Shown: positions 1 to 64,000 of the stretch, in pieces | Numbering within the stretch: position 1 is the first letter of the stretch | Layout of the letters: each line of letters starts with the position of its first letter | Assembly: GCA_943736015.1 (NCBI GenBank) | Contig: OX031068.1 | Span: 24,622,296 to 24,686,295 of the forward strand | Length of the DNA stretch: 64,000 nt | Reading direction: 5' to 3' | Source: Tridacna crocea | Lineage: Eukaryota; Mollusca; Bivalvia; Cardiida; Cardiidae | Program-made: the position numbers and the translations under genes | The notes under the pieces: generated by a model | What the model saw: only the letters and a program-made list of their open reading frames with translations | What the model was told of the DNA's origin: nothing | The model's database searches: none

Positions 1-170
1 AACAAACTTAAAGTGACTCAAAAATTGAAATTTGTTTTATGAAGGTTAGAAAACATTGTGAGAAAAGTAGAAAATGCTGGTTTCTAGCATTTTCTCCTTT
101 TCTCCCAAGGTTTTTAGAGGGCTTCTTTTCCAGGGTTGTGAAAACCAGGGATTGCTCTGGAAACAGTTAA
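1..170 (+). mobile_element. TTAA-MITE (A), cut by window start
   Basis: Only the right two thirds are present: a weakened hairpin (AAAATGCTGGTTTCTAGCAT) and the right end GGAAACAGTTAA. Confidence 0.75.
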
Positions 171-476
171 CTTATCAGATGTACTGTTACTTTCAAACTT
201 ACAAAATTCTTAAGAATATCCATTGGTGCATTATACTAAGCATGTCATCTCATAGATATAGATCCTTATGATCCATTTATTTAAGAGCAGCCTGAATTCT
301 GATGTAGAATGGTCCTTTGGCATTCCAACAATTAACCTATTGCCTAAAGTTTCCACCCAGATCATTCACACAGGCTGTCCTGGGTCGTCGATACTTTTGG
401 CAGATTCATTAAAAATCCCTTTTCACAGAGCTTGGATTATATGTATTTTATATGCATATAACTTTCTATTTTACAG
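171..476 (+). other. Intron sequence with no recognised feature
   Basis: I see nothing beyond the acceptor for the exon at 477; the open frame running into that exon is intronic. Confidence 0.5.
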
Positions 477-542
477 ATGATTGGAAACTGGAGTTTAGGT
501 ACTATTATTTACTTTGGGATCATAACTACTGTCTCTATAAAG
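477..542 (+). CDS. P4-ATPase (phospholipid flippase) exon, helix M8
   Basis: This is an internal exon of 66 bp, phase 0 at both ends, between acceptor ctattttacag and donor gtaagc. It encodes 22 residues starting MIGNWSLGTIIYFG; the initial Met is not a start codon. The G-N-W-x-x-G-T block followed by a hydrophobic helix ending in V-S-I-K is typical of the eighth membrane helix of P4-ATPases, which move aminophospholipids to the cytosolic leaflet. The next exon continues with LAL, matching the family's K-L-A-L junction. The catalytic core (phosphorylated Asp, nucleotide-binding domain) must lie upstream of the window. The subfamily (ATP8, ATP10 or ATP11 type) is not decided. Family identity rests on the joined protein of this and the next two exons, compared from memory. 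Confidence 0.72.
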
Positions 543-831
543 GTAAGCGTAACATTTAGTAGAACTTATCCTTACATAACATTGTTTGTAAAAATTCTGC
601 TAAGCCGACACACTTTCCACCTGTTCAGATCTCAATCAAAGTGCAGTCTGATCTTGTACCTACATTGTAAGATACAGTGAGGCTTTGTCTTGTAAATTTG
701 AAAAGGCATTATTTTGGTTTTAAGTAGTGGCTGGAAATTTTCATGTTATGTATTGAATAGGTTAACTTTTTACCAGACTGCACAACAGTGGGCATGTCCG
801 AAATGAAAGCTTTTATAGACAACATATCGTT

Positions 832-900
832 GGTGTGTTTCCAAAACTTCGTAACTACAGCTTGTAACAAGTTGTAGTTACAAGGTTTTGGAAGTACACC
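832..900. repeat. Foldback palindrome within a degenerate MITE region
   Basis: GGTGTGTTTCCAAAAC...GTAACTACA is mirrored by TGTAGTTAC...GTTTTGGAAGTACACC with a short loop. The surrounding 758-1076 holds weak TTAA-MITE remnants (TTAACTTTTTACCAGAC at left, GTGGTAAAGGGTTTA at right). Confidence 0.75.
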
Positions 901-1299
901 GATGATATTGGATTGCTTACAAATGATATAATGTATTTTTGTATCTTTGTTTGAATAGAAAATATTGTTTTTAGAGGAGAAACTGCTGTTTACAAGCATC
1001 TTTTCCTTTTCTCACAACATTTTCAAATGCTTCTTAAGTGGTAATAAGAGACAGGGAAGTGTGGTAAAGGGTTTACTTTCAAAGCTTTGGATTGTTATCA
1101 GGACATCCTAATTTTATTTGTGCTGATGTTACCAGTTTCATGGCATGTGACTAGGCAAGGCTCAGGAAAGCCCCAGACTAGATCAAATGAAACCAAGAAG
1201 AAATGTGAATTAGTGAGCTGTTACAATATGACTGCAATACTGTCGAAAAGTGACAGAAATGTAGACTTGCCCAAATGGAAAGCTTAAAAAGAGGACAAA

Positions 1300-1457
1300 T
1301 CAATTAAACATTGCCAAAATGATGAAATTAATCTTGATAAAGTGGAAAATATTGTTGTAAAAAGAGAAAATTCTGGTTACCAGCATTTTGTCTTTTTCCA
1401 ACAGTTTCAAAAGTTTTCTTTCTCAGGGTTGTTTGAATTCTGGATTATAAGGGTTAA
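1300..1457 (+). mobile_element. TTAA-MITE (A), degenerate
   Basis: It has a recognisable hairpin (AATTCTGGTTACCAGCATTT) and right end ATTATAAGGGTTAA. Confidence 0.65.
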
Positions 1458-1544
1458 ACAAAATTGAATAGTCTTTTAAAACAAAATGAGAAAGTTATGA
1501 ACCACTTTGTATTATTATACCTCTTACAACAATGTTAGGGTGAT

Positions 1545-1570
1545 TGTGTGTGTGTGTGTGGGGGGGGGGG
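1545..1570 (+). repeat. (TG)n-(G)n microsatellite
   Basis: A short TG repeat runs straight into ten G. Confidence 0.9.
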
Positions 1571-1837
1571 TCTGTCAGTCTATCCATAATAGAGGCAACT
1601 CTATGTCCTCCAATTAAGCTGAATTTTAAATGATAACCTTCCAGTTTTGAGAACTTGTACATCAATTTTTTATTATAGAAGGTGGACTGTGGCAGGAGTT
1701 GTGGCCCTTTGAATTTTTTCCTGATCCAATCACAAGGGGACTATGGTGTGGGAGGGAGGTATTTATCAGCCTGCAACAATTTAACTTTGGGCCACACATA
1801 CTTAGTTGTAATGATCCTACTGGAATTAAATTTTGAA

Positions 1838-1920
1838 AACATAATGGGATACTAGTGACCAACATTTTCTCCATTTCCCACCATGTGCTTACCCTTTCAA
1901 CCAAATTTTGCATCATTTCT
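1838..1920. mobile_element. TTAA-MITE hairpin remnant
   Basis: GAAAACATAATGGGA and ACCAACATTTTCTCC resemble one arm and part of the other; the ends are gone. Confidence 0.45.
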
Positions 1921-2274
1921 ATCATATTTTATTTGTCAACTGCAATTGACCTTACTGTAAACGTGAGTTTTGCACGCCCCCTTTAGTAACCTACTATATT
2001 GGTTGTCAAGCCTGACAAGCTAACCAGAAATTGTGTCAGACTTTTTTGTTTGCATGAGGCCCAATGCTGTATTTTCATTGGCAGACAAGACGTTGGTAGA
2101 CCTGTCAATCAAAATCTGCAGAAAGGTCAATTAATTTCAATTTGGTTGCTTCTAAAATTTTGTTGTTTGGTAAAAAGACTGGAATGAAACCAACAGAAAT
2201 ATTCATATTAGAAATACAATCTGCTGAATAGCAATTTCATAGTTGTTTTCATTTACATTGTTTCAGATAATCTG

Positions 2275-2335
2275 ACAGTGTAGATCAAAGACCAGGCTGC
2301 ATGTTGTGTACAGCCTGATGTTGATCTACGCTGGC
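2275..2335. repeat. GTAGATCAAAGA-type short palindrome
   Basis: GTGTAGATCAAAGACCAGGC is mirrored by GCCTGATGTTGATCTACGC. This is one of about eleven copies of a 55-75 bp foldback in the window. Confidence 0.8.
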
Positions 2336-2365
2336 GGCAAAGGCAAATTTGGTTGTGAAAGGAGC

Positions 2366-2593
2366 TTAACCCTTTCCCAAACAAGCCCTTGTTTTTACGT
2401 GTCTGCAGTACAAGTCTTTGGAAAACACTGTGGGAAAAGGAGATATTGCTCGTAACAAGCAATTTCTCCTTTTCCCACAGAGTTTTCTACCCGTTTGGAC
2501 AACTTTCTGCCATTTTTGTCAAATCTGAAATTGTCGTCTGCAAACTCTTTGGGTTTGGAAGAGTCTAGAATTTGTCGTTTGGGTAAGGGCTAA
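2366..2593 (-). mobile_element. TTAA-MITE (B), 228 bp
   Basis: It has CCCTTTCCCAAAC ends and an AGATATTGCTCGTAACAAGC centre. The right border is CTAA instead of TTAA. It ends 35 bp before the exon at 2629. Confidence 0.88.
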
Positions 2594-2628
2594 AGGGTAA
2601 AGTTTGATTTCCTCTCCTATATTTTCAG

Positions 2629-2735
2629 TTGGCCCTTATTAGTTATTACTGGTCTGCGGCCACATGGATAGGTTTCCTGTTTACTGCAGTCACTTTTTTG
2701 GTGGGAACCTTCCTATACAACTTTGTCCGATGGCC
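2629..2735 (+). CDS. P4-ATPase exon, helix M9
   Basis: This 107-bp exon lies between a pyrimidine-rich acceptor (cctatattttcag) and donor gtgagt. It enters in phase 0 and leaves with two bases (CC) that complete CCG with the first base of the next exon. It encodes LALISYYWSAATWIG followed by a hydrophobic helix and F-V-R-W-P. In P4-ATPases the L-A-L...Y/W-W stretch is the loop between M8 and M9, and the helix here corresponds to M9. The usual W-G-S in this helix is replaced by I-G-F, so the protein is a somewhat diverged member. A B-type TTAA-MITE ends 35 bp upstream of this exon. Confidence 0.75.
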
Positions 2736-2758
2736 GTGAGTATCTTCTTCAGACCTTA

Positions 2759-2992
2759 TTAACCCTTTATCAGGCAAAACTGACTTTTAGCCACCCTTAG
2801 GAAGAAGCTTTTCAAAAACATTGTAGGATAATGAGAAAACTCTGGTAACTGGCATTTTCTCTTTTTCCAACAATGTTTTCTAACCTTTCAGAGACAAGTC
2901 CTGTTATTTCATACACATGAAGATCATTTCCTTTGGAAATACTTTGGATTTCAAAAAGTCAAAAATGTTGCTGCAATGGAGGAAAGGGTTAA
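2759..2992 (-). mobile_element. TTAA-MITE (A), 234 bp
   Basis: Both TTAA borders are intact (TTAACCCTTTATCAGGC and GGAAAGGGTTAA); the hairpin is diverged. Confidence 0.85.
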
Positions 2993-2995
2993 GTG

Positions 2996-3630
2996 GTTAC
3001 CACACAAGTTCAAGACAGAAACATACTGAAAACATTTTCTGAAAACATTGTCTGAAAAGGAGAAAATGATGGTACTTAGTATTCCATTTTGTTGAGATAT
3101 TTCAACCGGGAGATATTATTAGATTATGATGTTTGAAATTTTTATTCACATAGGAAAATTGTAGATATCAGTTTTTGAAACTTTAACTCCTTACGAGTTG
3201 ACAGGATATTAGACTATGCTAAAGTCTTAGCATTTTAAGAATGTGGCAAAAATTGAACTTAATTTTTGGAAGACTAGAAAAGATTGTGAAAATGTTGTGG
3301 GAAAAAGAAAAGAAATGACGGTACCTACATAGCCAATATGTTGAGATGTCTTTAGATCATAATAGATGTACATGTATTTGAAATCTATATTCATACAGGG
3401 ATAATGGTCATTTCCATTGTTTGGAAGTTGAATTCTTAAACAGATGACAACATTTAAGGCTATTCTAAAGTCGAAGCATTTGCAGACGACCAAAAAATGT
3501 GACTCAAATTTTGAAATTTAAAACATAGAAGAGGAGAAAATGCTGTTTGTCAGCAGACTGTCCTTTTCCAACAATTTTTTTCTCCCCTTTCAAAGCCAAA
3601 TCCTACCATGTGAGCAATATATGGTTATTA
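2996..3630. mobile_element. Cluster of decayed TTAA-MITE pieces
   Basis: Arms (GAAAAGGAGAAAATG, GTGGGAAAAAGAAAAG) and ends (AGCATTTGCAGACGAC) occur in broken order in at least three fragments. Confidence 0.5.
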
Positions 3631-3631
3631 T

Positions 3632-3765
3632 CCCCAGCCGTAGGCAGAGGGATATAGTTTTAGCGTTGTCAGTCGTTCCTTCTGTCTGTCCGTCCGTCCT
3701 GGTGAATATCTCCAGTACCATTGGACTGAATTTTATGAAACTTTATACATGTGCACAATAACCCA
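3632..3765 (+). repeat. Fragment of a GTCTGTCCGTCCGTC-type repeat
   Basis: ATCCCCAGCCGTAGGCAG, then CTGTCTGTCCGTCCGTCC and a GAATATCTCCAGTACCATTG segment. It resembles in layout the element copies at 24049 and 30288. Confidence 0.45.
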
Positions 3766-3932
3766 TTCTGCCAAGACGCATATTGTCAATGAAATGCTGT
3801 CCCTTGTAAAAAAGGAGCTTAATGTATAATTTCATCATGGACCAATAACAAAAAGGCCACAATCATGTACATGCAAATTACAATACATCTAACATGTTTG
3901 TATCAAAAAAGGTCTTTTTTGGCAGGGAATAT

Positions 3933-4193
3933 GGAGTGCAACACACGAAAAGGTGCATTCGGACATTTGCGTAAAGTGTCGTCTCGGATTAGCCTGCGCA
4001 ATCCGCGCAGGCTAATCCGAGACGGCACTTTACGACTACATTAGATTTTGTGTTACAGTAGACTTGCGTAAAACAGAAAATCACATAAAATCGGAAAGTA
4101 TCGTTTCGGATTAGCCTGTGCGGAATGCACACGCTGATCAGAGACGACACTTTACGCAAATGTCAGAATGACCCTTTTCGCGTGTTGCACTCC
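3933..4193. mobile_element. GGAGTGCAACAC-ended MITE with nested palindromes
   Basis: Terminal inverted repeats GGAGTGCAACACACGAAAAG and its near-complement are bordered by ATAT on both sides. Inside, GCGTAAAGTGTCGTC leads into a long GATTAGCCTGCGC hairpin. I recall similar palindromes as abundant in bivalve genomes; there is no coding content. Confidence 0.85.
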
Positions 4194-4459
4194 ATATCAT
4201 TACAATGAAATTGCTTGTTGCCTACTTTATTTAACCTGACCCTATTCGTTATGCTGAGTATATAAGAGGAAATATAAATAAAACTGAAACTATTATTCAA
4301 GAGGGTATTCAGGAAACTATGTAATGTGCATGTAAGTAATGTAATTTGTGCGTACCATATAAGGTATTTCTGTGACCACTCGGGACATATAATGAAGGCA
4401 GCCCTATGCTTTGCTGAGGGTGAAAAAAGAATTTTTAAAAATCAAATCTGTCGGTATGA

Positions 4460-4595
4460 AAATAGAAAACATTGCTGAGAAAAGGAGAAAATGTTGGTTA
4501 CCGGCATTTTATCCTTTCCCCACTATGTTTTCAAAAGCTTTTCTCTTCAGGGTCATTAATACTTGGGATTGTGTTGTGAATACTAAATTGTAAAA
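4460..4595 (+). mobile_element. TTAA-MITE (A) abutting exon 4608-4779
   Basis: The hairpin (AATGTTGGTTACCGGCATTT) and right part (GGTCATTAATACTTGGGATT) are clear. The right terminal repeat has decayed into TACTAAATTG, 12-20 bp from the splice acceptor. Confidence 0.75.
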
Positions 4596-4607
4596 CTTGT
4601 ATTTAAG

Positions 4608-4779
4608 GAACTGGCTAATTGACACTGATGACTTGCTGTTTGACTTTAACACCATGCTGTCGACTGTCACATTCTGGCTGGCCGAGCTTGTGTTGATTGT
4701 TATGGCTCTTCTTCCCGACATAGTGTTCAAAGTGTGGCATGACAGCACACTGTATGGAACTATCGCAAAACAATTACAT
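4608..4779 (+). CDS. P4-ATPase exon, helix M10 and start of cytosolic tail
   Basis: This 172-bp exon runs from acceptor gtatttaag to donor gtaagtat. Its first G completes the Pro codon from the previous exon, then 57 codons follow and it ends in phase 0. A polar loop (NWLIDTDDLLFDF) leads into a hydrophobic helix containing FWLAELVLIVMALLPDIVFK. The F-W-L...A-L-L-P-D signature is the family's last membrane helix (M10), followed by basic cytosolic residues. This is the strongest single piece of evidence for a flippase. The acceptor lacks a clear pyrimidine tract and lies just downstream of MITE-derived sequence. Confidence 0.78.
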
Positions 4780-4856
4780 GTAAGTATGGTGGGATGACAG
4801 CCTGTCATGATCTGATTGAATCATCTGACTGGTTTTTGTGATATCTTTGCTTAAAT

Positions 4857-5184
4857 CTTTACTACTCAATAAGAAGACTAGACTTGGTCAAATTTAAAAG
4901 CATATGCAGAAGGGAAAATGAATGTGACCTAGATGAGAGGAACTGTCTTTGAGAGGACAAAAAGGCTTTGAAAACATTGAGGGAAAAGGAGAAAATGTTG
5001 GCTTCCAGCATTTTCTCCTTTTCCCACAATGCTTTCAAAAGCCCTTTATAGTGAAGTTTGTTAAAACATGGAATTATTTTGTGAAGGTATAAGGTTACCA
5101 GCATTTTCTCCTTTTCCTTCAATGTTTTCAAAAGGCTTCTTTCTCAGGGTCGTTAAAAGTCGGTATTGTGTAGTAAAGAGTTAA
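4857..5184 (+). mobile_element. Two fused TTAA-MITE (A) copies
   Basis: The left copy has a full hairpin (near 4975-5040). A second right half (ACCAGCATTTTCTCC...GTAGTAAAGAGTTAA) follows. Its final TTAA is shared with the next element. Confidence 0.78.
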
Positions 5185-5405
5185 CCCTTTACCAGATGAC
5201 AAATTTAAGCCTTGTCCAAATTGAACGCATTTTCAGACAACAGTTCCAGTTTGCTCATCAAACAGTACAATGTTTTTAGATGAAGTAGAAACATTTTGGG
5301 AAATGGAGAAAATGCAGGTTACCGGCATTTTCTCCTTTTCCCAAAATGTTTTCAAAAGGCTTCTTTCCCAGGGTCGTTAAAATCGTCATTGTGTGGTTGG
5401 GTTAA
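5181..5405 (+). mobile_element. TTAA-MITE (A), 225 bp
   Basis: It has intact TTAA borders; the left one is the same TTAA that ends the previous copy. The hairpin centre is GCAGGTTACCGGC. Confidence 0.88.
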
Positions 5406-5494
5406 TTTTGTGATCTGCATATACTTGCAACATGGTTAGATCCTAGGTTGGTCTTGAACTCTAAATAAAGAAACAATAAATTCATAGTTTGTGG

Positions 5495-5722
5495 TTAACC
5501 CTTTCCCAAACAAGCCCTGGTTTTTACGTGTCTGCAGTAAAAGTCTTTTGAAAACATTGTGGGAAAAGGAGAAATTGCTTGTAACGAGCAATTTCTCCTT
5601 TTCCCACAATGTTTTTTATCCTTTTTGAGAATTTTCTGCCATATTCTCAAAATCAAAAATTGTCGTTTGCAAACTTCTTGAGTTTGGAAGAGTCCAAAAT
5701 TTTTCATTTAAGAAAGGTTTAA
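5495..5722 (-). mobile_element. TTAA-MITE (B), 228 bp
   Basis: It has the TTAACCCTTTCCCAAAC end and TTGCTTGTAACGAGCAA centre; the right end is decayed to AAGAAAGGTTTAA. Confidence 0.9.
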
Positions 5723-6097
5723 GAGGTAATGAGGTATGGTCATGGAGCAGAAAGGTATCATACACATTGAAGATTATTTTTGCCATTACATATCAAAGAT
5801 ATTTTTCTAACTTTATCCAAACTTTTTTAGAGTGATGAACAAGCGATGATAGTTTAGCTAGATAGACTTTTGAAGCATTATCAAAAAGTGTATTTTCCCA
5901 TTTTCTTTGACTATGTCAGCTGTATATCTTGCAGAATGATTTTTTTCTGGCAATAAATTACTGTTGCATTTATTTATATCAAAAGAGAAATTGCTTGCAA
6001 GCAATTTGTCCTTTTACCTCAATCATCTCACATGTACATGTATTTATAAATTTGATCGTGATTCCTATAAACTATCAGTATTGTCTATCGATGTTTT

Positions 6098-6326
6098 TTA
6101 ACTCTTTACCACACGACAAAATTTAAGACTAGTTAAAATTGAAAGCATTCACAGACGACAAACTAAATGTGAATCTAAAATTGAAATTTGATTTGGAAAG
6201 GGTTGAAAACATTGTGGGAAAAGCAGAAAATGCTGGTTACCAGCATTTTCTCCTTTTCCCACAATGTTTTCAAAAGGCTTCTTTCTCAGGGTCGTTAAAA
6301 GTCGGGATTGTGTGGTAAAGAGTTAA
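6098..6326 (+). mobile_element. TTAA-MITE (A), 229 bp
   Basis: Both TTAA borders are present with a near-perfect hairpin centred on GCTGGTTACCAGC. It is a good reference copy. Confidence 0.93.
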
Positions 6327-6346
6327 AGGCATCTGCTATTTATTCA

Positions 6347-6535
6347 GGTCTTTACCAAACTATTCTGATCATTGTGGGAAAAGGAAAAAAGCATCTAGGA
6401 GGCAGTATTTTTCCTTTTTCCACAATGTTTTCTACCTCTTCACAACCACAATTCCCCTTTATAACATAGAACATGTCATTTGCAAATGCTTTCAAATTGG
6501 AAAAGTGAAATTTGTTGTTTGGGAAATGATTAAGG
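6347..6535 (-). mobile_element. TTAA-MITE (A), shortened
   Basis: TCTTTACCAAACTATTC begins it and GGGAAATGATTAA ends it. The hairpin centre has changed to AAGCATCTAGGAGGC. Confidence 0.7.
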
Positions 6536-6861
6536 AGAAAAAGTATTAAGTAAAAAGTGACAATTCTGATCATATCAGATTTTTATATATCAACAGGAAG
6601 AAAAACAATGTTTGCTGCCACTTGCGGGCTTTTTCGAAGCCCACTGACCTGAGAGAATCTTTAAGTATGATCCCTCTAGATGTATCTTATAACATAACCC
6701 TTCCTCCTTGTATAGACATGCTTGAAGTTGAAAATATTGAAACAGGCAAAGAAACTGCTAATCATTTTGTAGCAGTTTTGAAATTAGAAACCCCTAAATA
6801 AAAGCTTATGAGGTGATGGGACAACTTTACTATATTTTCTGAAATGCATCGCTTGTGTCTT

Positions 6862-7080
6862 GACCCTTTACCGAACAATCCCATGCTATTATTAGTGTAC
6901 AAAAAGGCTTTTGAAAATATTGTAGCAAAAGAGGACAATGCTGAAAAACAACATTTTTACTTAACACATTAAATTGGGCACAGTTTTATGGACAATGCTT
7001 ACTATTTGAGCCATGTATGATTTTACATCTGCAAATGCTTTCAAGATGGACAAGTCTGAAATTCTGTCATCTAGTTGAGA
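6862..7080 (-). mobile_element. TTAA-MITE (A), decayed
   Basis: Left end GACCCTTTACCGAACAATCC; the right part keeps GCAAATGCTTTCAAGATGG and GTCATCTAGTTGA. Confidence 0.65.
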
Positions 7081-7399
7081 GTGAACTGCAGTTTATAATA
7101 TATCAAGTTTTATTTCATGCTTTCCGGTGGATATCGAGAAATAGCACTGAAAATATTTTTCAATCTTACACTGGTACCACCAGTGGAAATACCGGTTTTC
7201 ACGTTCTTGTTGCCTAGGTAAATTGCGCGTGCCTCACAGCCAGATGGGAAATATGACATAATGTTGTAATGCCTTGCTATGCGGGAGGGGTATACCATGG
7301 GGAATAACAGAAAATAACTGTACTGGAATTTGATAAAGCTCCTCCCAAAAAGAATTAAAAGCATCAAATAAATGGAATATTTGTTTTTTTCGGTGACAG

Positions 7400-7545
7400 A
7401 TTGAAATTTATTTCAACGAGTGAACACCATCAGTAATACTTTCACGAGTGGCACAGTGAAAAAATTAAGGTGTTCACGAGAAAAAACAAATACCACTGGA
7501 ATTTTCACTGGAAAAAACAAATATCCTCTATCAATTCAAGAAGCT
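7400..7545. repeat. GAACACCATCAGTAA-type repeat, degenerate copy
   Basis: GTGAACACCATCAGTAATAC, CACGAGTGGCACAGTG and ACAAATATCCTCTATCAATT match the order seen at 44527-44640. Confidence 0.6.
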
Positions 7546-7762
7546 CTTCTTGAAATGGTAAATCTAAGATCCGTTCTGTCATACTTCTTGCATCGGCTTT
7601 GGACAAACTCACCTTGAGATGACTACTTCGGTCTGGCTTTCTAATTTAAAATTGACAGGCTCATGAATTTCTCAAACCTCAGAGCATTTTAATTTTTCTT
7701 TTAAAAAAGGCTTTTAAGACATTAAGGAAAAGGGGAAAGTAATGATAATTGATGAGTAGGCA

Positions 7763-7830
7763 GTGCAGATCAAAGATCAGACTGCATAAATAAGTTGTTT
7801 GATCTTTGATCTACACTATCTGCTTTGCTG
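7763..7830. repeat. GTAGATCAAAGA-type palindrome
   Basis: Arms are GCAGATCAAAGATCAGAC and GATCTTTGATCTACAC. Confidence 0.8.
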
Positions 7831-7913
7831 GAACACCATAGACATAAGCAACCATGACTTTGGGCTTACTCTAATAAAGATGACTTGAGTCGTCTAGCAT
7901 CAGGTAGCAAATA

Positions 7914-7980
7914 ATGTAGATCGAAGATCAGACTACACATAAAATGTGCAGCCTGATCTTGATCTGCACTGTCTGCAAAA
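7914..7980. repeat. GTAGATCAAAGA-type palindrome
   Basis: TGTAGATCGAAGATCAGAC faces GCCTGATCTTGATCTGCAC. Confidence 0.8.
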
Positions 7981-7984
7981 GCTA

Positions 7985-8450
7985 CATAAGAGGCAAGGGT
8001 TGATCAGACAAGGTATTCAGATGTTGGCTTGCAAATTAGCTTAAATACACTATTCTATGGGACTATTGCTAATCTCTATATTAAGTTTTCTGCAGATCTC
8101 ATTTCTGTCTGTCAGTTGACTTTCATTTTGAAACAAAACTTTTGTCAAATAAACTTCTGTGCTAGAATGATAAGTTTGGCCCCATAACATATTTGACGAA
8201 AAAGAAATGCAGGGTAACCTTTCAAGATAGTTTAGAGGTGTATAACTTGATTAAAATTTCTAAATTATGATTTTATTTTTACCACTGATCAGTTTTCAAT
8301 ATTTTGACGAAATTTCATTTCAGTGTGGCCAAAAGGAAATTTTAACCATCTGATGTTGCAAGCATTTACCGATATTTTGACTCAACTGAATTCCATCCAT
8401 TTTAGTTTAGGTATCCTGCGTTTATTTTTCGTCCTAGTATAATACATGTA
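7985..8450. other. Unique-looking intron sequence
   Basis: I see nothing in it: no repeat, no convincing exon. Confidence 0.5.
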
Positions 8451-8452
8451 TA

Positions 8453-8870
8453 TTGGAATTGACTTGATCAATCAGCCAAGATCAGATTGGAATTGACTTG
8501 ACCGTTTAGCTGAGATCAGATTGGAATTGACTCTAAGTATTTAGCTGAGATCAGATTGGCATTGATCTGATCAATCAGCTGAGATCAGATTGGAATTGAC
8601 TTGACCATTTAGCTTAGATCAGATTGGAATTGATCTGATCAATCAGCTAAGATCAGATTGGAATTGACTTGACCGTTTAGCTGAGATCAGATTGGAATTG
8701 ACTCTAAGTATTTAGCTGAGATCAGATTGGCATTGATCTGATCAATCAGCTGAGATCAGATTGCAATTGACTTAACCATTTAGCTTAGATCAGATTGGAA
8801 TTGACTCAAATTATTCAGCTGAGATCAGATTGGAATTGATCTGATCAATTATCTGAGATCAGACTGAACT
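8453..8870 (+). repeat. 34-35 bp satellite, about 12 units, with higher-order period
   Basis: Units begin TTGGAATTGACTTGA and end AGCTGAGATCAGA. Variant units repeat in the same order with a five-unit period (about 171 bp): units 2-5 reappear as units 7-10. Confidence 0.92.
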
Positions 8871-8917
8871 TGACTAATCTTTTGTCATTAATTTCTTAGT
8901 CATGGTAATGGCTCAAA

Positions 8918-9100
8918 TACTTACCACATGGCAAAAGTTTAGACTTGCCAAAAATTGAAACTATGTGCAGATGACAACATGGCAAATAATGGGATTTGTA
9001 GATAAAGGGATAGAGGATGTCTTTGGAAAAGGAGAAAATGTTTTCAAAAGCTTTTTTTTTTCTGAGTTGTTTAAATCAGGATTGTGTGGTGAAGGGTTAA
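8918..9100 (+). mobile_element. TTAA-MITE (A) lacking one hairpin arm
   Basis: GGAAAAGGAGAAAATG passes straight into TTTTCAAAAGCTT, so one arm and the centre are deleted; the right end GTGAAGGGTTAA is kept. Confidence 0.7.
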
Positions 9101-9413
9101 CTTATTACTTCTCAACAAAATCTGTAGCAAATGACTTTGAAAGGTATTTGCATAAGGTAATGAGTTTCAATTGGAATATTTGATTCAAATTGTCAAGGGA
9201 ATTTTGCTTATCATTTTCCATGCTTTCAGAAAAAGCGAGGAAATTGAAGAGTTACTTTTCTTGAAATACTACTGTAATTATGTGTATGTCTGTTCAGTTA
9301 CCATTGTAATAAAAAAGTATGTATGAAAGAAAGAATGAATTTACAAGAATGAAAGACATGTTTGATTACATTATTGATTGATCAATTTGTTGTTCATTTG
9401 ATTGGCTGGTTGG

Positions 9414-9614
9414 TTAACCCTTTACCAAACAATACCAGCTTTTATGAGCTAGAGGAAAGGAGCCTTCTGAAAACATCGTGGGAAAAGGAGAAAATGCTGG
9501 CAACCAGCATTTTTTCCCTTTCCCATAATGTTTTCTGCTCTTCTAAATTCAAGTTTCAATTTTTGAGTCTGATTTATTTTGTCATCTGCAAATTGTTATT
9601 TGATAGAGAGTTAA
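9414..9614 (-). mobile_element. TTAA-MITE (A), 201 bp
   Basis: Both TTAA borders are present; the hairpin centre is GCTGGCAACCAGC. The right inner region is shortened. Confidence 0.85.
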
Positions 9615-9941
9615 GGGAGGGAAGACTGACTGCTGTTGGTTGGATTGAGAAAGTAAGGAAGGTGTCAATTATTGGTTGATCGTGGATGGATGTGATGGTG
9701 GATGATTCATAGATGAGCGGATGTAGGATTGACTGAAAGAATGAAACAAGAAAAAAACATAAGAAAAGTGATCTGTTGGGTTTTTGTAGTGTCACTGTCA
9801 CAAGCAAATGTCTTCATCTTTTCTGGTCTGCTCAGTTCAGTTACAAATAAATAGGATACAAAATAAGGCAATTTTGAGGCAACAGTAATTACCTTGACAC
9901 TCTATGATACAACAAACTTTTTCAAAGCATCTGTACACAAG

Positions 9942-10102
9942 TTAAATCTTGGTAATACGATGATTTCTGACTTTGATAGGATAGAACATACTGCGGGCAA
10001 AGGGGAAAATGCTGGTTACCAGCTTTTTGTCCTTTTCCCACAATGTTTTCTGTAGGCTTCTCTCTCAGGGTTGTTAAAAGTCAGGATTGTGTGGTAAAGA
10101 CT
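9942..10102 (+). mobile_element. TTAA-MITE (A), partial
   Basis: Hairpin GCTGGTTACCAGC and right end GATTGTGTGGTAAAG; the left end is eroded. Confidence 0.7.
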
Positions 10103-10275
10103 GAAACATTTATTTTGCATATTCATTGGTGAATTATATAGTAACAACGCAAGTTCTAGGAAAGAGTGTTTCATTTGGATTGGGTTAATCCCCATGTTTC
10201 AGAGCAGAAACTTTGTACTTGACAACAAGTTTACACACATTCAATTTGAAGAAAAAAAAATGCAGATGACAATTT

Positions 10276-10503
10276 TTAACTCTTTGCCAAATGACTAAAT
10301 GTTAGACTGGTCCAAACCGAAAGCACTTGCAGACGACAAATTAAACATAACTCAGAAATTGAAATTTGCTTCCAGCAGGGTTGAAAACATTGTGGGAAAA
10401 GAAGAAAATGCTGATTACCAGCATTTTGGCATTTGCCACTATGTTTTCAAAAGGCTTCTATCTCAGGGTTGTGAAAAACAGAGATTGTTTGGTAAAGGAT
10501 TAA
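10276..10503 (+). mobile_element. TTAA-MITE (A), 228 bp
   Basis: Both TTAA borders are intact. The right arm has a local change (GGCATTTGCC) not matched on the left. Confidence 0.9.
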
Positions 10504-10527
10504 TAGATCTTGAATGATAAGATTTCT

Positions 10528-10650
10528 TTTTTGGAAGTGTGAAAAACATTATTGAAAATGGTAAGATGCTTGTAACCTGTACATATTTGCATCTTTTACC
10601 ACAATGTTTTCTTAACCTTCTTCCTCAGGGCAGTGAACAGGAACTATTTT
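10528..10650. mobile_element. TTAA-MITE hairpin fragment
   Basis: GAAAAACATTATTGAAAATG and CATCTTTTACCACAATGTTTTC are diverged arms next to a C-type copy. Confidence 0.5.
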
Positions 10651-10851
10651 TTAACCCTTTACCCCATAAGGCACAGCAAGGATGAAACCGTTCTTATGTG
10701 TACATGACACCTTTTGATAGTACAGTATAGAAAAACATTGTGACAAAAGGTGAAATTGCTCATCACAAGCAATTTCACCTTTTGCCACAATGTTTTCCAA
10801 AGGCCCCTACAAGCAATGCGTAGAAATGAGTATCTATGGAGTAAAGGTTAA
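10651..10851 (+). mobile_element. TTAA-MITE (C), 201 bp
   Basis: Borders are TTAACCCTTTACCCC and GGAGTAAAGGTTAA. The arm is GGTGAAATTGCTCAT with matching ATTTCACC on the other side. Confidence 0.88.
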
Positions 10852-10997
10852 GGGTTCAATACATGCATGGTGCTGTTTCCCAATCCTCTTGCCCCATATT
10901 GATAAATCCAGAGACCTAGATCGAAATTAATTATCATCCTATATTGTAAGTTTATCCTCATGCTAGTAACTTAAACTAGTCTGCAGTAGATAGCTAT

Positions 10998-11224
10998 TTA
11001 GCCCTTTCCCAAACAAGCCCTGGTTTTTACGTGACTGCAGCATGAGTCTTTTGAAAACACTCTGTGAAAAGTAGAAATTGCTTGTAACGAGCAATTTTTC
11101 CTTTTCCCACAGTGTTTTCTATCCTTTAGGAAAACTTTCTACCATTTTCATCAAATTTAAAATTGTTGTCTGCAAAGTCTTCAGTTTTGAAGAGTCTAAC
11201 ATTTTTTGTTTGGGAAAGGGTTAA
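10998..11224 (-). mobile_element. TTAA-MITE (B), 227 bp
   Basis: The left border is TTAG, the right GGGAAAGGGTTAA. The centre is TTGCTTGTAACGAGCAA. Confidence 0.88.
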
Positions 11225-11324
11225 AAAAACGGCAAAATGAGAAATTTTAAAAGTTTTTCAAAACTCGCAATTTTTTCATTTGCATCTCTACAGTTTCTTT
11301 CATATTAATTTTTCTTTTCAAGTT

Positions 11325-11502
11325 GTACCCCCACGAAACAAATGTTTTCGGGGGTATACTGGAATGAGCCTGTCTCTCCATGTGTCCCTCTTTGTCCTTT
11401 TGTGTGTCCGTGTGCCCGTATGTGTACAGAATACTAGCAATTGCCTGTTTCTGTCAAAGTGCTGGGAGGGATATTAAGTAGCATTCAGTGATTATAGCTC
11501 TG
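11325..11502 (+). mobile_element. GGGGTATACTGGAAT element, internally deleted
   Basis: It starts GTACCCCCACGAAACAAATG, carries GTCCGTGTGCCCGT-like pieces and ends ATATTAAGTAGCATTCAGTG. It is the same family as 24049-24369. Confidence 0.72.
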
Positions 11503-11756
11503 TTTCTTAAGGAGCCATGAAAGTAGATTTTTTTCTGAAAATGCTTGTGGGACAGTTGTTGTCCCTTTGACAAAGATTTACACTTGTCTAATTTGAAAGC
11601 ATGTAAAGGCATAAACATGGTTTATATTACTTGGCCATGAAGCAAACCCACTATTAAGCAATCTGATTATTAATTCTAAATGAATGAGTCTGTATATGGC
11701 CTTGCGTATAGTTTAACTGAACTTATCTTTGCACCTTGGGCTGACTGCATGTATCT

Positions 11757-11936
11757 CCTTACCAAACAAAAATATTCTAAGATAGCATATGATGGGATTA
11801 GTCTGCAACAGGGTGGAAAAATTTGTGGGAAAAACAGAAACTGCTGGCAAACAGAATTTTTTCAATTTTTCCCAATATATTTTGAATTAAAAATTAAATG
11901 ATTGAATTAAAAGACATTGTTTGGTCAAGAATTAAC
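11757..11936. mobile_element. TTAA-MITE, decayed
   Basis: CTTACCAAACAAAAATATTC, GGAAAAATTTGTGGGAAAAAC and TTTGGTCAAGAATTAA are recognisable. Confidence 0.6.
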
Positions 11937-11999
11937 TGATATATTCTTGCGGCTGTAACTGACAACTCACTATGCCTCTGATTGCATTAACTCTGTCCC

Positions 12000-12180
12000 A
12001 CACACAAACATTTCAGATTTGTCCATTTTGGAAACATTTGCAATCAGCATAAATGTGGCTTTTTTGGTGGGATTCTTTAAATGAAAGGGAAAAAGACATT
12101 GTGGACAAAGCATTTTCTTCTCTTTCTGCAATGTTTGATGAAGCCCCTGATCTGTGGCCATTCAACTCTTTAGCACAACA
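12000..12180. mobile_element. TTAA-MITE, decayed
   Basis: CATTTTGGAAACATTTGCAA, ACATTGTGGACAAAGC and TCTGCAATGTTTGATG keep the order of the family; no intact ends. Confidence 0.5.
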
Positions 12181-12194
12181 GAAAAAATGTTGTC

Positions 12195-12421
12195 TTAACT
12201 CATTACCAAACGACAAAATTTTAGACGTCCCAAATTGAAAGCACTTATAGACTACAAAATAAATGTGGCTAAAAAATTGAAATTTGTTTTGAAAAGGGTA
12301 GAAAACATTGTGGGAAAAAAAGAAAATGCTGGTTACCAGCATTTTCTCCTTTTCCGACAATGTTTTCAAATTGCCGCTTTCTCAGGGTCGTGAAAAGTAG
12401 GATTGTGTGCTAAAGAATTAA
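12195..12421 (+). mobile_element. TTAA-MITE (A), 227 bp
   Basis: Both TTAA borders are intact with centre GCTGGTTACCAGC. Confidence 0.92.
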
Positions 12422-12434
12422 TTGAAAGCAATTG

Positions 12435-12610
12435 CATGCACAAATTTTAAAATGTCTCAAATGATTCAAATTGTCTGTCATGTGTTTGAAAAACATTGTG
12501 GAAAAAGGAGAAAATGGTGGTTAACACAACTTTCTTCTTTTCCTACCATGTTTTCCAAAGCCTTCTTTCTCAGGGTTGTTTAAACTTGAAATTGTTTGAA
12601 AATGGGTTAA
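12435..12610 (+). mobile_element. TTAA-MITE (A), degenerate, upstream of exon 12693
   Basis: It ends AAAATGGGTTAA 82 bp before the exon; the hairpin centre is changed to GGTGGTTAACACAAC. Confidence 0.72.
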
Positions 12611-12692
12611 ACATAGGATGGCTTGATTAATTTGCTAAATTAGAAAGAAAAAAGAAAATTTTTAATGTCTCATCTTATAACCTTTTATCTAG

Positions 12693-12798
12693 GAACGCAA
12701 AAATGGGCGGGACAAACTCACTGTCAACTTCACTAAAACCAAAGGGAAGTTGACGATATCCCAGATTAATATTATAGAAGCTGATGGCAATGATTTAG
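12693..12798 (+). CDS. P4-ATPase exon, cytosolic C-terminal tail
   Basis: This 106-bp exon lies between acceptor ttttatctag and donor gtaaat. It starts in phase 0, as the previous exon requires, and ends with one overhanging G. It encodes a basic, polar segment beginning ERKNGRDKLTVNFTKTKGK and ending EADGNDL, consistent with a flippase tail after M10; tails are poorly conserved, so membership rests on phase, splice sites and absence of repeats. If the donor is not used the frame ends at once (G-K-stop), giving an alternative C-terminus. The intron before it is about 7.9 kb and consists largely of transposons and satellite. Confidence 0.6.
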
Positions 12799-12941
12799 GT
12801 AAATAGCTGGTATTGTGACTAACTCTTGTCTTGTTATTTTTTCACTGTACAGAAAGATTGAGCACTATAGTTGTTGTAATACTAGAATAAACAGTCCTAT
12901 GTACAAGCCTTAGTTCACAGCCTGATCTGAACAACAGTCTT

Positions 12942-13117
12942 TACCAAATCACAAAATTTTCCACTTGTCTAAATTTATAGTATTTGAAAATACCAAATAA
13001 AGTATCGTTCCACTAATGCAAATTGTCCATGAGAGGGTAGAAAACACTGTGGGAAAGGAGAAAATTCTGGTTTCCACTATTTCCTCCTTCTCCAACGATG
13101 TTTTTAAAAGCTTTCTT
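12942..13117 (+). mobile_element. TTAA-MITE (A), partial
   Basis: TCTTTACCAAATCACAAAAT at left and arms GGGAAAGGAGAAAATTC / CTCCTTCTCCAACGATG; the right end is lost. Confidence 0.68.
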
Positions 13118-13486
13118 ACCTATTTTTCATGCCTGTTTCTACTCATTGTGTCTGTGTGTGTTGGGTAAAAGTTCAAATGAACATAACATGACCATAGTTG
13201 TCCAAAGGTCATAAGGGTAGAATTAATAAAAGCCTGTATTCTTTTAAAATTCAAGATACACAAAACTGATTCTGTCCTGAGAAAAGTTTAGACTTGTAAA
13301 TATTGAATGCAGCTCCAGGAAAGTGTTCAGAATTGGCTCATACAATGTGATGTAATGGAGAGAGGGCAGTAAAAATTAAGTTTGGCTTGTAAATAGGGCT
13401 GTACCAGGTTGTGATGTTATGGGTTAACTTATTTTACAAAACCAAGAAAAAAAATTCAAGGGTGGTCAAGGTCAGGATAAACCCTG

Positions 13487-13677
13487 GGCCCATTTTCACC
13501 AGCCATTCTTAAGGACGTTATTGGTCCAGAATTTTCAACATTTGTAAGTAACACATCAGCTGATTGGCTAGACCATTTGGTTCAGCCAATCAGAAGTTAT
13601 TTTACTTACAAATGTAGAAAACCCTGAAGAATAAGACTAAGAATATTCTCAACAATGGTTAGTAAATACAGGCACCT
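13487..13677. mobile_element. Foldback MITE (GGGCCCATATTCACC family)
   Basis: Inverted arms run from GGGCCCATTTTCACC through TTTGTAAGTAACAC and GCTGATTGGCTAGACC to GGTTCAGCCAATCAG and ACTTACAAATGTAG. A sister copy is at 46052-46250. Confidence 0.82.
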
Positions 13678-13802
13678 GATTTCAATATTTAGACTGTCAT
13701 GTGCTGGACATTTTTTTTTGTAGTCTTGAAATTCACGGCCATTGGTTGAATTGTCATAGAGATATTTTATTAGACATTATTGTTTCATAAATTTCTTTTC
13801 AG

Positions 13803-13841
13803 AAAGTAGGAATCTATTATCTACTGAAGTTTATTGCCAAG
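13803..13841 (+). CDS. Candidate 39-bp cassette exon of the P4-ATPase tail
   Basis: An excellent acceptor (ataaatttcttttcag) precedes 39 bp that stay open in exactly the phase left by the previous exon: G plus AA gives Glu, then SRNLLSTEVYCQ, with one base left over. The donor is AAG|gttaga, which is weak at +3. Because the length is a multiple of three, the exon could be included or skipped without changing the frame. If the donor is not used the reading frame stops two codons later (Q-G-stop), making this a possible terminal exon. It is not inside a recognisable repeat. Supported by phase and splice signals only. Confidence 0.38.
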
Positions 13842-14299
13842 GTTAGAGAAAAATTTATTTCCACCTCAGGACTGGACCTGAAGATTTTGGGATAGGGAGC
13901 TGACTTTTTATCTTGTCTGAATTATAATTTTGTTGTTCAGGAATTAGCTCTCTTCCTCTTCTGCCCCTGTTTCATTTTGAAGTGACCAGTACTGCAATAG
14001 TGCAATACAAATACCTTTATTACAGGAGAGGATCAAGATCAGTTTGAACATTAGATGTTTAATGATTATTTTGATTTTGTGCTTTCTGATTTTGATATAC
14101 GCTGTTCACACACTAAGCTAGCTAAGGTGTGCTTAATGCAGTTGGGGTTAAACTAGAGCTCACGACATCACAACCTGTATCAAGATTAATTATTTTCAGT
14201 TAGTTATATTGCTTTTGTTTTGTGACAGGCACACCATGCATGAAAGTATACCATGTACAAGTACTAGTATATATATGTGAGATGTTAAATATTATATCA

Positions 14300-14520
14300 G
14301 TTGTTTGCGTAAAAGTGACGTCTCGGATCAGCCCACGCAGGATGATTGGAGAAGGCACTTTACAAATATATTAGATTTTGTACCACAGTACACTAAACAG
14401 AAAATTACAGAAAAACAGAAAGTGTCATTTCGGACTATTATGGGCTGGATGCACAGGCGAATCCAAGACGACATTTTATGCAAATGTCTGAATGCCTTTT
14501 TTAGCATGTGTCAGGGCATA
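14300..14520. mobile_element. Degenerate copy of the GGAGTGCAACAC family
   Basis: It holds GTCTCGGATCAGCC, CACTTTACAAATATATTAG and GACGACATTTTATGCAAATG in the same order as at 3933-4193, without clear ends. Confidence 0.65.
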
Positions 14521-14802
14521 TGAGCTTTGGTCTGGGAAAAGAGGTTTAGTGCATCCCAGCTGTGAATTATAGGCCGCACCACACTGCATAATATAGATCT
14601 GTTCAGTCTTACAACTGGCTGAATCATGAGGTAGAATTTCCTGCAACATATAGGAAAATTTCACACATAGCAATGGACTGTGCAGGCTGAATGGACTGTG
14701 CAGGCTGATATGGGCTGATATTTTTTGCAGATGCATTTAAACCACCTTTTCTTTGAGCAAGGCTCATAATCATGTAAAATTGTATAGAGACAATATACAG
14801 CT

Positions 14803-15125
14803 TGCAACACCCGAAAAGGGGCATTCAGACATTTCCGTAAAGTGTTGTCTTGGATCAGCCTTGCAGTCTTAGCCCTTTACCCCATGAGGCATTTTTAAGG
14901 TATCTCAAATTGACCCTAAATAACAGCAAGGATGAAGCCTTTTCTTATGTGTATGTGACACCTTTTGATAAAATAAAAAAAAAAATGTAACAAAAGGTGA
15001 AATTGCTTGTCACGAGCAACTTCACCGTTTGCCACAATGTTTTCAAAAGGCTCCTACAAGCAATGTGTAGAAATGAGTATCTATGGAGTAAAGGGTTAAA
15101 AACAGGCTAATCCTAAAAAAACACT
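14803..15125. mobile_element. GGAGTGCAACAC-family copy interrupted by a C-type MITE
   Basis: CTTGCAACACCCGAAAAGG and GTAAAGTGTTGTCTTGGATC lie left of 14869, and ACAGGCTAATCC resumes right of 15099. Confidence 0.65.
14869..15099 (+). mobile_element. TTAA-MITE (C), 231 bp
   Basis: Borders are TTAG and TTAA; the centre is GCTTGTCACGAGC. It is inserted inside a GGAGTGCAACAC-family copy. Confidence 0.87.
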
Positions 15126-16068
15126 GTTCAATTTTTATGTCATTTTCTGTTTAGCACAAGAGAGCCTTCAAAAACAGCATGGGAAGAGGAAAACATTCTG
15201 ATACTCAGCTGATATTTCCTTCCTTTACTTTCAATATTGAAAAGCCGAAAATTTTATTGGCTGATAAAGAGTTGAAACAAGTGAATGAATTGCAACTAGA
15301 TGGTTATTTACATAGTATGCAATTTTATTATACTGACCTTCTCGAAGAGGTTACCTTTTGAAGCAGGGTGTGGCTGTTTGTAGTTTGTAGCAATCTTTTC
15401 ACTGTAATCTTTTGTCAATGTAATCTGTAGTTACTTTTCTTACACCAAGAAAAATACCTTGTTTTTAGTGAATTATTTTTTTCGTGTCTTGGTCCACTTG
15501 AGGACTTTTTCTTAAAAGAATTAAATGAGAATCAGTTCTGCTCACTATTTCTACTTTTCGAATAAAGATATTAAAATTGGATTAGATTTCATATGTGATA
15601 ATTGTATCTTTTGGATTTAGTATTTATACAAATTTGAAATGCAAAATCAAGAGTGAAGTGAATGAAACTGTTCAATGAAACAAGCAGTAGATAACTGAAA
15701 TCAAACATGCCAATAAATAATGTAAATAAAACATGGCTTAAAAAATATAATGAAAACCAGGCAAAAACATGATCAGTTTATGATTGTTTTTTTCAATTTA
15801 AGAGAAACTTGGTTGATTTTTCTTGGTGTTAGCTTTTGGGCTTTATAGTGATTATCTATAGTACTCTGCTGTTGATGGATGATGTATTTTGTTATTGGTT
15901 CAACTTGATGTTGTCCATGTACTATATGCATGATACCTGCTTTATTCACAAGTGATAGTCCGCTGTGTGCCAAATATACAACAGCTAAGAAATTCTCTGA
16001 AAACAAGGGAAAAAAATAAACATATGTTGCAGTTGCAAAACTGTGTTTGGTTAAACTATCCACTAAAG
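15126..16068. other. Unique-looking sequence
   Basis: No repeat or convincing exon is seen in these 940 bases; short open frames on both strands lack splice context. Confidence 0.5.
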
Positions 16069-16073
16069 TGGAC

Positions 16074-16130
16074 AAGTGTAGATCAAAGACCAGTCTGCAC
16101 ATTCTGATCTTGATCTATACTGTCCATAAA
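16074..16130. repeat. GTAGATCAAAGA-type palindrome
   Basis: GTGTAGATCAAAGACCAGTC faces TCTGATCTTGATCTATAC. Confidence 0.8.
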
Positions 16131-16264
16131 AGCCATACTTGTGATAGGCACTCTAATGCATTTTATTGCTTTCAAGCTTACAGCATAGATATGTTTTTTA
16201 TGTTCAAAAGAGACAGGTGTATAAAATATTGAAGAAAAAGTCACTTTTGCCTCTTGCCAGCAGC

Positions 16265-16525
16265 TTAGCTCTTTACCACACAATGTTGACTTTTGACGAC
16301 CCTGAGAAAGAAGCCCTTTGAAAACATTGTGGGAAAAGGAGAAAATGCTGGTAACCAGCATTTTCTTCTTTTCCCACAATGTTTACCAGCATTTTCTCCT
16401 TTTCCCACAATGTTTTCTCTCCTCTTAGATACAAATTTAAAAATTTTCAGTAACTTTTATTTTGTCGTCTGCAAATGCTTTCAATTTGGAGCACTCTAAG
16501 ATTTTGTCATTTGGTAAAGAGTTAA
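16265..16525 (-). mobile_element. TTAA-MITE (A), 261 bp, with duplicated right arm
   Basis: Borders are TTAG and TTAA. After a normal hairpin the segment ACCAGCATTTTCTCC...ACAATGTTTTC is present a second time, adding about 32 bp. Confidence 0.9.
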
Positions 16526-16691
16526 ATGGTTTTTCATTTGCATATGACTCTACTATCAATTGGGCACCTATTATTTGCTTTTTCCATTTATCCACCTTAT
16601 CCCAGATCTTGTTATAACTCAAAAATATTTTTAAAAAGATCCATTAGTGGCCAACAGTAAGCAGTGTGGTTGTCAAAATACATTTAAAAAT

Positions 16692-17186
16692 AGACCATAC
16701 AACTATGTAATATACAAATGATCATTGCAGTGACCATACAACTATATAGTTTAGAAATTATCATTGCAAAGACAGTACAACTTTATAGCATAGAAATGAT
16801 CATTGCAAAGACTGTACAACTACAATGTATGTACATGTAGCATAGAAATGATCATTGCAAAGACCGTACAACTAAACAGTATAGAAATGATCATTGCAAA
16901 TACAGTACAACTATATAGTATAGATCATAGTATAGAAATGATCATTGCAAAGACCGTACAACTATGTAATATAGAAATGATCATTACAACGACTGTACAA
17001 CTATATAGTTTAGAAATTATCATTGCAAAGACCGTACAACTATTATAGCATAGAAATGATCGTTGCAAAACCGTACAGCTATGTAGCATAGAAATGATCA
17101 TTGCAAAGACCGTACAACTATGTAGCATAGAAATGATCATTGCAAAGACCGTACAACTATATAGTATAGAAATGATCATTGCAAAG
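16692..17186 (+). repeat. 39-bp satellite, about 12-13 units
   Basis: Consensus pieces are GACCGTACAACTATGTAG and CATAGAAATGATCATTGCAA. The period is a multiple of three, so frames stay open on both strands; these are not genes. Confidence 0.93.
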
Positions 17187-17462
17187 ATGACAATCTGTTA
17201 TTGTGTGTCGGGCTCCTCTTCGATACGAATTTCATGGGAAAAATATGTATTTTAAGATTAGATAGATAGTGCACTTTCCTTTATTTCTAACCTAGGTCAA
17301 GGTCAGCATTACCAAAAATAGACAAAATTGGAATTTGCAATTACATGTACTTGCAGAATCTGTGAGCTAGATTTACAAATCTTGGAATTGAGACAGGTTT
17401 TCATTTGCAGATTATACTTCTACCTACTTTATTAGGTTTAGGTCAAGACAAAGCTCCTTGTT

Positions 17463-17691
17463 TTAACTCATTACCACACGAGAAAATTTTGGACTGGTCC
17501 AAATTGAAAGTATTTGCAGACGACAAAATAAAGGTGACTGAAAAATAGAAATTTGTTTTGGAAAGGGTAGAAAACACTGTGGGAAAAGGAGAAAATGCTG
17601 GTTACCAGCATTTTCTCCTTTTCCCACAGTGTTTTCAAAAGGCTTCTTTCTTAGGGGCGTCAAAAGTAGGGATTGAGTGGTAATGGGTTAA
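17463..17691 (+). mobile_element. TTAA-MITE (A), 229 bp
   Basis: Both TTAA borders are intact, with ACTGTGGGAAAAGG arms. Confidence 0.93.
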
Positions 17692-17908
17692 AAAAGAGGG
17701 CAAAAATAGAAGAAGCCTATAGCTCCCAAGGCATTTTTATTTTATGTTCATGAAGTTTCAACTATGTATAGATGATAATTTGCATAGAATCATGTATGTG
17801 CATACATTTGTGTGAAAGTAACATTCAAAGTCAAGGTTACTGACTGAAAGTAGAAATCAGTGCAATTTAGCTTATTTAGCTTATTTAGCAATTCAAACTC
17901 AAAATGAT

Positions 17909-18104
17909 TTAACCCTTTATCAAACAATCCCTGGTTTTTATGACCCTGAGATAGAAGCCTTTGAAAACATTGTAGAAAAAGGAGAAAATGCTGATAACCA
18001 GCTGCTAGAGACAAATTTCTATTTTTGAGTTTTGTTTATTTTGCCATCTGCAAGTGCTTTCAGTTTGGACCAGTGTAAAATTTTATCATTTTGTAAAAAG
18101 TTAA
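17909..18104 (-). mobile_element. TTAA-MITE (A), 196 bp, right arm deleted
   Basis: TTAA borders are intact; after GCTGATAACCAGC the second arm is missing and AGACAAATTTC follows. Confidence 0.85.
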
Positions 18105-18382
18105 GGGCCCAGTTTACTTACCATTTTCTAGGTATAGATGGTAAAGTGTATGTTGTGCATTTACTGTCATTTGTAAATCTAAAGGTGATGGTCTCTGTTA
18201 CTAAAAATAGAAGGGATTGGATCTGCAATCTAAGTGCAAAAATGTATCCGCTGCCTTTCTGAAGCTTTCTAACACTGCCTCTTTGCTTTGAAAATTTAGC
18301 ATATTATGCTCACAAGAACTGGAGTTGATGGATGATGTTATTTACAAAATTTTGATAGCTAAGTCTTTTTCACCATGTGCAT

Positions 18383-20905
18383 TTTTAGCTCATCTGAGCA
18401 CAACATGCTCAAGGGGAGCTTTTAGGATCACCCGGTGTCCGTCATCCGTCATGTGTCATCAACAATTGTTTAAACTAGGGATGGCAACGAGTAACCAGTT
18501 AACCGAGTACTCGATCGAACGTCGGAGTATCGATTACGGAATTTGATATTCGAGTACTCGGTATTTTTTACAAAAATGTACCATTTTGCTTCCCGAGGAA
18601 AAATTCCTTTGTAAAACAAACACTGCAGCCGATTAAATGTAATCAAAACATCGTTGCAAAAGTGTGAAAGTTACCGAAAGATAGCCAAACAATTCACAAT
18701 TTGACACGTGCTTGTAATAAACAACAACTGTGTCAATTATAACGTTAAGCCGTTCACGTTAATCGCTAATCATTAAAGTTTTCGTAATTTCAGTAAATCA
18801 GAGGCCGGCTAGTATGGTCTAATTAGGGACGAGAACGGTAATTATCCTTAATCTTCACAGTTTGACACTGGAAGATATAAATTTAGGGATCGTGCGTACC
18901 TTGTGATCGTCAACGTGCCGTTGTATACCTACCGTGTTTTGCTTTAATTTTTGGGATAGTAAAATATAATTCTTTTTTTTTTTCGTGTTCCAATACTAAG
19001 GTCTATAAAAAATAATTATTTTATAAGCGGTCCCAAAACTTATGATCAGACAAGACACGCTCGCGAACTCTTTGTCACTGACCGCTAACAAGTCGAACAA
19101 TGCCGACATTAAAAAAGCTACACCACTGATTTCATAAACCTAAGTTTATATGCAGGTTGGTCTATTTTTAGACGGATTGGAATTCCAGCGGTCAATTTGT
19201 GCACTAAACAGTCAAAAACTTGGCTTTTTTCCATTCTTTTTGTTGATAATTAACTTGTAACTCATCATTGTCTATATCCTGGGACAACGAAGAAGATTGT
19301 TATTTTGCGTTTTTTGGTAAAATCATAATATTATTTACCTGCTTACATGAGGTGAATGACGTAAATTCCACTGACAAGGACCTGCTTGACTCGTTCTCAA
19401 ATTTGATTGGTTCGTCGATCTTCGGTCAATAAAACTTGTTAGATTACTGAATGTTGATTTCTATTTATAAAGAACGAACCCGATTGACCGTGAAATACAT
19501 GCTTGTTAACTCCATGGCAACCTCGTATGTATATGTATGTGTATCTTGGGATACAAGCTTTATCACACTTTATACACTTATATCCGATTTTTTTGAATTG
19601 GGGTTTAAATAGTCTGTCAGGTGATTGGATTTTTAGGTCTTGAATCGGGAAACTCCCTTTGAAATCGTGGTGGGATGGGAAGCATGCTTATGACGTTGTG
19701 TGTGTAGAACGTGAAATAAATGCTTGTAAACAAAGGATGTCAAATGGATCAAGATTTTTTGTTGAATATACTTTTGCTGTTTCCAATTCTTTGGGACCAA
19801 ATACTGATCTTGCTCTGAAATTTTAGTATAAAATGTAGTTTAAATCGTCCGAGTAACCGAGTACTCGATCAGAAGAATGACCGAGTACTCGAGTATTAAA
19901 ATCAATACTCGTTGCCATCCCTAGTTTAAACATTCCCTAAACCACTGGGCCAATTTGGCTGGAATGTTCCTTGGAACTCCTCTTTAAAAACGGTTCGCAG
20001 AATTTGATTCTGTCAAAAACTCTTGTTGCCATGGCAACCAAATGGAATTTTCCAAGAAATTATTTAAAAATCTTCTTCTCTGAAACCGCTTTCCAGATTT
20101 TAAAAGAATTTGACAGAGATGCTCCTTGGGTGACCCTTTTCAAAAAGTGTTCTTGAAATTTTGATCAGTCAAGAAACATGGTTCTGGTGAATGGGGGCTA
20201 ATTTCACTATAAAGAAAATGAAGAAATTCTTTAAAAAGTTATTCTCTGGAACCGTTGGTCAGATTTTGGAATAATTTCGCAGAGATATTCCTTGAATGAC
20301 CCTTTTTAAAAAATATCCATGAAATTTTTATAGGTCAAGAAGCATGGCTCTGGTGAATGGGGGCTACTTGCACTATATGGAAATGAAGAATTCTTGAAAA
20401 TTCTTCTTCTCTGAAACTGCTGGTCAGATTTTGAAATAATTTCACAGGGATGTTCTTTGGGTGACCCTTTTAAAAAGGTGTTCGCGAAATTTTGATCCGT
20501 CAAGAAACATGGCTCTGGTGAATAAGGGCTACTTGCACTATATGGACATGAAATTCTTGAAAATTCTTCTTCTCTGAAACGACTGGTCAGATTTTAAAAT
20601 AATCACACAGAATTGTTTCTTGAATGACCCTTTTCAAAAAGAGATCACGAAATTTTGATAGGTCAAGAAACATGGCTCTGGTGAATGGGAACTTCTTGCA
20701 CTATAGGGAAATTAAGGAATTCTTGAAAATTCTTCTTTTCTGAAACTGCGGTCAGATTTTGAAATGACTTATACAATTGACCTTTTGAAAATTGCTTGGC
20801 AAAATAATGATTTTGTTTCCAATGTTTCAATACCTCAAAAAAAATTGGCTATGGTCCTCTCAAAATTAAGTTGAGTGATCCAGGGCCATCTTGACCCTCT
20901 TGTTT
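18383..20905 (+). mobile_element. Tandem-repeat-bearing element with TTTTAGCTC...CCCTCTTGTT ends
   Basis: It starts TTTTAGCTCATCTGAGCA, containing a short palindrome around GAGCACAACATGCTC. It ends with GAGTGATCCAGGGCC-like sequence and CCCTCTTGTTTG. Inside are about four imperfect units of about 170 bp (from about 20090 to 20770) containing GGTCAGATTTTGAAATAAT. A hAT element splits its 5' third. The same ends bound the element at 33733-34890. No coding capacity is seen; the transposition class is not known. Confidence 0.65.
18476..19923. mobile_element. Non-autonomous hAT-superfamily DNA transposon, 1448 bp
   Basis: The ends are an 18-bp inverted repeat, TAGGGATGGCAACGAGTA, flanked on both sides by the same 8-bp palindrome GTTTAAAC (18468-18475 and 19924-19931), as expected for hAT target duplication. 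The subterminal palindrome CGAGTACTCG recurs near each end and is a likely transposase-binding motif. No long open frame is present inside, so movement would need transposase from elsewhere. It interrupts the tandem-repeat element 18383-20905. Confidence 0.88.
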
Positions 20906-21035
20906 GTTCTTCCCCTGATTGAAGCACTCCTACAACTGATCATTGTTTTGATGATGGTTATAGGTCATAGACCATTTAACCATTTTTTCCTTCGTAATCG
21001 TTTCCCAAGCAAACTCACATTTTTTTTTACAACCT

Positions 21036-21126
21036 ATAAGAATTCAGCTTTTGAAAACAGTAATGCAAAAGGGGAGAACACTAATTGCCAGCATTATCTT
21101 CCTTTGCCCTCAAGGTTGTCTGCACT
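21036..21126. mobile_element. TTAA-MITE hairpin remnant
   Basis: TTTTGAAAACAGTAATGC and GCCAGCATTATCTTCC are diverged arms directly left of a C-type copy. Confidence 0.5.
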
Positions 21127-21350
21127 TTAACCCTTTACTCCATAGATACTCATTTCTACACATTGCATGAAGGAGCCTTTGGAAAACATTGTGGCAAAAG
21201 GTGAAATTGCTCGTGAAGAGCAATTTCACCTTTTCCTACAATGTTTTCTATCAAAAGGTGTCATATACACATTAGAAATGGCTTCATCATTGCTGTTATT
21301 TAGGGTCAATTAGAGATACCACAGAAATGCCTTATGGGGTAAAGGTTTGA
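21127..21350 (-). mobile_element. TTAA-MITE (C), 224 bp
   Basis: It begins TTAACCCTTTACTCCATAGA and ends ATGGGGTAAAGGTTTGA. Arms are GGTGAAATTGCTCG and GAGCAATTTCACC. Confidence 0.88.
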
Positions 21351-21750
21351 AAGTAAAGCACCATGATGTTAAAAATGGACTCTACTTCAACTGGGAAGGG
21401 ATGGGGTCCTGAAGGGCTCAGTGGTGAAAGTGGGCCTAATGCTGAACCCTTAGGTTTGGTCCTCTTATGAAGTGCAAAGTTTTTCTTGGTAATGTCTTCG
21501 GAAAGACACTTCAGAGACCTAGCCTGGTACTGTTGAAATCTAGAACTCTTATGGATAAGTGATAACAGGGTTGATGTGCTGTGATATAACCAAAATATAG
21601 TTGAAAACAGTTTGAAGCACCATGGTAGAGTCCTTCCTCAAATCACTGCACAGCCCAAGTCAAGGCTATGTGAATGAAAGCAAAATAATGAATACCATTA
21701 GTGCTGTCATCATGATTCGATGGAAATACTGTTCAGAGAGTGACACATCT
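21351..21750. other. Unique-looking sequence
   Basis: Nothing recognised. Confidence 0.45.
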
Positions 21751-21870
21751 TTAACCCTTTACCAAACAATCCCTGGATTTAAAGACTCCATGAAAACCAG
21801 CATTTTCTCCATTTTCCACAATGTTTTCTACTCTTCCACAGTCAAGTTTAAATTTTTGAGACATGTCCTT

Positions 21871-23282
21871 TTTATACGCCCGTCGAAGACGGGACGTATT
21901 ATGGGATCACCCGTGGCGGACGGGCGGGCGGGCGTCCGGGCGGGCGAGCGGCGTCCAGTTCTTTGTCCGGAGCATATCTCCAAAACTATACAAGCTAGGG
22001 TTATGAAATTTCATGGGTGGATAGATCTCATCGAGGCGGAGTGCAGTGCACAGGAATCATAACTCTTGCTTGCTTAATTTTTGAGTTATTGCCCTTTGTT
22101 GTTTTTCATACTTGAATTTTGTCCGGAGCATATCTCCAAAACTATACTAGCTAGGGTTATGAAATTTCATGGGTGGATAGATCTCATCGAGGGGGGGTGC
22201 AGTGCACAGGAATCATAACTCTTGCTTGCTTAATTTTTGAGTTATTGCCCTTTGTTGTTTTTCATACTTGAATTTTGTCCGGAGCATATCTCCAAAACTA
22301 TACTAGCTAGGGTTATGAAATTTCATGGGTGGATAGATCTCATTGAGAGGGAGTGCAGTGCACAGGAATCATAACTCTTGCTTGCTTAATTTTTGAGTTA
22401 TTGCCCTTTGTTGTTTTTCATACTTGAATTTTGTCCGGAGCATATCTCCAAAACTATACTAGCTACGGTTATGAAATTTCATGGGTGGATAGATCTCATC
22501 GAGGGGGAGGGCAGTGCACAAGATTCATAACTCTTCCTTGCTTAATTTTTGAGTTATTGCCCTTTGTTGTTTTTCATACTTGAATTTTGTCCGGAGCATA
22601 TCTCCAAAACTATACTAGCTAGGGTTATGAAATTCTATGGGTGGATAGATCTCATTGAGGGAGAGTGCAGTACACAAGAATCATAACTCTTCCTTGGTTT
22701 ATTTTTGAGTTATTGCCCTTTGTTGTTTTTCATACTTGAATTTTGTCCGGAGCATATCTTCAGAACTATAGTAGCTAGGGTTATGAAATTTCATGGATGG
22801 ATAGATCTCACTGAGGGGGATTGCAGTGCACAAGAATCATAACTCTTGCTTTCTTATTTTTCCAGTTATTGCCCTTTGTTGTTTTTCATACTTGAATTTT
22901 GTCCGGAGCATATCTTCAGAACTATAGTAGCTAGGGTTATGAAATTTCATGGGTGGATAGATCTCACCGAGGCGGAGTGCAGTGCACAGGAATCATAACT
23001 CTTGCTTGCTTAATTTTTCAGTTATTGCCCTTTGTTGTTTTTCATACTTGATTTTTGTCCGAAGCATATCTCCAAAACTATACTAGCTAGGGTTATGAAA
23101 TTTCATGGGTGGATAGATCTCATCGATGGGGAGTGCAGTGCACAGAAATCACAACTCTTGCTTGCTTAATTTTTGAGTTATTGCCCTTTGTTGTTTTTCA
23201 TACTTGAATTTTGTCTGGTGCATGCCCTAGCTTTACAACCTGGGGTAAGACGGGCGTATCTTGCGACAATTTGCCGCTCTTG
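21871..23282 (+). mobile_element. TATACGCCCGTC element containing an exact 156-bp tandem array
   Basis: The left end is TATACGCCCGTCGAAGACGG followed by a very GC-rich GGCGGGCGGGC segment. The right end is AAGACGGGCGTAT then TTGCCGCTCTTG. The end motifs GACGGGCGTAT and ATACGCCCGTC are inverted copies. The interior is a tandem array (see 21965-23212). It is inserted in a TTAA-MITE whose two halves flank it. Confidence 0.75.
21965..23212 (+). repeat. Eight 156-bp tandem units with no length change
   Basis: The motif GTCCGGAGCATATCTCCAAA or its variant begins at 21965, 22121, 22277, 22433, 22589, 22745, 22901 and 23057, and a degenerate ninth start is at 23213. Every interval is exactly 156 bp. 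Units differ by scattered substitutions (for example CTCCAAAACT versus CTTCAGAACT) but not by insertions or deletions. Confidence 0.93.
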
Positions 23283-23343
23283 TTGTCGTATGCAAATGCT
23301 TTCAACTTGGACATGTCTAATTTGTTGTTTGGTAAATAGTTAA

Positions 23344-23825
23344 ATAAACAAACTTATGCAACAGGTTTCATATTTCAAAAGGTTCTGCCTGGAAAGCCTG
23401 GAAAGGGTGTATGAAATAAAACCTGAAGGTTCTATGTTCAATACATGAGGCTTTTTTAATAGGGTTGTCCTTAGGCAGGACATGACAGCGCGGGTGAAAC
23501 TCAGGAAAAAGAGACACAACTACCCTGTGTGTGGTTGAGCCTAAACTGTTGAATGATTTGAAATACTGGTGAGAACAGAGTGAAACTGCATTCAAACAAA
23601 CTGATGTGACATAAGTTTGATGGTCATACTTTGCCATTTATTATAGGAGAAATTGATTAGAGATACCGATTGTGAGTATATCATAGTGTTATACTAGACC
23701 AGATATTTGACTGACAAAATTAATTATACAGAGTTCCTTCCTGCTTAACACCCATTACCTCTTAACCGTCGTTTTGCTATGCTTTCTACAAAGACACAGA
23801 ATTAATCCTGTTCATGCTTAGTTAT
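23344..23825. other. Unique-looking sequence
   Basis: Nothing recognised; an 89-codon minus-strand frame here has no family features. Confidence 0.45.
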
Positions 23826-23829
23826 AGTT

Positions 23830-24040
23830 AAGACCCTTAGAAAGTAGCCTTTTGAAAACATTGTGGGAAAAGGAGAAAATGCTGGTAGCCAGCATTTTCT
23901 CCTTTTCGCACATTGTTTTCTCCGACCCTTTAAAAGAAAAATCCTATTGTGTTTACAAGCTTTTTCTCCTGTTTCCCTCAATACTTTCTACCCTAGCAAA
24001 AATAATCCCTTCAGTTGAGCTTCACTTGATTGGTTGTCCA
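23830..24040 (-). mobile_element. TTAA-MITE (A), degenerate with extra arm
   Basis: Centre GCTGGTAGCCAGC is followed by a second, weaker arm (TTTCTCCTGTTTCCCTCAAT). Confidence 0.65.
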
Positions 24041-24048
24041 AAATTTTG

Positions 24049-24369
24049 TATACCCCTGCAAAACAAATGTTTTTGGAGGTATACTGGAATCAGCCTGTGT
24101 GTCTGTCCATCTGTGTGTCCGTCGGTGTACAAAATACTAGTAATTTTGTGTCACAAATTCCTCCTACAGTTCTGCTGCTATTGTATTGAAAGTCTGTTGA
24201 TACATTGATCATATACTGAGATTTTGCAATACGCAGTTTTCAATAAACCACTCTGTATGATTCCAGGGTAATCTCCCCTGGAAATTTCCAAGAAAATATT
24301 TTTGTTAAATTGCCTGTTTCTGTCAAAGTGTTGGCAGGGGTATTAAGTCACATTCAGTGACAGCTCTAG
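24049..24369 (+). mobile_element. GGGGTATACTGGAAT element, most complete copy
   Basis: It runs from GTATACCCCTGCAAAACAAA through GTGTGTCTGTCCATCTGTG and GTACAAAATACTAGTAATTT to GCAGGGGTATTAAGTCACAT and CAGTGACAGCTCTAG. It is non-coding. Confidence 0.78.
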
Positions 24370-24560
24370 TTTATATGTATCAAAAATAAAAAGTTTTATT
24401 AATTGCCAAACAGCGAAATTGGCTAAATACAATCAGAGAATAAGACATTTTATCATGTAGAAATACTATTCTATACAGAAAATAGCTGAAAGTAGGATAA
24501 TAGAAATCTTGCAAGGTTATGAGACAAACCATTTCCTTAGTATCAGATGACTGGTTCTGC

Positions 24561-24781
24561 TTAACCCTTTCCCAAACGACAAATTTTGAACTCTTCCAAA
24601 CTCAAAGAGTTTGCAGACAACAATTTCAAATTTGATAAAAATGGCAGAAAGTACTCCATATGGGTAGAAAACACTGAGGGAAAAGGAGAAGTTAGGAGCA
24701 ATTTCTCCTTTTCCCACAGTGTTTTCAAAAGGCTTGAACTGCAGACACGTAAAAACCAGGGCTTGTTTGGGAAAGGGTTAA
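24561..24781 (+). mobile_element. TTAA-MITE (B), 221 bp
   Basis: It has TTAACCCTTTCCCAAACGAC and TTTGGGAAAGGGTTAA ends. The hairpin loop is shortened (AGAAGTTAGGAGC). Confidence 0.9.
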
Positions 24782-24828
24782 TGTGGTCTTGAGATTCAGT
24801 CAAATATGCAATGATTTGGTCCTATATC

Positions 24829-25055
24829 CCTTCCTTACCAAACAGCAATATTTTAGACTGGTCTGAATTGAAAGGATTGGAGACAACAAAATAAACGCAA
24901 CTCAAAAATTGAAATTTGTTTACAGCAGGGTAGAAAAGCATTGTGGGAAGAGGAGAAAGTGCTTGTTTACTAGCATTTTCTGCTCTTCCACTATGTTTTC
25001 AAAAGGCTTCTATTTCAAGGTTGTGAAAACCAGGGATTGTTTGGTAAAGGGTTAG
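24829..25055 (+). mobile_element. TTAA-MITE (A)
   Basis: It runs from CTTCCTTACCAAACAGC to GGTAAAGGGTTAG; the centre is diverged (TGCTTGTTTACTAGC). Confidence 0.8.
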
Positions 25056-25333
25056 ATAAAGATTATTATGCCTACATGTAGTTTGTAGACCACTTTTGCT
25101 AGTGTTTATTCATTCATTTATAAGTTCATCTATCCATCCATTTGTTCATCATCCATCCATCCATTTATCTAGCATGCAGTCAAGTATTACAAATCATAGT
25201 AAAATGATCTGCCCTTGAACTTAGAATATTTTAGGGAGGGGACTCATTCAAGGGGTTTTTGCTTTTGCATACATTGATTTTTTTCTAAAAATCCATATTG
25301 GATAAAAGTTTTTATTTTGTTTTTCGATATTAT
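25056..25333. other. ATCC-rich unique sequence
   Basis: Contains short CATCCATC-like simple repeats near 25130-25170; nothing else. Confidence 0.45.
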
Positions 25334-25466
25334 TTAACTTTTTACCACACAATCCTGAGTTTTAATGACCCTGGTTTAACCAACATTTTCTACTCTTTCT
25401 ACAATGTTTTCAAGAGGCCACCTTCTTTGGGTTGTTAAAATCTAGGATTGTTCTATAAAGGGTTAA
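25334..25466. mobile_element. TTAA-MITE, 133-bp symmetric deletion derivative
   Basis: TTAA borders are intact, but both ends are of the same (ACAATCC) type, so the unit is one element end facing itself. Confidence 0.75.
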
Positions 25467-25499
25467 AAGTCGTCCAAAGGGTGGCAAGAACATGGGGGT

Positions 25500-25726
25500 G
25501 TATGGTAAAGCTAATGACAAAAATTTTGACCAGTCGAAATTGTAATCATTTGCAGACAACAAAATAAATGTGAATCAAAAACTAAATTTTGATTTTGGAA
25601 GGATAGAAAACATTGTGGGTAAAGGAGAAAATGCTGGTTACTAGTATTTTCTCCTTTTCCCACAATGTTTTCAAAAGCTTTCCTACTCGGGGTTGTTAAT
25701 ATTCTGGATTTTGTTGTAAAGAGTTA
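25500..25726 (+). mobile_element. TTAA-MITE (A)
   Basis: The left border is blurred; the right is TGTAAAGAGTTAA. The centre is GCTGGTTACTAGT. Confidence 0.82.
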
Positions 25727-25780
25727 AATAGTCATGATTACAAAAGACAGTTGTTGGAGATGCTGTCATATTTTTCACAG

Positions 25781-25826
25781 ATAGTTCATGTAGCTCAGAG
25801 TTTGAAACTTCAGAACCTAGACTAAT
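25781..25826 (+). CDS. Candidate 46-bp exon of the P4-ATPase tail
   Basis: The acceptor is catatttttcacag and the donor is the near-consensus gtaagt. Entered in the phase left by 12693-12798 or 13803-13841, it reads D-SSCSSEFETSEPRL and ends with two bases (AT). The serine- and acid-rich sequence would suit a flippase tail, where phosphorylation sites are common in the family. It is flanked by unique-looking DNA, not MITE sequence. No following exon was found that clearly continues this phase, so it stays a candidate. Confidence 0.38.
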
Positions 25827-26094
25827 GTAAGTTGTGTTTGAGTGATCAGCTATGTATGAATGGCTATATTTTCTAGGAAGAATAGGGCACCCTAATGGGA
25901 ATCATGTAACATCGCCTTTCATCGCTTCTAAAAGAAATGTAAGGATTCAGCGAGGACTTGGGTAATCAACCAGCTGATAGACGCTGCTTCCCTGCATCTA
26001 TTATAGATTACCAGTCTTATCTGAATCTGTATGATTTTGGCATAGAAAGCAACGTTACACAAATTCCATAAGGGTGCCCTGTTCTTAACTCTTT

Positions 26095-26245
26095 ACCAGA
26101 CAACAAAATTTTAGACTTGCACCTGCTGAAAGTAATTTGAATCTAAAGAAGATAATGAATCTGTCTCTGTAACAATTGAAAATAATGTGGGAGGAGGAGG
26201 AAATTATAGAACTTGCATTTTCTCCCATTTTCCACATTGCTTTAA
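26095..26245 (+). mobile_element. TTAA-MITE left part, cut by next MITE
   Basis: It starts TTAACTCTTTACCAGAC, keeps a poor hairpin, and stops where the next copy begins at TTAA 26242. Confidence 0.75.
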
Positions 26246-26446
26246 CTCTTTACCACACAAGAAAATTGTAGACTGGTCCAAAATGAAAGTGACTGAAAAT
26301 TCGAAGTTTGTTTTGTGAAGGGTAGAAAACATTGTGGGAAAAGGAGAAAATGCTGATTGCCAGCATTTTCTCTTTTCCCCACAGTGTTTTCTAAAGGCTT
26401 CTTTTTTTTGGTCGTCAAAATAAAGGGTTGTGTGGTAATGGGTTAA
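26242..26446 (+). mobile_element. TTAA-MITE (A), 205 bp
   Basis: Both TTAA borders are intact; the left inner region lacks about 24 bp. Confidence 0.88.
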
Positions 26447-26486
26447 AAAGCTGTTTTGCTTGTGTTGTTGTAACAGAATTGTTTCA

Positions 26487-26703
26487 GCAGGTGACACAAT
26501 ATTAGCCTTGTCCGAATTGAAAGCATTTGCAGGCAAGAATTTCATTGTTGTTCAGATGGTGCAGTTTTTCTTTGATAAGGTAGAAAACATTGTGGGAAAA
26601 GGAGAAAATGCTGGTCACCAGCATTTTCCTCTTTTCCCACAATGTTTTCTAAAGGTTTCTTTTCCGGGGTTGTTAAAAGTTGGCATTGTATGGTAACGAG
26701 TGT
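26487..26703 (+). mobile_element. TTAA-MITE (A), blurred ends
   Basis: GCTGGTCACCAGC hairpin, right end TATGGTAACGAGTGTAA. Confidence 0.78.
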
Positions 26704-27010
26704 AAGCACTTTCTTGAAGGGAATGAAATTGCATTTTACAATTGCTCTTACTCTTACTATATCTTTATTCTTTCAGGATTGTTTCCTTGGCATATATAAT
26801 AGTCACTGACCCTCAATAGAGGTGAAAATACACTTTGTATACTAGTATTATTCAACCTTTTACCTCATATAGAACTCTGCAGCCTGGCTTTATATACACA
26901 ATGAGAACTTAAAAAGTCTCTGAAAAGGAATATCTCCAGATTTTGCCATTTATTTTTTCATCATAGTTTTTTTTTTCTCTTTAATGAAGTATTAAGTTGT
27001 GAAGTATGAT

Positions 27011-27240
27011 TTAAGTCTTTACCACACGACAAAATTTTAGCCTGGTTCAAATTGAAAGCATTTGCAGACAACAAAATAAAGGTGACTGAAAAATTGAAGT
27101 TTGTTCTCGGAAGGATAGAAAACACCGTAGGAAAAGGAGAAAATGCTGGTTACCAGCATTTTCTCCTTTTTCTACAGTGTTTTCAAAAGGCTTCTTTCTC
27201 AGGGGCATCAAAAGTAGGGATTGTGTGGTAATAGGGATAA
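27011..27240 (+). mobile_element. TTAA-MITE (A), 230 bp
   Basis: Left TTAAGTCTTTACCACAC, right GTGGTAATAGGGATAA; arms are nearly perfect. Confidence 0.9.
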
Positions 27241-27414
27241 TGTAAGGTGCCTATGTGGATGGCATACATCAAGATCAGAATGCACAAAGTGTGTACTCAG
27301 AGCTTGGATCTGCTCTGTCCAACAATGAAAGATATTTCTTGGGGAAAAAGGTTTAAAATCCAAATATTTGAGTGTTCAATAGAGGCTTCAATATTCAGTA
27401 TGTCTTTTCGCAGC

Positions 27415-27646
27415 TTAAACCATTACCACACAATCCCTACTTTTGACCCCCCCCCTAAGAAAGAAGCCTTTTGAAAACACTGTAGGAAAAGGAGAAAATG
27501 CTGGTAACCAGCATTTTCTCCTTTTCCCACAGTGTTTTCTACCCTTCCCAGAACAAATTTCAATTTTTCATTCACCTTTATTTTGTTGTCTGCAAATGCT
27601 TTCAATTTGAACCAGTCTAAAATTTTGTCATGTGGTAAAGAGTTAA
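27415..27646 (-). mobile_element. TTAA-MITE (A), 232 bp
   Basis: TTAA borders are intact and the arms near perfect. Confidence 0.93.
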
Positions 27647-27769
27647 AAGTATATTCTCAAACTAATTTCATTACAAAGAATCTGGGGCCCCCCATCTTAC
27701 TTTCTGAATTTTACTTCATCTGCATAGTATTGTTGGAGGCTACATGTCACCTACTTCATTTCACCTGAT

Positions 27770-28325
27770 CCTAACCTTTATGCCGAATATATAAAAAGGC
27801 ATATAAATAAATCTCCGATTGTTATTCAGGAAGTTAAAAATATGGTACAAGAAGTGTACAAGCAAGAAGTATGGTATATGACGTTAAAAGTATGGTACAC
27901 CTGTGCAGTTTAATTTGCACATACCATGCCGAATACTTCGGTCACCATTTAAGATGTGTGACAAAGGCAGCATTATTATACTGCAAAGAAATTTCTCGTG
28001 ATTTGATTGGTTAACATGCCGGGAACATATATTATGTTCCCTGGCAAAAACCACACAAAACAAGTTTCCCTTTTGAGTGCCCCGTAAACATCACTACACG
28101 TGCAACACAACATCCAAAATGGCAGAGTCGATCGATCACCAGACTGCACATTTATGCACCAAACTGCATGTTTTAGTGATATCAGTTTCCAGTGAGGTCA
28201 GTTTTCATTGAATTGGGGCACTCAGAAGGGAATATCTATTTTGTCAGCATACTCCATTCGAGAAATTATTAAACAGGAAAATTTCGCTTAATGCACTTTG
28301 AAAGGGTAAAACTTTGTAGTATACT
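27770..28325. other. Unique-looking sequence
   Basis: No recognised repeat or exon apart from a partial relative of sequence near 4230-4400 (ATGCCGAATATATAAAAAGG resembles ATGCTGAGTATATAAGAGG). Confidence 0.4.
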
Positions 28326-28330
28326 GTAAC

Positions 28331-28912
28331 GTCATATGCTCGCGGGCGTCATATCCTCGCGTTAACGGTATTTTCCGATATAAACAAACACTAGTGGCAT
28401 CTTACGGCTGTTTATGGATGCAAAACCGTGACGGGAGACTGTCAAACGAAAAAAGAAAACCCAAGAAAGTTTCGTTTATCGGTAACTAAACAAGAAAAAA
28501 ACCAATGCAGATATGCTAATTCAGTACCTTTATCTCCTACAAACCCCATTTTCCCTTTGAAAAAAAAAAAGTACCATCGAATTCTTACCGATATACGGTT
28601 CGGCTGCACAAAACTAAACAAATAAGTCACATGAACTGCCTTTAAGTAAATATATGATACATTCAGACCACCATAAACAAGTTTTCTCATTTACCGCGAA
28701 TACATGACGTCATCATCAAAGATGGCTGTTGTTTGGGTACACACGTCCAGACGCCGAAAGAGACTGGAATTCCCTTTCAAAACCGCTGTATGACGACTTA
28801 TTTGACCAAACTGAATGAAATGATAAGTGAATTCATGATAATAATAAGTGCCTTCTGTTTTTTTTTAGTTTATATTGGTCGCGTAAGCGCAAGTACCGCG
28901 AGCATATGAAGA
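28331..28912. mobile_element. Possible element with CATATGCTCGCGG inverted ends
   Basis: CATATGCTCGCGG near the start and CCGCGAGCATATG near the end are exact inverted copies about 560 bp apart. CpG content is higher than nearby. No transposase seen. Confidence 0.4.
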
Positions 28913-28939
28913 GGCAGTCTATAATAAATTTGTTGTATG

Positions 28940-29069
28940 GTCAGGTGGCAGGGGACTTGGAAACTTGTTCATGGCTGTGGTTAATCATGTCGCCACCTCG
29001 CCTTCAGCTCGGGGCGACGTGATTCACCACAGCCGTGAACACGTTTCCAAGTCTCCTGCCACCTGATCG
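28940..29069. repeat. CpG-rich foldback, arms about 50 bp
   Basis: GGTCAGGTGGCAGGGGACTT and GGCTGTGG face CCACAGCCGTGAACACG and CTCCTGCCACCTGATC around a CGCCTTCAGCTCGGGGCG centre. Confidence 0.85.
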
Positions 29070-29099
29070 TAAAACTAATACCGTGCCACGATGAGGGTA

Positions 29100-29410
29100 A
29101 ATATGGAATTTACTTTATGTTAATGAACTTTGCTTTATTTGAATGATAAAGTTAAATGAAGTAGGCATTACCAAACTTTGCCCTAACAATACTCGTCAGC
29201 CAATTTGCACATGTAAACGATTTGTTAAGGACGAGCATGGCCATCTTGCTCATAGATTTGTTAAAGTCACATGATGAGGTGAAAGGTTGAAATAGTTGGC
29301 CATTTCAACGCTTAGAAAGCTAAATGGACAAAAAAATTAATATAGACTTCTGTTTTTGGCCTGAAGGATAAACCCATACATATGAAGAATGTTTCAGGCC
29401 AGAATATTTG
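29100..29410. other. Unique-looking sequence
   Basis: Nothing recognised. Confidence 0.4.
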
Positions 29411-29417
29411 CATTAAT

Positions 29418-29487
29418 TCTGACCGTACGAGTCCAAGATCAGAATATCCATTCTATCTGGTCTAATCTTGATCTGCACTGTCAAGAA
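29418..29487. repeat. GTAGATCAAAGA-type palindrome, diverged
   Basis: GTCCAAGATCAGAATATCC faces GGTCTAATCTTGATCTGCAC. Confidence 0.68.
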
Positions 29488-29783
29488 AAGCACGAAAAAT
29501 ATAAAATTTCCTTTTTAGCATGCTAAGAGTCTAAGGCTATATACCAGAGCTTTTGATGATTTTTGTTGCACATAGTTATTTATTCCAGTTTTGATTGATA
29601 GCTCATAATACTACATCAAGGTTAACTTTGTTTTGTTGAGCATCAGATCTATTTTAATAACAGAATGATAAAAGGAGAAAAAGCTTATAATTTGTAGATA
29701 TCACTTACCTGTCATTAATATAGATGTTTCTAGTCATCTGTCTGAAAATTGTGTCAGGATAAAATGGACTCACACAACTCAAT

Positions 29784-30006
29784 TCACTCCTTATCAAACG
29801 ATGAAATTTTAGATCGGTCCAGATTGAAAGCATTGGGAGATGATAAATTAGACTATGGTGCAATTATGCAATTTTTGGTCGGAAAGCTAAGAAACATTTT
29901 GGAAAAAGAAGAAAATGCTGGTTATCAGCATTTTATTCTTTTTCCACAATGTTTTCAAAAGCCATTTTTAGAAGGGTCCTAAATTAAAGCTTGGGAAAGG
30001 CTTAAT
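29784..30006 (+). mobile_element. TTAA-MITE (A), diverged
   Basis: Left TCCTTATCAAACGATG, centre GCTGGTTATCAGC, right GGGAAAGGCTTAA. Confidence 0.8.
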
Positions 30007-30011
30007 GCTTG

Positions 30012-30165
30012 TGTTATATCTCCTCAAACCAAACAGCTTCAGAAATATCTTTTAGAAAAGGATCAATTATTTGTGACAAGCAATTGATCGTTTTTCCCCC
30101 ATTCTTTTCCTTTCATTTGAATTTTTCTCCTTTTCCAAACTTTCTCCAGTTCTTACTCGACCTAA
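30012..30165. mobile_element. TTAA-MITE (B-like) fragment
   Basis: Arms GATCAATTATTTGTGAC and GCAATTGATCG preserve a hairpin of changed sequence. Confidence 0.5.
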
Positions 30166-30287
30166 CCATGGTTTCTGGTGATAATTATGTTACTACAGAT
30201 TTTATGTTATTTTTGCATGCCTACGGAATGTATCATGGAATTCACAGAAAAGATACCAACTGGAAAAACTGAAATCAGTGTGTTCAT

Positions 30288-30872
30288 TATACCACCTCAA
30301 AATTAATGTTTTCAGGGGTACACTGGAATCAGCCTGTCTGTCTGTGAGTCCATCTGTGAGTCCATCAGTCCATGCGTCCATCTGTTTGTCCATCTGTGTA
30401 CAAAATACTACTAATTTTGTGTCATAACTCCCCTTACAGTTTTCCTTCAATTGTATTGAAACTTTGCACGTATACTCATCATATATTGAAGATTTTCAAG
30501 ACACAATTTTCAAGTGTCAGCTCTTCCTGTTTGAGGAAATATAACCCCTTCAAGGCCGTCGGAAGCGGTCTGGCCGGTCCGGCCATGGCCGGACCAAATT
30601 TTCGGCCAGAAATGAAAAATGGCCAGACCAATTTTCGAAAAAAAAAAAAATTGTAATATGAACCTCAAAAAATGTGCCACAATGCACCAGAGAGCGTCTT
30701 ATTTTCAAAATTTTTCCGGGGGAGCATGCCCCTGGACCTCCCTCGCATGGCTTGGCTCACCATACTGGCCTGACCAAATGAAATTTCCTTCCGACGGGCC
30801 TGCCCTTGAACTTGACACTTTTTTCTGTCAAAGCACTGATGGGGGTATTAAGTCACCTTCAGTGACAGCTCT
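30288..30872 (+). mobile_element. GGGGTATACTGGAAT element with hAT insertion
   Basis: Family order is TATACCACCTCAAAATTAAT, repeated GTCCATCTGT pieces, then after the 30554-30802 insertion CTGTCAAAGCACTGATGGGG and TTCAGTGACAGCTCTGG. Confidence 0.75.
30554..30802. mobile_element. Short hAT-like element inside another repeat
   Basis: Inverted ends CCGTCGGAAG and CTTCCGACGG enclose a GC-rich GGCCGG segment and an A13 run. The flanks CCCTTCAA (30546-30553) and CCCTTGAA (30803-30810) look like an 8-bp target duplication with one change. Relatives of the host repeat read CCCCTTGAA without interruption (minus strand near 52600). Confidence 0.65.
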
Positions 30873-30988
30873 GGTTTGCCCATCATTCTGTCTATTTATC
30901 TGTATACATGTTCTAAAGGTATGTGCCATGCTCTGGCACAAGGGGGTTTAATGCATCTGCATGATGTATAATGCCAAGCAAGTTACAT

Positions 30989-31433
30989 GCCTTTACCACA
31001 CAACGCCGACTTCTGACAACCCTGAGAAAGGCCTTTCGAAAACATTGAAGGAAAAGGAGAAAATGCTAGTGACCAGCATTTTTTCTTTTTCCCCCACAAT
31101 GTTTTCTACTCTATCAAAGACAAATTCCATCATTTGAGCTGTGTTTAACTCTTTACTACACAGTCCCAACTTTAAAGACCCCGAGAAAGGGGCCAATAGA
31201 AAACATTGAGGGAAAAAGAGAAAATGCTGGTAACCAGCATTTTCTCCTTTTCCCACAATGTTTTCGACCCTTCCCAAAACAAATTTCAATTTTTTTGCTA
31301 CATTTATTTTGGTGTCTGCAAGTGCTTTCAATTTGGACTGGTCTAAAATGTTGTCGTTTGTTAAAGGATTAAATTGTCGTCTGCAAATGCTTTCACTTTG
31401 GACAAGTTTATTATTTGATTATGTGGTAATATC
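30989..31433 (-). mobile_element. TTAA-MITE (A) interrupted by another TTAA-MITE
   Basis: The outer copy starts CCTTTACCACACAACGCC. It is broken at TTAA 31145 and resumes after TTAA 31372 with ATTGTCGTCTGCAAATGC, ending GATTATGTGGTAAT. Confidence 0.88.
31145..31372 (-). mobile_element. TTAA-MITE (A) nested in a relative, 228 bp
   Basis: TTAA borders are intact and full hairpin GCTGGTAACCAGC. Removing it and one TTAA restores a continuous outer element. Confidence 0.92.
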
Positions 31434-31626
31434 ATTTTTTGTCTGACAAACAGCTAAACATGAAATAGATTGGTCCTTTGAAATGTAGACGAGTTAAAGA
31501 TAGCAAAACACTTGGCCTATGTAAGCCTGCTTTGACTGCACGGGCTGATATGGGTCAATACTTCATGCAGATCCATGGAATCCTCCTTTCATAGAGCATC
31601 ACTCATATGTTTGTGTCGTTTATTCT

Positions 31627-31873
31627 TTAACTCGTTACCTCACAATGATGACATTACCACACAATGATGACTTTTGATGACCCTGAGGTAGAAGCCTGTT
31701 GAAAACATTTTGGGAAAAGGAGAAAATGCTGGTAACTGGCATTTTCTCCTTTTCCCACAATGTTTTCTACCCTTCCCAAATCAAGTCTTGATTTTTCAGT
31801 CACATTTATTTTGTCGTCTGCAAAGCTTTCAATTTGGACCAGTCTAAAACTTTATCGTTTGGTAAAGAGTTAA
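31627..31873 (-). mobile_element. TTAA-MITE (A), 247 bp, duplicated end
   Basis: The left end has ACCTCACAATGATGAC followed by ACCACACAATGATGAC, a local duplication of the terminal repeat. Confidence 0.88.
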
Positions 31874-31879
31874 GTTTTG

Positions 31880-32400
31880 TGACACCTTTTGGATCAATTC
31901 AAGTTATGTTAACCAAGTATGTATGAAACTTTTGGAAAGATTATTATGTAGCCAAGTATGTACAAACTTGTATCTTGTCCATTTGATAAAATAATTAGAT
32001 GAATTTCAAATGTAGGTTTTTGGAGTTTATCTTGGAAATTTTTTAAAGTACCAACAATGGCCAGAGAGAAACAGTGCAGGTGTTAAAATGCATTTAAGCT
32101 TGAATTAGACGCAAATGCTTTTCATTTGAAGAGTCTTGAGATTTTGGATTATGATAAATGATTAATTAAGAAACCACTTGCCTTTAGACAACAGTGTTGC
32201 CTGTTGCATTAGCTGGCTATTAAAGACAGGTTTGACTGTAACCGAAAAAGTCGACATGAGGTTTTTCTGTTGCGTGGATATAATGCACAGTAGAAATTCA
32301 AGATTTTCATTTTCTCTTATATCTGTTGTGATCTTATATTTCGCATAATCTTAGATGTACATTTTTAAGCACTAAGCACCTGCAGTAGTTGGAAGAGTTG
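31880..32400. other. Mostly unique sequence
   Basis: Only a short MITE-end remnant (GCAAATGCTTTTCATTTG near 32110) is recognised. Confidence 0.45.
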
Positions 32401-32406
32401 TAAGAG

Positions 32407-32617
32407 TTTACTACACAATTGTAGACCCCTAGAAAGAAGTCTCTGTAAAACATTATGGGAAAAGGAGAAAATGCTCGTAACCAGCATTTTCTTCTTGCCC
32501 AATAATGTTTTTACCACTTTAAAAACAAATTCTAAATTTAGGTGGTTCTTACTAAGTGGTTTGCAAATGGTTTCAAAATGGACCAGACTATAATGTTGTC
32601 ATTTTGGTAAAGAGTTA
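32407..32617 (-). mobile_element. TTAA-MITE (A), diverged
   Basis: Hairpin GCTCGTAACCAGC; ends TTTACTACACAATTG and GGTAAAGAGTTAA. Confidence 0.78.
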
Positions 32618-32885
32618 AGTGAATTGAGGTTGTAACTCATTACCCAAGAAAAGAAATTATAGCATATCTCTGGACTTTGAAAAAAATATCTTTATAAGCT
32701 TTAAAAACAAATTCTAAATTTAGGTGGTTCTTTATATGTGGTTTGCAAATGGTTTCAAAAATGGACCAGACTATAATGTTGTCATTTTGGTCAAGAGTTA
32801 AGTGAATTGAGGTTGTAACTCATTACCCAACAAAAGAAATTATAGCATAGCTGTGGACTTTGAAAAAAATATCTTTATAAAACTT
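32519..32885 (+). repeat. Tandem duplication, two units of about 181 bp
   Basis: TTAAAAACAAATTCTAAATT begins at 32519 and again near 32700; the unit includes the right part of the MITE and its flank up to AAAATATCTTTATAA. Confidence 0.92.
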
Positions 32886-32994
32886 TGATAATGAATCGAA
32901 ATTATGAGTCTGGCGTCATGGATTTCTGTGAAAATGCTATAGCAAATAGAGAGAATGTTCAAATAAATAATGTCTTCTTCTGCCATGATACTGT

Positions 32995-33226
32995 TTAACT
33001 CTCTACCAAATGACAAAATTTTGGACTGGTCCAAATTGAGAACATTTGCAGATGACAAAATAAATGTGAATCAAAAATTGAAATTCAATTTGGGAAGGGT
33101 AGAAAACATTGTGGGAAAAGGAGAAAATGCTGGTTACCAGCATTTTCTCCTTTTCCTACAATGTTTTTTGCAAAAGCTTTCTTTCGCTCAGGGTCATTAA
33201 AAGTTGGGATTGTGTGGTAAAGAGTT
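32995..33226 (+). mobile_element. TTAA-MITE (A), about 232 bp
   Basis: Left TTAACTCTCTACCAAATG; hairpin intact; right border decayed to AAAGAGTTTGG. Confidence 0.9.
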
Positions 33227-33228
33227 TG

Positions 33229-33449
33229 GTTTTTACCACACAATCCCGACTTTTAACGATCCTGAGAGAGAAGACGTTTGAAAATTTGTGGGAAAAAGAG
33301 AAAACTCTGTTACCAGCATTTTCTCTTTTTCCCCCACAATATTTTCAATCTTTCCTATAACAAATTTCAATTTTCAGTCACGTATAACATGTGTCTGCAA
33401 ATGCTTTCAATTTGGACTTGTTGATATTTTTGTCATTTGGTAAAGAGAA
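33229..33449 (-). mobile_element. TTAA-MITE (A), abutting the previous copy
   Basis: It starts TTTTTACCACACAATCCC directly after the previous end and ends TTTGGTAAAGAGAATG. Confidence 0.82.
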
Positions 33450-33732
33450 TGAAGGGTCTCTCGGAAGATGAAAACTGTCATCTGCGTAAGGTAATGCATT
33501 TAAAGAAACCTGTAGAACTTTTGAATTTGATGTTTTCTGAATGTAATGCTAAATAATTCATGCTTATTTTTGCTGTATTTCAAAGACAATTTTCAGAGCA
33601 TGCTATGTAGGAGAGCATGGCTATACCTGCATGTCCATTTCTTTTACATTATTTGCTGTTTTCCAAGGGTTCTACTGCCTTTTAGTTGTTATGGGGATAG
33701 CCTTCAAGAGCTCTGTTGCAATGAAACTTTTT
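33450..33732. other. Unique-looking sequence
   Basis: Nothing recognised except a possible acceptor near 33590 discussed among rejected items. Confidence 0.4.
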
Positions 33733-34892
33733 TAGCTCACCTGAGCACAAAGTGCTCTGAGTGAGCTATTGTGATAGTGCTGTGTCCGTCGTGCTTCGTC
33801 AGTTGTCTGTCATCAACTTTTACCTTGTGTATGCTCTAGAGGCCACATTTTTAGTCCAAAGCTCTTGAAAGTTGGTCAGAATATATATGCCTTGATGATG
33901 TCTTGGACGAGTTCGAAAATGGGTCATGTCAGGTCAAAAACTAGGTTACTAGGTCAAATGTTAGAAAAACCTTGTGTATGCTGTAGAAGCCACATTTTCA
34001 GTCCAAAATTCTTGAAAGTTGGTCAGAATGTTTGCCTTGATGATATCTCTAATTAGTTTGAAAATGGTTCATGTGGAGTCAAAAACTAGGTCACCAGGTC
34101 AAATGTTAGAAAAACCTTTTGTACGCTCTAGAGGCCACACTTTTAGTCCAAAACTCTTGTAAGTTGGTCAGAATGTTTGCCTTGATATCTCAGACGAGTA
34201 TGAAAATGGGTCATGTCGGGTCAAAAACAAGGTCACCAGGTCAAATCTTAGAAAAACCATGTATATGCTCTGGATGCCACATTTTCAGTCCAACACTCTT
34301 GAAAAATGGTCCGAATGTTTGCCTTGATAATATCTTTGTTGAATTTGAAAAATTGGTCATGTTGGGTCAAAAACTGGATCAGTATGTCAGATGTTATAAA
34401 AACCTTGTTTATACTCTGGAAGACACATTTTCAGTCTGATACTATCAAAACTTGTTCATAATATTTGTCCTGGTGATACCTTGAATGAGTTTGAAAATAG
34501 GTCATGTGGAGTCAAAAACTAGGTCAATGGGTCAAATATTAGGAAAACCTTGTGTACACTCCAGAGGCCACATTTGCTGCCTGATACTCTTCAAACTTGG
34601 TCAGAATGTTTTGGTGATGTCTCAAAAGAGTTTGATAATGGGTAATTGTCGGGTCCAAAACTAGGTGACTTAGTCAAATCTTAGAAAAAACTTTTGTACC
34701 CTGTAGAGGCCACATTTTCAGTCCAATACTCATAAAACTTGGTCAGAATGTTTGTCTTATTGATATCTCAAAAGTGTTTGATGATAGGTAATGTCTGATA
34801 AAAAACTAGGTCACTGAAAAACTAGATGGTTTATGTTTGGTCAACAGACTCAGGTGAGCGATTTCAGGGCCATCATGGCCCTCTTGTTTTTT
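33733..34892 (+). mobile_element. Related element with about 145-bp internal tandem units
   Basis: It opens with TTTAGCTCACCTGAGCAC and closes with CAGGTGAGCGATT, GGGCCATCATGGCCC and CTCTTG. Between them are six to seven units of 142-146 bp built around GTCAAAAACTAGGTCA and AGAGGCCACATTTTCAGTCC. The terminal similarity to 18383-20905 with unrelated internal satellite suggests a shared mobile shell that carries different tandem cargo. Confidence 0.68.
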
Positions 34893-34950
34893 CTTACATT
34901 AATTTTGTCATAAGAAAATCCAAATCAGGAAAAATAGAGGCATATCAAGG

Positions 34951-35055
34951 TTGGTCCATATTCACCTACCATTCTTACAAAAATTCTTGATTTGAAAGTG
35001 ATACAATTTCTGATCAGCTAAACCAATATAATCAAGCCAATCAAAGTTTGTGCTA
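34951..35055. mobile_element. Fragment of GGGCCCATATTCACC foldback family
   Basis: GGTCCATATTCACCTACCAT then CTGATCAGCTAAACC and AAGCCAATCAAAG. Confidence 0.6.
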
Positions 35056-35292
35056 CATTTAGATTTAGAAAATCTTCAGCATAAGACTTACACATGTATG
35101 AATATTTTAAAGAATTCTTTGCATATACATGTACCAATCCAGGATTTGTTACAAAGTAGTGGAACATGTAATTCCAAAATTAAAGTGCATGTACCTTGTA
35201 TGTCTTCAAGTTTGAAACCAATTTGGCCAAATATTGGAATGTTTGGCCCGTGGTGTTATTAACCAGTGGAGCGATGCAGTGCCATCATGGCC

Positions 35293-35426
35293 CTCTTATT
35301 TCCTTTTTCCACAATGCTTTGTAACTTGTCAAAGACAAATTCCATCATTGAAGCCACATCTAAATTGTCATCAGCAAATACTTATAACTTGGATAAGTTT
35401 ACAGATTTATTTTTTGTGTAAAGAAT
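35293..35426 (-). mobile_element. TTAA-MITE right half
   Basis: TTTCCTTTTTCCACAATGC and ATCATTGAAGCCACATC, GCAAATACTTATAAC; no left part. Confidence 0.65.
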
Positions 35427-35727
35427 TGATTAGATGGAGAAATCATTGTACAAAAGCTTTTTAATAATTGAAATAGAAAAATAACTCTGTGAAATGAAAT
35501 CAATCCATTGAACATCGAGTTTTATTACTCCACTGAGATAGGTAAAGAGAAAGCTTTAAAGGCACTACTTTAGCTGTGATCAAAAGTAATCTTGAAATGT
35601 TCCAATATTTTATCTTTGGCATAACTGAATTATGGCCCCTGTGTAGTATTATGACTTTGACTTGCATGAAAGGATATTTATAATTATTTATAAAAGTTTA
35701 AATTTTTTTGTTTATTTTCATTTTCAG

Positions 35728-35892
35728 ATGCTACAAGACTCTAGCCTGATACCATTACGCAGAATTTCCGCAGAGGACAACAAAATATTCTTCTTCCCTG
35801 CTGCAGTTCCCAATTCTACCTTCTTCCATTCCACGCATCAATCATCCACCAAATCAAAAAGAAGACAGCATATTTACAGAGATCAGAGATAA
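35728..35892 (+). CDS. Candidate terminal exon, small Ser/Arg-rich tail
   Basis: A very good acceptor (tttattttcattttcag) is followed by 54 codons open to TAA, reading MLQDSSLIPLRRISAEDN and ending KRRQHIYRDQR. It contains an R-R-x-S kinase-type site and basic clusters. It lies in a repeat-poor gap between a satellite-like element and MITEs. Joined directly to the exon ending at 12798 the phase is wrong and translation would end D-A-T-R-L-stop, which happens to resemble a class I PDZ ligand. Using the 54-codon frame after 25781-25826 needs one more unseen exon of length 3n+1. It may also belong to another gene or be chance. Confidence 0.3.
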   Translation: MLQDSSLIPLRRISAEDNKIFFFPAAVPNSTFFHSTHQSSTKSKRRQHIYRDQR

Positions 35893-36270
35893 CCTGAAAG
35901 AATATAACCAGACTTTTTTTTTTTCTCTGCCGTTTTTCACTTCAAAATGGACATTCTTCAGAAAATGACATTCTGGAGGATTTCTTTTGAAAATTTAAAG
36001 AAAGGTCTTTCTTATAATAGTTCAGAAGGGATGTACACATACATGTACCTCAAAATAGACTTGAGTTTGCATAGATATACATGAAAAGGAACTTTTTCTG
36101 AAAACCTAAAATGTTGATAATTTTTGTTTTCCTGGAAGGGGACCTATTTAATCCCAAAAAGAACTTTCTTTTGGAAACCTCACAAAATGGGCTTACTTTT
36201 AGGCACCTCAATAGGATCTTTCTTTGAAAATCTCACAGGGGAATTTGGGGACCTCTCAAACAAGTCTATC
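35893..36270. other. Unique-looking sequence after candidate terminal exon
   Basis: It has repeated GGAACTTT and CTTTCTTTTGGAAACC phrases but no clear feature; it could be 3' untranslated sequence. No well-placed AATAAA was found. Confidence 0.35.
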
Positions 36271-36272
36271 TC

Positions 36273-36497
36273 TTAATTCATACCAAAAGACAAAATTTTA
36301 GGTTTATCCAAATTAAAAGCATTTACAGACGACAATATGAAAGAGTGAAAATTTGTAATTTGTTCTGTTAAGGGTAGAAAGCATTGTGGGAAAAGGAGAA
36401 TATGCTGGTTACCAGCATTTTCTCCTTTTCCCACAATGTTTTCTACAGGCTTCTTTCTCAAGGTCATCAGAAGTAGGGATTGTATGGTAATGGGTCA
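36273..36497 (+). mobile_element. TTAA-MITE (A), 225 bp
   Basis: Left TTAATTCATACCAAAAGAC, right ATGGTAATGGGTCAA. Confidence 0.88.
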
Positions 36498-36574
36498 AAT
36501 TCCCTGAGAGATTTTTGTTTGTTTTACTCAAAAGGAACTTTTTTTTTTGAAACTTCACAGGGACTTCCATGGGT

Positions 36575-36768
36575 AATCAGCCCTTCACCAAATAATCCCT
36601 GATTTTTATGACCCTGAGATGGAAGCCTTTGAAAACATTATAGGAAAAAGAGAAAATGCTGGTAACCAACATTTTCTCCTTTCCTTCCCTGCAGGAAACA
36701 AATTTAAATTTTTTTGAGTTGCTTTTGTCGTCTACAGTGTAAAATTTTGTCATTTGGTAAAGAGTTAA
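36575..36768 (-). mobile_element. TTAA-MITE (A), shortened right arm
   Basis: Hairpin GCTGGTAACCAAC with truncated second arm (CTCCTTTCCTTCCC). Confidence 0.8.
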
Positions 36769-37038
36769 ACAATATTGCAATGCTTGGTCTTCCAAAGTCA
36801 GAATCAAACCTAAGCTTCCATACTGTAAATTTTGTATGAGAATTTTTTAAAACGCATAAATGATACATTACATTTTGTACTCTCAAAAATCAAAACGCAT
36901 CAAAATCAAGCAAAATCTTTCGATGATTTTTTTTTTCTTTCTGCAACAGACCACTTCTGAATAATAGTTACAAAAGGAGATATCGCTTACAACAAGCAAT
37001 TTTCAAAGATGATTCAGTTGTTTTCATATGCTAATACT

Positions 37039-37207
37039 TAATTTACTCTTTACCACACAATCTCATGTTTTAATGAAAGAAGGTATTTGAAAACATCATG
37101 GGAAATGGAGAAAATACTGTTAACTCTTTTCCCAACAATGTTTTCAAAAGCCTTCTTTCTTTGGGTCATTAAAACTCAAGATTGTGTCAATTTGTGGGAA
37201 AGGATTA
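37039..37207 (-). mobile_element. TTAA-MITE (A), short derivative
   Basis: TTAATTTACTCTTTACCACAC at left border region, reduced hairpin, GGGAAAGGATTAA at right. Confidence 0.72.
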
Positions 37208-37384
37208 AAGCCTAGTAAAGCTATATAATGGTGCTGAAAAACAATATCAAAAGTCAAAATGTGATAACACTTCAGGTGGGGGATAACGTTTTTGTAGCCA
37301 TTTTTGTACTTTTTGTTCTTTTTCATGTTTCTTGTCTATGAATTGGTTTAGTTGACATCAAAATAGACTAGTCATGTTCATATT

Positions 37385-37578
37385 TGTGAGGTAGAGTGTC
37401 CGCCTGGTAACCATAAGGTTCTGAGTTTGAGACCCAAAAGGGGGTGTCATCTTTGGGATTTTTCATTGGCCCACATGTTTTGCGTGAGTACTGGTGTAGT
37501 TCCCAGGAAGCAGAATTGAGAGAGATTAGTGTAAGTTGTAAAAACTTGTTTCTCATTTGATGTAAAATAAATATATTT
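37385..37578 (+). mobile_element. tRNA-derived SINE
   Basis: Pol III promoter-like boxes are visible: GGTAGAGTGTCCGCCTGG (box A-like) and TCTGAGTTTGAGACCC (box B-like). A body with GTACTGGTGTAGTTCCC follows, ending in GTTGTAAAAACTTGTTTCTC and an AAATAAATATATTT tail. Confidence 0.75.
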
Positions 37579-37789
37579 AACCCATTACCAGACATTCCCT
37601 ACTTTTAACAAAGAAAGCTTTTGAAAATATTGTGGGAAAAGGAGAAAATGCTGGTAACCAGCATTTTCTCATAATGTTTTCTACCCTTTCCAAATCAGAT
37701 TTCAATTTTTGACTCGCATTTATTATGTCGTCTGCAAATGCCTTCAATTTGGGCCAGTCCAACATTTTGTTGTTTGGTAATGACTTTAA
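37577..37789 (-). mobile_element. TTAA-MITE (A), 213 bp, at a SINE tail
   Basis: TTAA borders are intact; its left TTAA lies in the SINE's A/T tail. The second arm is shortened (TTTTCTCATAATG). Confidence 0.87.
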
Positions 37790-37999
37790 CTAAAATAGAC
37801 TGTTATTTAGTACAATGAATTAAAAGGGGGAGTAGTATGAGTAGTCATTTTAAGACATCAGTGCAATCTCTGAGTTAAATAATCACTGTAAAAAAGAAGT
37901 TATATTTTGATTAACTGTCATTTCGAACATTCTGAAGTCATAAAATCATTGTTAAAAAATTAGCCATTACTATTTTATTCATTATCATTATTCATATCG

Positions 38000-38222
38000 C
38001 TTTACCAAACCACAACATTTTAGACTGAACCAAATTGAAAGTATTTGCAGACATCAAAGTTAACCTGACAAAAAAATTAAAATTTGTTCTGGGAGAGAAG
38101 TAAACATTGTGGGAAAAAGGAAAAAATGCTGCTTACCAGCATTTTCTCCTTTTCCCACATTGTTTTCAAAAGGTCTCATTTTCAGGGTCGTGAAAACCAG
38201 AGATTGTTTTGGAAAGGTTTAT
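38000..38222 (+). mobile_element. TTAA-MITE (A)
   Basis: CTTTACCAAACCACAAC to TTTGGAAAGGTTTA; hairpin GCTGCTTACCAGC. Confidence 0.82.
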
Positions 38223-38333
38223 TTTTTCAATTGGGTTTGTAATCATGGGTGTGTAACTCATAAATTTTGAGGGCACAGGTTTGTTATTTCTTTTACCTTA
38301 AAGATTTATTTTTCCAGCTATCTGATCAGTTTT

Positions 38334-38559
38334 GACCCTTTACCATAAAATGCCGTCTTTTAACGCACCTAGGAAAGAGGCCTTTTGAAAACACTGTGGG
38401 AAAAGGAGAAAATGCTGATTTCCAGCATTTTCTTCTTTTCCCACAATGTTTCTACCCTCTCAAAGAAAAATTACACCATTTGAGCCACACTGAAATTGTA
38501 ATCTTTAAATACTGCCAATTTGTACAGGTCTTAAATTTTGTCGTCTGGTAAAGGCTTCA
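38334..38559 (-). mobile_element. TTAA-MITE (A)
   Basis: It starts TTTGACCCTTTACCATAAAA and ends TCTGGTAAAGGCTTCAA, where the next copy begins. Confidence 0.82.
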
Positions 38560-38783
38560 ATCTTTACCATACAACAAAATTTTAGACTGGTTCAAATTGA
38601 AAGCACTTGCAAATGAGAAAAAAGATGCAACTCAAAAATTAAAATTTAGTTCCAGCAGGATCGAAAACAGTGTAGGAAGGGAGAAAATACTTGTTATCAG
38701 CATTTTCTCCTTGTCCCACTATGTTTTTAAAAGCCTTCAATCTCAGGGTCGTTAAAACCAGGTATAGTTTGGTAAAGGGTTAA
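38556..38783 (+). mobile_element. TTAA-MITE (A), joined to previous copy
   Basis: TCAATCTTTACCATACAAC to GGTAAAGGGTTAA; the border tetramer is shared with the previous copy. Confidence 0.82.
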
Positions 38784-38816
38784 ATATAAATGAGCAATGC
38801 TCTGGGTAAAAGGGGG

Positions 38817-39046
38817 TTGAACTCTTTACGACACGACAAAATTTTAGACTGGTTCAAATGGAAAGCATTTTAAGACGACAAAATAAAGGTGACTGAAAAT
38901 TTGAAATTTGTTCTGGGAAGGGTAGAAAACACTGTGGGAAAAGGAGAAAATGCTGGTTACCAGCATTTTCTCCTTTTCCCGCAGTGTTTTCAAAAGGCTA
39001 CTTTCTCAGGGACGTCAAAAGTAGGGATTGTGTGGTAATTGGTTAA
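38817..39046 (+). mobile_element. TTAA-MITE (A), 230 bp
   Basis: Left TTGAACTCTTTACGACACG, right GTGGTAATTGGTTAA; strong hairpin. Confidence 0.9.
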
Positions 39047-39247
39047 TTCATCTTGATGTTGCGTTATACAGATCAAGTCATCACATGATTCATTGATAAA
39101 TTCATTTTGTCGAACAGTCTACTGAATTACAAGATAGACTGGCCGTTTGACATACAGAAAATTGACCAATTACAAAAAGCATGGATCCAAGTCGGCCTGT
39201 ATGAACTGCAAAGGCTCACCTAGGTCAATACCTTTTGAAAAGCCTGC

Positions 39248-39475
39248 GGGGGTAACTTGATGGTCAGTGTATCAAACCAATGACGTAGTGGTTGCGAGTT
39301 CAATACACATTTGAGGTAAGCTTACTTTCTAGCCATTTTTCGCCTCTCACCTCTGATGTGTGTGGGAAAGAAGTTGGCAATTTGGAAAGAAAGATGTCAG
39401 TACTGACATGAGAAAGCCATGAAAGGCTTGCTACATGCTCTCATAGCTATACTATGACAGTAGCTGTCATTAAAC
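39248..39475 (+). mobile_element. tRNA-derived SINE, decayed
   Basis: TGATGGTCAGTGTATCAAACC and GCGAGTTCAATACAC recall boxes A and B; a body with GTGGGAAAGAAGTTGGCAA and GTAGCTGTCATTAAACTCC follows. Confidence 0.6.
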
Positions 39476-39505
39476 TCCAATCAGTCTTATCTTTTTGCAC
39501 TTGCA

Positions 39506-39733
39506 TTAACCCTTTCCCAAACAAGCCCTGGTTTTTACGTGTCTGCAGTACAAGTCTTTTGAAAACACTGTAGGAAAAGCAGAAATTGCTCGTAATGAGC
39601 AATTTCTCCTTTTCCCACAGTGTTTTCTACCCATTTGGAGAATTGTCTGCCATTTTTATCAAATTTGAAATTGTCGTCTGCAAACTCTTTCAATTTGGAA
39701 GAATCTAAAATTTGTCGTTTGGGAAAGGGTTAA
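39506..39733 (-). mobile_element. TTAA-MITE (B), 228 bp, well preserved
   Basis: TTAACCCTTTCCCAAACAAG and TTTGGGAAAGGGTTAA; centre TTGCTCGTAATGAGCAA. Confidence 0.93.
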
Positions 39734-40012
39734 ACTTGTCTTTACAGAGCAGATCACATATCTTGATTTACAAACAGAAATGGGCTATTTATTGAACCTT
39801 TTCATTTATCAATAAATTGTGGTCAGACTATTTAAACATGGAAGAAAATCTACAGAAAGATTATAAGAAGTCAAATTTAAGTCACCATTTTCACCAACAT
39901 TTCATAAATATTGTTTTAATTCCAAATTCAAAGACATTCCAGCGTACTAGATAAGATCTTTTGTTTCATTCAATCAAACTGATAGTCATGGAGTTAAGAA
40001 TTTGCGGTGACT
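39734..40012. other. Unique-looking sequence
   Basis: Nothing recognised. Confidence 0.4.
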
Positions 40013-40240
40013 TTAACCTGTCATGAAATGACAAAATTATAGACTGATACAAATTGGAAGCATTTGCAGGCGACACAAATGACGCGACTAAAAAATTGAA
40101 ATTTGTTCTGGTGTGTAGAAAACATTGTGGGAAAAGGAGAAAATGCTGGTTACCAGCATTTTCTCCTTTTCCCACAAAGTTTTCAAAAGGCTTTTTTTCC
40201 CAGGGTCATTAAAAGTTGGGACTAGGTTGTAAAGGGTTAA
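40013..40240 (+). mobile_element. TTAA-MITE (A), 228 bp
   Basis: TTAA borders are intact; hairpin GCTGGTTACCAGC. Confidence 0.9.
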
Positions 40241-40257
40241 AATTGCTCAGATCTGTT

Positions 40258-40467
40258 GTAACTCTTTTACCGCTCAGTCACAAGTTTTAACATTCCTAAG
40301 GAAATAGGCCTATGAAAATGTTGTGGTAAACAGCAACAGCATTTTCTCCTTTTCCCACAATATTTTCAAGAATTTTAAAAACAGAAGACATTTCAGCCAC
40401 ATTCGAGTTTTCTTCTACAGTTACTTTTGATTTGGTTGGGTCCAAAATTTTATCTTTTGGTAAAGAG
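40258..40467 (-). mobile_element. TTAA-MITE (A), left arm shortened
   Basis: CTCTTTTACCGCTCAGTC start; ATTTTATCTTTTGGTAAAG end; the first arm is largely missing. Confidence 0.7.
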
Positions 40468-40800
40468 GCAATAGAATTTTTTGTTCACATTTATTTTTTG
40501 TTATTTGCCTTGCATTTACACTATGGAGAACTTATGGCTCGTTTATCTTATTATCTATAACATGCTATTTCATAGACAAAAAGACCAAAGATTTTACAAG
40601 CTTTTTGGCTGTTTTGCTGATAGAATATCATACAAAATAATAGAGAGTCTAGTTCTAAGATCAGACTTCATATGTTGTTAAGTTTTTATCTGAATCTAAA
40701 TTACAAAAGCTACTAAAGTTTAAGTTATATAAAATTACTACAAATTTATGGTTTTGGTGTGTAAAATAAGGTAATGTGAGCCAGGCTGTAGCAAAAGTGG
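40468..40800. other. Unique-looking AT-rich sequence
   Basis: A 66-codon open frame here has no recognisable domain or splice context. Confidence 0.4.
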
Positions 40801-40802
40801 GC

Positions 40803-41032
40803 CTAACCTTTTACCACACAATGACAAATTTTAACAACCCTGAGGAAGAGGCCTTTTGAAAATTTTGTGTGAAAAGGAGAAAATGCTGGTAACCAGCATT
40901 TTCTCCTTTTCCCACAAAGTTTTCTACTATATCATAGAAAAACTGCATCATTTGAGCCACTACAAAATTAGCATCTGCAAATGTTTTCCGGTTGGATAGG
41001 TCTAAAATTTCTGCTGTGTGGTAAACAGTTAA
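40803..41032 (-). mobile_element. TTAA-MITE (A), 230 bp
   Basis: CTAACCTTTTACCACAC to GTGGTAAACAGTTAA; inner sequence has the TCATTTGAGCCAC variant. Confidence 0.9.
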
Positions 41033-41510
41033 TGTATTTCCATCTTGCATGATACCAAGCTACTCATCACAGTATATTGGATATATAAGACCCATTTTGT
41101 TTGGCAAGTGACTGAATCATGAGGTAGACTGGTTTTTGGACAAGCAGAAAATATACTGGTAACAAAAGCAAAAACTTTTGGGCCAGGTTAGCCTGGATGT
41201 ACTGTGTAAGCTGACCTGGGTTAATACATGTACTTTTTTTCAGATGCAGCAAGTCTTCTTTTTACAGAGCATGGGTGTTTTATAAATATGCTTTTCTATA
41301 CTCTTTTAATTTTTATTCTTTTTGTTGTTATTAGTATTGATTTTTACCCTTTAAAAAAATAGGAAATATTTTTTTGTTTATCATTGTTATTTATTTTTGT
41401 ATTTCATGAAAATGGCTGTTTATAACTTAATGCATATTGTACCTGCTGCACATAGCTTGTACATAGGTTGAGAGTGTGCTCAAGAGAATGAATAATATTT
41501 ATAATAATAT
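41033..41510. other. Unique-looking AT-rich sequence
   Basis: T-rich stretches around 41280-41400; no repeat or exon recognised. Confidence 0.4.
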
Positions 41511-41739
41511 TTAACCCATTACCACACAATCCCTACTTTTGACGCCCCTGAAAAAGAAGCCTTTTGAAAACACTGTGGGAAAAGGAGAAAATGCTGGTAA
41601 CCAGCATTTTCTCCTTTTCCCACAGTGTTTTCTACCCTTCCCAGAGCAAATTTCAATTTTTCAGTCACCTTTATTTTGTCGTCTGCAAATGCTTCCAATT
41701 TGGACCAGTCTAAAATTTTCTCGTGTGGTAATGGGTTAA
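41511..41739 (-). mobile_element. TTAA-MITE (A), 229 bp, perfect hairpin
   Basis: 41566-41631 is a perfect inverted repeat with 33-bp arms around a single A. TTAA borders and terminal repeats are intact, so this is probably the best local copy. Confidence 0.95.
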
Positions 41740-41843
41740 CCTTCAAACCAAAAGGGACCGTACCTTCTTGGAACTGTGAAAAGTGTGAAGCCTGGTCAGA
41801 CTGGCCGAATTGTGCAGGCTGATCAGGGTTGACAATTTTCACT

Positions 41844-42070
41844 TTAACCATTACCACACAATCCGTACTTTTGACGCCCCTGAGAAAGAAGCCTTTAGAA
41901 AACATTGTGGGAAAAGGAGAAAATGCTGGTAACCAGCATTTTCTCCTTTTCCCACAATGTTTTCTACCGTTCACAAACAATTTTCTAATTTTCAGTCACC
42001 TGTATTTTGTCGTCTGCAAATGCTTTCGATTTGGACTAGCCAAAAATATTGTCGTTTGGTAATGAGTTAA
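41844..42070 (-). mobile_element. TTAA-MITE (A), 227 bp
   Basis: TTAACCATTACCACACAATC to TTTGGTAATGAGTTAA; strong hairpin. Confidence 0.93.
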
Positions 42071-42373
42071 TGGCATTTTCTGTATGAAAAGTGGTCATTG
42101 TACCTTGTTATACAATAATTTTTTGAATTATTAACTTACATTGACATGCACTACCGTTGATCTGTTTTCATCTAATTGATGTACAGAATTCTCAGATAGT
42201 CCCTTTTTGTCCAATGGGTCACATATGGATTTTATTCTTTGGGGCTAAATGGACCAAAATTAATTATTGCAAAGATTTATCTTTATTTGCCTATAGCTGT
42301 CATTTTTGTCTTTGCAGTAGATCACATTTAGGACATTGCTGTATATCTGTTTCAAGTGTTTGGGAGTCAGACC

Positions 42374-42602
42374 TTAACCCTTTCCCAAACGACAAACTTT
42401 TTGACTAGACCAAATTGAAAGCATTTGCAGATGACAATTCAACTCTTGCTGAAAAGATGATTTCTGTCTATGATAGAGTAGAAAACATTGTGGGAAAAGG
42501 AGAAAATGCTGGTTACCAGCATTTTCTCCTTTTCCCACGATGTTTTCAAAAGGCTACTATTCCAGACCCGTAAAAACCAGGGATTGTTTGGGAAAGGGTT
42601 AA
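42374..42602 (+). mobile_element. TTAA-MITE (A/B mixed), 229 bp
   Basis: The ends are B-type (CCCTTTCCCAAACG) but the hairpin centre is A-type (GCTGGTTACCAGC). Confidence 0.92.
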
Positions 42603-42624
42603 TAGAGAATGAAATAAAACAGTT

Positions 42625-42798
42625 TAAGTCCTGATCAGACAACAAAATTTTAGATTTGTCAATTTGAAAGCATTTGCAAATAACACATATGGCTCAAATA
42701 TAACATGATGGAAATAGGAGAAAATGCTGTTAGCCAACATTTCTGTTTTTCCACAATGTCTTCATAAGACATTATAGGGGATTGTTTGGTAAACAGTA
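42625..42798 (+). mobile_element. TTAA-MITE, short derivative
   Basis: CAACAAAATTTTAGATTTG left, TTTGGTAAACAGTAA right; weak hairpin GCTGTTAGCCAAC. Confidence 0.7.
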
Positions 42799-42908
42799 AA
42801 ACTCTTATAATGCTTTACAATGCTAAATATTTATAGTTGTAATGCTTACACCATAATTAATACATGTAATTCCAAGTCCCAGAGGTTGATTCCAGACTTC
42901 ATGAAAAT

Positions 42909-43117
42909 TTAAGTCTTTATCACATAATCCCGAAGTTTTAATGACCCTGAAGAAGAAAGCCTTAAGAAAATATTCTGGGAAAAGGAGAAAATGCTTGTTA
43001 CCAGCATTTCCTCCTTTTCCCTCAATGTTTACTACCCTTTGTGAGACAATTATCTACATTTGAGCCACATTAGAATATTGTTCTTGCCGCTGCTTTCACT
43101 TTTGATCAGTCTAATAG
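42909..43117 (-). mobile_element. TTAA-MITE (A)
   Basis: TTTAAGTCTTTATCACATAATC left; hairpin GCTTGTTACCAGC; right end eroded. Confidence 0.78.
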
Positions 43118-43123
43118 ATCCGA

Positions 43124-43225
43124 GCCTGTATTCACCTACCATTCTTTAGAATGTTCTTTATCTTATTCTCCAAGATTTTCCAACTTTGAGGTAAAACAGC
43201 TTCAGATTTGTTTTAGAGAAAATTC
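43124..43225. mobile_element. Half of a GGGCCCATATTCACC foldback
   Basis: CTGTATTCACCTACCATTC and CTTATTCTCCAAGATTTTCC match one arm only. Confidence 0.6.
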
Positions 43226-43274
43226 TGGAGAGTTAGACGATTGATTAAGCGATTGCATGGTGTTTAACACCATT

Positions 43275-43568
43275 TTCAACTTTATATCAGTGATATTGTG
43301 GCAGCCGGTGCACCTATCCATGAGATCCTAGAGTTTCCTTTGCCATTACTTTACACAAATTTCTTTCCAAGTCACTGGCTACTTTCCAGCATGATCGTCG
43401 TTGAAGAAACAGTGGTCAGTGGTGGGAGAGGAGCGAATCCTGTCACGCTGACTATCATCAATCCTCGGAAAGAAATTAGCCGAGCCAGGGGCCGTAGCCA
43501 GGCATTGAACCCTGGACCCCGTGTTCTCAAGGCCTGCAGGCTACCGACTGAGCTACCTGAGCTTGGCA
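43275..43568 (-). mobile_element. tRNA-derived SINE, best copy
   Basis: On the minus strand the head reads TAGCTCAGTCGGTAG (box A), then GGGTTCAATGCC (box B), as in a tRNA, followed by a body containing GGAAAGTAGCCAGTGACTTG. Sister copies are at 57820-58078 and 59915-60122. Confidence 0.85.
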
Positions 43569-43588
43569 TAGTTGGACAAAGAATGTTC

Positions 43589-43815
43589 TTAACTCTTTAC
43601 CACACAATTTTGGCTTTTATTGACGCTGAGAAAAGAAGCCTTCTGAAAACGTGGGAAAAGGAGAAAATGCTGGTAACCAGCATTTTCTCCTTTTCCTACA
43701 ATGTTTTCTTCCCTTCCCCACAGAAATTTCAAAATTTCGCTCACTTTCATTTTGTCGTCTGGAAATGCTTTCAATTCGTACCAGTCTAAAATTTTGTCGT
43801 TTGGTAAAGAGTTAA
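43589..43815 (-). mobile_element. TTAA-MITE (A), 227 bp
   Basis: TTAACTCTTTACCACACAAT to TTTGGTAAAGAGTTAA; hairpin GCTGGTAACCAGC. Confidence 0.93.
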
Positions 43816-43912
43816 ACCTTGAAAAAGCAAGGATCTTGTCCACATTGGTTAATCCTCTGAACACCATCAGTAACATTTTCACTCATGGCTGTGTTTGGTA
43901 AAGAGTTAAGAA
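43816..43912 (+). repeat. Repeat following the MITE, also at 44486-44606
   Basis: ACCTTGAAAAAGCAAGGATC, CCACATTGGTTAATC and GAACACCATCAGTAACATTT. It then runs into a stray MITE end (TTTGGTAAAGAGTTAA). Confidence 0.85.
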
Positions 43913-44256
43913 GGCCCTGTTGTGTAGTCAAGAGTAAAACTGGTACCCTTGATGTTATGGGTTACTGTACAATCATGTTTTAATCAGTGCTGTTTTCTCT
44001 ACTCAGATGTTTCAAGTCTATTAGTACCGGTATATTCTTAGTTTGCCTATTTTCACAGAGGTATTGTCATAGCCCTGTTGTCATCATGCAAAAACACTTG
44101 GACATTTTAATAATATCTTTGTCACTGCTGAAGGTATTTACTTCAGACACAGACTATTTGTTGACTATCAGAAAGGAAATATGGGCTAGTAACCACCAAT
44201 CAGTATCTAATAACTACATTAGGGAGAATTCTCCTAAGCTCGGTGGTTATGGTCTT

Positions 44257-44485
44257 TTAACCCATCACCACACAATCCCTACTTTTGACCACCCTGAGAA
44301 AGACGCCTTTAGAAAACATTGTGGGAAAAGGAGAAAATGCTGGTAACCAGCATTTTCTCTTTTTCCCACAGTGTTTTCTACTCTTCACAAAACAAATTTC
44401 AAATTTTCAGTCACTTTTATTTTGTCGTCTGCAAATGCTTTCAATTTGGACAAGCCTTAAATATTGTTGTTTGGTAATGAGTTAA
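44257..44485 (-). mobile_element. TTAA-MITE (A), 229 bp
   Basis: TTAACCCATCACCACACAAT to TTTGGTAATGAGTTAA; hairpin GCTGGTAACCAGC. Confidence 0.93.
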
Positions 44486-44640
44486 ACCTTGAAAAAGCAA
44501 GGATCTTGTCCACATTGGTTAATCTCGTGAACACCATCGGTAACATTTTCACTCATGGCTGTGCCACTCATGAAAATATTACCGATGGTGTCCACTCGAT
44601 GAAATAAAATTCAATCGTTCAACAAAAAAACAAATATCCT
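44486..44640. repeat. Repeat with GAACACCATCGGTAA palindrome
   Basis: The first 85 bp duplicate 43816-43893. GTGAACACCATCGGTAACAT is then mirrored by ATATTACCGATGGTGTCCAC (palindrome about 44527-44604). Confidence 0.85.
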
Positions 44641-44724
44641 CTATATATTCTTATCAGTGAATTATTAGGACTTCATAATGAATAACACTAGTAGTGATTA
44701 TATCATCACTTGTGACAATATAAT

Positions 44725-44956
44725 TTAACTCATTACCAAACAACCAAATTTTAGAGGTTTGTCCAAATTTAAAGCATTTGCAGACAATCAAATAAAAGTG
44801 CCTGAGAATTTTAAATTTTGTTTTAGGAAGAGTAGAAAACATTGTAGGAAAAGGAGAAAATGCTGGTTACCAGCATTTTCTCTTTTTCCCGCAAGGTTTT
44901 CTGAAGGCTTCTTTCACAGGGTCATTTAAAGTAGGGATTGTGTGGTAATGGATTAA
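44725..44956 (+). mobile_element. TTAA-MITE (A), 232 bp
   Basis: TTAACTCATTACCAAACAAC to GTGGTAATGGATTAA. Confidence 0.92.
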
Positions 44957-45154
44957 AGATGTTCTCCTGAACTACTTTTTTCCTGTATTGCTCATATTGT
45001 AGCATTTTTGATTATCAGTATAATAAAAAAGGTGGAATTAGAAATATAATAAATAGGATAATCAGCTGGTTGTGTATGATACTAAAAAACACTCGAATGG
45101 TGTTTGATGGGGTTAAAAAAAACCGTCTTTTTCAGACTGGTTTTTTCATCTGCA

Positions 45155-45401
45155 TTAACCCTTTCCCATACAAGCCCCTTTTCTTACGTGTCTACTTTGA
45201 AAGTCTTTTGAAAACACTGGGAAAAGGAGAAATTGCTTGTAACGAGCAATTTCTCTTTTTCCCACAGTGTTTTCTGCCTATTTGGAGAACTTTCTGCACT
45301 TTCTGTCAAATTTCTGCCATTTCTATCAAATGTGAAATTGGCGTCTGCAAACTCTTTGAGTTCGGAAGAGTCCAAAAATTTGTCGTTTGGGAAAGGGTTA
45401 A
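45155..45401 (-). mobile_element. TTAA-MITE (B), 247 bp
   Basis: Ends TTAACCCTTTCCCATAC and TTTGGGAAAGGGTTAA; the inner segment TTTCTGCACTTTCTGTC/ATTTCTGCCATTTC is duplicated. Confidence 0.92.
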
Positions 45402-45469
45402 ACCCCATTCCAGAAACAGATTTTTATATCACACACAACCAGTTGATATCTATATGGCCTCCAACATGT

Positions 45470-45697
45470 AACAAGGGGCTTTTGAACATTTGCATAAAAT
45501 ATCATCTAGGATCAGCCTGCACAGACCCTGCAGACTAATTTGAGGGTTACTTTCCATTTTCATGTACATGTAATTCTCTGTTTTGAGCAAGTCTATTGTA
45601 GCACTAAAACCTAATGTAGTCGTATAGTGTGGTCTTGTCAAGTGGTGATCGGAGACAACAATTTACGCAAATGTCAGAATGTCCCTTTTTGCAAGCA
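45470..45697. mobile_element. Degenerate copy of the GGAGTGCAACAC family
   Basis: It runs from AAGGGGCTTTTGAACATTTG through AGGATCAGCCTGCAC to ACGCAAATGTCAGAATGTCC. Confidence 0.6.
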
Positions 45698-46051
45698 ATA
45701 ATAATAGGTACAAGTTTCAAAGGTTGATCCCATACGTTAATGGATCCAAGCAAAGACTTTTGATGTAGATGAGTTACTATCCAGTCATTTTTAATCAGTG
45801 CCGATTGATTAACTCAGATTTCATCACCTGTATTTCAGTATTTATTATACTATATTCAGCTTTAATGAACTAAAAACATATCCATGGTATGTAGTTTTAT
45901 TTTACAGTATTGTGGCAACTTACTTATGCTATTTGTGCCTTGCCCACTCTATAGTATCGCTTTCTTCTGTTATTTCTTGATGTATTATTTTGAACATATT
46001 GCTTTTAACATAACTCAACCCATTGCCATACAATGATTTTCATTCCAATCC

Positions 46052-46250
46052 TGGGCCCATATTCACCAACCATTCTTAAGAACGTTCTTTGTCTTATTCT
46101 TCAGAATTTTCTACATTGGTAAGTAACACAACCTCTGATTGGCTAAACCTTTCGATTTAACCAATCAGAAGTTGTGTTACTTACAAATTTAGAAAACCTT
46201 GGAGTATAAGACTAATAATGTTCTCAAGATTGTTTGGAGAATATGGGTTC
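46052..46250. mobile_element. Foldback MITE (GGGCCCATATTCACC family)
   Basis: Arms run GGGCCCATATTCACCAACC ... GGTAAGTAACACAACC and TCTGATTGGCTAAACC, facing TTTAACCAATCAGAAG and GTGTTACTTACAAA. Confidence 0.88.
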
Positions 46251-46354
46251 CTGTGACTAAATGAACTTTTTTAATATCTGTGTTCAAGTAGGAGCAATTC
46301 TTAAACACAAGCAAAATTAATGTGTGTGTTTTGCGATGCTTGTATGGTAGTGAT

Positions 46355-46535
46355 TTATCCGTTTACTAAACTATCCCTGGTTTTTATAACCCTGAGATAG
46401 AAGCCTTTTGGAAACATTGTGGGAAAAGCAGAAAATGCTGGTACCCAGCATTTTCTCCTTTTCCCACAATGTTTTCAAAAGCTATTTTACCAAGGACTCT
46501 TGAAACTTGGGACTGTTTCATAATTGATTTAAAAT
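46355..46535 (-). mobile_element. TTAA-MITE (A), blurred ends
   Basis: Hairpin GCTGGTACCCAGC with strong arms; flanks ATCCGTTTACTAAACTATCC and TTTCATAATTGATTTAA. Confidence 0.75.
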
Positions 46536-46938
46536 TTAGCAAGGAGTAAATGTGCTTATTTTTGCATGTACATACATGTCATTTTTTTGTCAGGTTGTAC
46601 CTTTGCAAAATCTTTTTATGTAAGGATACGTGCTTTATGGAAATCCTTTTAATTTGTACAAAGTAAATGGGACCAGTGCTTTCTTTTATAAGCTTTTTGT
46701 ATGTGTTTTTAAGATATTGCTATTTGGAAGAAATTTGCAGGGAGGTCACTTTGAAAATATTTGTATAAAGTGTGCATAATAAAGAGCTTAGATTCATGAA
46801 TTATAGATTACAGCATTGTTGTAAAGGAATTTTAAAATTTGTCATCAGGGCAATTTGTTTTTTTTGTCCGAATGTTTTCAAATGTTGTTTGCTGTAAGAT
46901 AAGCTAATAATGTCAGATCCATCTGTACCAAAAAGACA
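46536..46938. other. Unique-looking sequence with an AATAAA at 46778
   Basis: No repeat is recognised. AATAAA in GTGTGCATAATAAAGAGC could be a plus-strand poly(A) signal; weak on its own. Confidence 0.3.
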
Positions 46939-47172
46939 TTTAACCCTTTCCCAAACAATCACTGGTTTTTACTGGTCTAGAATAGTAACCTTTTGAAAAC
47001 ATTGTTGGATAAGGAGAAAATGCTGGTAACCAGCATTTTCTCCTTTTCCCACAATGTTTTCTACCCTATCATAGACAGAAATCATCATTCTTTTCAGCAA
47101 GAGTTGAATTATCGTCTGCAAATGCTTTCAATTTGGTCTAGTCCAAAAGTTTTTTGTTTGGGAAAAGGTTAA
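46939..47172 (-). mobile_element. TTAA-MITE (B ends, A centre), 234 bp
   Basis: TTAACCCTTTCCCAAACAAT to TTTGGGAAAAGGTTAA; centre GCTGGTAACCAGC. Confidence 0.92.
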
Positions 47173-47212
47173 CCTTTTGGCTGCTAGTAACATGGACTCA
47201 TTGACCTTTTTG

Positions 47213-47243
47213 CGGACAGTGTAGATGAAGATCAGACTGCAAG
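47213..47243. repeat. Half of a GTAGATCAAAGA-type palindrome
   Basis: GACAGTGTAGATGAAGATCAG only. Confidence 0.55.
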
Positions 47244-48000
47244 GTAATAATTTTCTCTAAAAATATCATTCCTTTCTAAATTGTATGTAAAACATTGAAG
47301 GAAATGATAATTGCCTGGTATAATTGATTACTGTTTTTCCCTTAATGTTTTCCAAATCTGTGTAACTGTAGAGGGGCATAAAAAAGTCTATTTCTGCGGT
47401 AATTTGTTACTACAACAAACTATGTGCAAACTTGTCTGAGCTATTATTTCCAGTTCTTGAATTAAAAGTTGTTTATTTTCTATATCAATGTTTTTGTCCT
47501 TTCTCTGACTCTTCACCACATAACAATACTTTAGATATGACCACATTGAAAGCAAATGAGGGATTAGATATATACTCAATATCATGCTCAAGTGGTTTTC
47601 CTGGTGCTTGTTAACTTTGAGCAGTATGGGAAAAGTTGATATCACACAAGACCACAGGTCGAGCAAGTTGCAATATTTTCTTAGGTAGCAAGAAGTAAAT
47701 ACTTGCACCAGAAAAGTCCCTACAGCATCATTATCTCCTGCTAGATGGCATTCTACAAATACACATCTATCTAGTGTGGACATTCTGGGTACAAAACTGG
47801 ACTACTTTTCTACACGACAACCATTACTTTGAATTTCGAACTAAAATAAAAGTTTACTCAATAAAACGCTATCTGGTGCCATTCACTCAGCTATGATCAG
47901 CTGTTTAGAGAAATCTGGAGCTACAACGAGTCTGATTTCTCAAACATATTGATAAAAGCCATTTTCTCCATTGTTACTATATAGTGGGTATTACTACGCT
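47244..48000. other. Mostly unique sequence with MITE traces
   Basis: Weak MITE pieces lie near 47285-47350 and 47508-47560. A 131-codon minus-strand open frame overlaps these traces and is not credible as a gene. Confidence 0.4.
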
Positions 48001-48045
48001 CCCCCCCCCCCCCCACACACACACACACACTTGGGGGGGGGGGGG
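48001..48045. repeat. C14-(AC)n-TTG13 low-complexity hairpin
   Basis: A C run, an AC repeat and a G run could fold on each other. Confidence 0.9.
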
Positions 48046-48360
48046 TTTGATGTGTCATAGTAGACAGGTAGAATCTTCAAAGATCAAAGAATGTGACATG
48101 TGCAGACAACACTACAACATAACATTCCTTTTACTCGTATTGTATACCTACACCTTTTCAACAACAAAATATTGCAAATTATTTTCAACTTATTTGAAAA
48201 CAGTAAGAGGACTAAAACAAGTAATGGTGTAGTAACTCCGTATTTATGAATGGCAGATGAATATTACAGCATGAAATTTTGACCAATGAACTTGCAAATG
48301 AATGCATACATACACAGTTCGTGGGTTATGTCATTATTATGTCATCACACCATATTGGCA

Positions 48361-48840
48361 ATGGTATTTCACAGTGTTTAGATACACATGTTTTTCTTTG
48401 CCCTATGTGATACCAGTGACATACAATACAATGTTTTTTTTCTGTCCTGTGTGATACCAGAGACATACAATATGATGTATTGTATGTCTCTGGTATCACA
48501 CAGGACAGAAAAAGAACATCTGTTTCTATACACTGAAATACCAAAAATGTATACATGTCTCTGGTATCACACAGGACAGAAAAAGAACATCTGTTTCTAT
48601 ACACTGAAATACGAAAAATGTATGTCTCTGGTATCACACAGGACAGAAAAAGAACATCTGTTTCTATACACTGAAATACCAAAAATGTATTGTACCTCTC
48701 TGGTATCACACAGGACAGCAAAAAAATATCTGTATCTATACACTGTGAAATACCATCCCAGGTATTGTATGTCATAGGTGATACACAGGACAGAAAAAAA
48801 AAAACATCTGTATTGATACACTGTGAAATACCATTCCAAA
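48361..48840. repeat. 67-71 bp tandem repeat with orientation switch
   Basis: Units containing TGTCTCTGGTATCACACAGG and ATCTGTTTCTATACACTG run direct from 48485 onwards; to the left of 48474 the same unit is inverted. Confidence 0.9.
48444..48510. repeat. Perfect 30-bp inverted repeat, 7-base loop
   Basis: The left arm starts CTGTCCTGTGTGATACC and the right arm ends with its exact complement; the loop is ATGATGT. Confidence 0.95.
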
Positions 48841-48984
48841 TGATACTATCTTTGTCTCTAGTGATACATGTATTTTATACACATGCAACACACATATTTT
48901 CTGCGGAAAACTCTCTGGTATATGATAAGTCGTGTTAGACAGAAATCAAATCAGTGAGTGAAACTGAGAATTGAAATTATGATA

Positions 48985-49062
48985 GGAGAAGGAAAATGCT
49001 GGTATCAGCATGCTGGTTTCGGCATTTTCTCCTTTTCCTATCAAAATTTCAAAAGCCCTCTG
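48985..49062. mobile_element. Isolated MITE hairpin with duplicated centre
   Basis: GATAGGAGAAGGAAAATGC and GCATTTTCTCCTTTTCCTATC are complementary arms; between them ATGCTGGTATCAGC is partly repeated. Confidence 0.7.
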
Positions 49063-49141
49063 CAGGTTTGAATATTGCAGTTTGAGGCATAGATCTAGAA
49101 TGGAATTTCAGTCGCCTCAGATTTATTTCTTATAGTCTACC

Positions 49142-49275
49142 TTTGATCAGTTCCACCAGTAAAAGGCTCTCCCTATGCAAAGTGTTGTCAAAGGACACTC
49201 CCAGCTGACCATAGGCAGGGATTGAACAAACTATAGATCCCTGCTTTATCCTCCTCTGCTGTACGGGTAGTCATT
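49142..49275 (-). mobile_element. Possible SINE remnant
   Basis: The minus strand has AGTTTGTTCAATCCCTGCC, like box B, and AGCAGAGGAGGATAAAGC upstream; no clear box A. Confidence 0.4.
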
Positions 49276-49369
49276 CATACAAAGGTGACAGAAACTAAAA
49301 AAAAAAAACAGTGGAAATGATGATAACAAAATAAACATCATAACAATTATCATTTATGTAATTATTTCA

Positions 49370-50145
49370 TATTCTATCATGACACGCGACTTTGGCTCTA
49401 TAAACTTAGTGCAAGGAGAACATGGAAAAATCTGCGACAATCCATGTAGAATGATGTCATCCTATATTGAGTGACGTCATTCAATGAGCGACTTATTCAA
49501 TGGAACATAATCTTCATCCGCATTTTTACTCTTAAGTTCAAACTTGTTTTCATTTCACTAAGAATTGGCCATGTTAGTATCGAAATAATCTTCTTTCTAT
49601 CATGGTATATCGTTCAATAAACCACGTTGTGAGTAATGACGCGCAATGAATAACCCACTTTGGCTATAATCCTCGTGGATTATTTATTGTGCCGCATAAC
49701 TCACAACTGTGTTTTTTATTTAACAATATACCACGATAGAAAGAAGATTATTTCTTAATTCTAACATGACACGCAAATTCGGCTCTATAAACACAGTGCA
49801 AGGAAAGCATAGTAAAATCTGCAAACAATCCATGTAGAGTGACATCATTCTATATCGAGTGATGTCAATGAGTGGATTATTTAATGAACATAATCTTCAT
49901 CTGCGTTTTTACTTTAAGTTTGAACTTGCTTTCCTTTCATTAAGAATTGGCTATGTTAGAATCAAAATAATCTTCTTTCTATTGTGGTTTATCATTCAAT
50001 AAACCATTGTGAGTTATGAGGTGCAATGAATAAACCACTCGGGCTATTGCCCTCGTGGATTATTTATTTGGCCTCATAACTCACAACTGGTTTATTGAAT
50101 GATTAACCATGATAGGAAGAAGATTATTTCTTAAATAATAGACAT
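49370..50145 (+). repeat. Two tandem copies, about 388 bp each, with foldback cores
   Basis: CATGACACGCGACTTTGGC at 49378 recurs as CATGACACGCAAATTCGGC at 49766. Each copy contains a foldback (49584-49752 and about 49967-50137) with AATAATCTTCTTTCTAT and its complement at the ends and GGATTATTTATT near the centre. Confidence 0.88.
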
Positions 50146-50512
50146 CATTTACACTGAAACAAGGGCATTTTAGTATATAGTTACATTTTAGTGATATGTG
50201 ATACCACACACTATTCTTCCATCATGGTCGAAGGGAGGCCACTCTTGAATTAAATTATCCTTTTATTTGTATACAGGTTTAGTCTCCCTTATTTCCAACA
50301 GAGCACACTATAATATACACCAATAATTAGAATTTCAAACACGCTTTTTAGAGAAACGGAAATGTCATTCTTTCTTCTCACTTAATTCTTTCATTAGATT
50401 TGACAAAAATGTTAACAAATGGTTGGCAAAATATGGCAAAATATGGGCTGTTTAACAGACGAAAAAGGAAAACACATTTCTTGATTTAAAATGAAACAAA
50501 CCAGAAAACTAT
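50146..50512. other. Unique-looking sequence
   Basis: Nothing recognised. Confidence 0.4.
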
Positions 50513-50717
50513 TGACAGCGATGTAGGAAGCATTTCAAGATTGGGGGGGCTAACTTCGAAATACTGAGATTTTTTGCGTGGTTGTTCCATTGCGCTAAGA
50601 ACTCATATTTTAGTTACTATGATTTTCAAAATTACTGGGGGGGGGGGGGGGGGGGGGGGGGGGGCTGAGCCCCCCCCCTCCTTCCCCCCCCCCCCCAGCA
50701 CCTATTCCTACGGGCCT
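50513..50717. mobile_element. hAT-like MITE with extreme G/C runs
   Basis: The left end contains CAGCGATGTAGGAAGCA and the right end TTCCTACGGGCCTG, resembling the CAGGCCCGTCGGAAG end at 30802. ATTGA occurs on both flanks. The interior carries GGGGGGGCTAAC, a 28-G run and C runs. Confidence 0.55.
50637..50695. repeat. G28 run with facing C runs
   Basis: There are 28 consecutive G (50637-50664), then CTGAG, then C-rich runs. This could form G-quadruplexes or a G:C hairpin. Read-through errors are likely, so the exact length is unreliable. Confidence 0.9.
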
Positions 50718-50930
50718 GATTGAGACATTTTGTCTGATAAGAATGTCAGCCGATAGATTTCAGAGCACGAAGACTGATTGTTTAGCATAGTGAACGATGT
50801 GAATTTCGGTATTTGTGTGATCTTTTAACTCTTTTGAGAAGTGTATTTACAATGAAATTATACTACTCAAACTTTGATAGGGATCACTTACATATTTCTG
50901 TATTGGTTTATTAAGTTACAACAGTTTTGC

Positions 50931-51155
50931 ATAAACTCTTTACCATACTGTAAAACTCTAGATTTGTCCAAGTTGAAAGCATCTGCTGACCAAAAACTAA
51001 ATGCAATGTGCACTATGCGGTCTGTAATAGGTAGAAAACATTGTTGAAAAAGGAGAAAATGCTGGTATCCAGCATTTTCTCCTTTTCTAACAATGTTTTC
51101 CAAATACTTCTTTCTCTGTGTCTTTAACAGTCGGCGTTTTGAGGTAAAGGCTTAA
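50931..51155 (+). mobile_element. TTAA-MITE (A)
   Basis: ATAAACTCTTTACCATACTG to GAGGTAAAGGCTTAA; centre GCTGGTATCCAGC. Confidence 0.85.
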
Positions 51156-51611
51156 AGACCCATTTCCGCTAATCATTTTATTGCTCAGTGTGGCAATGTA
51201 ACTTACTGTAAAACCATACTTGCAGTTCATTTTTATGTTATTTAGCGTCAAAAACGGCGCAAGAGTAAATTTCTTAAACCTTTCTATAGAAACAAGTACA
51301 AAAGTTGCTGCAAAGATGCAGCAAAATGGGTAAAAGCACGGCGAAAAAATAATTTCGCAGCTGCCATTTGTTTCAAGAAATCTTTCAGAATTCACGCAAT
51401 TCGATAGGCCATAATGCAATCGTATTACTAATGAGTAATCCAGTAGATCTATTGAACTAAAGAAGATATAGGTAAAATAAAGGATAACACAATTGACTGG
51501 AAGATATATATACAAAAATATATAGCTATGAAATATATTTATTAAAACTTATAAAACAAAAATTGCGTTCAAAAATATGTTCATTCTAAAGAAACAAGTA
51601 CTGCGATCCCA
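51156..51611. other. Unrecognised sequence, open on both strands
   Basis: A minus-strand frame of about 140 codons spans the MITE edge and this region. The plus strand around 51290-51400 is also open with a Lys/Arg-rich reading (KWVKARRKNNF). Neither matches a family I know. Confidence 0.35.
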
Positions 51612-51823
51612 AGCTTTATTACTATGAAAGAGGTTTTTGAAAACATTGCTGGACAATGAGAAAATACTGGTAAACAGCCTTTGCTTCTTTTTCCCACAAT
51701 ATTCCTATAATATTAGAGAAAGAAAATTATCATTTGAGCAAATGTAGTTAGTCGTGTATGTACGCCCGTAAATGCTTTTAGTTTGGTTTAGTCCATAATT
51801 TGGTCGTTTTGTAAAGAGTTATA
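51612..51823 (-). mobile_element. TTAA-MITE (A), diverged
   Basis: GAAAACATTGCTGGACAATG and CTTTTTCCCACAATATTCC arms; right end TTTTGTAAAGAGTTA. Confidence 0.68.
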
Positions 51824-52044
51824 TCTAAAGATCAAATGCCATACCAGGTGGGAAGAACAGAAAATATGAAAGAGAAAAAGGACAGACAATTCAATTTTAG
51901 TTGCAGTAATTATCATTTACGTTTTCCCTGCACTTGGCAATCATTTGTTTTGCTACAGTATTGATCAAACGGTGTTTACTTTTTCAGAGCCAACTCTTTC
52001 GTCAGCTATATTACTATTAAGTGTGACAAATTTGGTTTTACATC

Positions 52045-52255
52045 TAACCCTTTACACAGCCTGGGTTACAGTTTGATTTATTTAATCCCCTCCCCCTTTT
52101 TTTAATGATGCCCATTTTTGACAAAGTAATGTCACAATATAAAAAAGGAGAAAATGATTGGACTGAATCCAGGCTGCCCTTTAAATAATCCCATGTTTTA
52201 ACGACACTGAAGGAAAGTTTTTTGAGCAAAGAAATAGGAAAGGCCGGTAACAAAC
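52045..52255 (-). mobile_element. TTAA-MITE, decayed
   Basis: CTAACCCTTTACACAGCC at left and TTTTAACGACACTGAAGG in the body. Confidence 0.4.
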
Positions 52256-52529
52256 CATCTCGCCTTCCAGTAGCGCTTTTGTACACCACATGTACCATTA
52301 GAGCTGTAGTAAAATGTTGTTTGTTCCTGCTTTGTTCAATTCAAGAAAATATTGGAAACTAGCATTTTCTCCTTTTCTGACTGTGACAAATGTTTTTTTT
52401 CTATCAAACACTTAACCTATTTTTGAACTACATTCCCAATATGTTTTTGACTCTCAAAGACAATTCTCATTACTTGAACTACATTTCATTTGTTGTCTGC
52501 AATTCCTTTTTATTTCAGCAAGTCAAACT

Positions 52530-52842
52530 AGAGCTGTGACTAAATGTGACTTAATACCCGTGCCAGACCTTTGACAGAAAAAAGTGTCAAATTCAAGGGG
52601 AGATAATTCTCCAACTAGGAAGAGTTGACACTTGAAAAGTGCATTTTGCAATCTTCGATATATGATTAATATATGTACAAAGTTTCAATACAGTTGAAGG
52701 AAAACTGCAGGAGGAGTTTGCGACACAAAATTACTGGTGTTTTGTACACAGACGGACAGAGACACAGACTGACACACAGGCAAACAGGATGATTCCAGTA
52801 TAGCCCGAAAACATTCATGTTGTTGGGGGGAGGGGGGGTTTT
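52530..52842 (-). mobile_element. GGGGTATACTGGAAT element, minus strand
   Basis: AGAGCTGTGACTAAATGTG and TTAATACCCGTGCCAG, then GTGTCAAATTCAAGGGG, TTTTGTACACAGACGGACAG and ACATTCATGTTGTTGGGG: the family order reversed. Confidence 0.8.
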
Positions 52843-53475
52843 ACAAAAATTTCTCATTTTTTTGGTAGTTTATATAGAAGTAGTTTGTACTTAACAGCAT
52901 TTTCTCCTTTTCCCAAAATGTCTTCAAAAGGTCTCTTTTTCAGGGCTGTTGAAAGTTGGGATTGAGTGGTAAAGGGTTTAAGAAGAACTCAATTATAATC
53001 AAACATTCTTTAACTTATCGTTTGGCATGTGGTCCAAATGGCTCACAAAGTCTGCATTGGCGTTTGCTCGTATAAAAAAATCTCACTGCCACAATGCTTT
53101 CAATGGTTACCTCACTGCATGACAAAAAACTCCGCTGTGCTGGATTTAAAAGGGTTTCTGTTAATTACAGATTCGGTAAAATGGACATACTGTATGTAGA
53201 TACATTCTTATCTTGAATGTATGAAGGATATAATTATGTTTTCTTAATCTTTTTTTGGGTGGTCTAGTCAGGGTATTTGTTATATTTTGTAGGATTTTCA
53301 TTAATTATGATTTATTCTGATTGATAAAAACTTGAAGTCAACACAGTTAAAGACAGGTGAAGGTGTGATAAATATTATACTGCATATTAATCTCTTTAGT
53401 AAGAAGGCTGAGTAGAATACAGAAAACTGTACAGATATACCCATACTCTGAGTAATTCCCCTTGAATAAAGTTAT

Positions 53476-53842
53476 TTAACCCTTTCCCAAACAATCCCTG
53501 GTTTTTACGGGTCTGGCATAGTAGCCTTTTGAAAAGATTGTGGAAAAAGGAGAAAATGCTGGTTCTTACTGGCTGGAATGGTAGCCTTTTGAAAGCATTG
53601 TGGGAAAAGGAGAAAATGCTAGTAACAAGCAACTAGATCTATCTTCTGGTCTGGAATGATAGCCTTTTGAAAACATTGTGGGAAAAGGAGAAAATGCTGG
53701 TAACCAGCATTTTCTCCTTTTCCCACAATGTTTTCTACCCTATCATAGACAGAAATCATCTTTTCAGCAGGAGTTGAATTGTCGTCTGCAAATGCTTTCA
53801 ATTTGGTCTAGTCCAAAAGTTTGTCGCTTGGGAAAGGGTTAA
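53476..53842 (-). mobile_element. TTAA-MITE with triplicated left arm, 367 bp; empty site known
   Basis: TTAACCCTTTCCCAAACAAT to TTGGGAAAGGGTTAA. The segment TAGCCTTTTGAAAACATTG plus GGAAAAGGAGAAAATGC occurs three times before the centre GCTGGTAACCAGC. At the matching point of the duplicated block (62147-62150) only one TTAA is present. Confidence 0.96.
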
Positions 53843-53929
53843 AAACCTGTTTTGATCACACACCCACAAAAACTTATAATGATATGACATCTTTAAAAGA
53901 ATTTAAGTAACATGATAATAAAAGGTCGA

Positions 53930-54060
53930 GTTAAAAAAAAGTGGTCTAAAAAATAAGGTGTCGATATGACCAAAGTTTGCAAACATTTTTCCACCGCGGA
54001 TCGAAATAACCAAAATGTGTCGAAATGACAGGGTGTCGAAATTACCGGGTGTTCAAATGA
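53930..54060 (+). repeat. GGTGTCGAAATGACC short-motif cluster
   Basis: GTGTCGATATGACC, GTGTCGAAATGAC and GTGTCGAAATTACC recur within 130 bp; the same cluster is at 62225-62365. Confidence 0.8.
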
Positions 54061-54910
54061 CTGCCATTCGATAGAAACAAGTTTTTACAACTGTATTTAT
54101 ACCAACCTCTCTCAATTATGCTATTTTCTTTATTTTCTTACCAACTAACGTAAAGTGTTGTATTGAACAAAGTTCAAATTTTTCTCACAATTCAAACTTT
54201 TATCCGAATATATCTACAATCCGGATACTGAGCAGATAATTCCCGTTCATGTTTAATGTTTTATTGTCTTTGATATAGTTCATATGCAAATATATATATA
54301 CACGTGTTTACTTGAAGAAAAAAAAGAAACATGCGACTTACAACCATTGGCACACGTAGAATCGTAAAGAAATCAAGGAAATAGTATCATGTCTTCTCTA
54401 CCAAGCTTAATTATTTGCTATTTCCGGTTTGTTCCTTTCTCATCAATTTTTGTTTGTAACACCAATTTACATTGCTTTTTCTCCTCAATTTGTTTAATTT
54501 GTTGCTACTGTCGCTTATTTTCGTCAATTTTATCTGCAATTTTGCTTTGCTTTTCGTTCCGGGCTGATATTCATTCGAAACACAAGGGTCTTGCAAGAGA
54601 ATGATGAACGACTAATGGTCAAAGGGAAACAACTCGTACAAAATTTTGTAATTAGTAATGCGACAGTTACCTCCCTTATTGAAGAGGAAAGGGCTTGTTT
54701 CGAACTGCTTCACGTCGTGAGTACGTGCATACCATTGAATGTTACGCCTACAAAACAAAGACTCCGCCCAAAACCTCGCTTTCGTTACTTTTGGAGGTGC
54801 TTAATTACTGCGGCTAAAGTATGCGCATAGTATGAGCAGAAGGCGGGACATGGAACCGCCTCTTCCTGTCTCTGGTCCTCATATGCCTGTGCACCTTACA
54901 AAAAATGCCA

Positions 54911-55557
54911 TGAACACGGTTACGTCTGTAGAGTCGATCCGTTTTACGAACGATGATTTTTCATCTAGGTGTAACGAATTTCAATCAGTTCATAAGGTCA
55001 AATTGTTAATTTTAACCGTTCTACGAACGACATGCCACCAGACAAAAAAAAATCGGTCAAATTTATTATTTTTCTTACCAGGCAGCAAGTAGTCTCCCGT
55101 TTATTTCATATTAATTGTAACCGCCAGTATTTGAATTTGGAATTCAATGTAAGATCGCGCTACAATAAAAATGCAACATTTGGTAACAGATATCATTGAG
55201 GTAATAGATGTTCAGTACATGAAATTAATGAGTTATGATAACCACTACGACAACTTAACGCAAACTTACAAACAGAACTATGTTTTCATTCAATGACGAT
55301 ATCGACATATATATCGCTAAATATGGAAGGTCATTTTATAGCTCAACTTCAAAACATAAATTGGCTTATCACAGTAGGAAGATAATGTTTAGTCAGTAAA
55401 ATTAATCCCAATGGATATCAAACCAATCCCGTTACAAACCCATAGAGCGCCAAATAAACAAGAGATAACTTCAGTCTAAAAAAGGCTATCCAAACAAATA
55501 AATATAAACTAAGGTTTAAAGTCGCATAAAGTTGTACAGAAAGTCTTAGGAAAGTTG
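54911..55557. other. Unique-looking sequence
   Basis: Nothing recognised; open frames here are short and not shared with the other copy of the block. Confidence 0.45.
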
Positions 55558-55623
55558 ACGGTGTAGATCAAAGATCAGATGCACGTTCTGTGCAGTCTGA
55601 TCATGGTCTACAAAGACTGTAAA
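55558..55623. repeat. GTAGATCAAAGA-type palindrome
   Basis: GTGTAGATCAAAGATCAG faces AGTCTGATCATGGTCTAC. Confidence 0.82.
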
Positions 55624-55794
55624 GGCAACTTTTATTATATATGGCACTTTGAAGTTTTCGTTTTTACGCGCCTTGGACATCAAACCTCTGTCGACCATTT
55701 AAACAGTGTACTGGAACTATATCTATCTGATAAAGATTTTAACTCTATCCAAATAGGTTTAACCCCTTCGGTGCCATAGGCGAAAGCAGAGACT

Positions 55795-55866
55795 TTTGCG
55801 GACGGCATAGATCAAGATCAGACTGCACAGAACATGCAGTCTGATCTTTGATCTATGTCATCCGCT
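55795..55866. repeat. GTAGATCAAAGA-type palindrome
   Basis: CGGACGGCATAGATCAAGATC faces TGATCTTTGATCTATGTCATCC; arms extend about 30 bp. Confidence 0.85.
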
Positions 55867-55987
55867 GGTGTAGTCAAGCCTATACAAACAAAATCTTTGT
55901 AAGTTTCATTAGAATGTGTTTAGAGCCGTCCGCTGGAATTTGAATTTATTTATTTTGCACTGAAAGGTTTACGAAACAAGTTAACCG

Positions 55988-56048
55988 TGTAGACTCAGAA
56001 TCAGATCGTACATTCTGTGAAGCGTCATTTTAAACTATGCCGTCCGCA
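55988..56048. repeat. GTAGATCAAAGA-type palindrome, decayed
   Basis: GTGTAGACTCAGAATCAGATC faces a damaged arm (AAACTATGCCGTCCGC). Confidence 0.55.
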
Positions 56049-56500
56049 AACCTCATACCTTTGGAAATGGCGATTTTCAAAGATCAAAACCCTTCTCGGT
56101 GATCCCAATCGACTTTCAAGTAGAAAAAGCAGGAAATAATCTTATTTAAAACTTAGATTCTAGTGTTTTGTATTAAAATCAATATCAATGACACTCTTTT
56201 GTTAAAATTAATTGAAATCTTCATCAAAAACAGATAAAAAACGTTGCATGCATGTCACCTTTTTCTCAGTATTGTGTTTAGTACTTTGATCCGTCAAGCG
56301 TCTAGAAGAAATGATGAAGGGCGGATCATTATTTAAGGGAGACTACTCTTGCTTTACTCTTACTCTTAGACAGTACGAGTTTTCTCCCCTAGACCATATT
56401 TTTTTTTTTTTAAATCCCAGCTGCGATAGTTTTGCAGTACTAGTCAATGGGCATCATTTATTGGGTTGATTGGTAAAAGATACAATTCGATATTGTAATT
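56049..56500. other. Unique-looking sequence
   Basis: Nothing recognised. Confidence 0.4.
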
Positions 56501-56624
56501 GAACTTTATGTAATTGAGAAAAATGGCTATTTATCTATTTTTGTTCGTCATATATGAATCAAGGAAAATCATATCTGCACATAATTATGTAGACTACACA
56601 GTGGCTTATTTAAATCAATTACAC

Positions 56625-56725
56625 ATACATAGGGACACTATTTTGGCTTTTGGAAAACATAATGAGAATCTTGAGGAAAACTGCTGGTTACATGCTATTT
56701 TCCTTTTGCCACAATAATTTCATAT
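56625..56725. mobile_element. TTAA-MITE hairpin remnant
   Basis: GGAAAACATAATGAGAATC and GCTGGTTACATGCTATTTTCC keep part of the arms. Confidence 0.45.
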
Positions 56726-56951
56726 CCTTCACAAAGTCCTTCTTTTGAGAAACTTTTGATCAAACACTATCTGTAAATGTTATTTATACTACTGTAAATA
56801 GTACAGAACTTTTATAGTCTAGTCGATTTGTTCGTTTAAAATTCAACCCTTATCCTACTAAGTAACCGAGATGAAAAATTCAAACTGATAGTAAAAACCA
56901 AAATTTGGCTATTTCAAAGGTATTTTTTCAGGATTAGACATGCTCTTATTG

Positions 56952-57023
56952 GACAGTGTAGATCAAAGATCGGACTACATGTTCTGTGCAATCTGATCTT
57001 GATCAACACTGTCTGCAAAAGGT
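56952..57023. repeat. GTAGATCAAAGA-type palindrome
   Basis: GACAGTGTAGATCAAAGATC faces CTGATCTTGATCAACACTGTC. Confidence 0.85.
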
Positions 57024-57162
57024 CATTGAGTTACACTTAACAGCCTAAGAGTTGATACTATTCAAATATTTTCAATGATATCACAGCTAGAGATAGAAGA
57101 AAGGTTCCCCTTCACTGTGAAAGTCATACTCTGCTTCATGTTACCCTAGGCACTGTATGCAG

Positions 57163-57222
57163 ATTGTAGACGAAGATCAGCCTGTACCTACTTACAGTCT
57201 GATCTTGGTTTCCACTTCATGC
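57163..57222. repeat. GTAGATCAAAGA-type palindrome
   Basis: GATTGTAGACGAAGATCAG faces CTGATCTTGGTTTCCACTTC. Confidence 0.72.
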
Positions 57223-57447
57223 AAACGTGCCAACAATCCCATACAAATAGTAGCATGTTTATAGAATGAAACATTTCAAACTTGCATTAATGTGTAATAA
57301 TTGTAAATTCTGCTGGATACCAGCTGAATATTCAATTATTAGGATTACAACTCCTAAAATGATTTTTGTTTTTTAGTATAAGCAATACCCCATGATTTAT
57401 CAATATAAAGGATGTTTTTTCGACATGATTTCCCCCTCATGAATTTA

Positions 57448-57676
57448 TTAACCCTTTACCAAACAATCCCTGTTTTTTACGACTCTGAGACAGAAGCCTT
57501 TTGAAAACATTGTGGGAAAAGTAGAAAATGCTGGTAACCAGCATTTTCTCCTTTTCCCAAAATGTTTTCTTCTCTGCTGGAAACAAATTTCAGTTTTTGA
57601 GTTACTTTTATTTTGACGACTGCAAGCGCTTTCAGTTTGGACAAGTCTAAATTTTTGTCGTTTGGTAAAGGGTTAA
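57448..57676 (-). mobile_element. TTAA-MITE (A), 229 bp
   Basis: TTAACCCTTTACCAAACAAT to TTTGGTAAAGGGTTAA: the terminal repeats match for 16 bp, a good consensus for the family ends. Confidence 0.94.
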
Positions 57677-57819
57677 AAGTGTGTATGAGTGAGTGTTTGT
57701 GTGTATGTATGTTCACTGTAAATTATTGTCTTCACCAAACTTTACAACTTTACATTATTCTGTCATATCCCCATGTATAATGTTTCACATTACTGGGTGA
57801 ATGAAGAGATTTTGACTTT

Positions 57820-58078
57820 GACTTTGAGCTGCAACCACTTCACCTCTACATTTTTTCCAAGCTTATTTTTTCCAGCACTTCTCACTATGGTGTTCCTAAG
57901 TCATTGGCTGCTTTCCCACATAACCATCTAGAGCATCATACACAGGTTATTCAGAAGCAAGATAGGAATGTATCCTGTTGCAATGACTATTATAAATTCT
58001 CTGACAGAAATTGGCAAGCTGGAATTTTGTACCAGCCACATGCTCACTCAAATGTTGTTACCAGCTGAGCTACAGAGC
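57820..58078 (-). mobile_element. tRNA-derived SINE
   Basis: The minus-strand head reads CTGTAGCTCAGCTGGTAAC (box A). The body shares the AGCAGCCAATGACTTAGG region with the copy at 43275-43568. Confidence 0.7.
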
Positions 58079-58262
58079 ATTTTTATCTTTTCCCACAATG
58101 TTTTCAAAAGCTGTCTTTTTCTCAGAAGACTTCTCCTTTTCTGGTCACAAGCATTTTCTTCTTTTCCAACAATGTTTTCAAAGGCCATCTCTTGACCTGA
58201 AAGACTTCTCTTCTGGTCACCAGCATTTTCTTCTTTTCCCACAATGTTTCCAAAAATCTCCA
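58079..58262. repeat. Array of three MITE right arms
   Basis: TTTTCCCACAATGTTTTC-like arms occur at about 58087, 58155 and 58225, each followed by a Ctt-rich spacer; no matching left arms. Confidence 0.82.
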
Positions 58263-58267
58263 ATATT

Positions 58268-58496
58268 TTGACTCTTTACCAGATGACAAAGTTTTGACCT
58301 TGCCCAACTTGAAAGTATTTGCAGACAACAATTCAAATGTGACTCCAATTATGAAATTTGATCCTGATAGGGTAGAAAACACTGTGGGAAAAAGAGAAAA
58401 TACTGGTTACCAATATTTTCTCCTTTTCCCACAGTGCTTTCAAAAGGCTTCTTCCTCAAGCGTGTTAAAAGTCATTATTGGGTTGTAAAGGGTTAA
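58268..58496 (+). mobile_element. TTAA-MITE (A), 229 bp
   Basis: TTGACTCTTTACCAGATGAC to TGTAAAGGGTTAA; centre ACTGGTTACCAAT, with the mismatch to type A made on both arms. Confidence 0.9.
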
Positions 58497-58499
58497 AAA

Positions 58500-58642
58500 G
58501 CCTTCTTTTTCTTCAAAAACATCCCGTCTAGTTATCAACATTTTTTTTCTTTTCCTACAATGTTTTAGAAAGCCTACAGTGTTTTCAAAAGCCTTCTCTA
58601 TTTGGGGTTGTTAAAACTCAGGATTGTGTGGAATGGGGTAAA
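58500..58642. mobile_element. TTAA-MITE right-half fragments
   Basis: TTATCAACATTTTTTTTC, CAATGTTTTAGAAAGCC and GATTGTGTGGAATGGGG. Confidence 0.5.
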
Positions 58643-58761
58643 AGGGATGACAAGATAAAAAGATAGAAATTCATCAAATAATCTTTATTTATTTCACAAT
58701 GCAGTTCTGTGCATAAATATATATATGCATGTATTTTACAAAAATATTCTGAGTGTAATTG

Positions 58762-58978
58762 CTGAACTCTGTACCAACGACAAAATTTTTAGACTGGTCC
58801 AAATTGAAAGCACTTGCAGAGGACAATATAACTGTAAATTTTTTTCCAGCAGGGTAGAAAACATAGTGGGAAAAGGAGAAAATGCTGATAACCAGCATTT
58901 TCTACTTTTCCCACAATGTTTTCAAAAGGGTTCTCCCTCAGGGTCATAAAAACCAGGGATTGTATGGTAAATGGTTAA
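58762..58978 (+). mobile_element. TTAA-MITE (A)
   Basis: GCTGAACTCTGTACCAACGAC to ATGGTAAATGGTTAA; hairpin GCTGATAACCAGC. Confidence 0.85.
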
Positions 58979-59024
58979 GAATTATCATTAAAACAAAGTG
59001 AAGTCAGTAAACTCATATTCCTGT

Positions 59025-59247
59025 TTAAACCTTTACCACAAAATCCCAACTTTTAATAACCCTATGAAAGTTTGAAAACATTATGGGAAAAGAAGAAAAT
59101 GCTGATAACCAGCATTTTCTCTTTTTCCCACAATGTTTGCTACCTTGCTAAAGACAAATTTCAATTTTTGAGTAACATTTATTTTCTTGTCTGCGAAAGC
59201 TTTCAACTTGGACAAGTATAAAATTATGTAGTTTGGTAAAGATTTAA
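59025..59247 (-). mobile_element. TTAA-MITE (A), 223 bp
   Basis: TTAAACCTTTACCACAAAAT to TTTGGTAAAGATTTAA. Confidence 0.9.
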
Positions 59248-59389
59248 AAATTTAAATCTGTGTTTACATTCTCACTAATTCCTGTATTACTCTCAGATGA
59301 TAATTTAAACCTTTGTTGACAAACACAACAAAACAAACACATAAAAGGTAAAATACATCGCTTCATTACAAAGACAGTACAGTGGGTAT

Positions 59390-59607
59390 TTAAAACTTTA
59401 CCCCGTAAGGCATTTCTATGGTATCTCTAATTGACCATAAATAAGAGCAAGGATAAAGCCATATATGACACCTTTTGATTGTGTAGAAAACATTGTGGCA
59501 AAAGATGAAATTGTTCGTCACGAGTAATTTCACATTTTGCCACAATGTTTTCCAAAGGCTCCTACAGGCAATGCATAGAAATGAGTATCTATGGAGTAAA
59601 GGATTAA
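59390..59607 (+). mobile_element. TTAA-MITE (C), 218 bp
   Basis: TTAAAACTTTACCCCGTAAG to GGAGTAAAGGATTAA; centre TTGTTCGTCACGAGTAA. Confidence 0.88.
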
Positions 59608-59694
59608 GTTGTGAGGAATACTTGTTTCCCCTACAATTATGAAATCAGTCGACCCTAAAAAGACACTGCTATCATCTGAGAGTAATACCTGAAG

Positions 59695-59850
59695 CTAATA
59701 CTTTAACAAACAATACTGAAAGCATTTGCAACTGACAAATATAGGTCAAGGTATGGTTACTGTTGTTGTTAAAAAAAAAACTTGGGGGAAAAACAACATG
59801 TAGGTCATCTACATTTTCCTCTTTTCCCATAATCTTTTCTAAAGCTTTAT
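59695..59850. mobile_element. TTAA-MITE, decayed
   Basis: ACTTTAACAAACAATACTG and CATTTTCCTCTTTTCCCATAATC. Confidence 0.45.
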
Positions 59851-59914
59851 ACCTCCAATTCTCATGACTGACTGATTGATTGATTGAATTGGATTTAATT
59901 GCCATTTTAACAGC

Positions 59915-60122
59915 TGAGGTCATATCATAGCAGTCAGTGCTCCTATGCATGTATTTCCTGGGTTTCTCACACCTGTACTGACATCACTTTCTTTCAGGAT
60001 CACTCGCTACATTCTCACATGCATCAGCCGTAAGAGGCAGGAAAGAAAGTTTGCCTCAGTGGGTATCAAACTCACCACAGCCAGGTCACAAGTTTGCTGA
60101 CCACTGAGCTGCCCAGGTGAGC
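59915..60122 (-). mobile_element. tRNA-derived SINE, decayed
   Basis: The minus-strand head is GGGCAGCTCAGTGGTCAGC (box A) and GAGTTTGATACCC (box B); the body aligns by eye with 43275-43568. Confidence 0.7.
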
Positions 60123-60124
60123 TA

Positions 60125-60480
60125 ATCCCCTAGAAAAACAGAACTACAAAAAAAAACTGAAAAAAGGAGAAAATGCAAATATACAACATTTCTCCTCCTC
60201 CTGCAATGTTTTTTCACCTTTGTCTGTAAATGCTTTGGGTTTAAGTCTAAAAGGTTTCCATCTTGTAAAAAATCAACAGGATTTTGGTTGAAATAAAGAG
60301 TTAACTCATTATCAAACAACAATATTTTAGGTTTGTCGAAATCAAAAGCATTTGCAGATGACAAAATACAGGTGACTCAAAATTTGAAATTTGTTTTGTA
60401 AAGAGTACAAAACAGAGTGAGAAAAGGAGAAATTGCTGGTGAAAAAAAAGTCAACAGGAATTTGGTCGAGATAAAGAATT
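60125..60480. mobile_element. Broken TTAA-MITE copies
   Basis: One copy spans about 60155-60304 with GAGTTAACTC at its edge; a second left half starts TTAACTCATTATCAAACAAC (60301) and stops after GAGAAATTGCTGGTG. TCAACAGGAATTTGG near 60450 repeats TCAACAGGATTTTGG near 60272. Confidence 0.6.
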
Positions 60481-60500
60481 AAAACCAGTAAAAACTTGGG

Positions 60501-60797
60501 TTAGACTTGAAAAACATTCTTACATTTAGGTTTGCATGCTCTAATACTATGGCATTTCTTAAATCTGGCCGGCCATCTATTGGAATAACATAAATCCTGA
60601 ATCCCCAGCTCACAGCCAAGTTTCTTCACCTTTTTGACAAGCATATTGCCACTTACAACAATATTTCTTGAACTTAAGTCTGAGTACCAACGATAAAGGC
60701 TCTCATCCAGATTCATGTGTTTTGGTGTGCTAGTCTGAACCCTGTAATCTTCCAAACCACTGGTCCATTTCTCATTGTTTTTAAAAAAAAAAAACAC
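60501..60797 (-). pseudogene. CENP-B/Tigger-type transposase DNA-binding domain fragment
   Basis: The minus strand has a 98-codon open stretch containing LDESLYRWYSDLSSRN, then IVVSGNMLVKKVKKLG and WPARFKKCHSIR. The L-x-x-x-L-x-x-W start, the central V-S-G-x-x-L-x-x-K and the W-x-x-R-F-K-x-x-H end are the signature of the CENP-B-type helix-turn-helix found in pogo/Tigger transposases and host proteins derived from them. Upstream, at a run of 12 T in the coding strand, the frame shifts; the other frame holds IFQEEVVNYLTKKWGKRLPP, probably the end of the preceding domain. No DDE catalytic domain is visible downstream, so this is a broken fragment. There is no real start codon. Confidence 0.72.
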
Positions 60798-61198
60798 TGA
60801 GTGTGGATGGTGGAAGCCTCTTGCCCCACTTTTTCGTTAAATAGTTCACAACTTCTTCCTGAAAAATATTATGGTTTTTGATTTCTCTCTTCTCCAACGA
60901 GGTAAACTAGTTTCTGCGTTTTGCACCTCCCTTCCATATTTACACTACAAAGATGGAAAGAAAAGTTTATTAACCCTTGATTACCTCAAGGAAAATGTAT
61001 TTTGAAAATAATGTGGAAATGAGAAAATATTGGCAACTAGCATTTTCTCCTTTTCCAACAAATAATTTTTTCTATCAAACACTTAACCTATTTTTGAACT
61101 ACATTCCCAATATGTTTTTGACTGTCAGAGACAAATCTCATTGCTTGTACTACATTTCATTTGTTGTCTGCAATTTCTTTTTATTTCAGCAAGTCAAA

Positions 61199-61511
61199 CA
61201 AGAACTGTCACTTAATGTGACTTAATACCCCTGCCAGCCCTTTGACAGAAAAAAAGTGTCAAATTCAAGGGGAGATAATTCTCCAACTAGGAAGAGTTGA
61301 CACTTGAAAAGTGCATCTTGCAAATCTTCGATATAATTATCATTAATATATGTGCAAAGTTTCAATACAGTTGAAGGAAAACTGTAGGAGGAGTTTGGGA
61401 CACAAAATTACTGGTATTTTGTACACAGATGGACAGACACACAGACAGACACACAGACAAAGCGGATTATTCAAGTACAACCCTGAAAACATTCATTTTG
61501 TGGGAGGTACA
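61199..61511 (-). mobile_element. GGGGTATACTGGAAT element, minus strand (copy 2)
   Basis: Same order as 52530-52842 but with the G run after TTCATTTTGTGGG shortened. Confidence 0.8.
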
Positions 61512-61557
61512 AAAATTTCTCATTTTTCTGGTAGTTTATATAGAAGTACTGGTAGTT

Positions 61558-61652
61558 TGTAGTTACCAGCATTTTCTCCTTTTCCCAAAATGTTTTCAAA
61601 ATGCTTCTTTTTCAGGGTTGTTAAAAGTTGAGATTGTGTGGTAAAGGGTTTA
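61558..61652 (+). mobile_element. TTAA-MITE right half (copy 2)
   Basis: ACCAGCATTTTCTCC to GTGGTAAAGGGTTTAA; the left half is missing in both copies of the block, so the loss predates the duplication. Confidence 0.82.
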
Positions 61653-63362
61653 AGAAGAACTCAATTATTCATCAAACATTCTTTAACTTATTATTTGCCA
61701 TATGGTCCAAATGGCTCAAAAAGTCTGCACTGCAGTTTGCACTTATTAAAAACTCTCACTGACACAATGCTTTCAAAGGTTACCTCACTGCATGACAAAA
61801 AAACTCCGCTGTGCTGGATGTAAAAGAGTTTCTGTAAATTACAGAGTCGGTAAAATGGACGTACTGTATGTAGATACATTCTTATCTTGAATGTGTGAAG
61901 GATATATGTTTTCTTAATCTTTTTTTAGGTGGTCTAGTCTTGGCATTTGTTATATTTTATAGGATTTTCACTAATTATGATTTATTCTGATTGATGAAAA
62001 CTTGAAGTCAATCACTGTTAAAGACAGGTGAAGGTGTGATAAATATTATACTGCATATTAATCTCTTTATTAAGAAGGCTGAGTAGAATACATAACATTG
62101 TACAAATATACCCATACTCGGAGTAATTCCCCTTGAATACAGATATTTAAAAACAGGTTTTGGTAACACACCAACACAAAATTACACTGATATGACATCT
62201 TTAAAAGAAATTAAAGTAACTTGATAATAAAAAGTCGAGTTTAAAAAGTGCTCTAAAAAATAAGGTGTCGATATGACCAAAGTTTGCAAACATTTTTCCA
62301 CCGGGAATTGAAATGACCAAAATGTTCGAAATGACTGGGTGCCGAAATTACCGGGTGTTCAAATCACTGCCATTCGATAGAAACAAGTTTTTACAACTGT
62401 ATTTATATTAAGCTCTCTCAATTATGCTATTTTCTTTATTTTTGTTTTCAACTAATGTAAAGTGTTGTGTCGAATAAATTTCAAATTTTTCTCACAATTC
62501 AAACTTGTATCCGAATATATCTACAATCCGGATACTGAACAGATGAGTCTCGTTCATGTTTACTGTTTTATTGCCTTTGAGTTTGATACGGTTCATATGC
62601 AAAGATATACACGTGTTTACTTTAAAAAAAGAAACATGCGACTTACAACCATCGGCACCCGTAGAATCGTAAAGAAATCGTGGAACTAGTGTCATATCTT
62701 CTCTACCAAGCTTATTTGCTATTTCCGGTTTGTTCCTTTCGTATCAATTTTTGTTTGTAACACCAATTTACACTGATTTTTCCCCTCAGTTTGTTTAATT
62801 TATTGCTACTATCGCTTATTTCCGTCCATTTTATCTCCGCTTTTGCTTGGCTTTTTATTCCGGGCTGATATTCATTCTAAATATATGGGTCTTGCAAGAG
62901 AAATGATGAACGACTAATGGTCAAAGGGAAACAACTCGTACAAATTTTGTAATTAGTAATGCTAAAGTTGCCTCCCTTATTGGAGAGGAAAAGGCTTATT
63001 TCTGACTGCTTCGCGTTGTGAGTACGTGCATACTATTGAATGGTACGCCTACAAAACAAAGACTCCGCCCAAAACCTCGCTTTGGCTACTTCCGGAGGTG
63101 CTAAATTACTACGGCTATAGTATGTGCATAGTACTTGCAGTAGGCGGGACATGGGACCTCCTCTTCCTGTCTCTGGTCCTTATATGCCTGTGCACCTTAC
63201 AAAAAATGCCAGCCAAGAGCAAGCATAAAACCGAGGACGAATATTTCCAAATTCCTCATGTTTTGTATTTTTAGTAGAATATGGTTAACAAACTTTTAGT
63301 CTGCCAAGTTTAAGTAAACATATGACTTTAGTACAAAGATTAATTAACTTTATAGATTTGTA

Positions 63363-63555
63363 TGAACCCTTTACCACACAGTGCCGACAATTGACCACCC
63401 TGAGAAAGAAGCCTTTTGAAAACATTGTGAGAAAAAGGAGAAAATGCTGGGTACCAGCATTTTCTCCTTTTCCCACAATGTTTTTCTCTCCCCTTTTGAC
63501 GCCTGCAAATGCTTTCAATTGGACCAGTCTAAAATTTCAGCATACAGTATAGAGT
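63363..63555 (-). mobile_element. TTAA-MITE (A), shortened
   Basis: GAACCCTTTACCACACAGTG left; hairpin GCTGGGTACCAGC; right end eroded (CAGTATAGAGTAAG). Confidence 0.78.
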
Positions 63556-63899
63556 AAGTGAGCTTTAGAAGTAAAGATTGAGGCAGAAAGTGGTCAAGTA
63601 TGGATATAAACAAAATTTACAATATGCAGTTTTATTGCAAAGGAGAATGAATAATTTTATAAAGGTTCAATTAATAACTGACAGACTCAAACTGTTCAAC
63701 GCGACCAGTGACCACCATAAATCAATAAAATTCCTCCTTTCCCATGGTGTTTTCAGTCTTCAAAAGACAGAACCAACTAATATAAGCTATATTTTATTTA
63801 ATTGTGTGCCAATTCTTTGGCCTAGTATTTATCTATCCACCCTCCTTTCTTTCTATATACATGTATACCTCTTTTTAATCCTTCAGTCATCATTAATAA
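63556..63899. other. Mostly unique sequence
   Basis: Only a weak MITE-arm trace (CTCCTTTCCCATGGTGTTTTC near 63735) is seen. Confidence 0.4.
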
Positions 63900-63919
63900 A
63901 ACCATCAATTTACAATAAT

Positions 63920-64000
63920 CCATTACAACACCATAAAATTTTGGAATTGTCTACATTGAAAGCCTCTGCAGACAATAAGTTTAATATGGCTAAAATGATA
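63920..64000 (+). mobile_element. TTAA-MITE left end, cut by window end
   Basis: CATTACAACACCATAAAAT, TTGAAAGCCTCTGCAGAC and ATATGGCTAAAATG follow the family's left half. Confidence 0.65.

Follow-up and report, generated by a model that had tools for sequence, protein, structure and literature searches.

The 359-bp element described here is, on the combined evidence of its target site and its end motif, best assigned to the piggyBac-type MITEs, and it was very probably inserted once into a TTAA of a host repeat and then spread as a passenger of the filled repeat. It lies in a window of 64 kb, by which we mean the whole stretch of DNA that was analysed; the genome-wide results refer to a genome of 1.05 Gb in 31 contigs.

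The alignment of 52345-54910 with 61022-63211 comprises 2,164 aligned pairs with an identity of 91.5% and contains gaps of 6, 6, 7, 12 and 363 bp (gaps ≥5 bp). The single large gap of 363 bp is located at 53476 with its breakpoints at TTAA and corresponds exactly to the 359-bp element plus one TTAA. The raw lengths of the two blocks differ by 376 bp, of which the other 13 bp therefore stem from small indels. A preceding sequence-only reading had described an element bounded by TTAA on both sides in copy 1, a single TTAA without element in copy 2 and a length difference of about one element plus one TTAA, and the alignment bears out all of this (Table 1). The terminal repeats are perfect over 11 bp without and 15 bp with the TTAA, compared with the 12–19 bp given in PMC2872659. 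The element belongs to a long subfamily whose 5′ half contains repeated segments, and the window contains 54 non-overlapping full-length relatives of ca. 229 bp. The family is short, non-coding, homogeneous in length and high in copy number, as is characteristic of TTAA MITEs. The window has 56 left ends of the form TTAACCCTTT[ACT]CC (at most two mismatches), more than expected by chance, as 20 first-order Markov sequences gave 3.4 on average.

Table 1. Coordinates of the element, its relatives and its host repeat (window positions unless stated otherwise) and ends located at resident piggyBac loci
Feature	Position or locus	Strand	Basis or remarks
Left target site duplication TTAA	53476..53479	.	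sequence and pair alignment
Element, 359 bp, non-coding, ends CCCTTTCCCAA ... TTGGGAAAGGG	53480..53838	+	alignment gap, self-comparison
Left terminal repeat CCCTTTCCCAA	53480..53490	+	15-bp perfect inverted match including TTAA
Right terminal repeat TTGGGAAAGGG	53828..53838	-	sequence, inverted match
Right target site duplication TTAA	53839..53842	.	sequence and pair alignment
Internal palindrome, 67 bp, 98.5% self-complementary, predicted 32-bp hairpin	53669..53735	.	self-comparison, fold prediction
Empty site, single TTAA in second host unit	62147..62150	.	sequence CAGATATTTAAAAACAGG and pair alignment
Standard-length relative, 229 bp	42374..42602	-	ca. 96% identical over matching parts, TTAA both sides
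Relative, 233 bp	46940..47172	+	ca. 90–92% identical over matching parts, TTAA both sides
Host repeat, first unit, filled	52344..59286	+	unit positions 1348-7307, further insertions within
TA-flanked insert between units, ca. 400 bp	59287..59685	.	inverted ends TATTACTCTCAGATGAT/ATCATCTGAGAGTAATA
Host repeat, second unit, empty	59686..63243	+	unit positions 1-3580
Further TTAA insertions	L018 at 2392; L041 at 1548; L044 at 2236; L048 at 1538		host unit positions
piggyBac ends CCCTTTATATAC	L006, L007, L008, L051, L052		TTAA-bounded inverted repeats
piggyBac ends CCCATTTATGCC	L003		TTAA-bounded inverted repeats
piggyBac ends CCCTTTCAG[CT]GC	L053		TTAA-bounded inverted repeats
piggyBac ends CCCTAGTCATGC or close form	L054, L058		TTAA-bounded inverted repeats

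A single filled/empty pair does not decide between TTAA and TA as the duplicated target, because insertion into T-TA-A with duplication of TA and an element with A...T ends yields the same two sequences. The claim that the superfamily can be assigned from this window alone thus did not hold; the TA reading fits the pair equally well, and genome-wide counts were required. The 22-base end CCCTTTCCCAAACAATCCCTGG occurs exactly 15,707 times in the genome and is preceded by TTAA in 13,608 cases, by ATAA, CTAA or GTAA in 345, and by neither in the remaining 1,754 (by subtraction); control patterns gave 0 occurrences. A Tc1/mariner-type MITE, which duplicates TA and whose outer T and A would be part of the target, would often show other letters in the first place, i.e. 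free outer bases next to the duplicated TA, but these account for 345 ends against 13,608 with T. This interpretation, which the one pair could not separate from the TTAA reading, is refuted by the counts and retains a practically negligible probability. TTAA as the duplicated target is further corroborated by four more related MITE insertions which differ between host copies and have clean empty counterparts: all four duplicate TTAA, so that no different target length emerged at these other empty sites. A fifth insertion (L040) duplicates TTAA by some references and is ambiguous, as it adjoins an older MITE end. Set aside in this comparison were MITE-to-MITE alignments (overlaps CTGGT, GT and TTTCTC), non-MITE inserts with 9-bp, 11-bp and AGCT overlaps, and the element's own site in filled copies. 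Among the 54 full-length copies of the window TTAA is found on both sides of 24, on one side of 21 and on neither side of 9, and 96 of their 108 ends lie within one base of TTAA.

The search for a partner started from 118 genomic matches to PF13843, many of them in open frames, of which 22 piggyBac loci were inspected for TTAA-bounded inverted repeats. Besides the ends listed in Table 1, weaker ends were recorded at L061 and L072 and one end only at L005; convincing ends were not found at L001, L002, L004, L055, L056, L057, L059, L060, L062 and L073, among which L062, L059 and L057 are internally 96–99% identical to families with known ends. The transposase loci L056 and L060 are ca. 96% identical and have nested MITEs in common, and thus probably represent a duplicated segment. 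A piggyBac with terminal repeats CCCTTTCCC or CCCTTTACC around its transposase, as suggested earlier, did not turn up at these 22 of the 118 loci, nor did they include an autonomous partner with the same ends as the MITE. The best agreement with the ends of the five resident families amounts to 7 of the first 12 bases for the subfamily of the element and to 8 of 12 for any subfamily tested, and CCCTTT is common to the MITE end and two of the resident end types. TTAA is likewise duplicated by Sola3. Movement by such a different TTAA-specific superfamily would also be in line with the missing exact piggyBac partner among the 22 loci. Against this highly unlikely alternative stand the resident piggyBac elements, which begin with CCC, and the CCCTTTCCC ends known from coral piggyBac elements, namely CCCTTTCCCGTCC of AmiPB1 and CCCTTTCCCTACTA of AmiPB3, as given in PMC2872659. 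The animal piggyBac end motifs listed in PMC10813416 include CCCTT, CCCAT and CCCTC, with TTAA in most cases. The previous notion that CCC-starting ends fit piggyBac is consequently supported by both the resident and the coral elements. The subfamily of the element starts with CCCT and hence carries the terminal motif CC[C/T]T as worded in PMC2872659; other subfamilies of the same MITE begin with CTCT, CTCA or CCCA and lack this motif, and we count those starting with CTC or CCCA against the piggyBac-type explanation. Since the resident piggyBac elements with locatable ends are bounded by TTAA and CCC, piggyBac-type MITE appears to be the best assignment, resting on target and end motif rather than on a partner.

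The "duplicated block" of the window consists of two consecutive head-to-tail units of a dispersed, partly tandem 7.3-kb repeat. With the 367-bp unit of element and both TTAA as query the best 40 of 2,835 candidates were scored and 30 copies fetched, including that of the window. All 30 occupy one and the same site of the repeat (unit position 2469) and have the flanks of the window copy in common, apart from a short right-hand deletion in L022; the element was thus multiplied as part of a larger repeat. Copies of the empty junction are dispersed as well, the best 40 of 478 candidates being 95–100% identical over (nearly) all of the query. Matches to the 367-bp unit, the empty junction and the joined flanks are distributed over contigs C1-C15, C17 and C18. 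A locus on C5 shows the same order as the window, a filled followed by an empty unit. According to 40 filled and 59 empty match positions, an empty match lies 7.4–8.6 kb downstream on the same strand for the window, C3 and C12, and a fourth filled match, on C10, has an empty match 24 kb downstream; for C3, C12 and C10 the arrangement is known from match positions alone. The tandem is not universal, as no upstream unit was seen in the sequence fetched for L064 (3.1 kb) and L065 (2.5 kb). No stop-to-stop open reading frame above 182 aa was detected between 48 and 64 kb of the window, and a Tc5-type DNA-binding domain fragment at L063 and L064 (PF03221, E 5.6e-10) does not allow a class to be assigned to the host repeat. 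Several other insertions were noted in and between host units. The ca. 400-bp inter-unit insert of the window contains the palindromic core in a diverged form. In the filled unit of C5, ca. 2.2 kb are inserted after the MITE copy (L066:3375-5547); the last 1.64 kb of this insert (3914-5552) have 448-bp inverted repeats of 98.7% identity which start with TTAAGGTTCATG. A 268-bp insertion at L044:701-977 with a 7–9-bp duplication (CTCACTGAC) and ends CATCC...GGATG belongs to a different transposon type.

The adjoining copies, of which copy 1 alone is filled, might suggest that a segment was duplicated locally and that copy 1 was hit recently, and the block had been read in this way. However, the same insertion is found in 30/30 fetched genomic copies and in the first unit of the C5 tandem, and the element has diverged to a similar extent as the right flank: the mean departure from the consensus among the 30 host-borne copies is 2.2% for the element and 2.6% for the right flank (10.9% for the left flank, a value that mixes different left structures). 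Barring assembly artefacts at these loci, the shared flanks refute this history, which is thus very improbable, and filled and empty units are to be regarded as subfamilies of the dispersed repeat. In a right-flank tree, unrooted and calculated from 43 rows after removing five duplicate rows of 48, 31 filled and 12 empty rows fall on opposite sides of one branch with 100/100 support. More distant empty copies (L069-L071), fetched from six similar matches to the joined filled-type flanks, form a third lineage adjoining the empty one. The previous dating of the insertion after a local duplication thus needs correction: the element was inserted after the unit lineages had split, yet before they spread, given the filled state of all fetched copies. 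The other option raised, a precise excision as piggyBac can perform it, would derive the empty units from filled ones and would leave the clean TTAA that the empty site indeed exhibits. Yet the sampled empty units belong to two lineages apart from the filled one, and the best 40 of 519 candidates matching the joined filled-type flanks included no filled-lineage copy that had lost the element; these 40 scored matches cross the site at 90–92%, i.e. at the level of the empty lineages. Because the tree is unrooted, a single loss without footprint in the ancestor shared by the empty lineages would agree with it, and insertion is preferred to loss by parsimony; we consider derivation by excision unlikely, though somewhat less so than a local duplication. 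The host copies were drawn from the 40 best-scoring matches in searches that gave hundreds to thousands of candidates, so that further types may have escaped notice. The simplest history would be a single old insertion that travelled with the host repeat during its dispersal.

Consistent with these data we propose the following scenario. A non-autonomous piggyBac-type MITE would have been pasted into a TTAA of the 7.3-kb host repeat, presumably by a piggyBac-type transposase acting in trans, whereby the TTAA was duplicated, as seen in the filled/empty pair and its counterparts. There would have been a single such event, in the line leading to one subfamily of the host repeat; the single branch is observed in the tree, and its reading as an insertion follows parsimony. 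Subsequently the filled repeat, in places with an empty unit following it in tandem, spread genome-wide with the MITE as passenger, as shown by the common flanks and the similar decay of element and right flank.

The family to which the element belongs is very abundant. A profile built from window copies gave 56 full-length matches and assigned 30.6% of the 64-kb window to the MITE group, with 0 matches in a shuffled window (n=1). The family consensus is 229 bp long, and its palindrome of 67 bp occupies positions 108-174. A 27-base arm of this core occurs exactly 238,629 times in the genome (control 0), whereby a perfect palindrome counts twice. Since the window contains 19 of these 27-mers versus 14.6 calculated from the genome mean, it is somewhat rich but not exceptional. 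A rough ratio extrapolation from 167 kb predicts a family share of ca. 246–252 Mb or 23–24% of the genome. The 22 piggyBac loci are poorer, with a MITE coverage of 7.7%, or ca. 17% when 2.6 kb per element are set aside, and their 7 core 27-mers against ca. 23 from the genome mean weaken the estimate of ca. 23%.

The palindrome of the window copy is predicted to form a 32-bp hairpin of -54.4 kcal/mol (z -15.3) and is the best conserved part of the family. Copies match the consensus best in the palindrome (0.915), less well in the terminal 20 bases (0.814 and 0.872) and least in the stretches between (0.75). This comparison comprised 50 of 51 copies from the window and a selection of loci, which had been picked solely by their ends; one low-scoring copy was dropped, and the L056 and L060 copies represent one duplicated insertion. 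Relative to the rest, the core diverges by a factor of ca. 0.4 in distant pairs and of 0.7 in the closest ones. Among 1,598 cells compared in the arms between copies 149 changes are one-sided, 44 are double with pairing kept and 13 double with pairing lost, the 44 matched double changes contrasting with a mean of 11.7 and a maximum of 20 in 500 shuffles. Many of them are inherited subfamily variants, as five pair positions yield 37 of the 44, and relatedness inflates the count. The 30 host-borne copies show 29 single and 0 double arm changes in 960 cells, a weak contrast in view of only 29 changed cells, and a slower decay of the core after insertion was not shown (core 0.0144, rest 0.0237, p 0.13). 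These sequence comparisons suggest that the palindrome is maintained in the mobile lineage but no longer once an element has inserted. Joint changes of the two arms are seen between copies, yet not among passively carried ones. We therefore tentatively envisage, as a possibility that is rather doubtful at present, that the palindrome has a function in the mobile element, with its hairpin being selected or its arms being copied from each other during transposition, and that it helped the family to reach about a quarter of the 1.05-Gb genome.

A filled and an empty copy side by side are accordingly no proof that an insertion followed a local duplication, as the two may be subfamilies of a dispersed repeat. 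The 13,608 exact TTAA ends of one subfamily provide a clean genome-wide test of the TTAA target for a very large MITE expansion, and the scale of the family and its covarying palindrome merit work of their own. The element shares with the CMITEs of Acropora the TTAA duplication, the filled and empty sites, the link to piggyBac, the CCCTTTCCC-starting ends (there in one family) and the subdivision into several families with differing ends and an internal region better conserved than these, as reported in PMC2872659; the core analysed here equally exceeds the ends (0.915 versus 0.814/0.872). The conserved internal hairpin thereby resembles a puzzle reported for the coral elements in PMC2872659, the cores being likened by their conservation pattern. 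In contrast, the Acropora CMITEs measure ca. 100 bp, with their copy number estimated at 1,600 for A. millepora (PMC2872659), whereas most elements investigated here are ca. 229 bp long (at most 367), are far more numerous and have a 67-bp palindrome as conserved core. The coral elements AmiPB1 and AmiPB3, piggyBac superfamily members with CCCTTTCCC-starting ends, are autonomous, 2.3–3.7 kb long and different in the bases after CCCTTTCCC, according to PMC2872659. The piggyBac elements resident in the same genome (Table 1) likewise combine TTAA with CCC ends, but share at best 7 of the first 12 end bases with the subfamily of the element. Pokey and mPok of Daphnia also belong to the piggyBac superfamily with MITEs and have copies in a multicopy host repeat; as described in PMC4912750 and PMC3849761, this host is the rDNA, occupied at a specific site, whereas here it is a 7.3-kb repeat whose site was apparently hit once and then copied.
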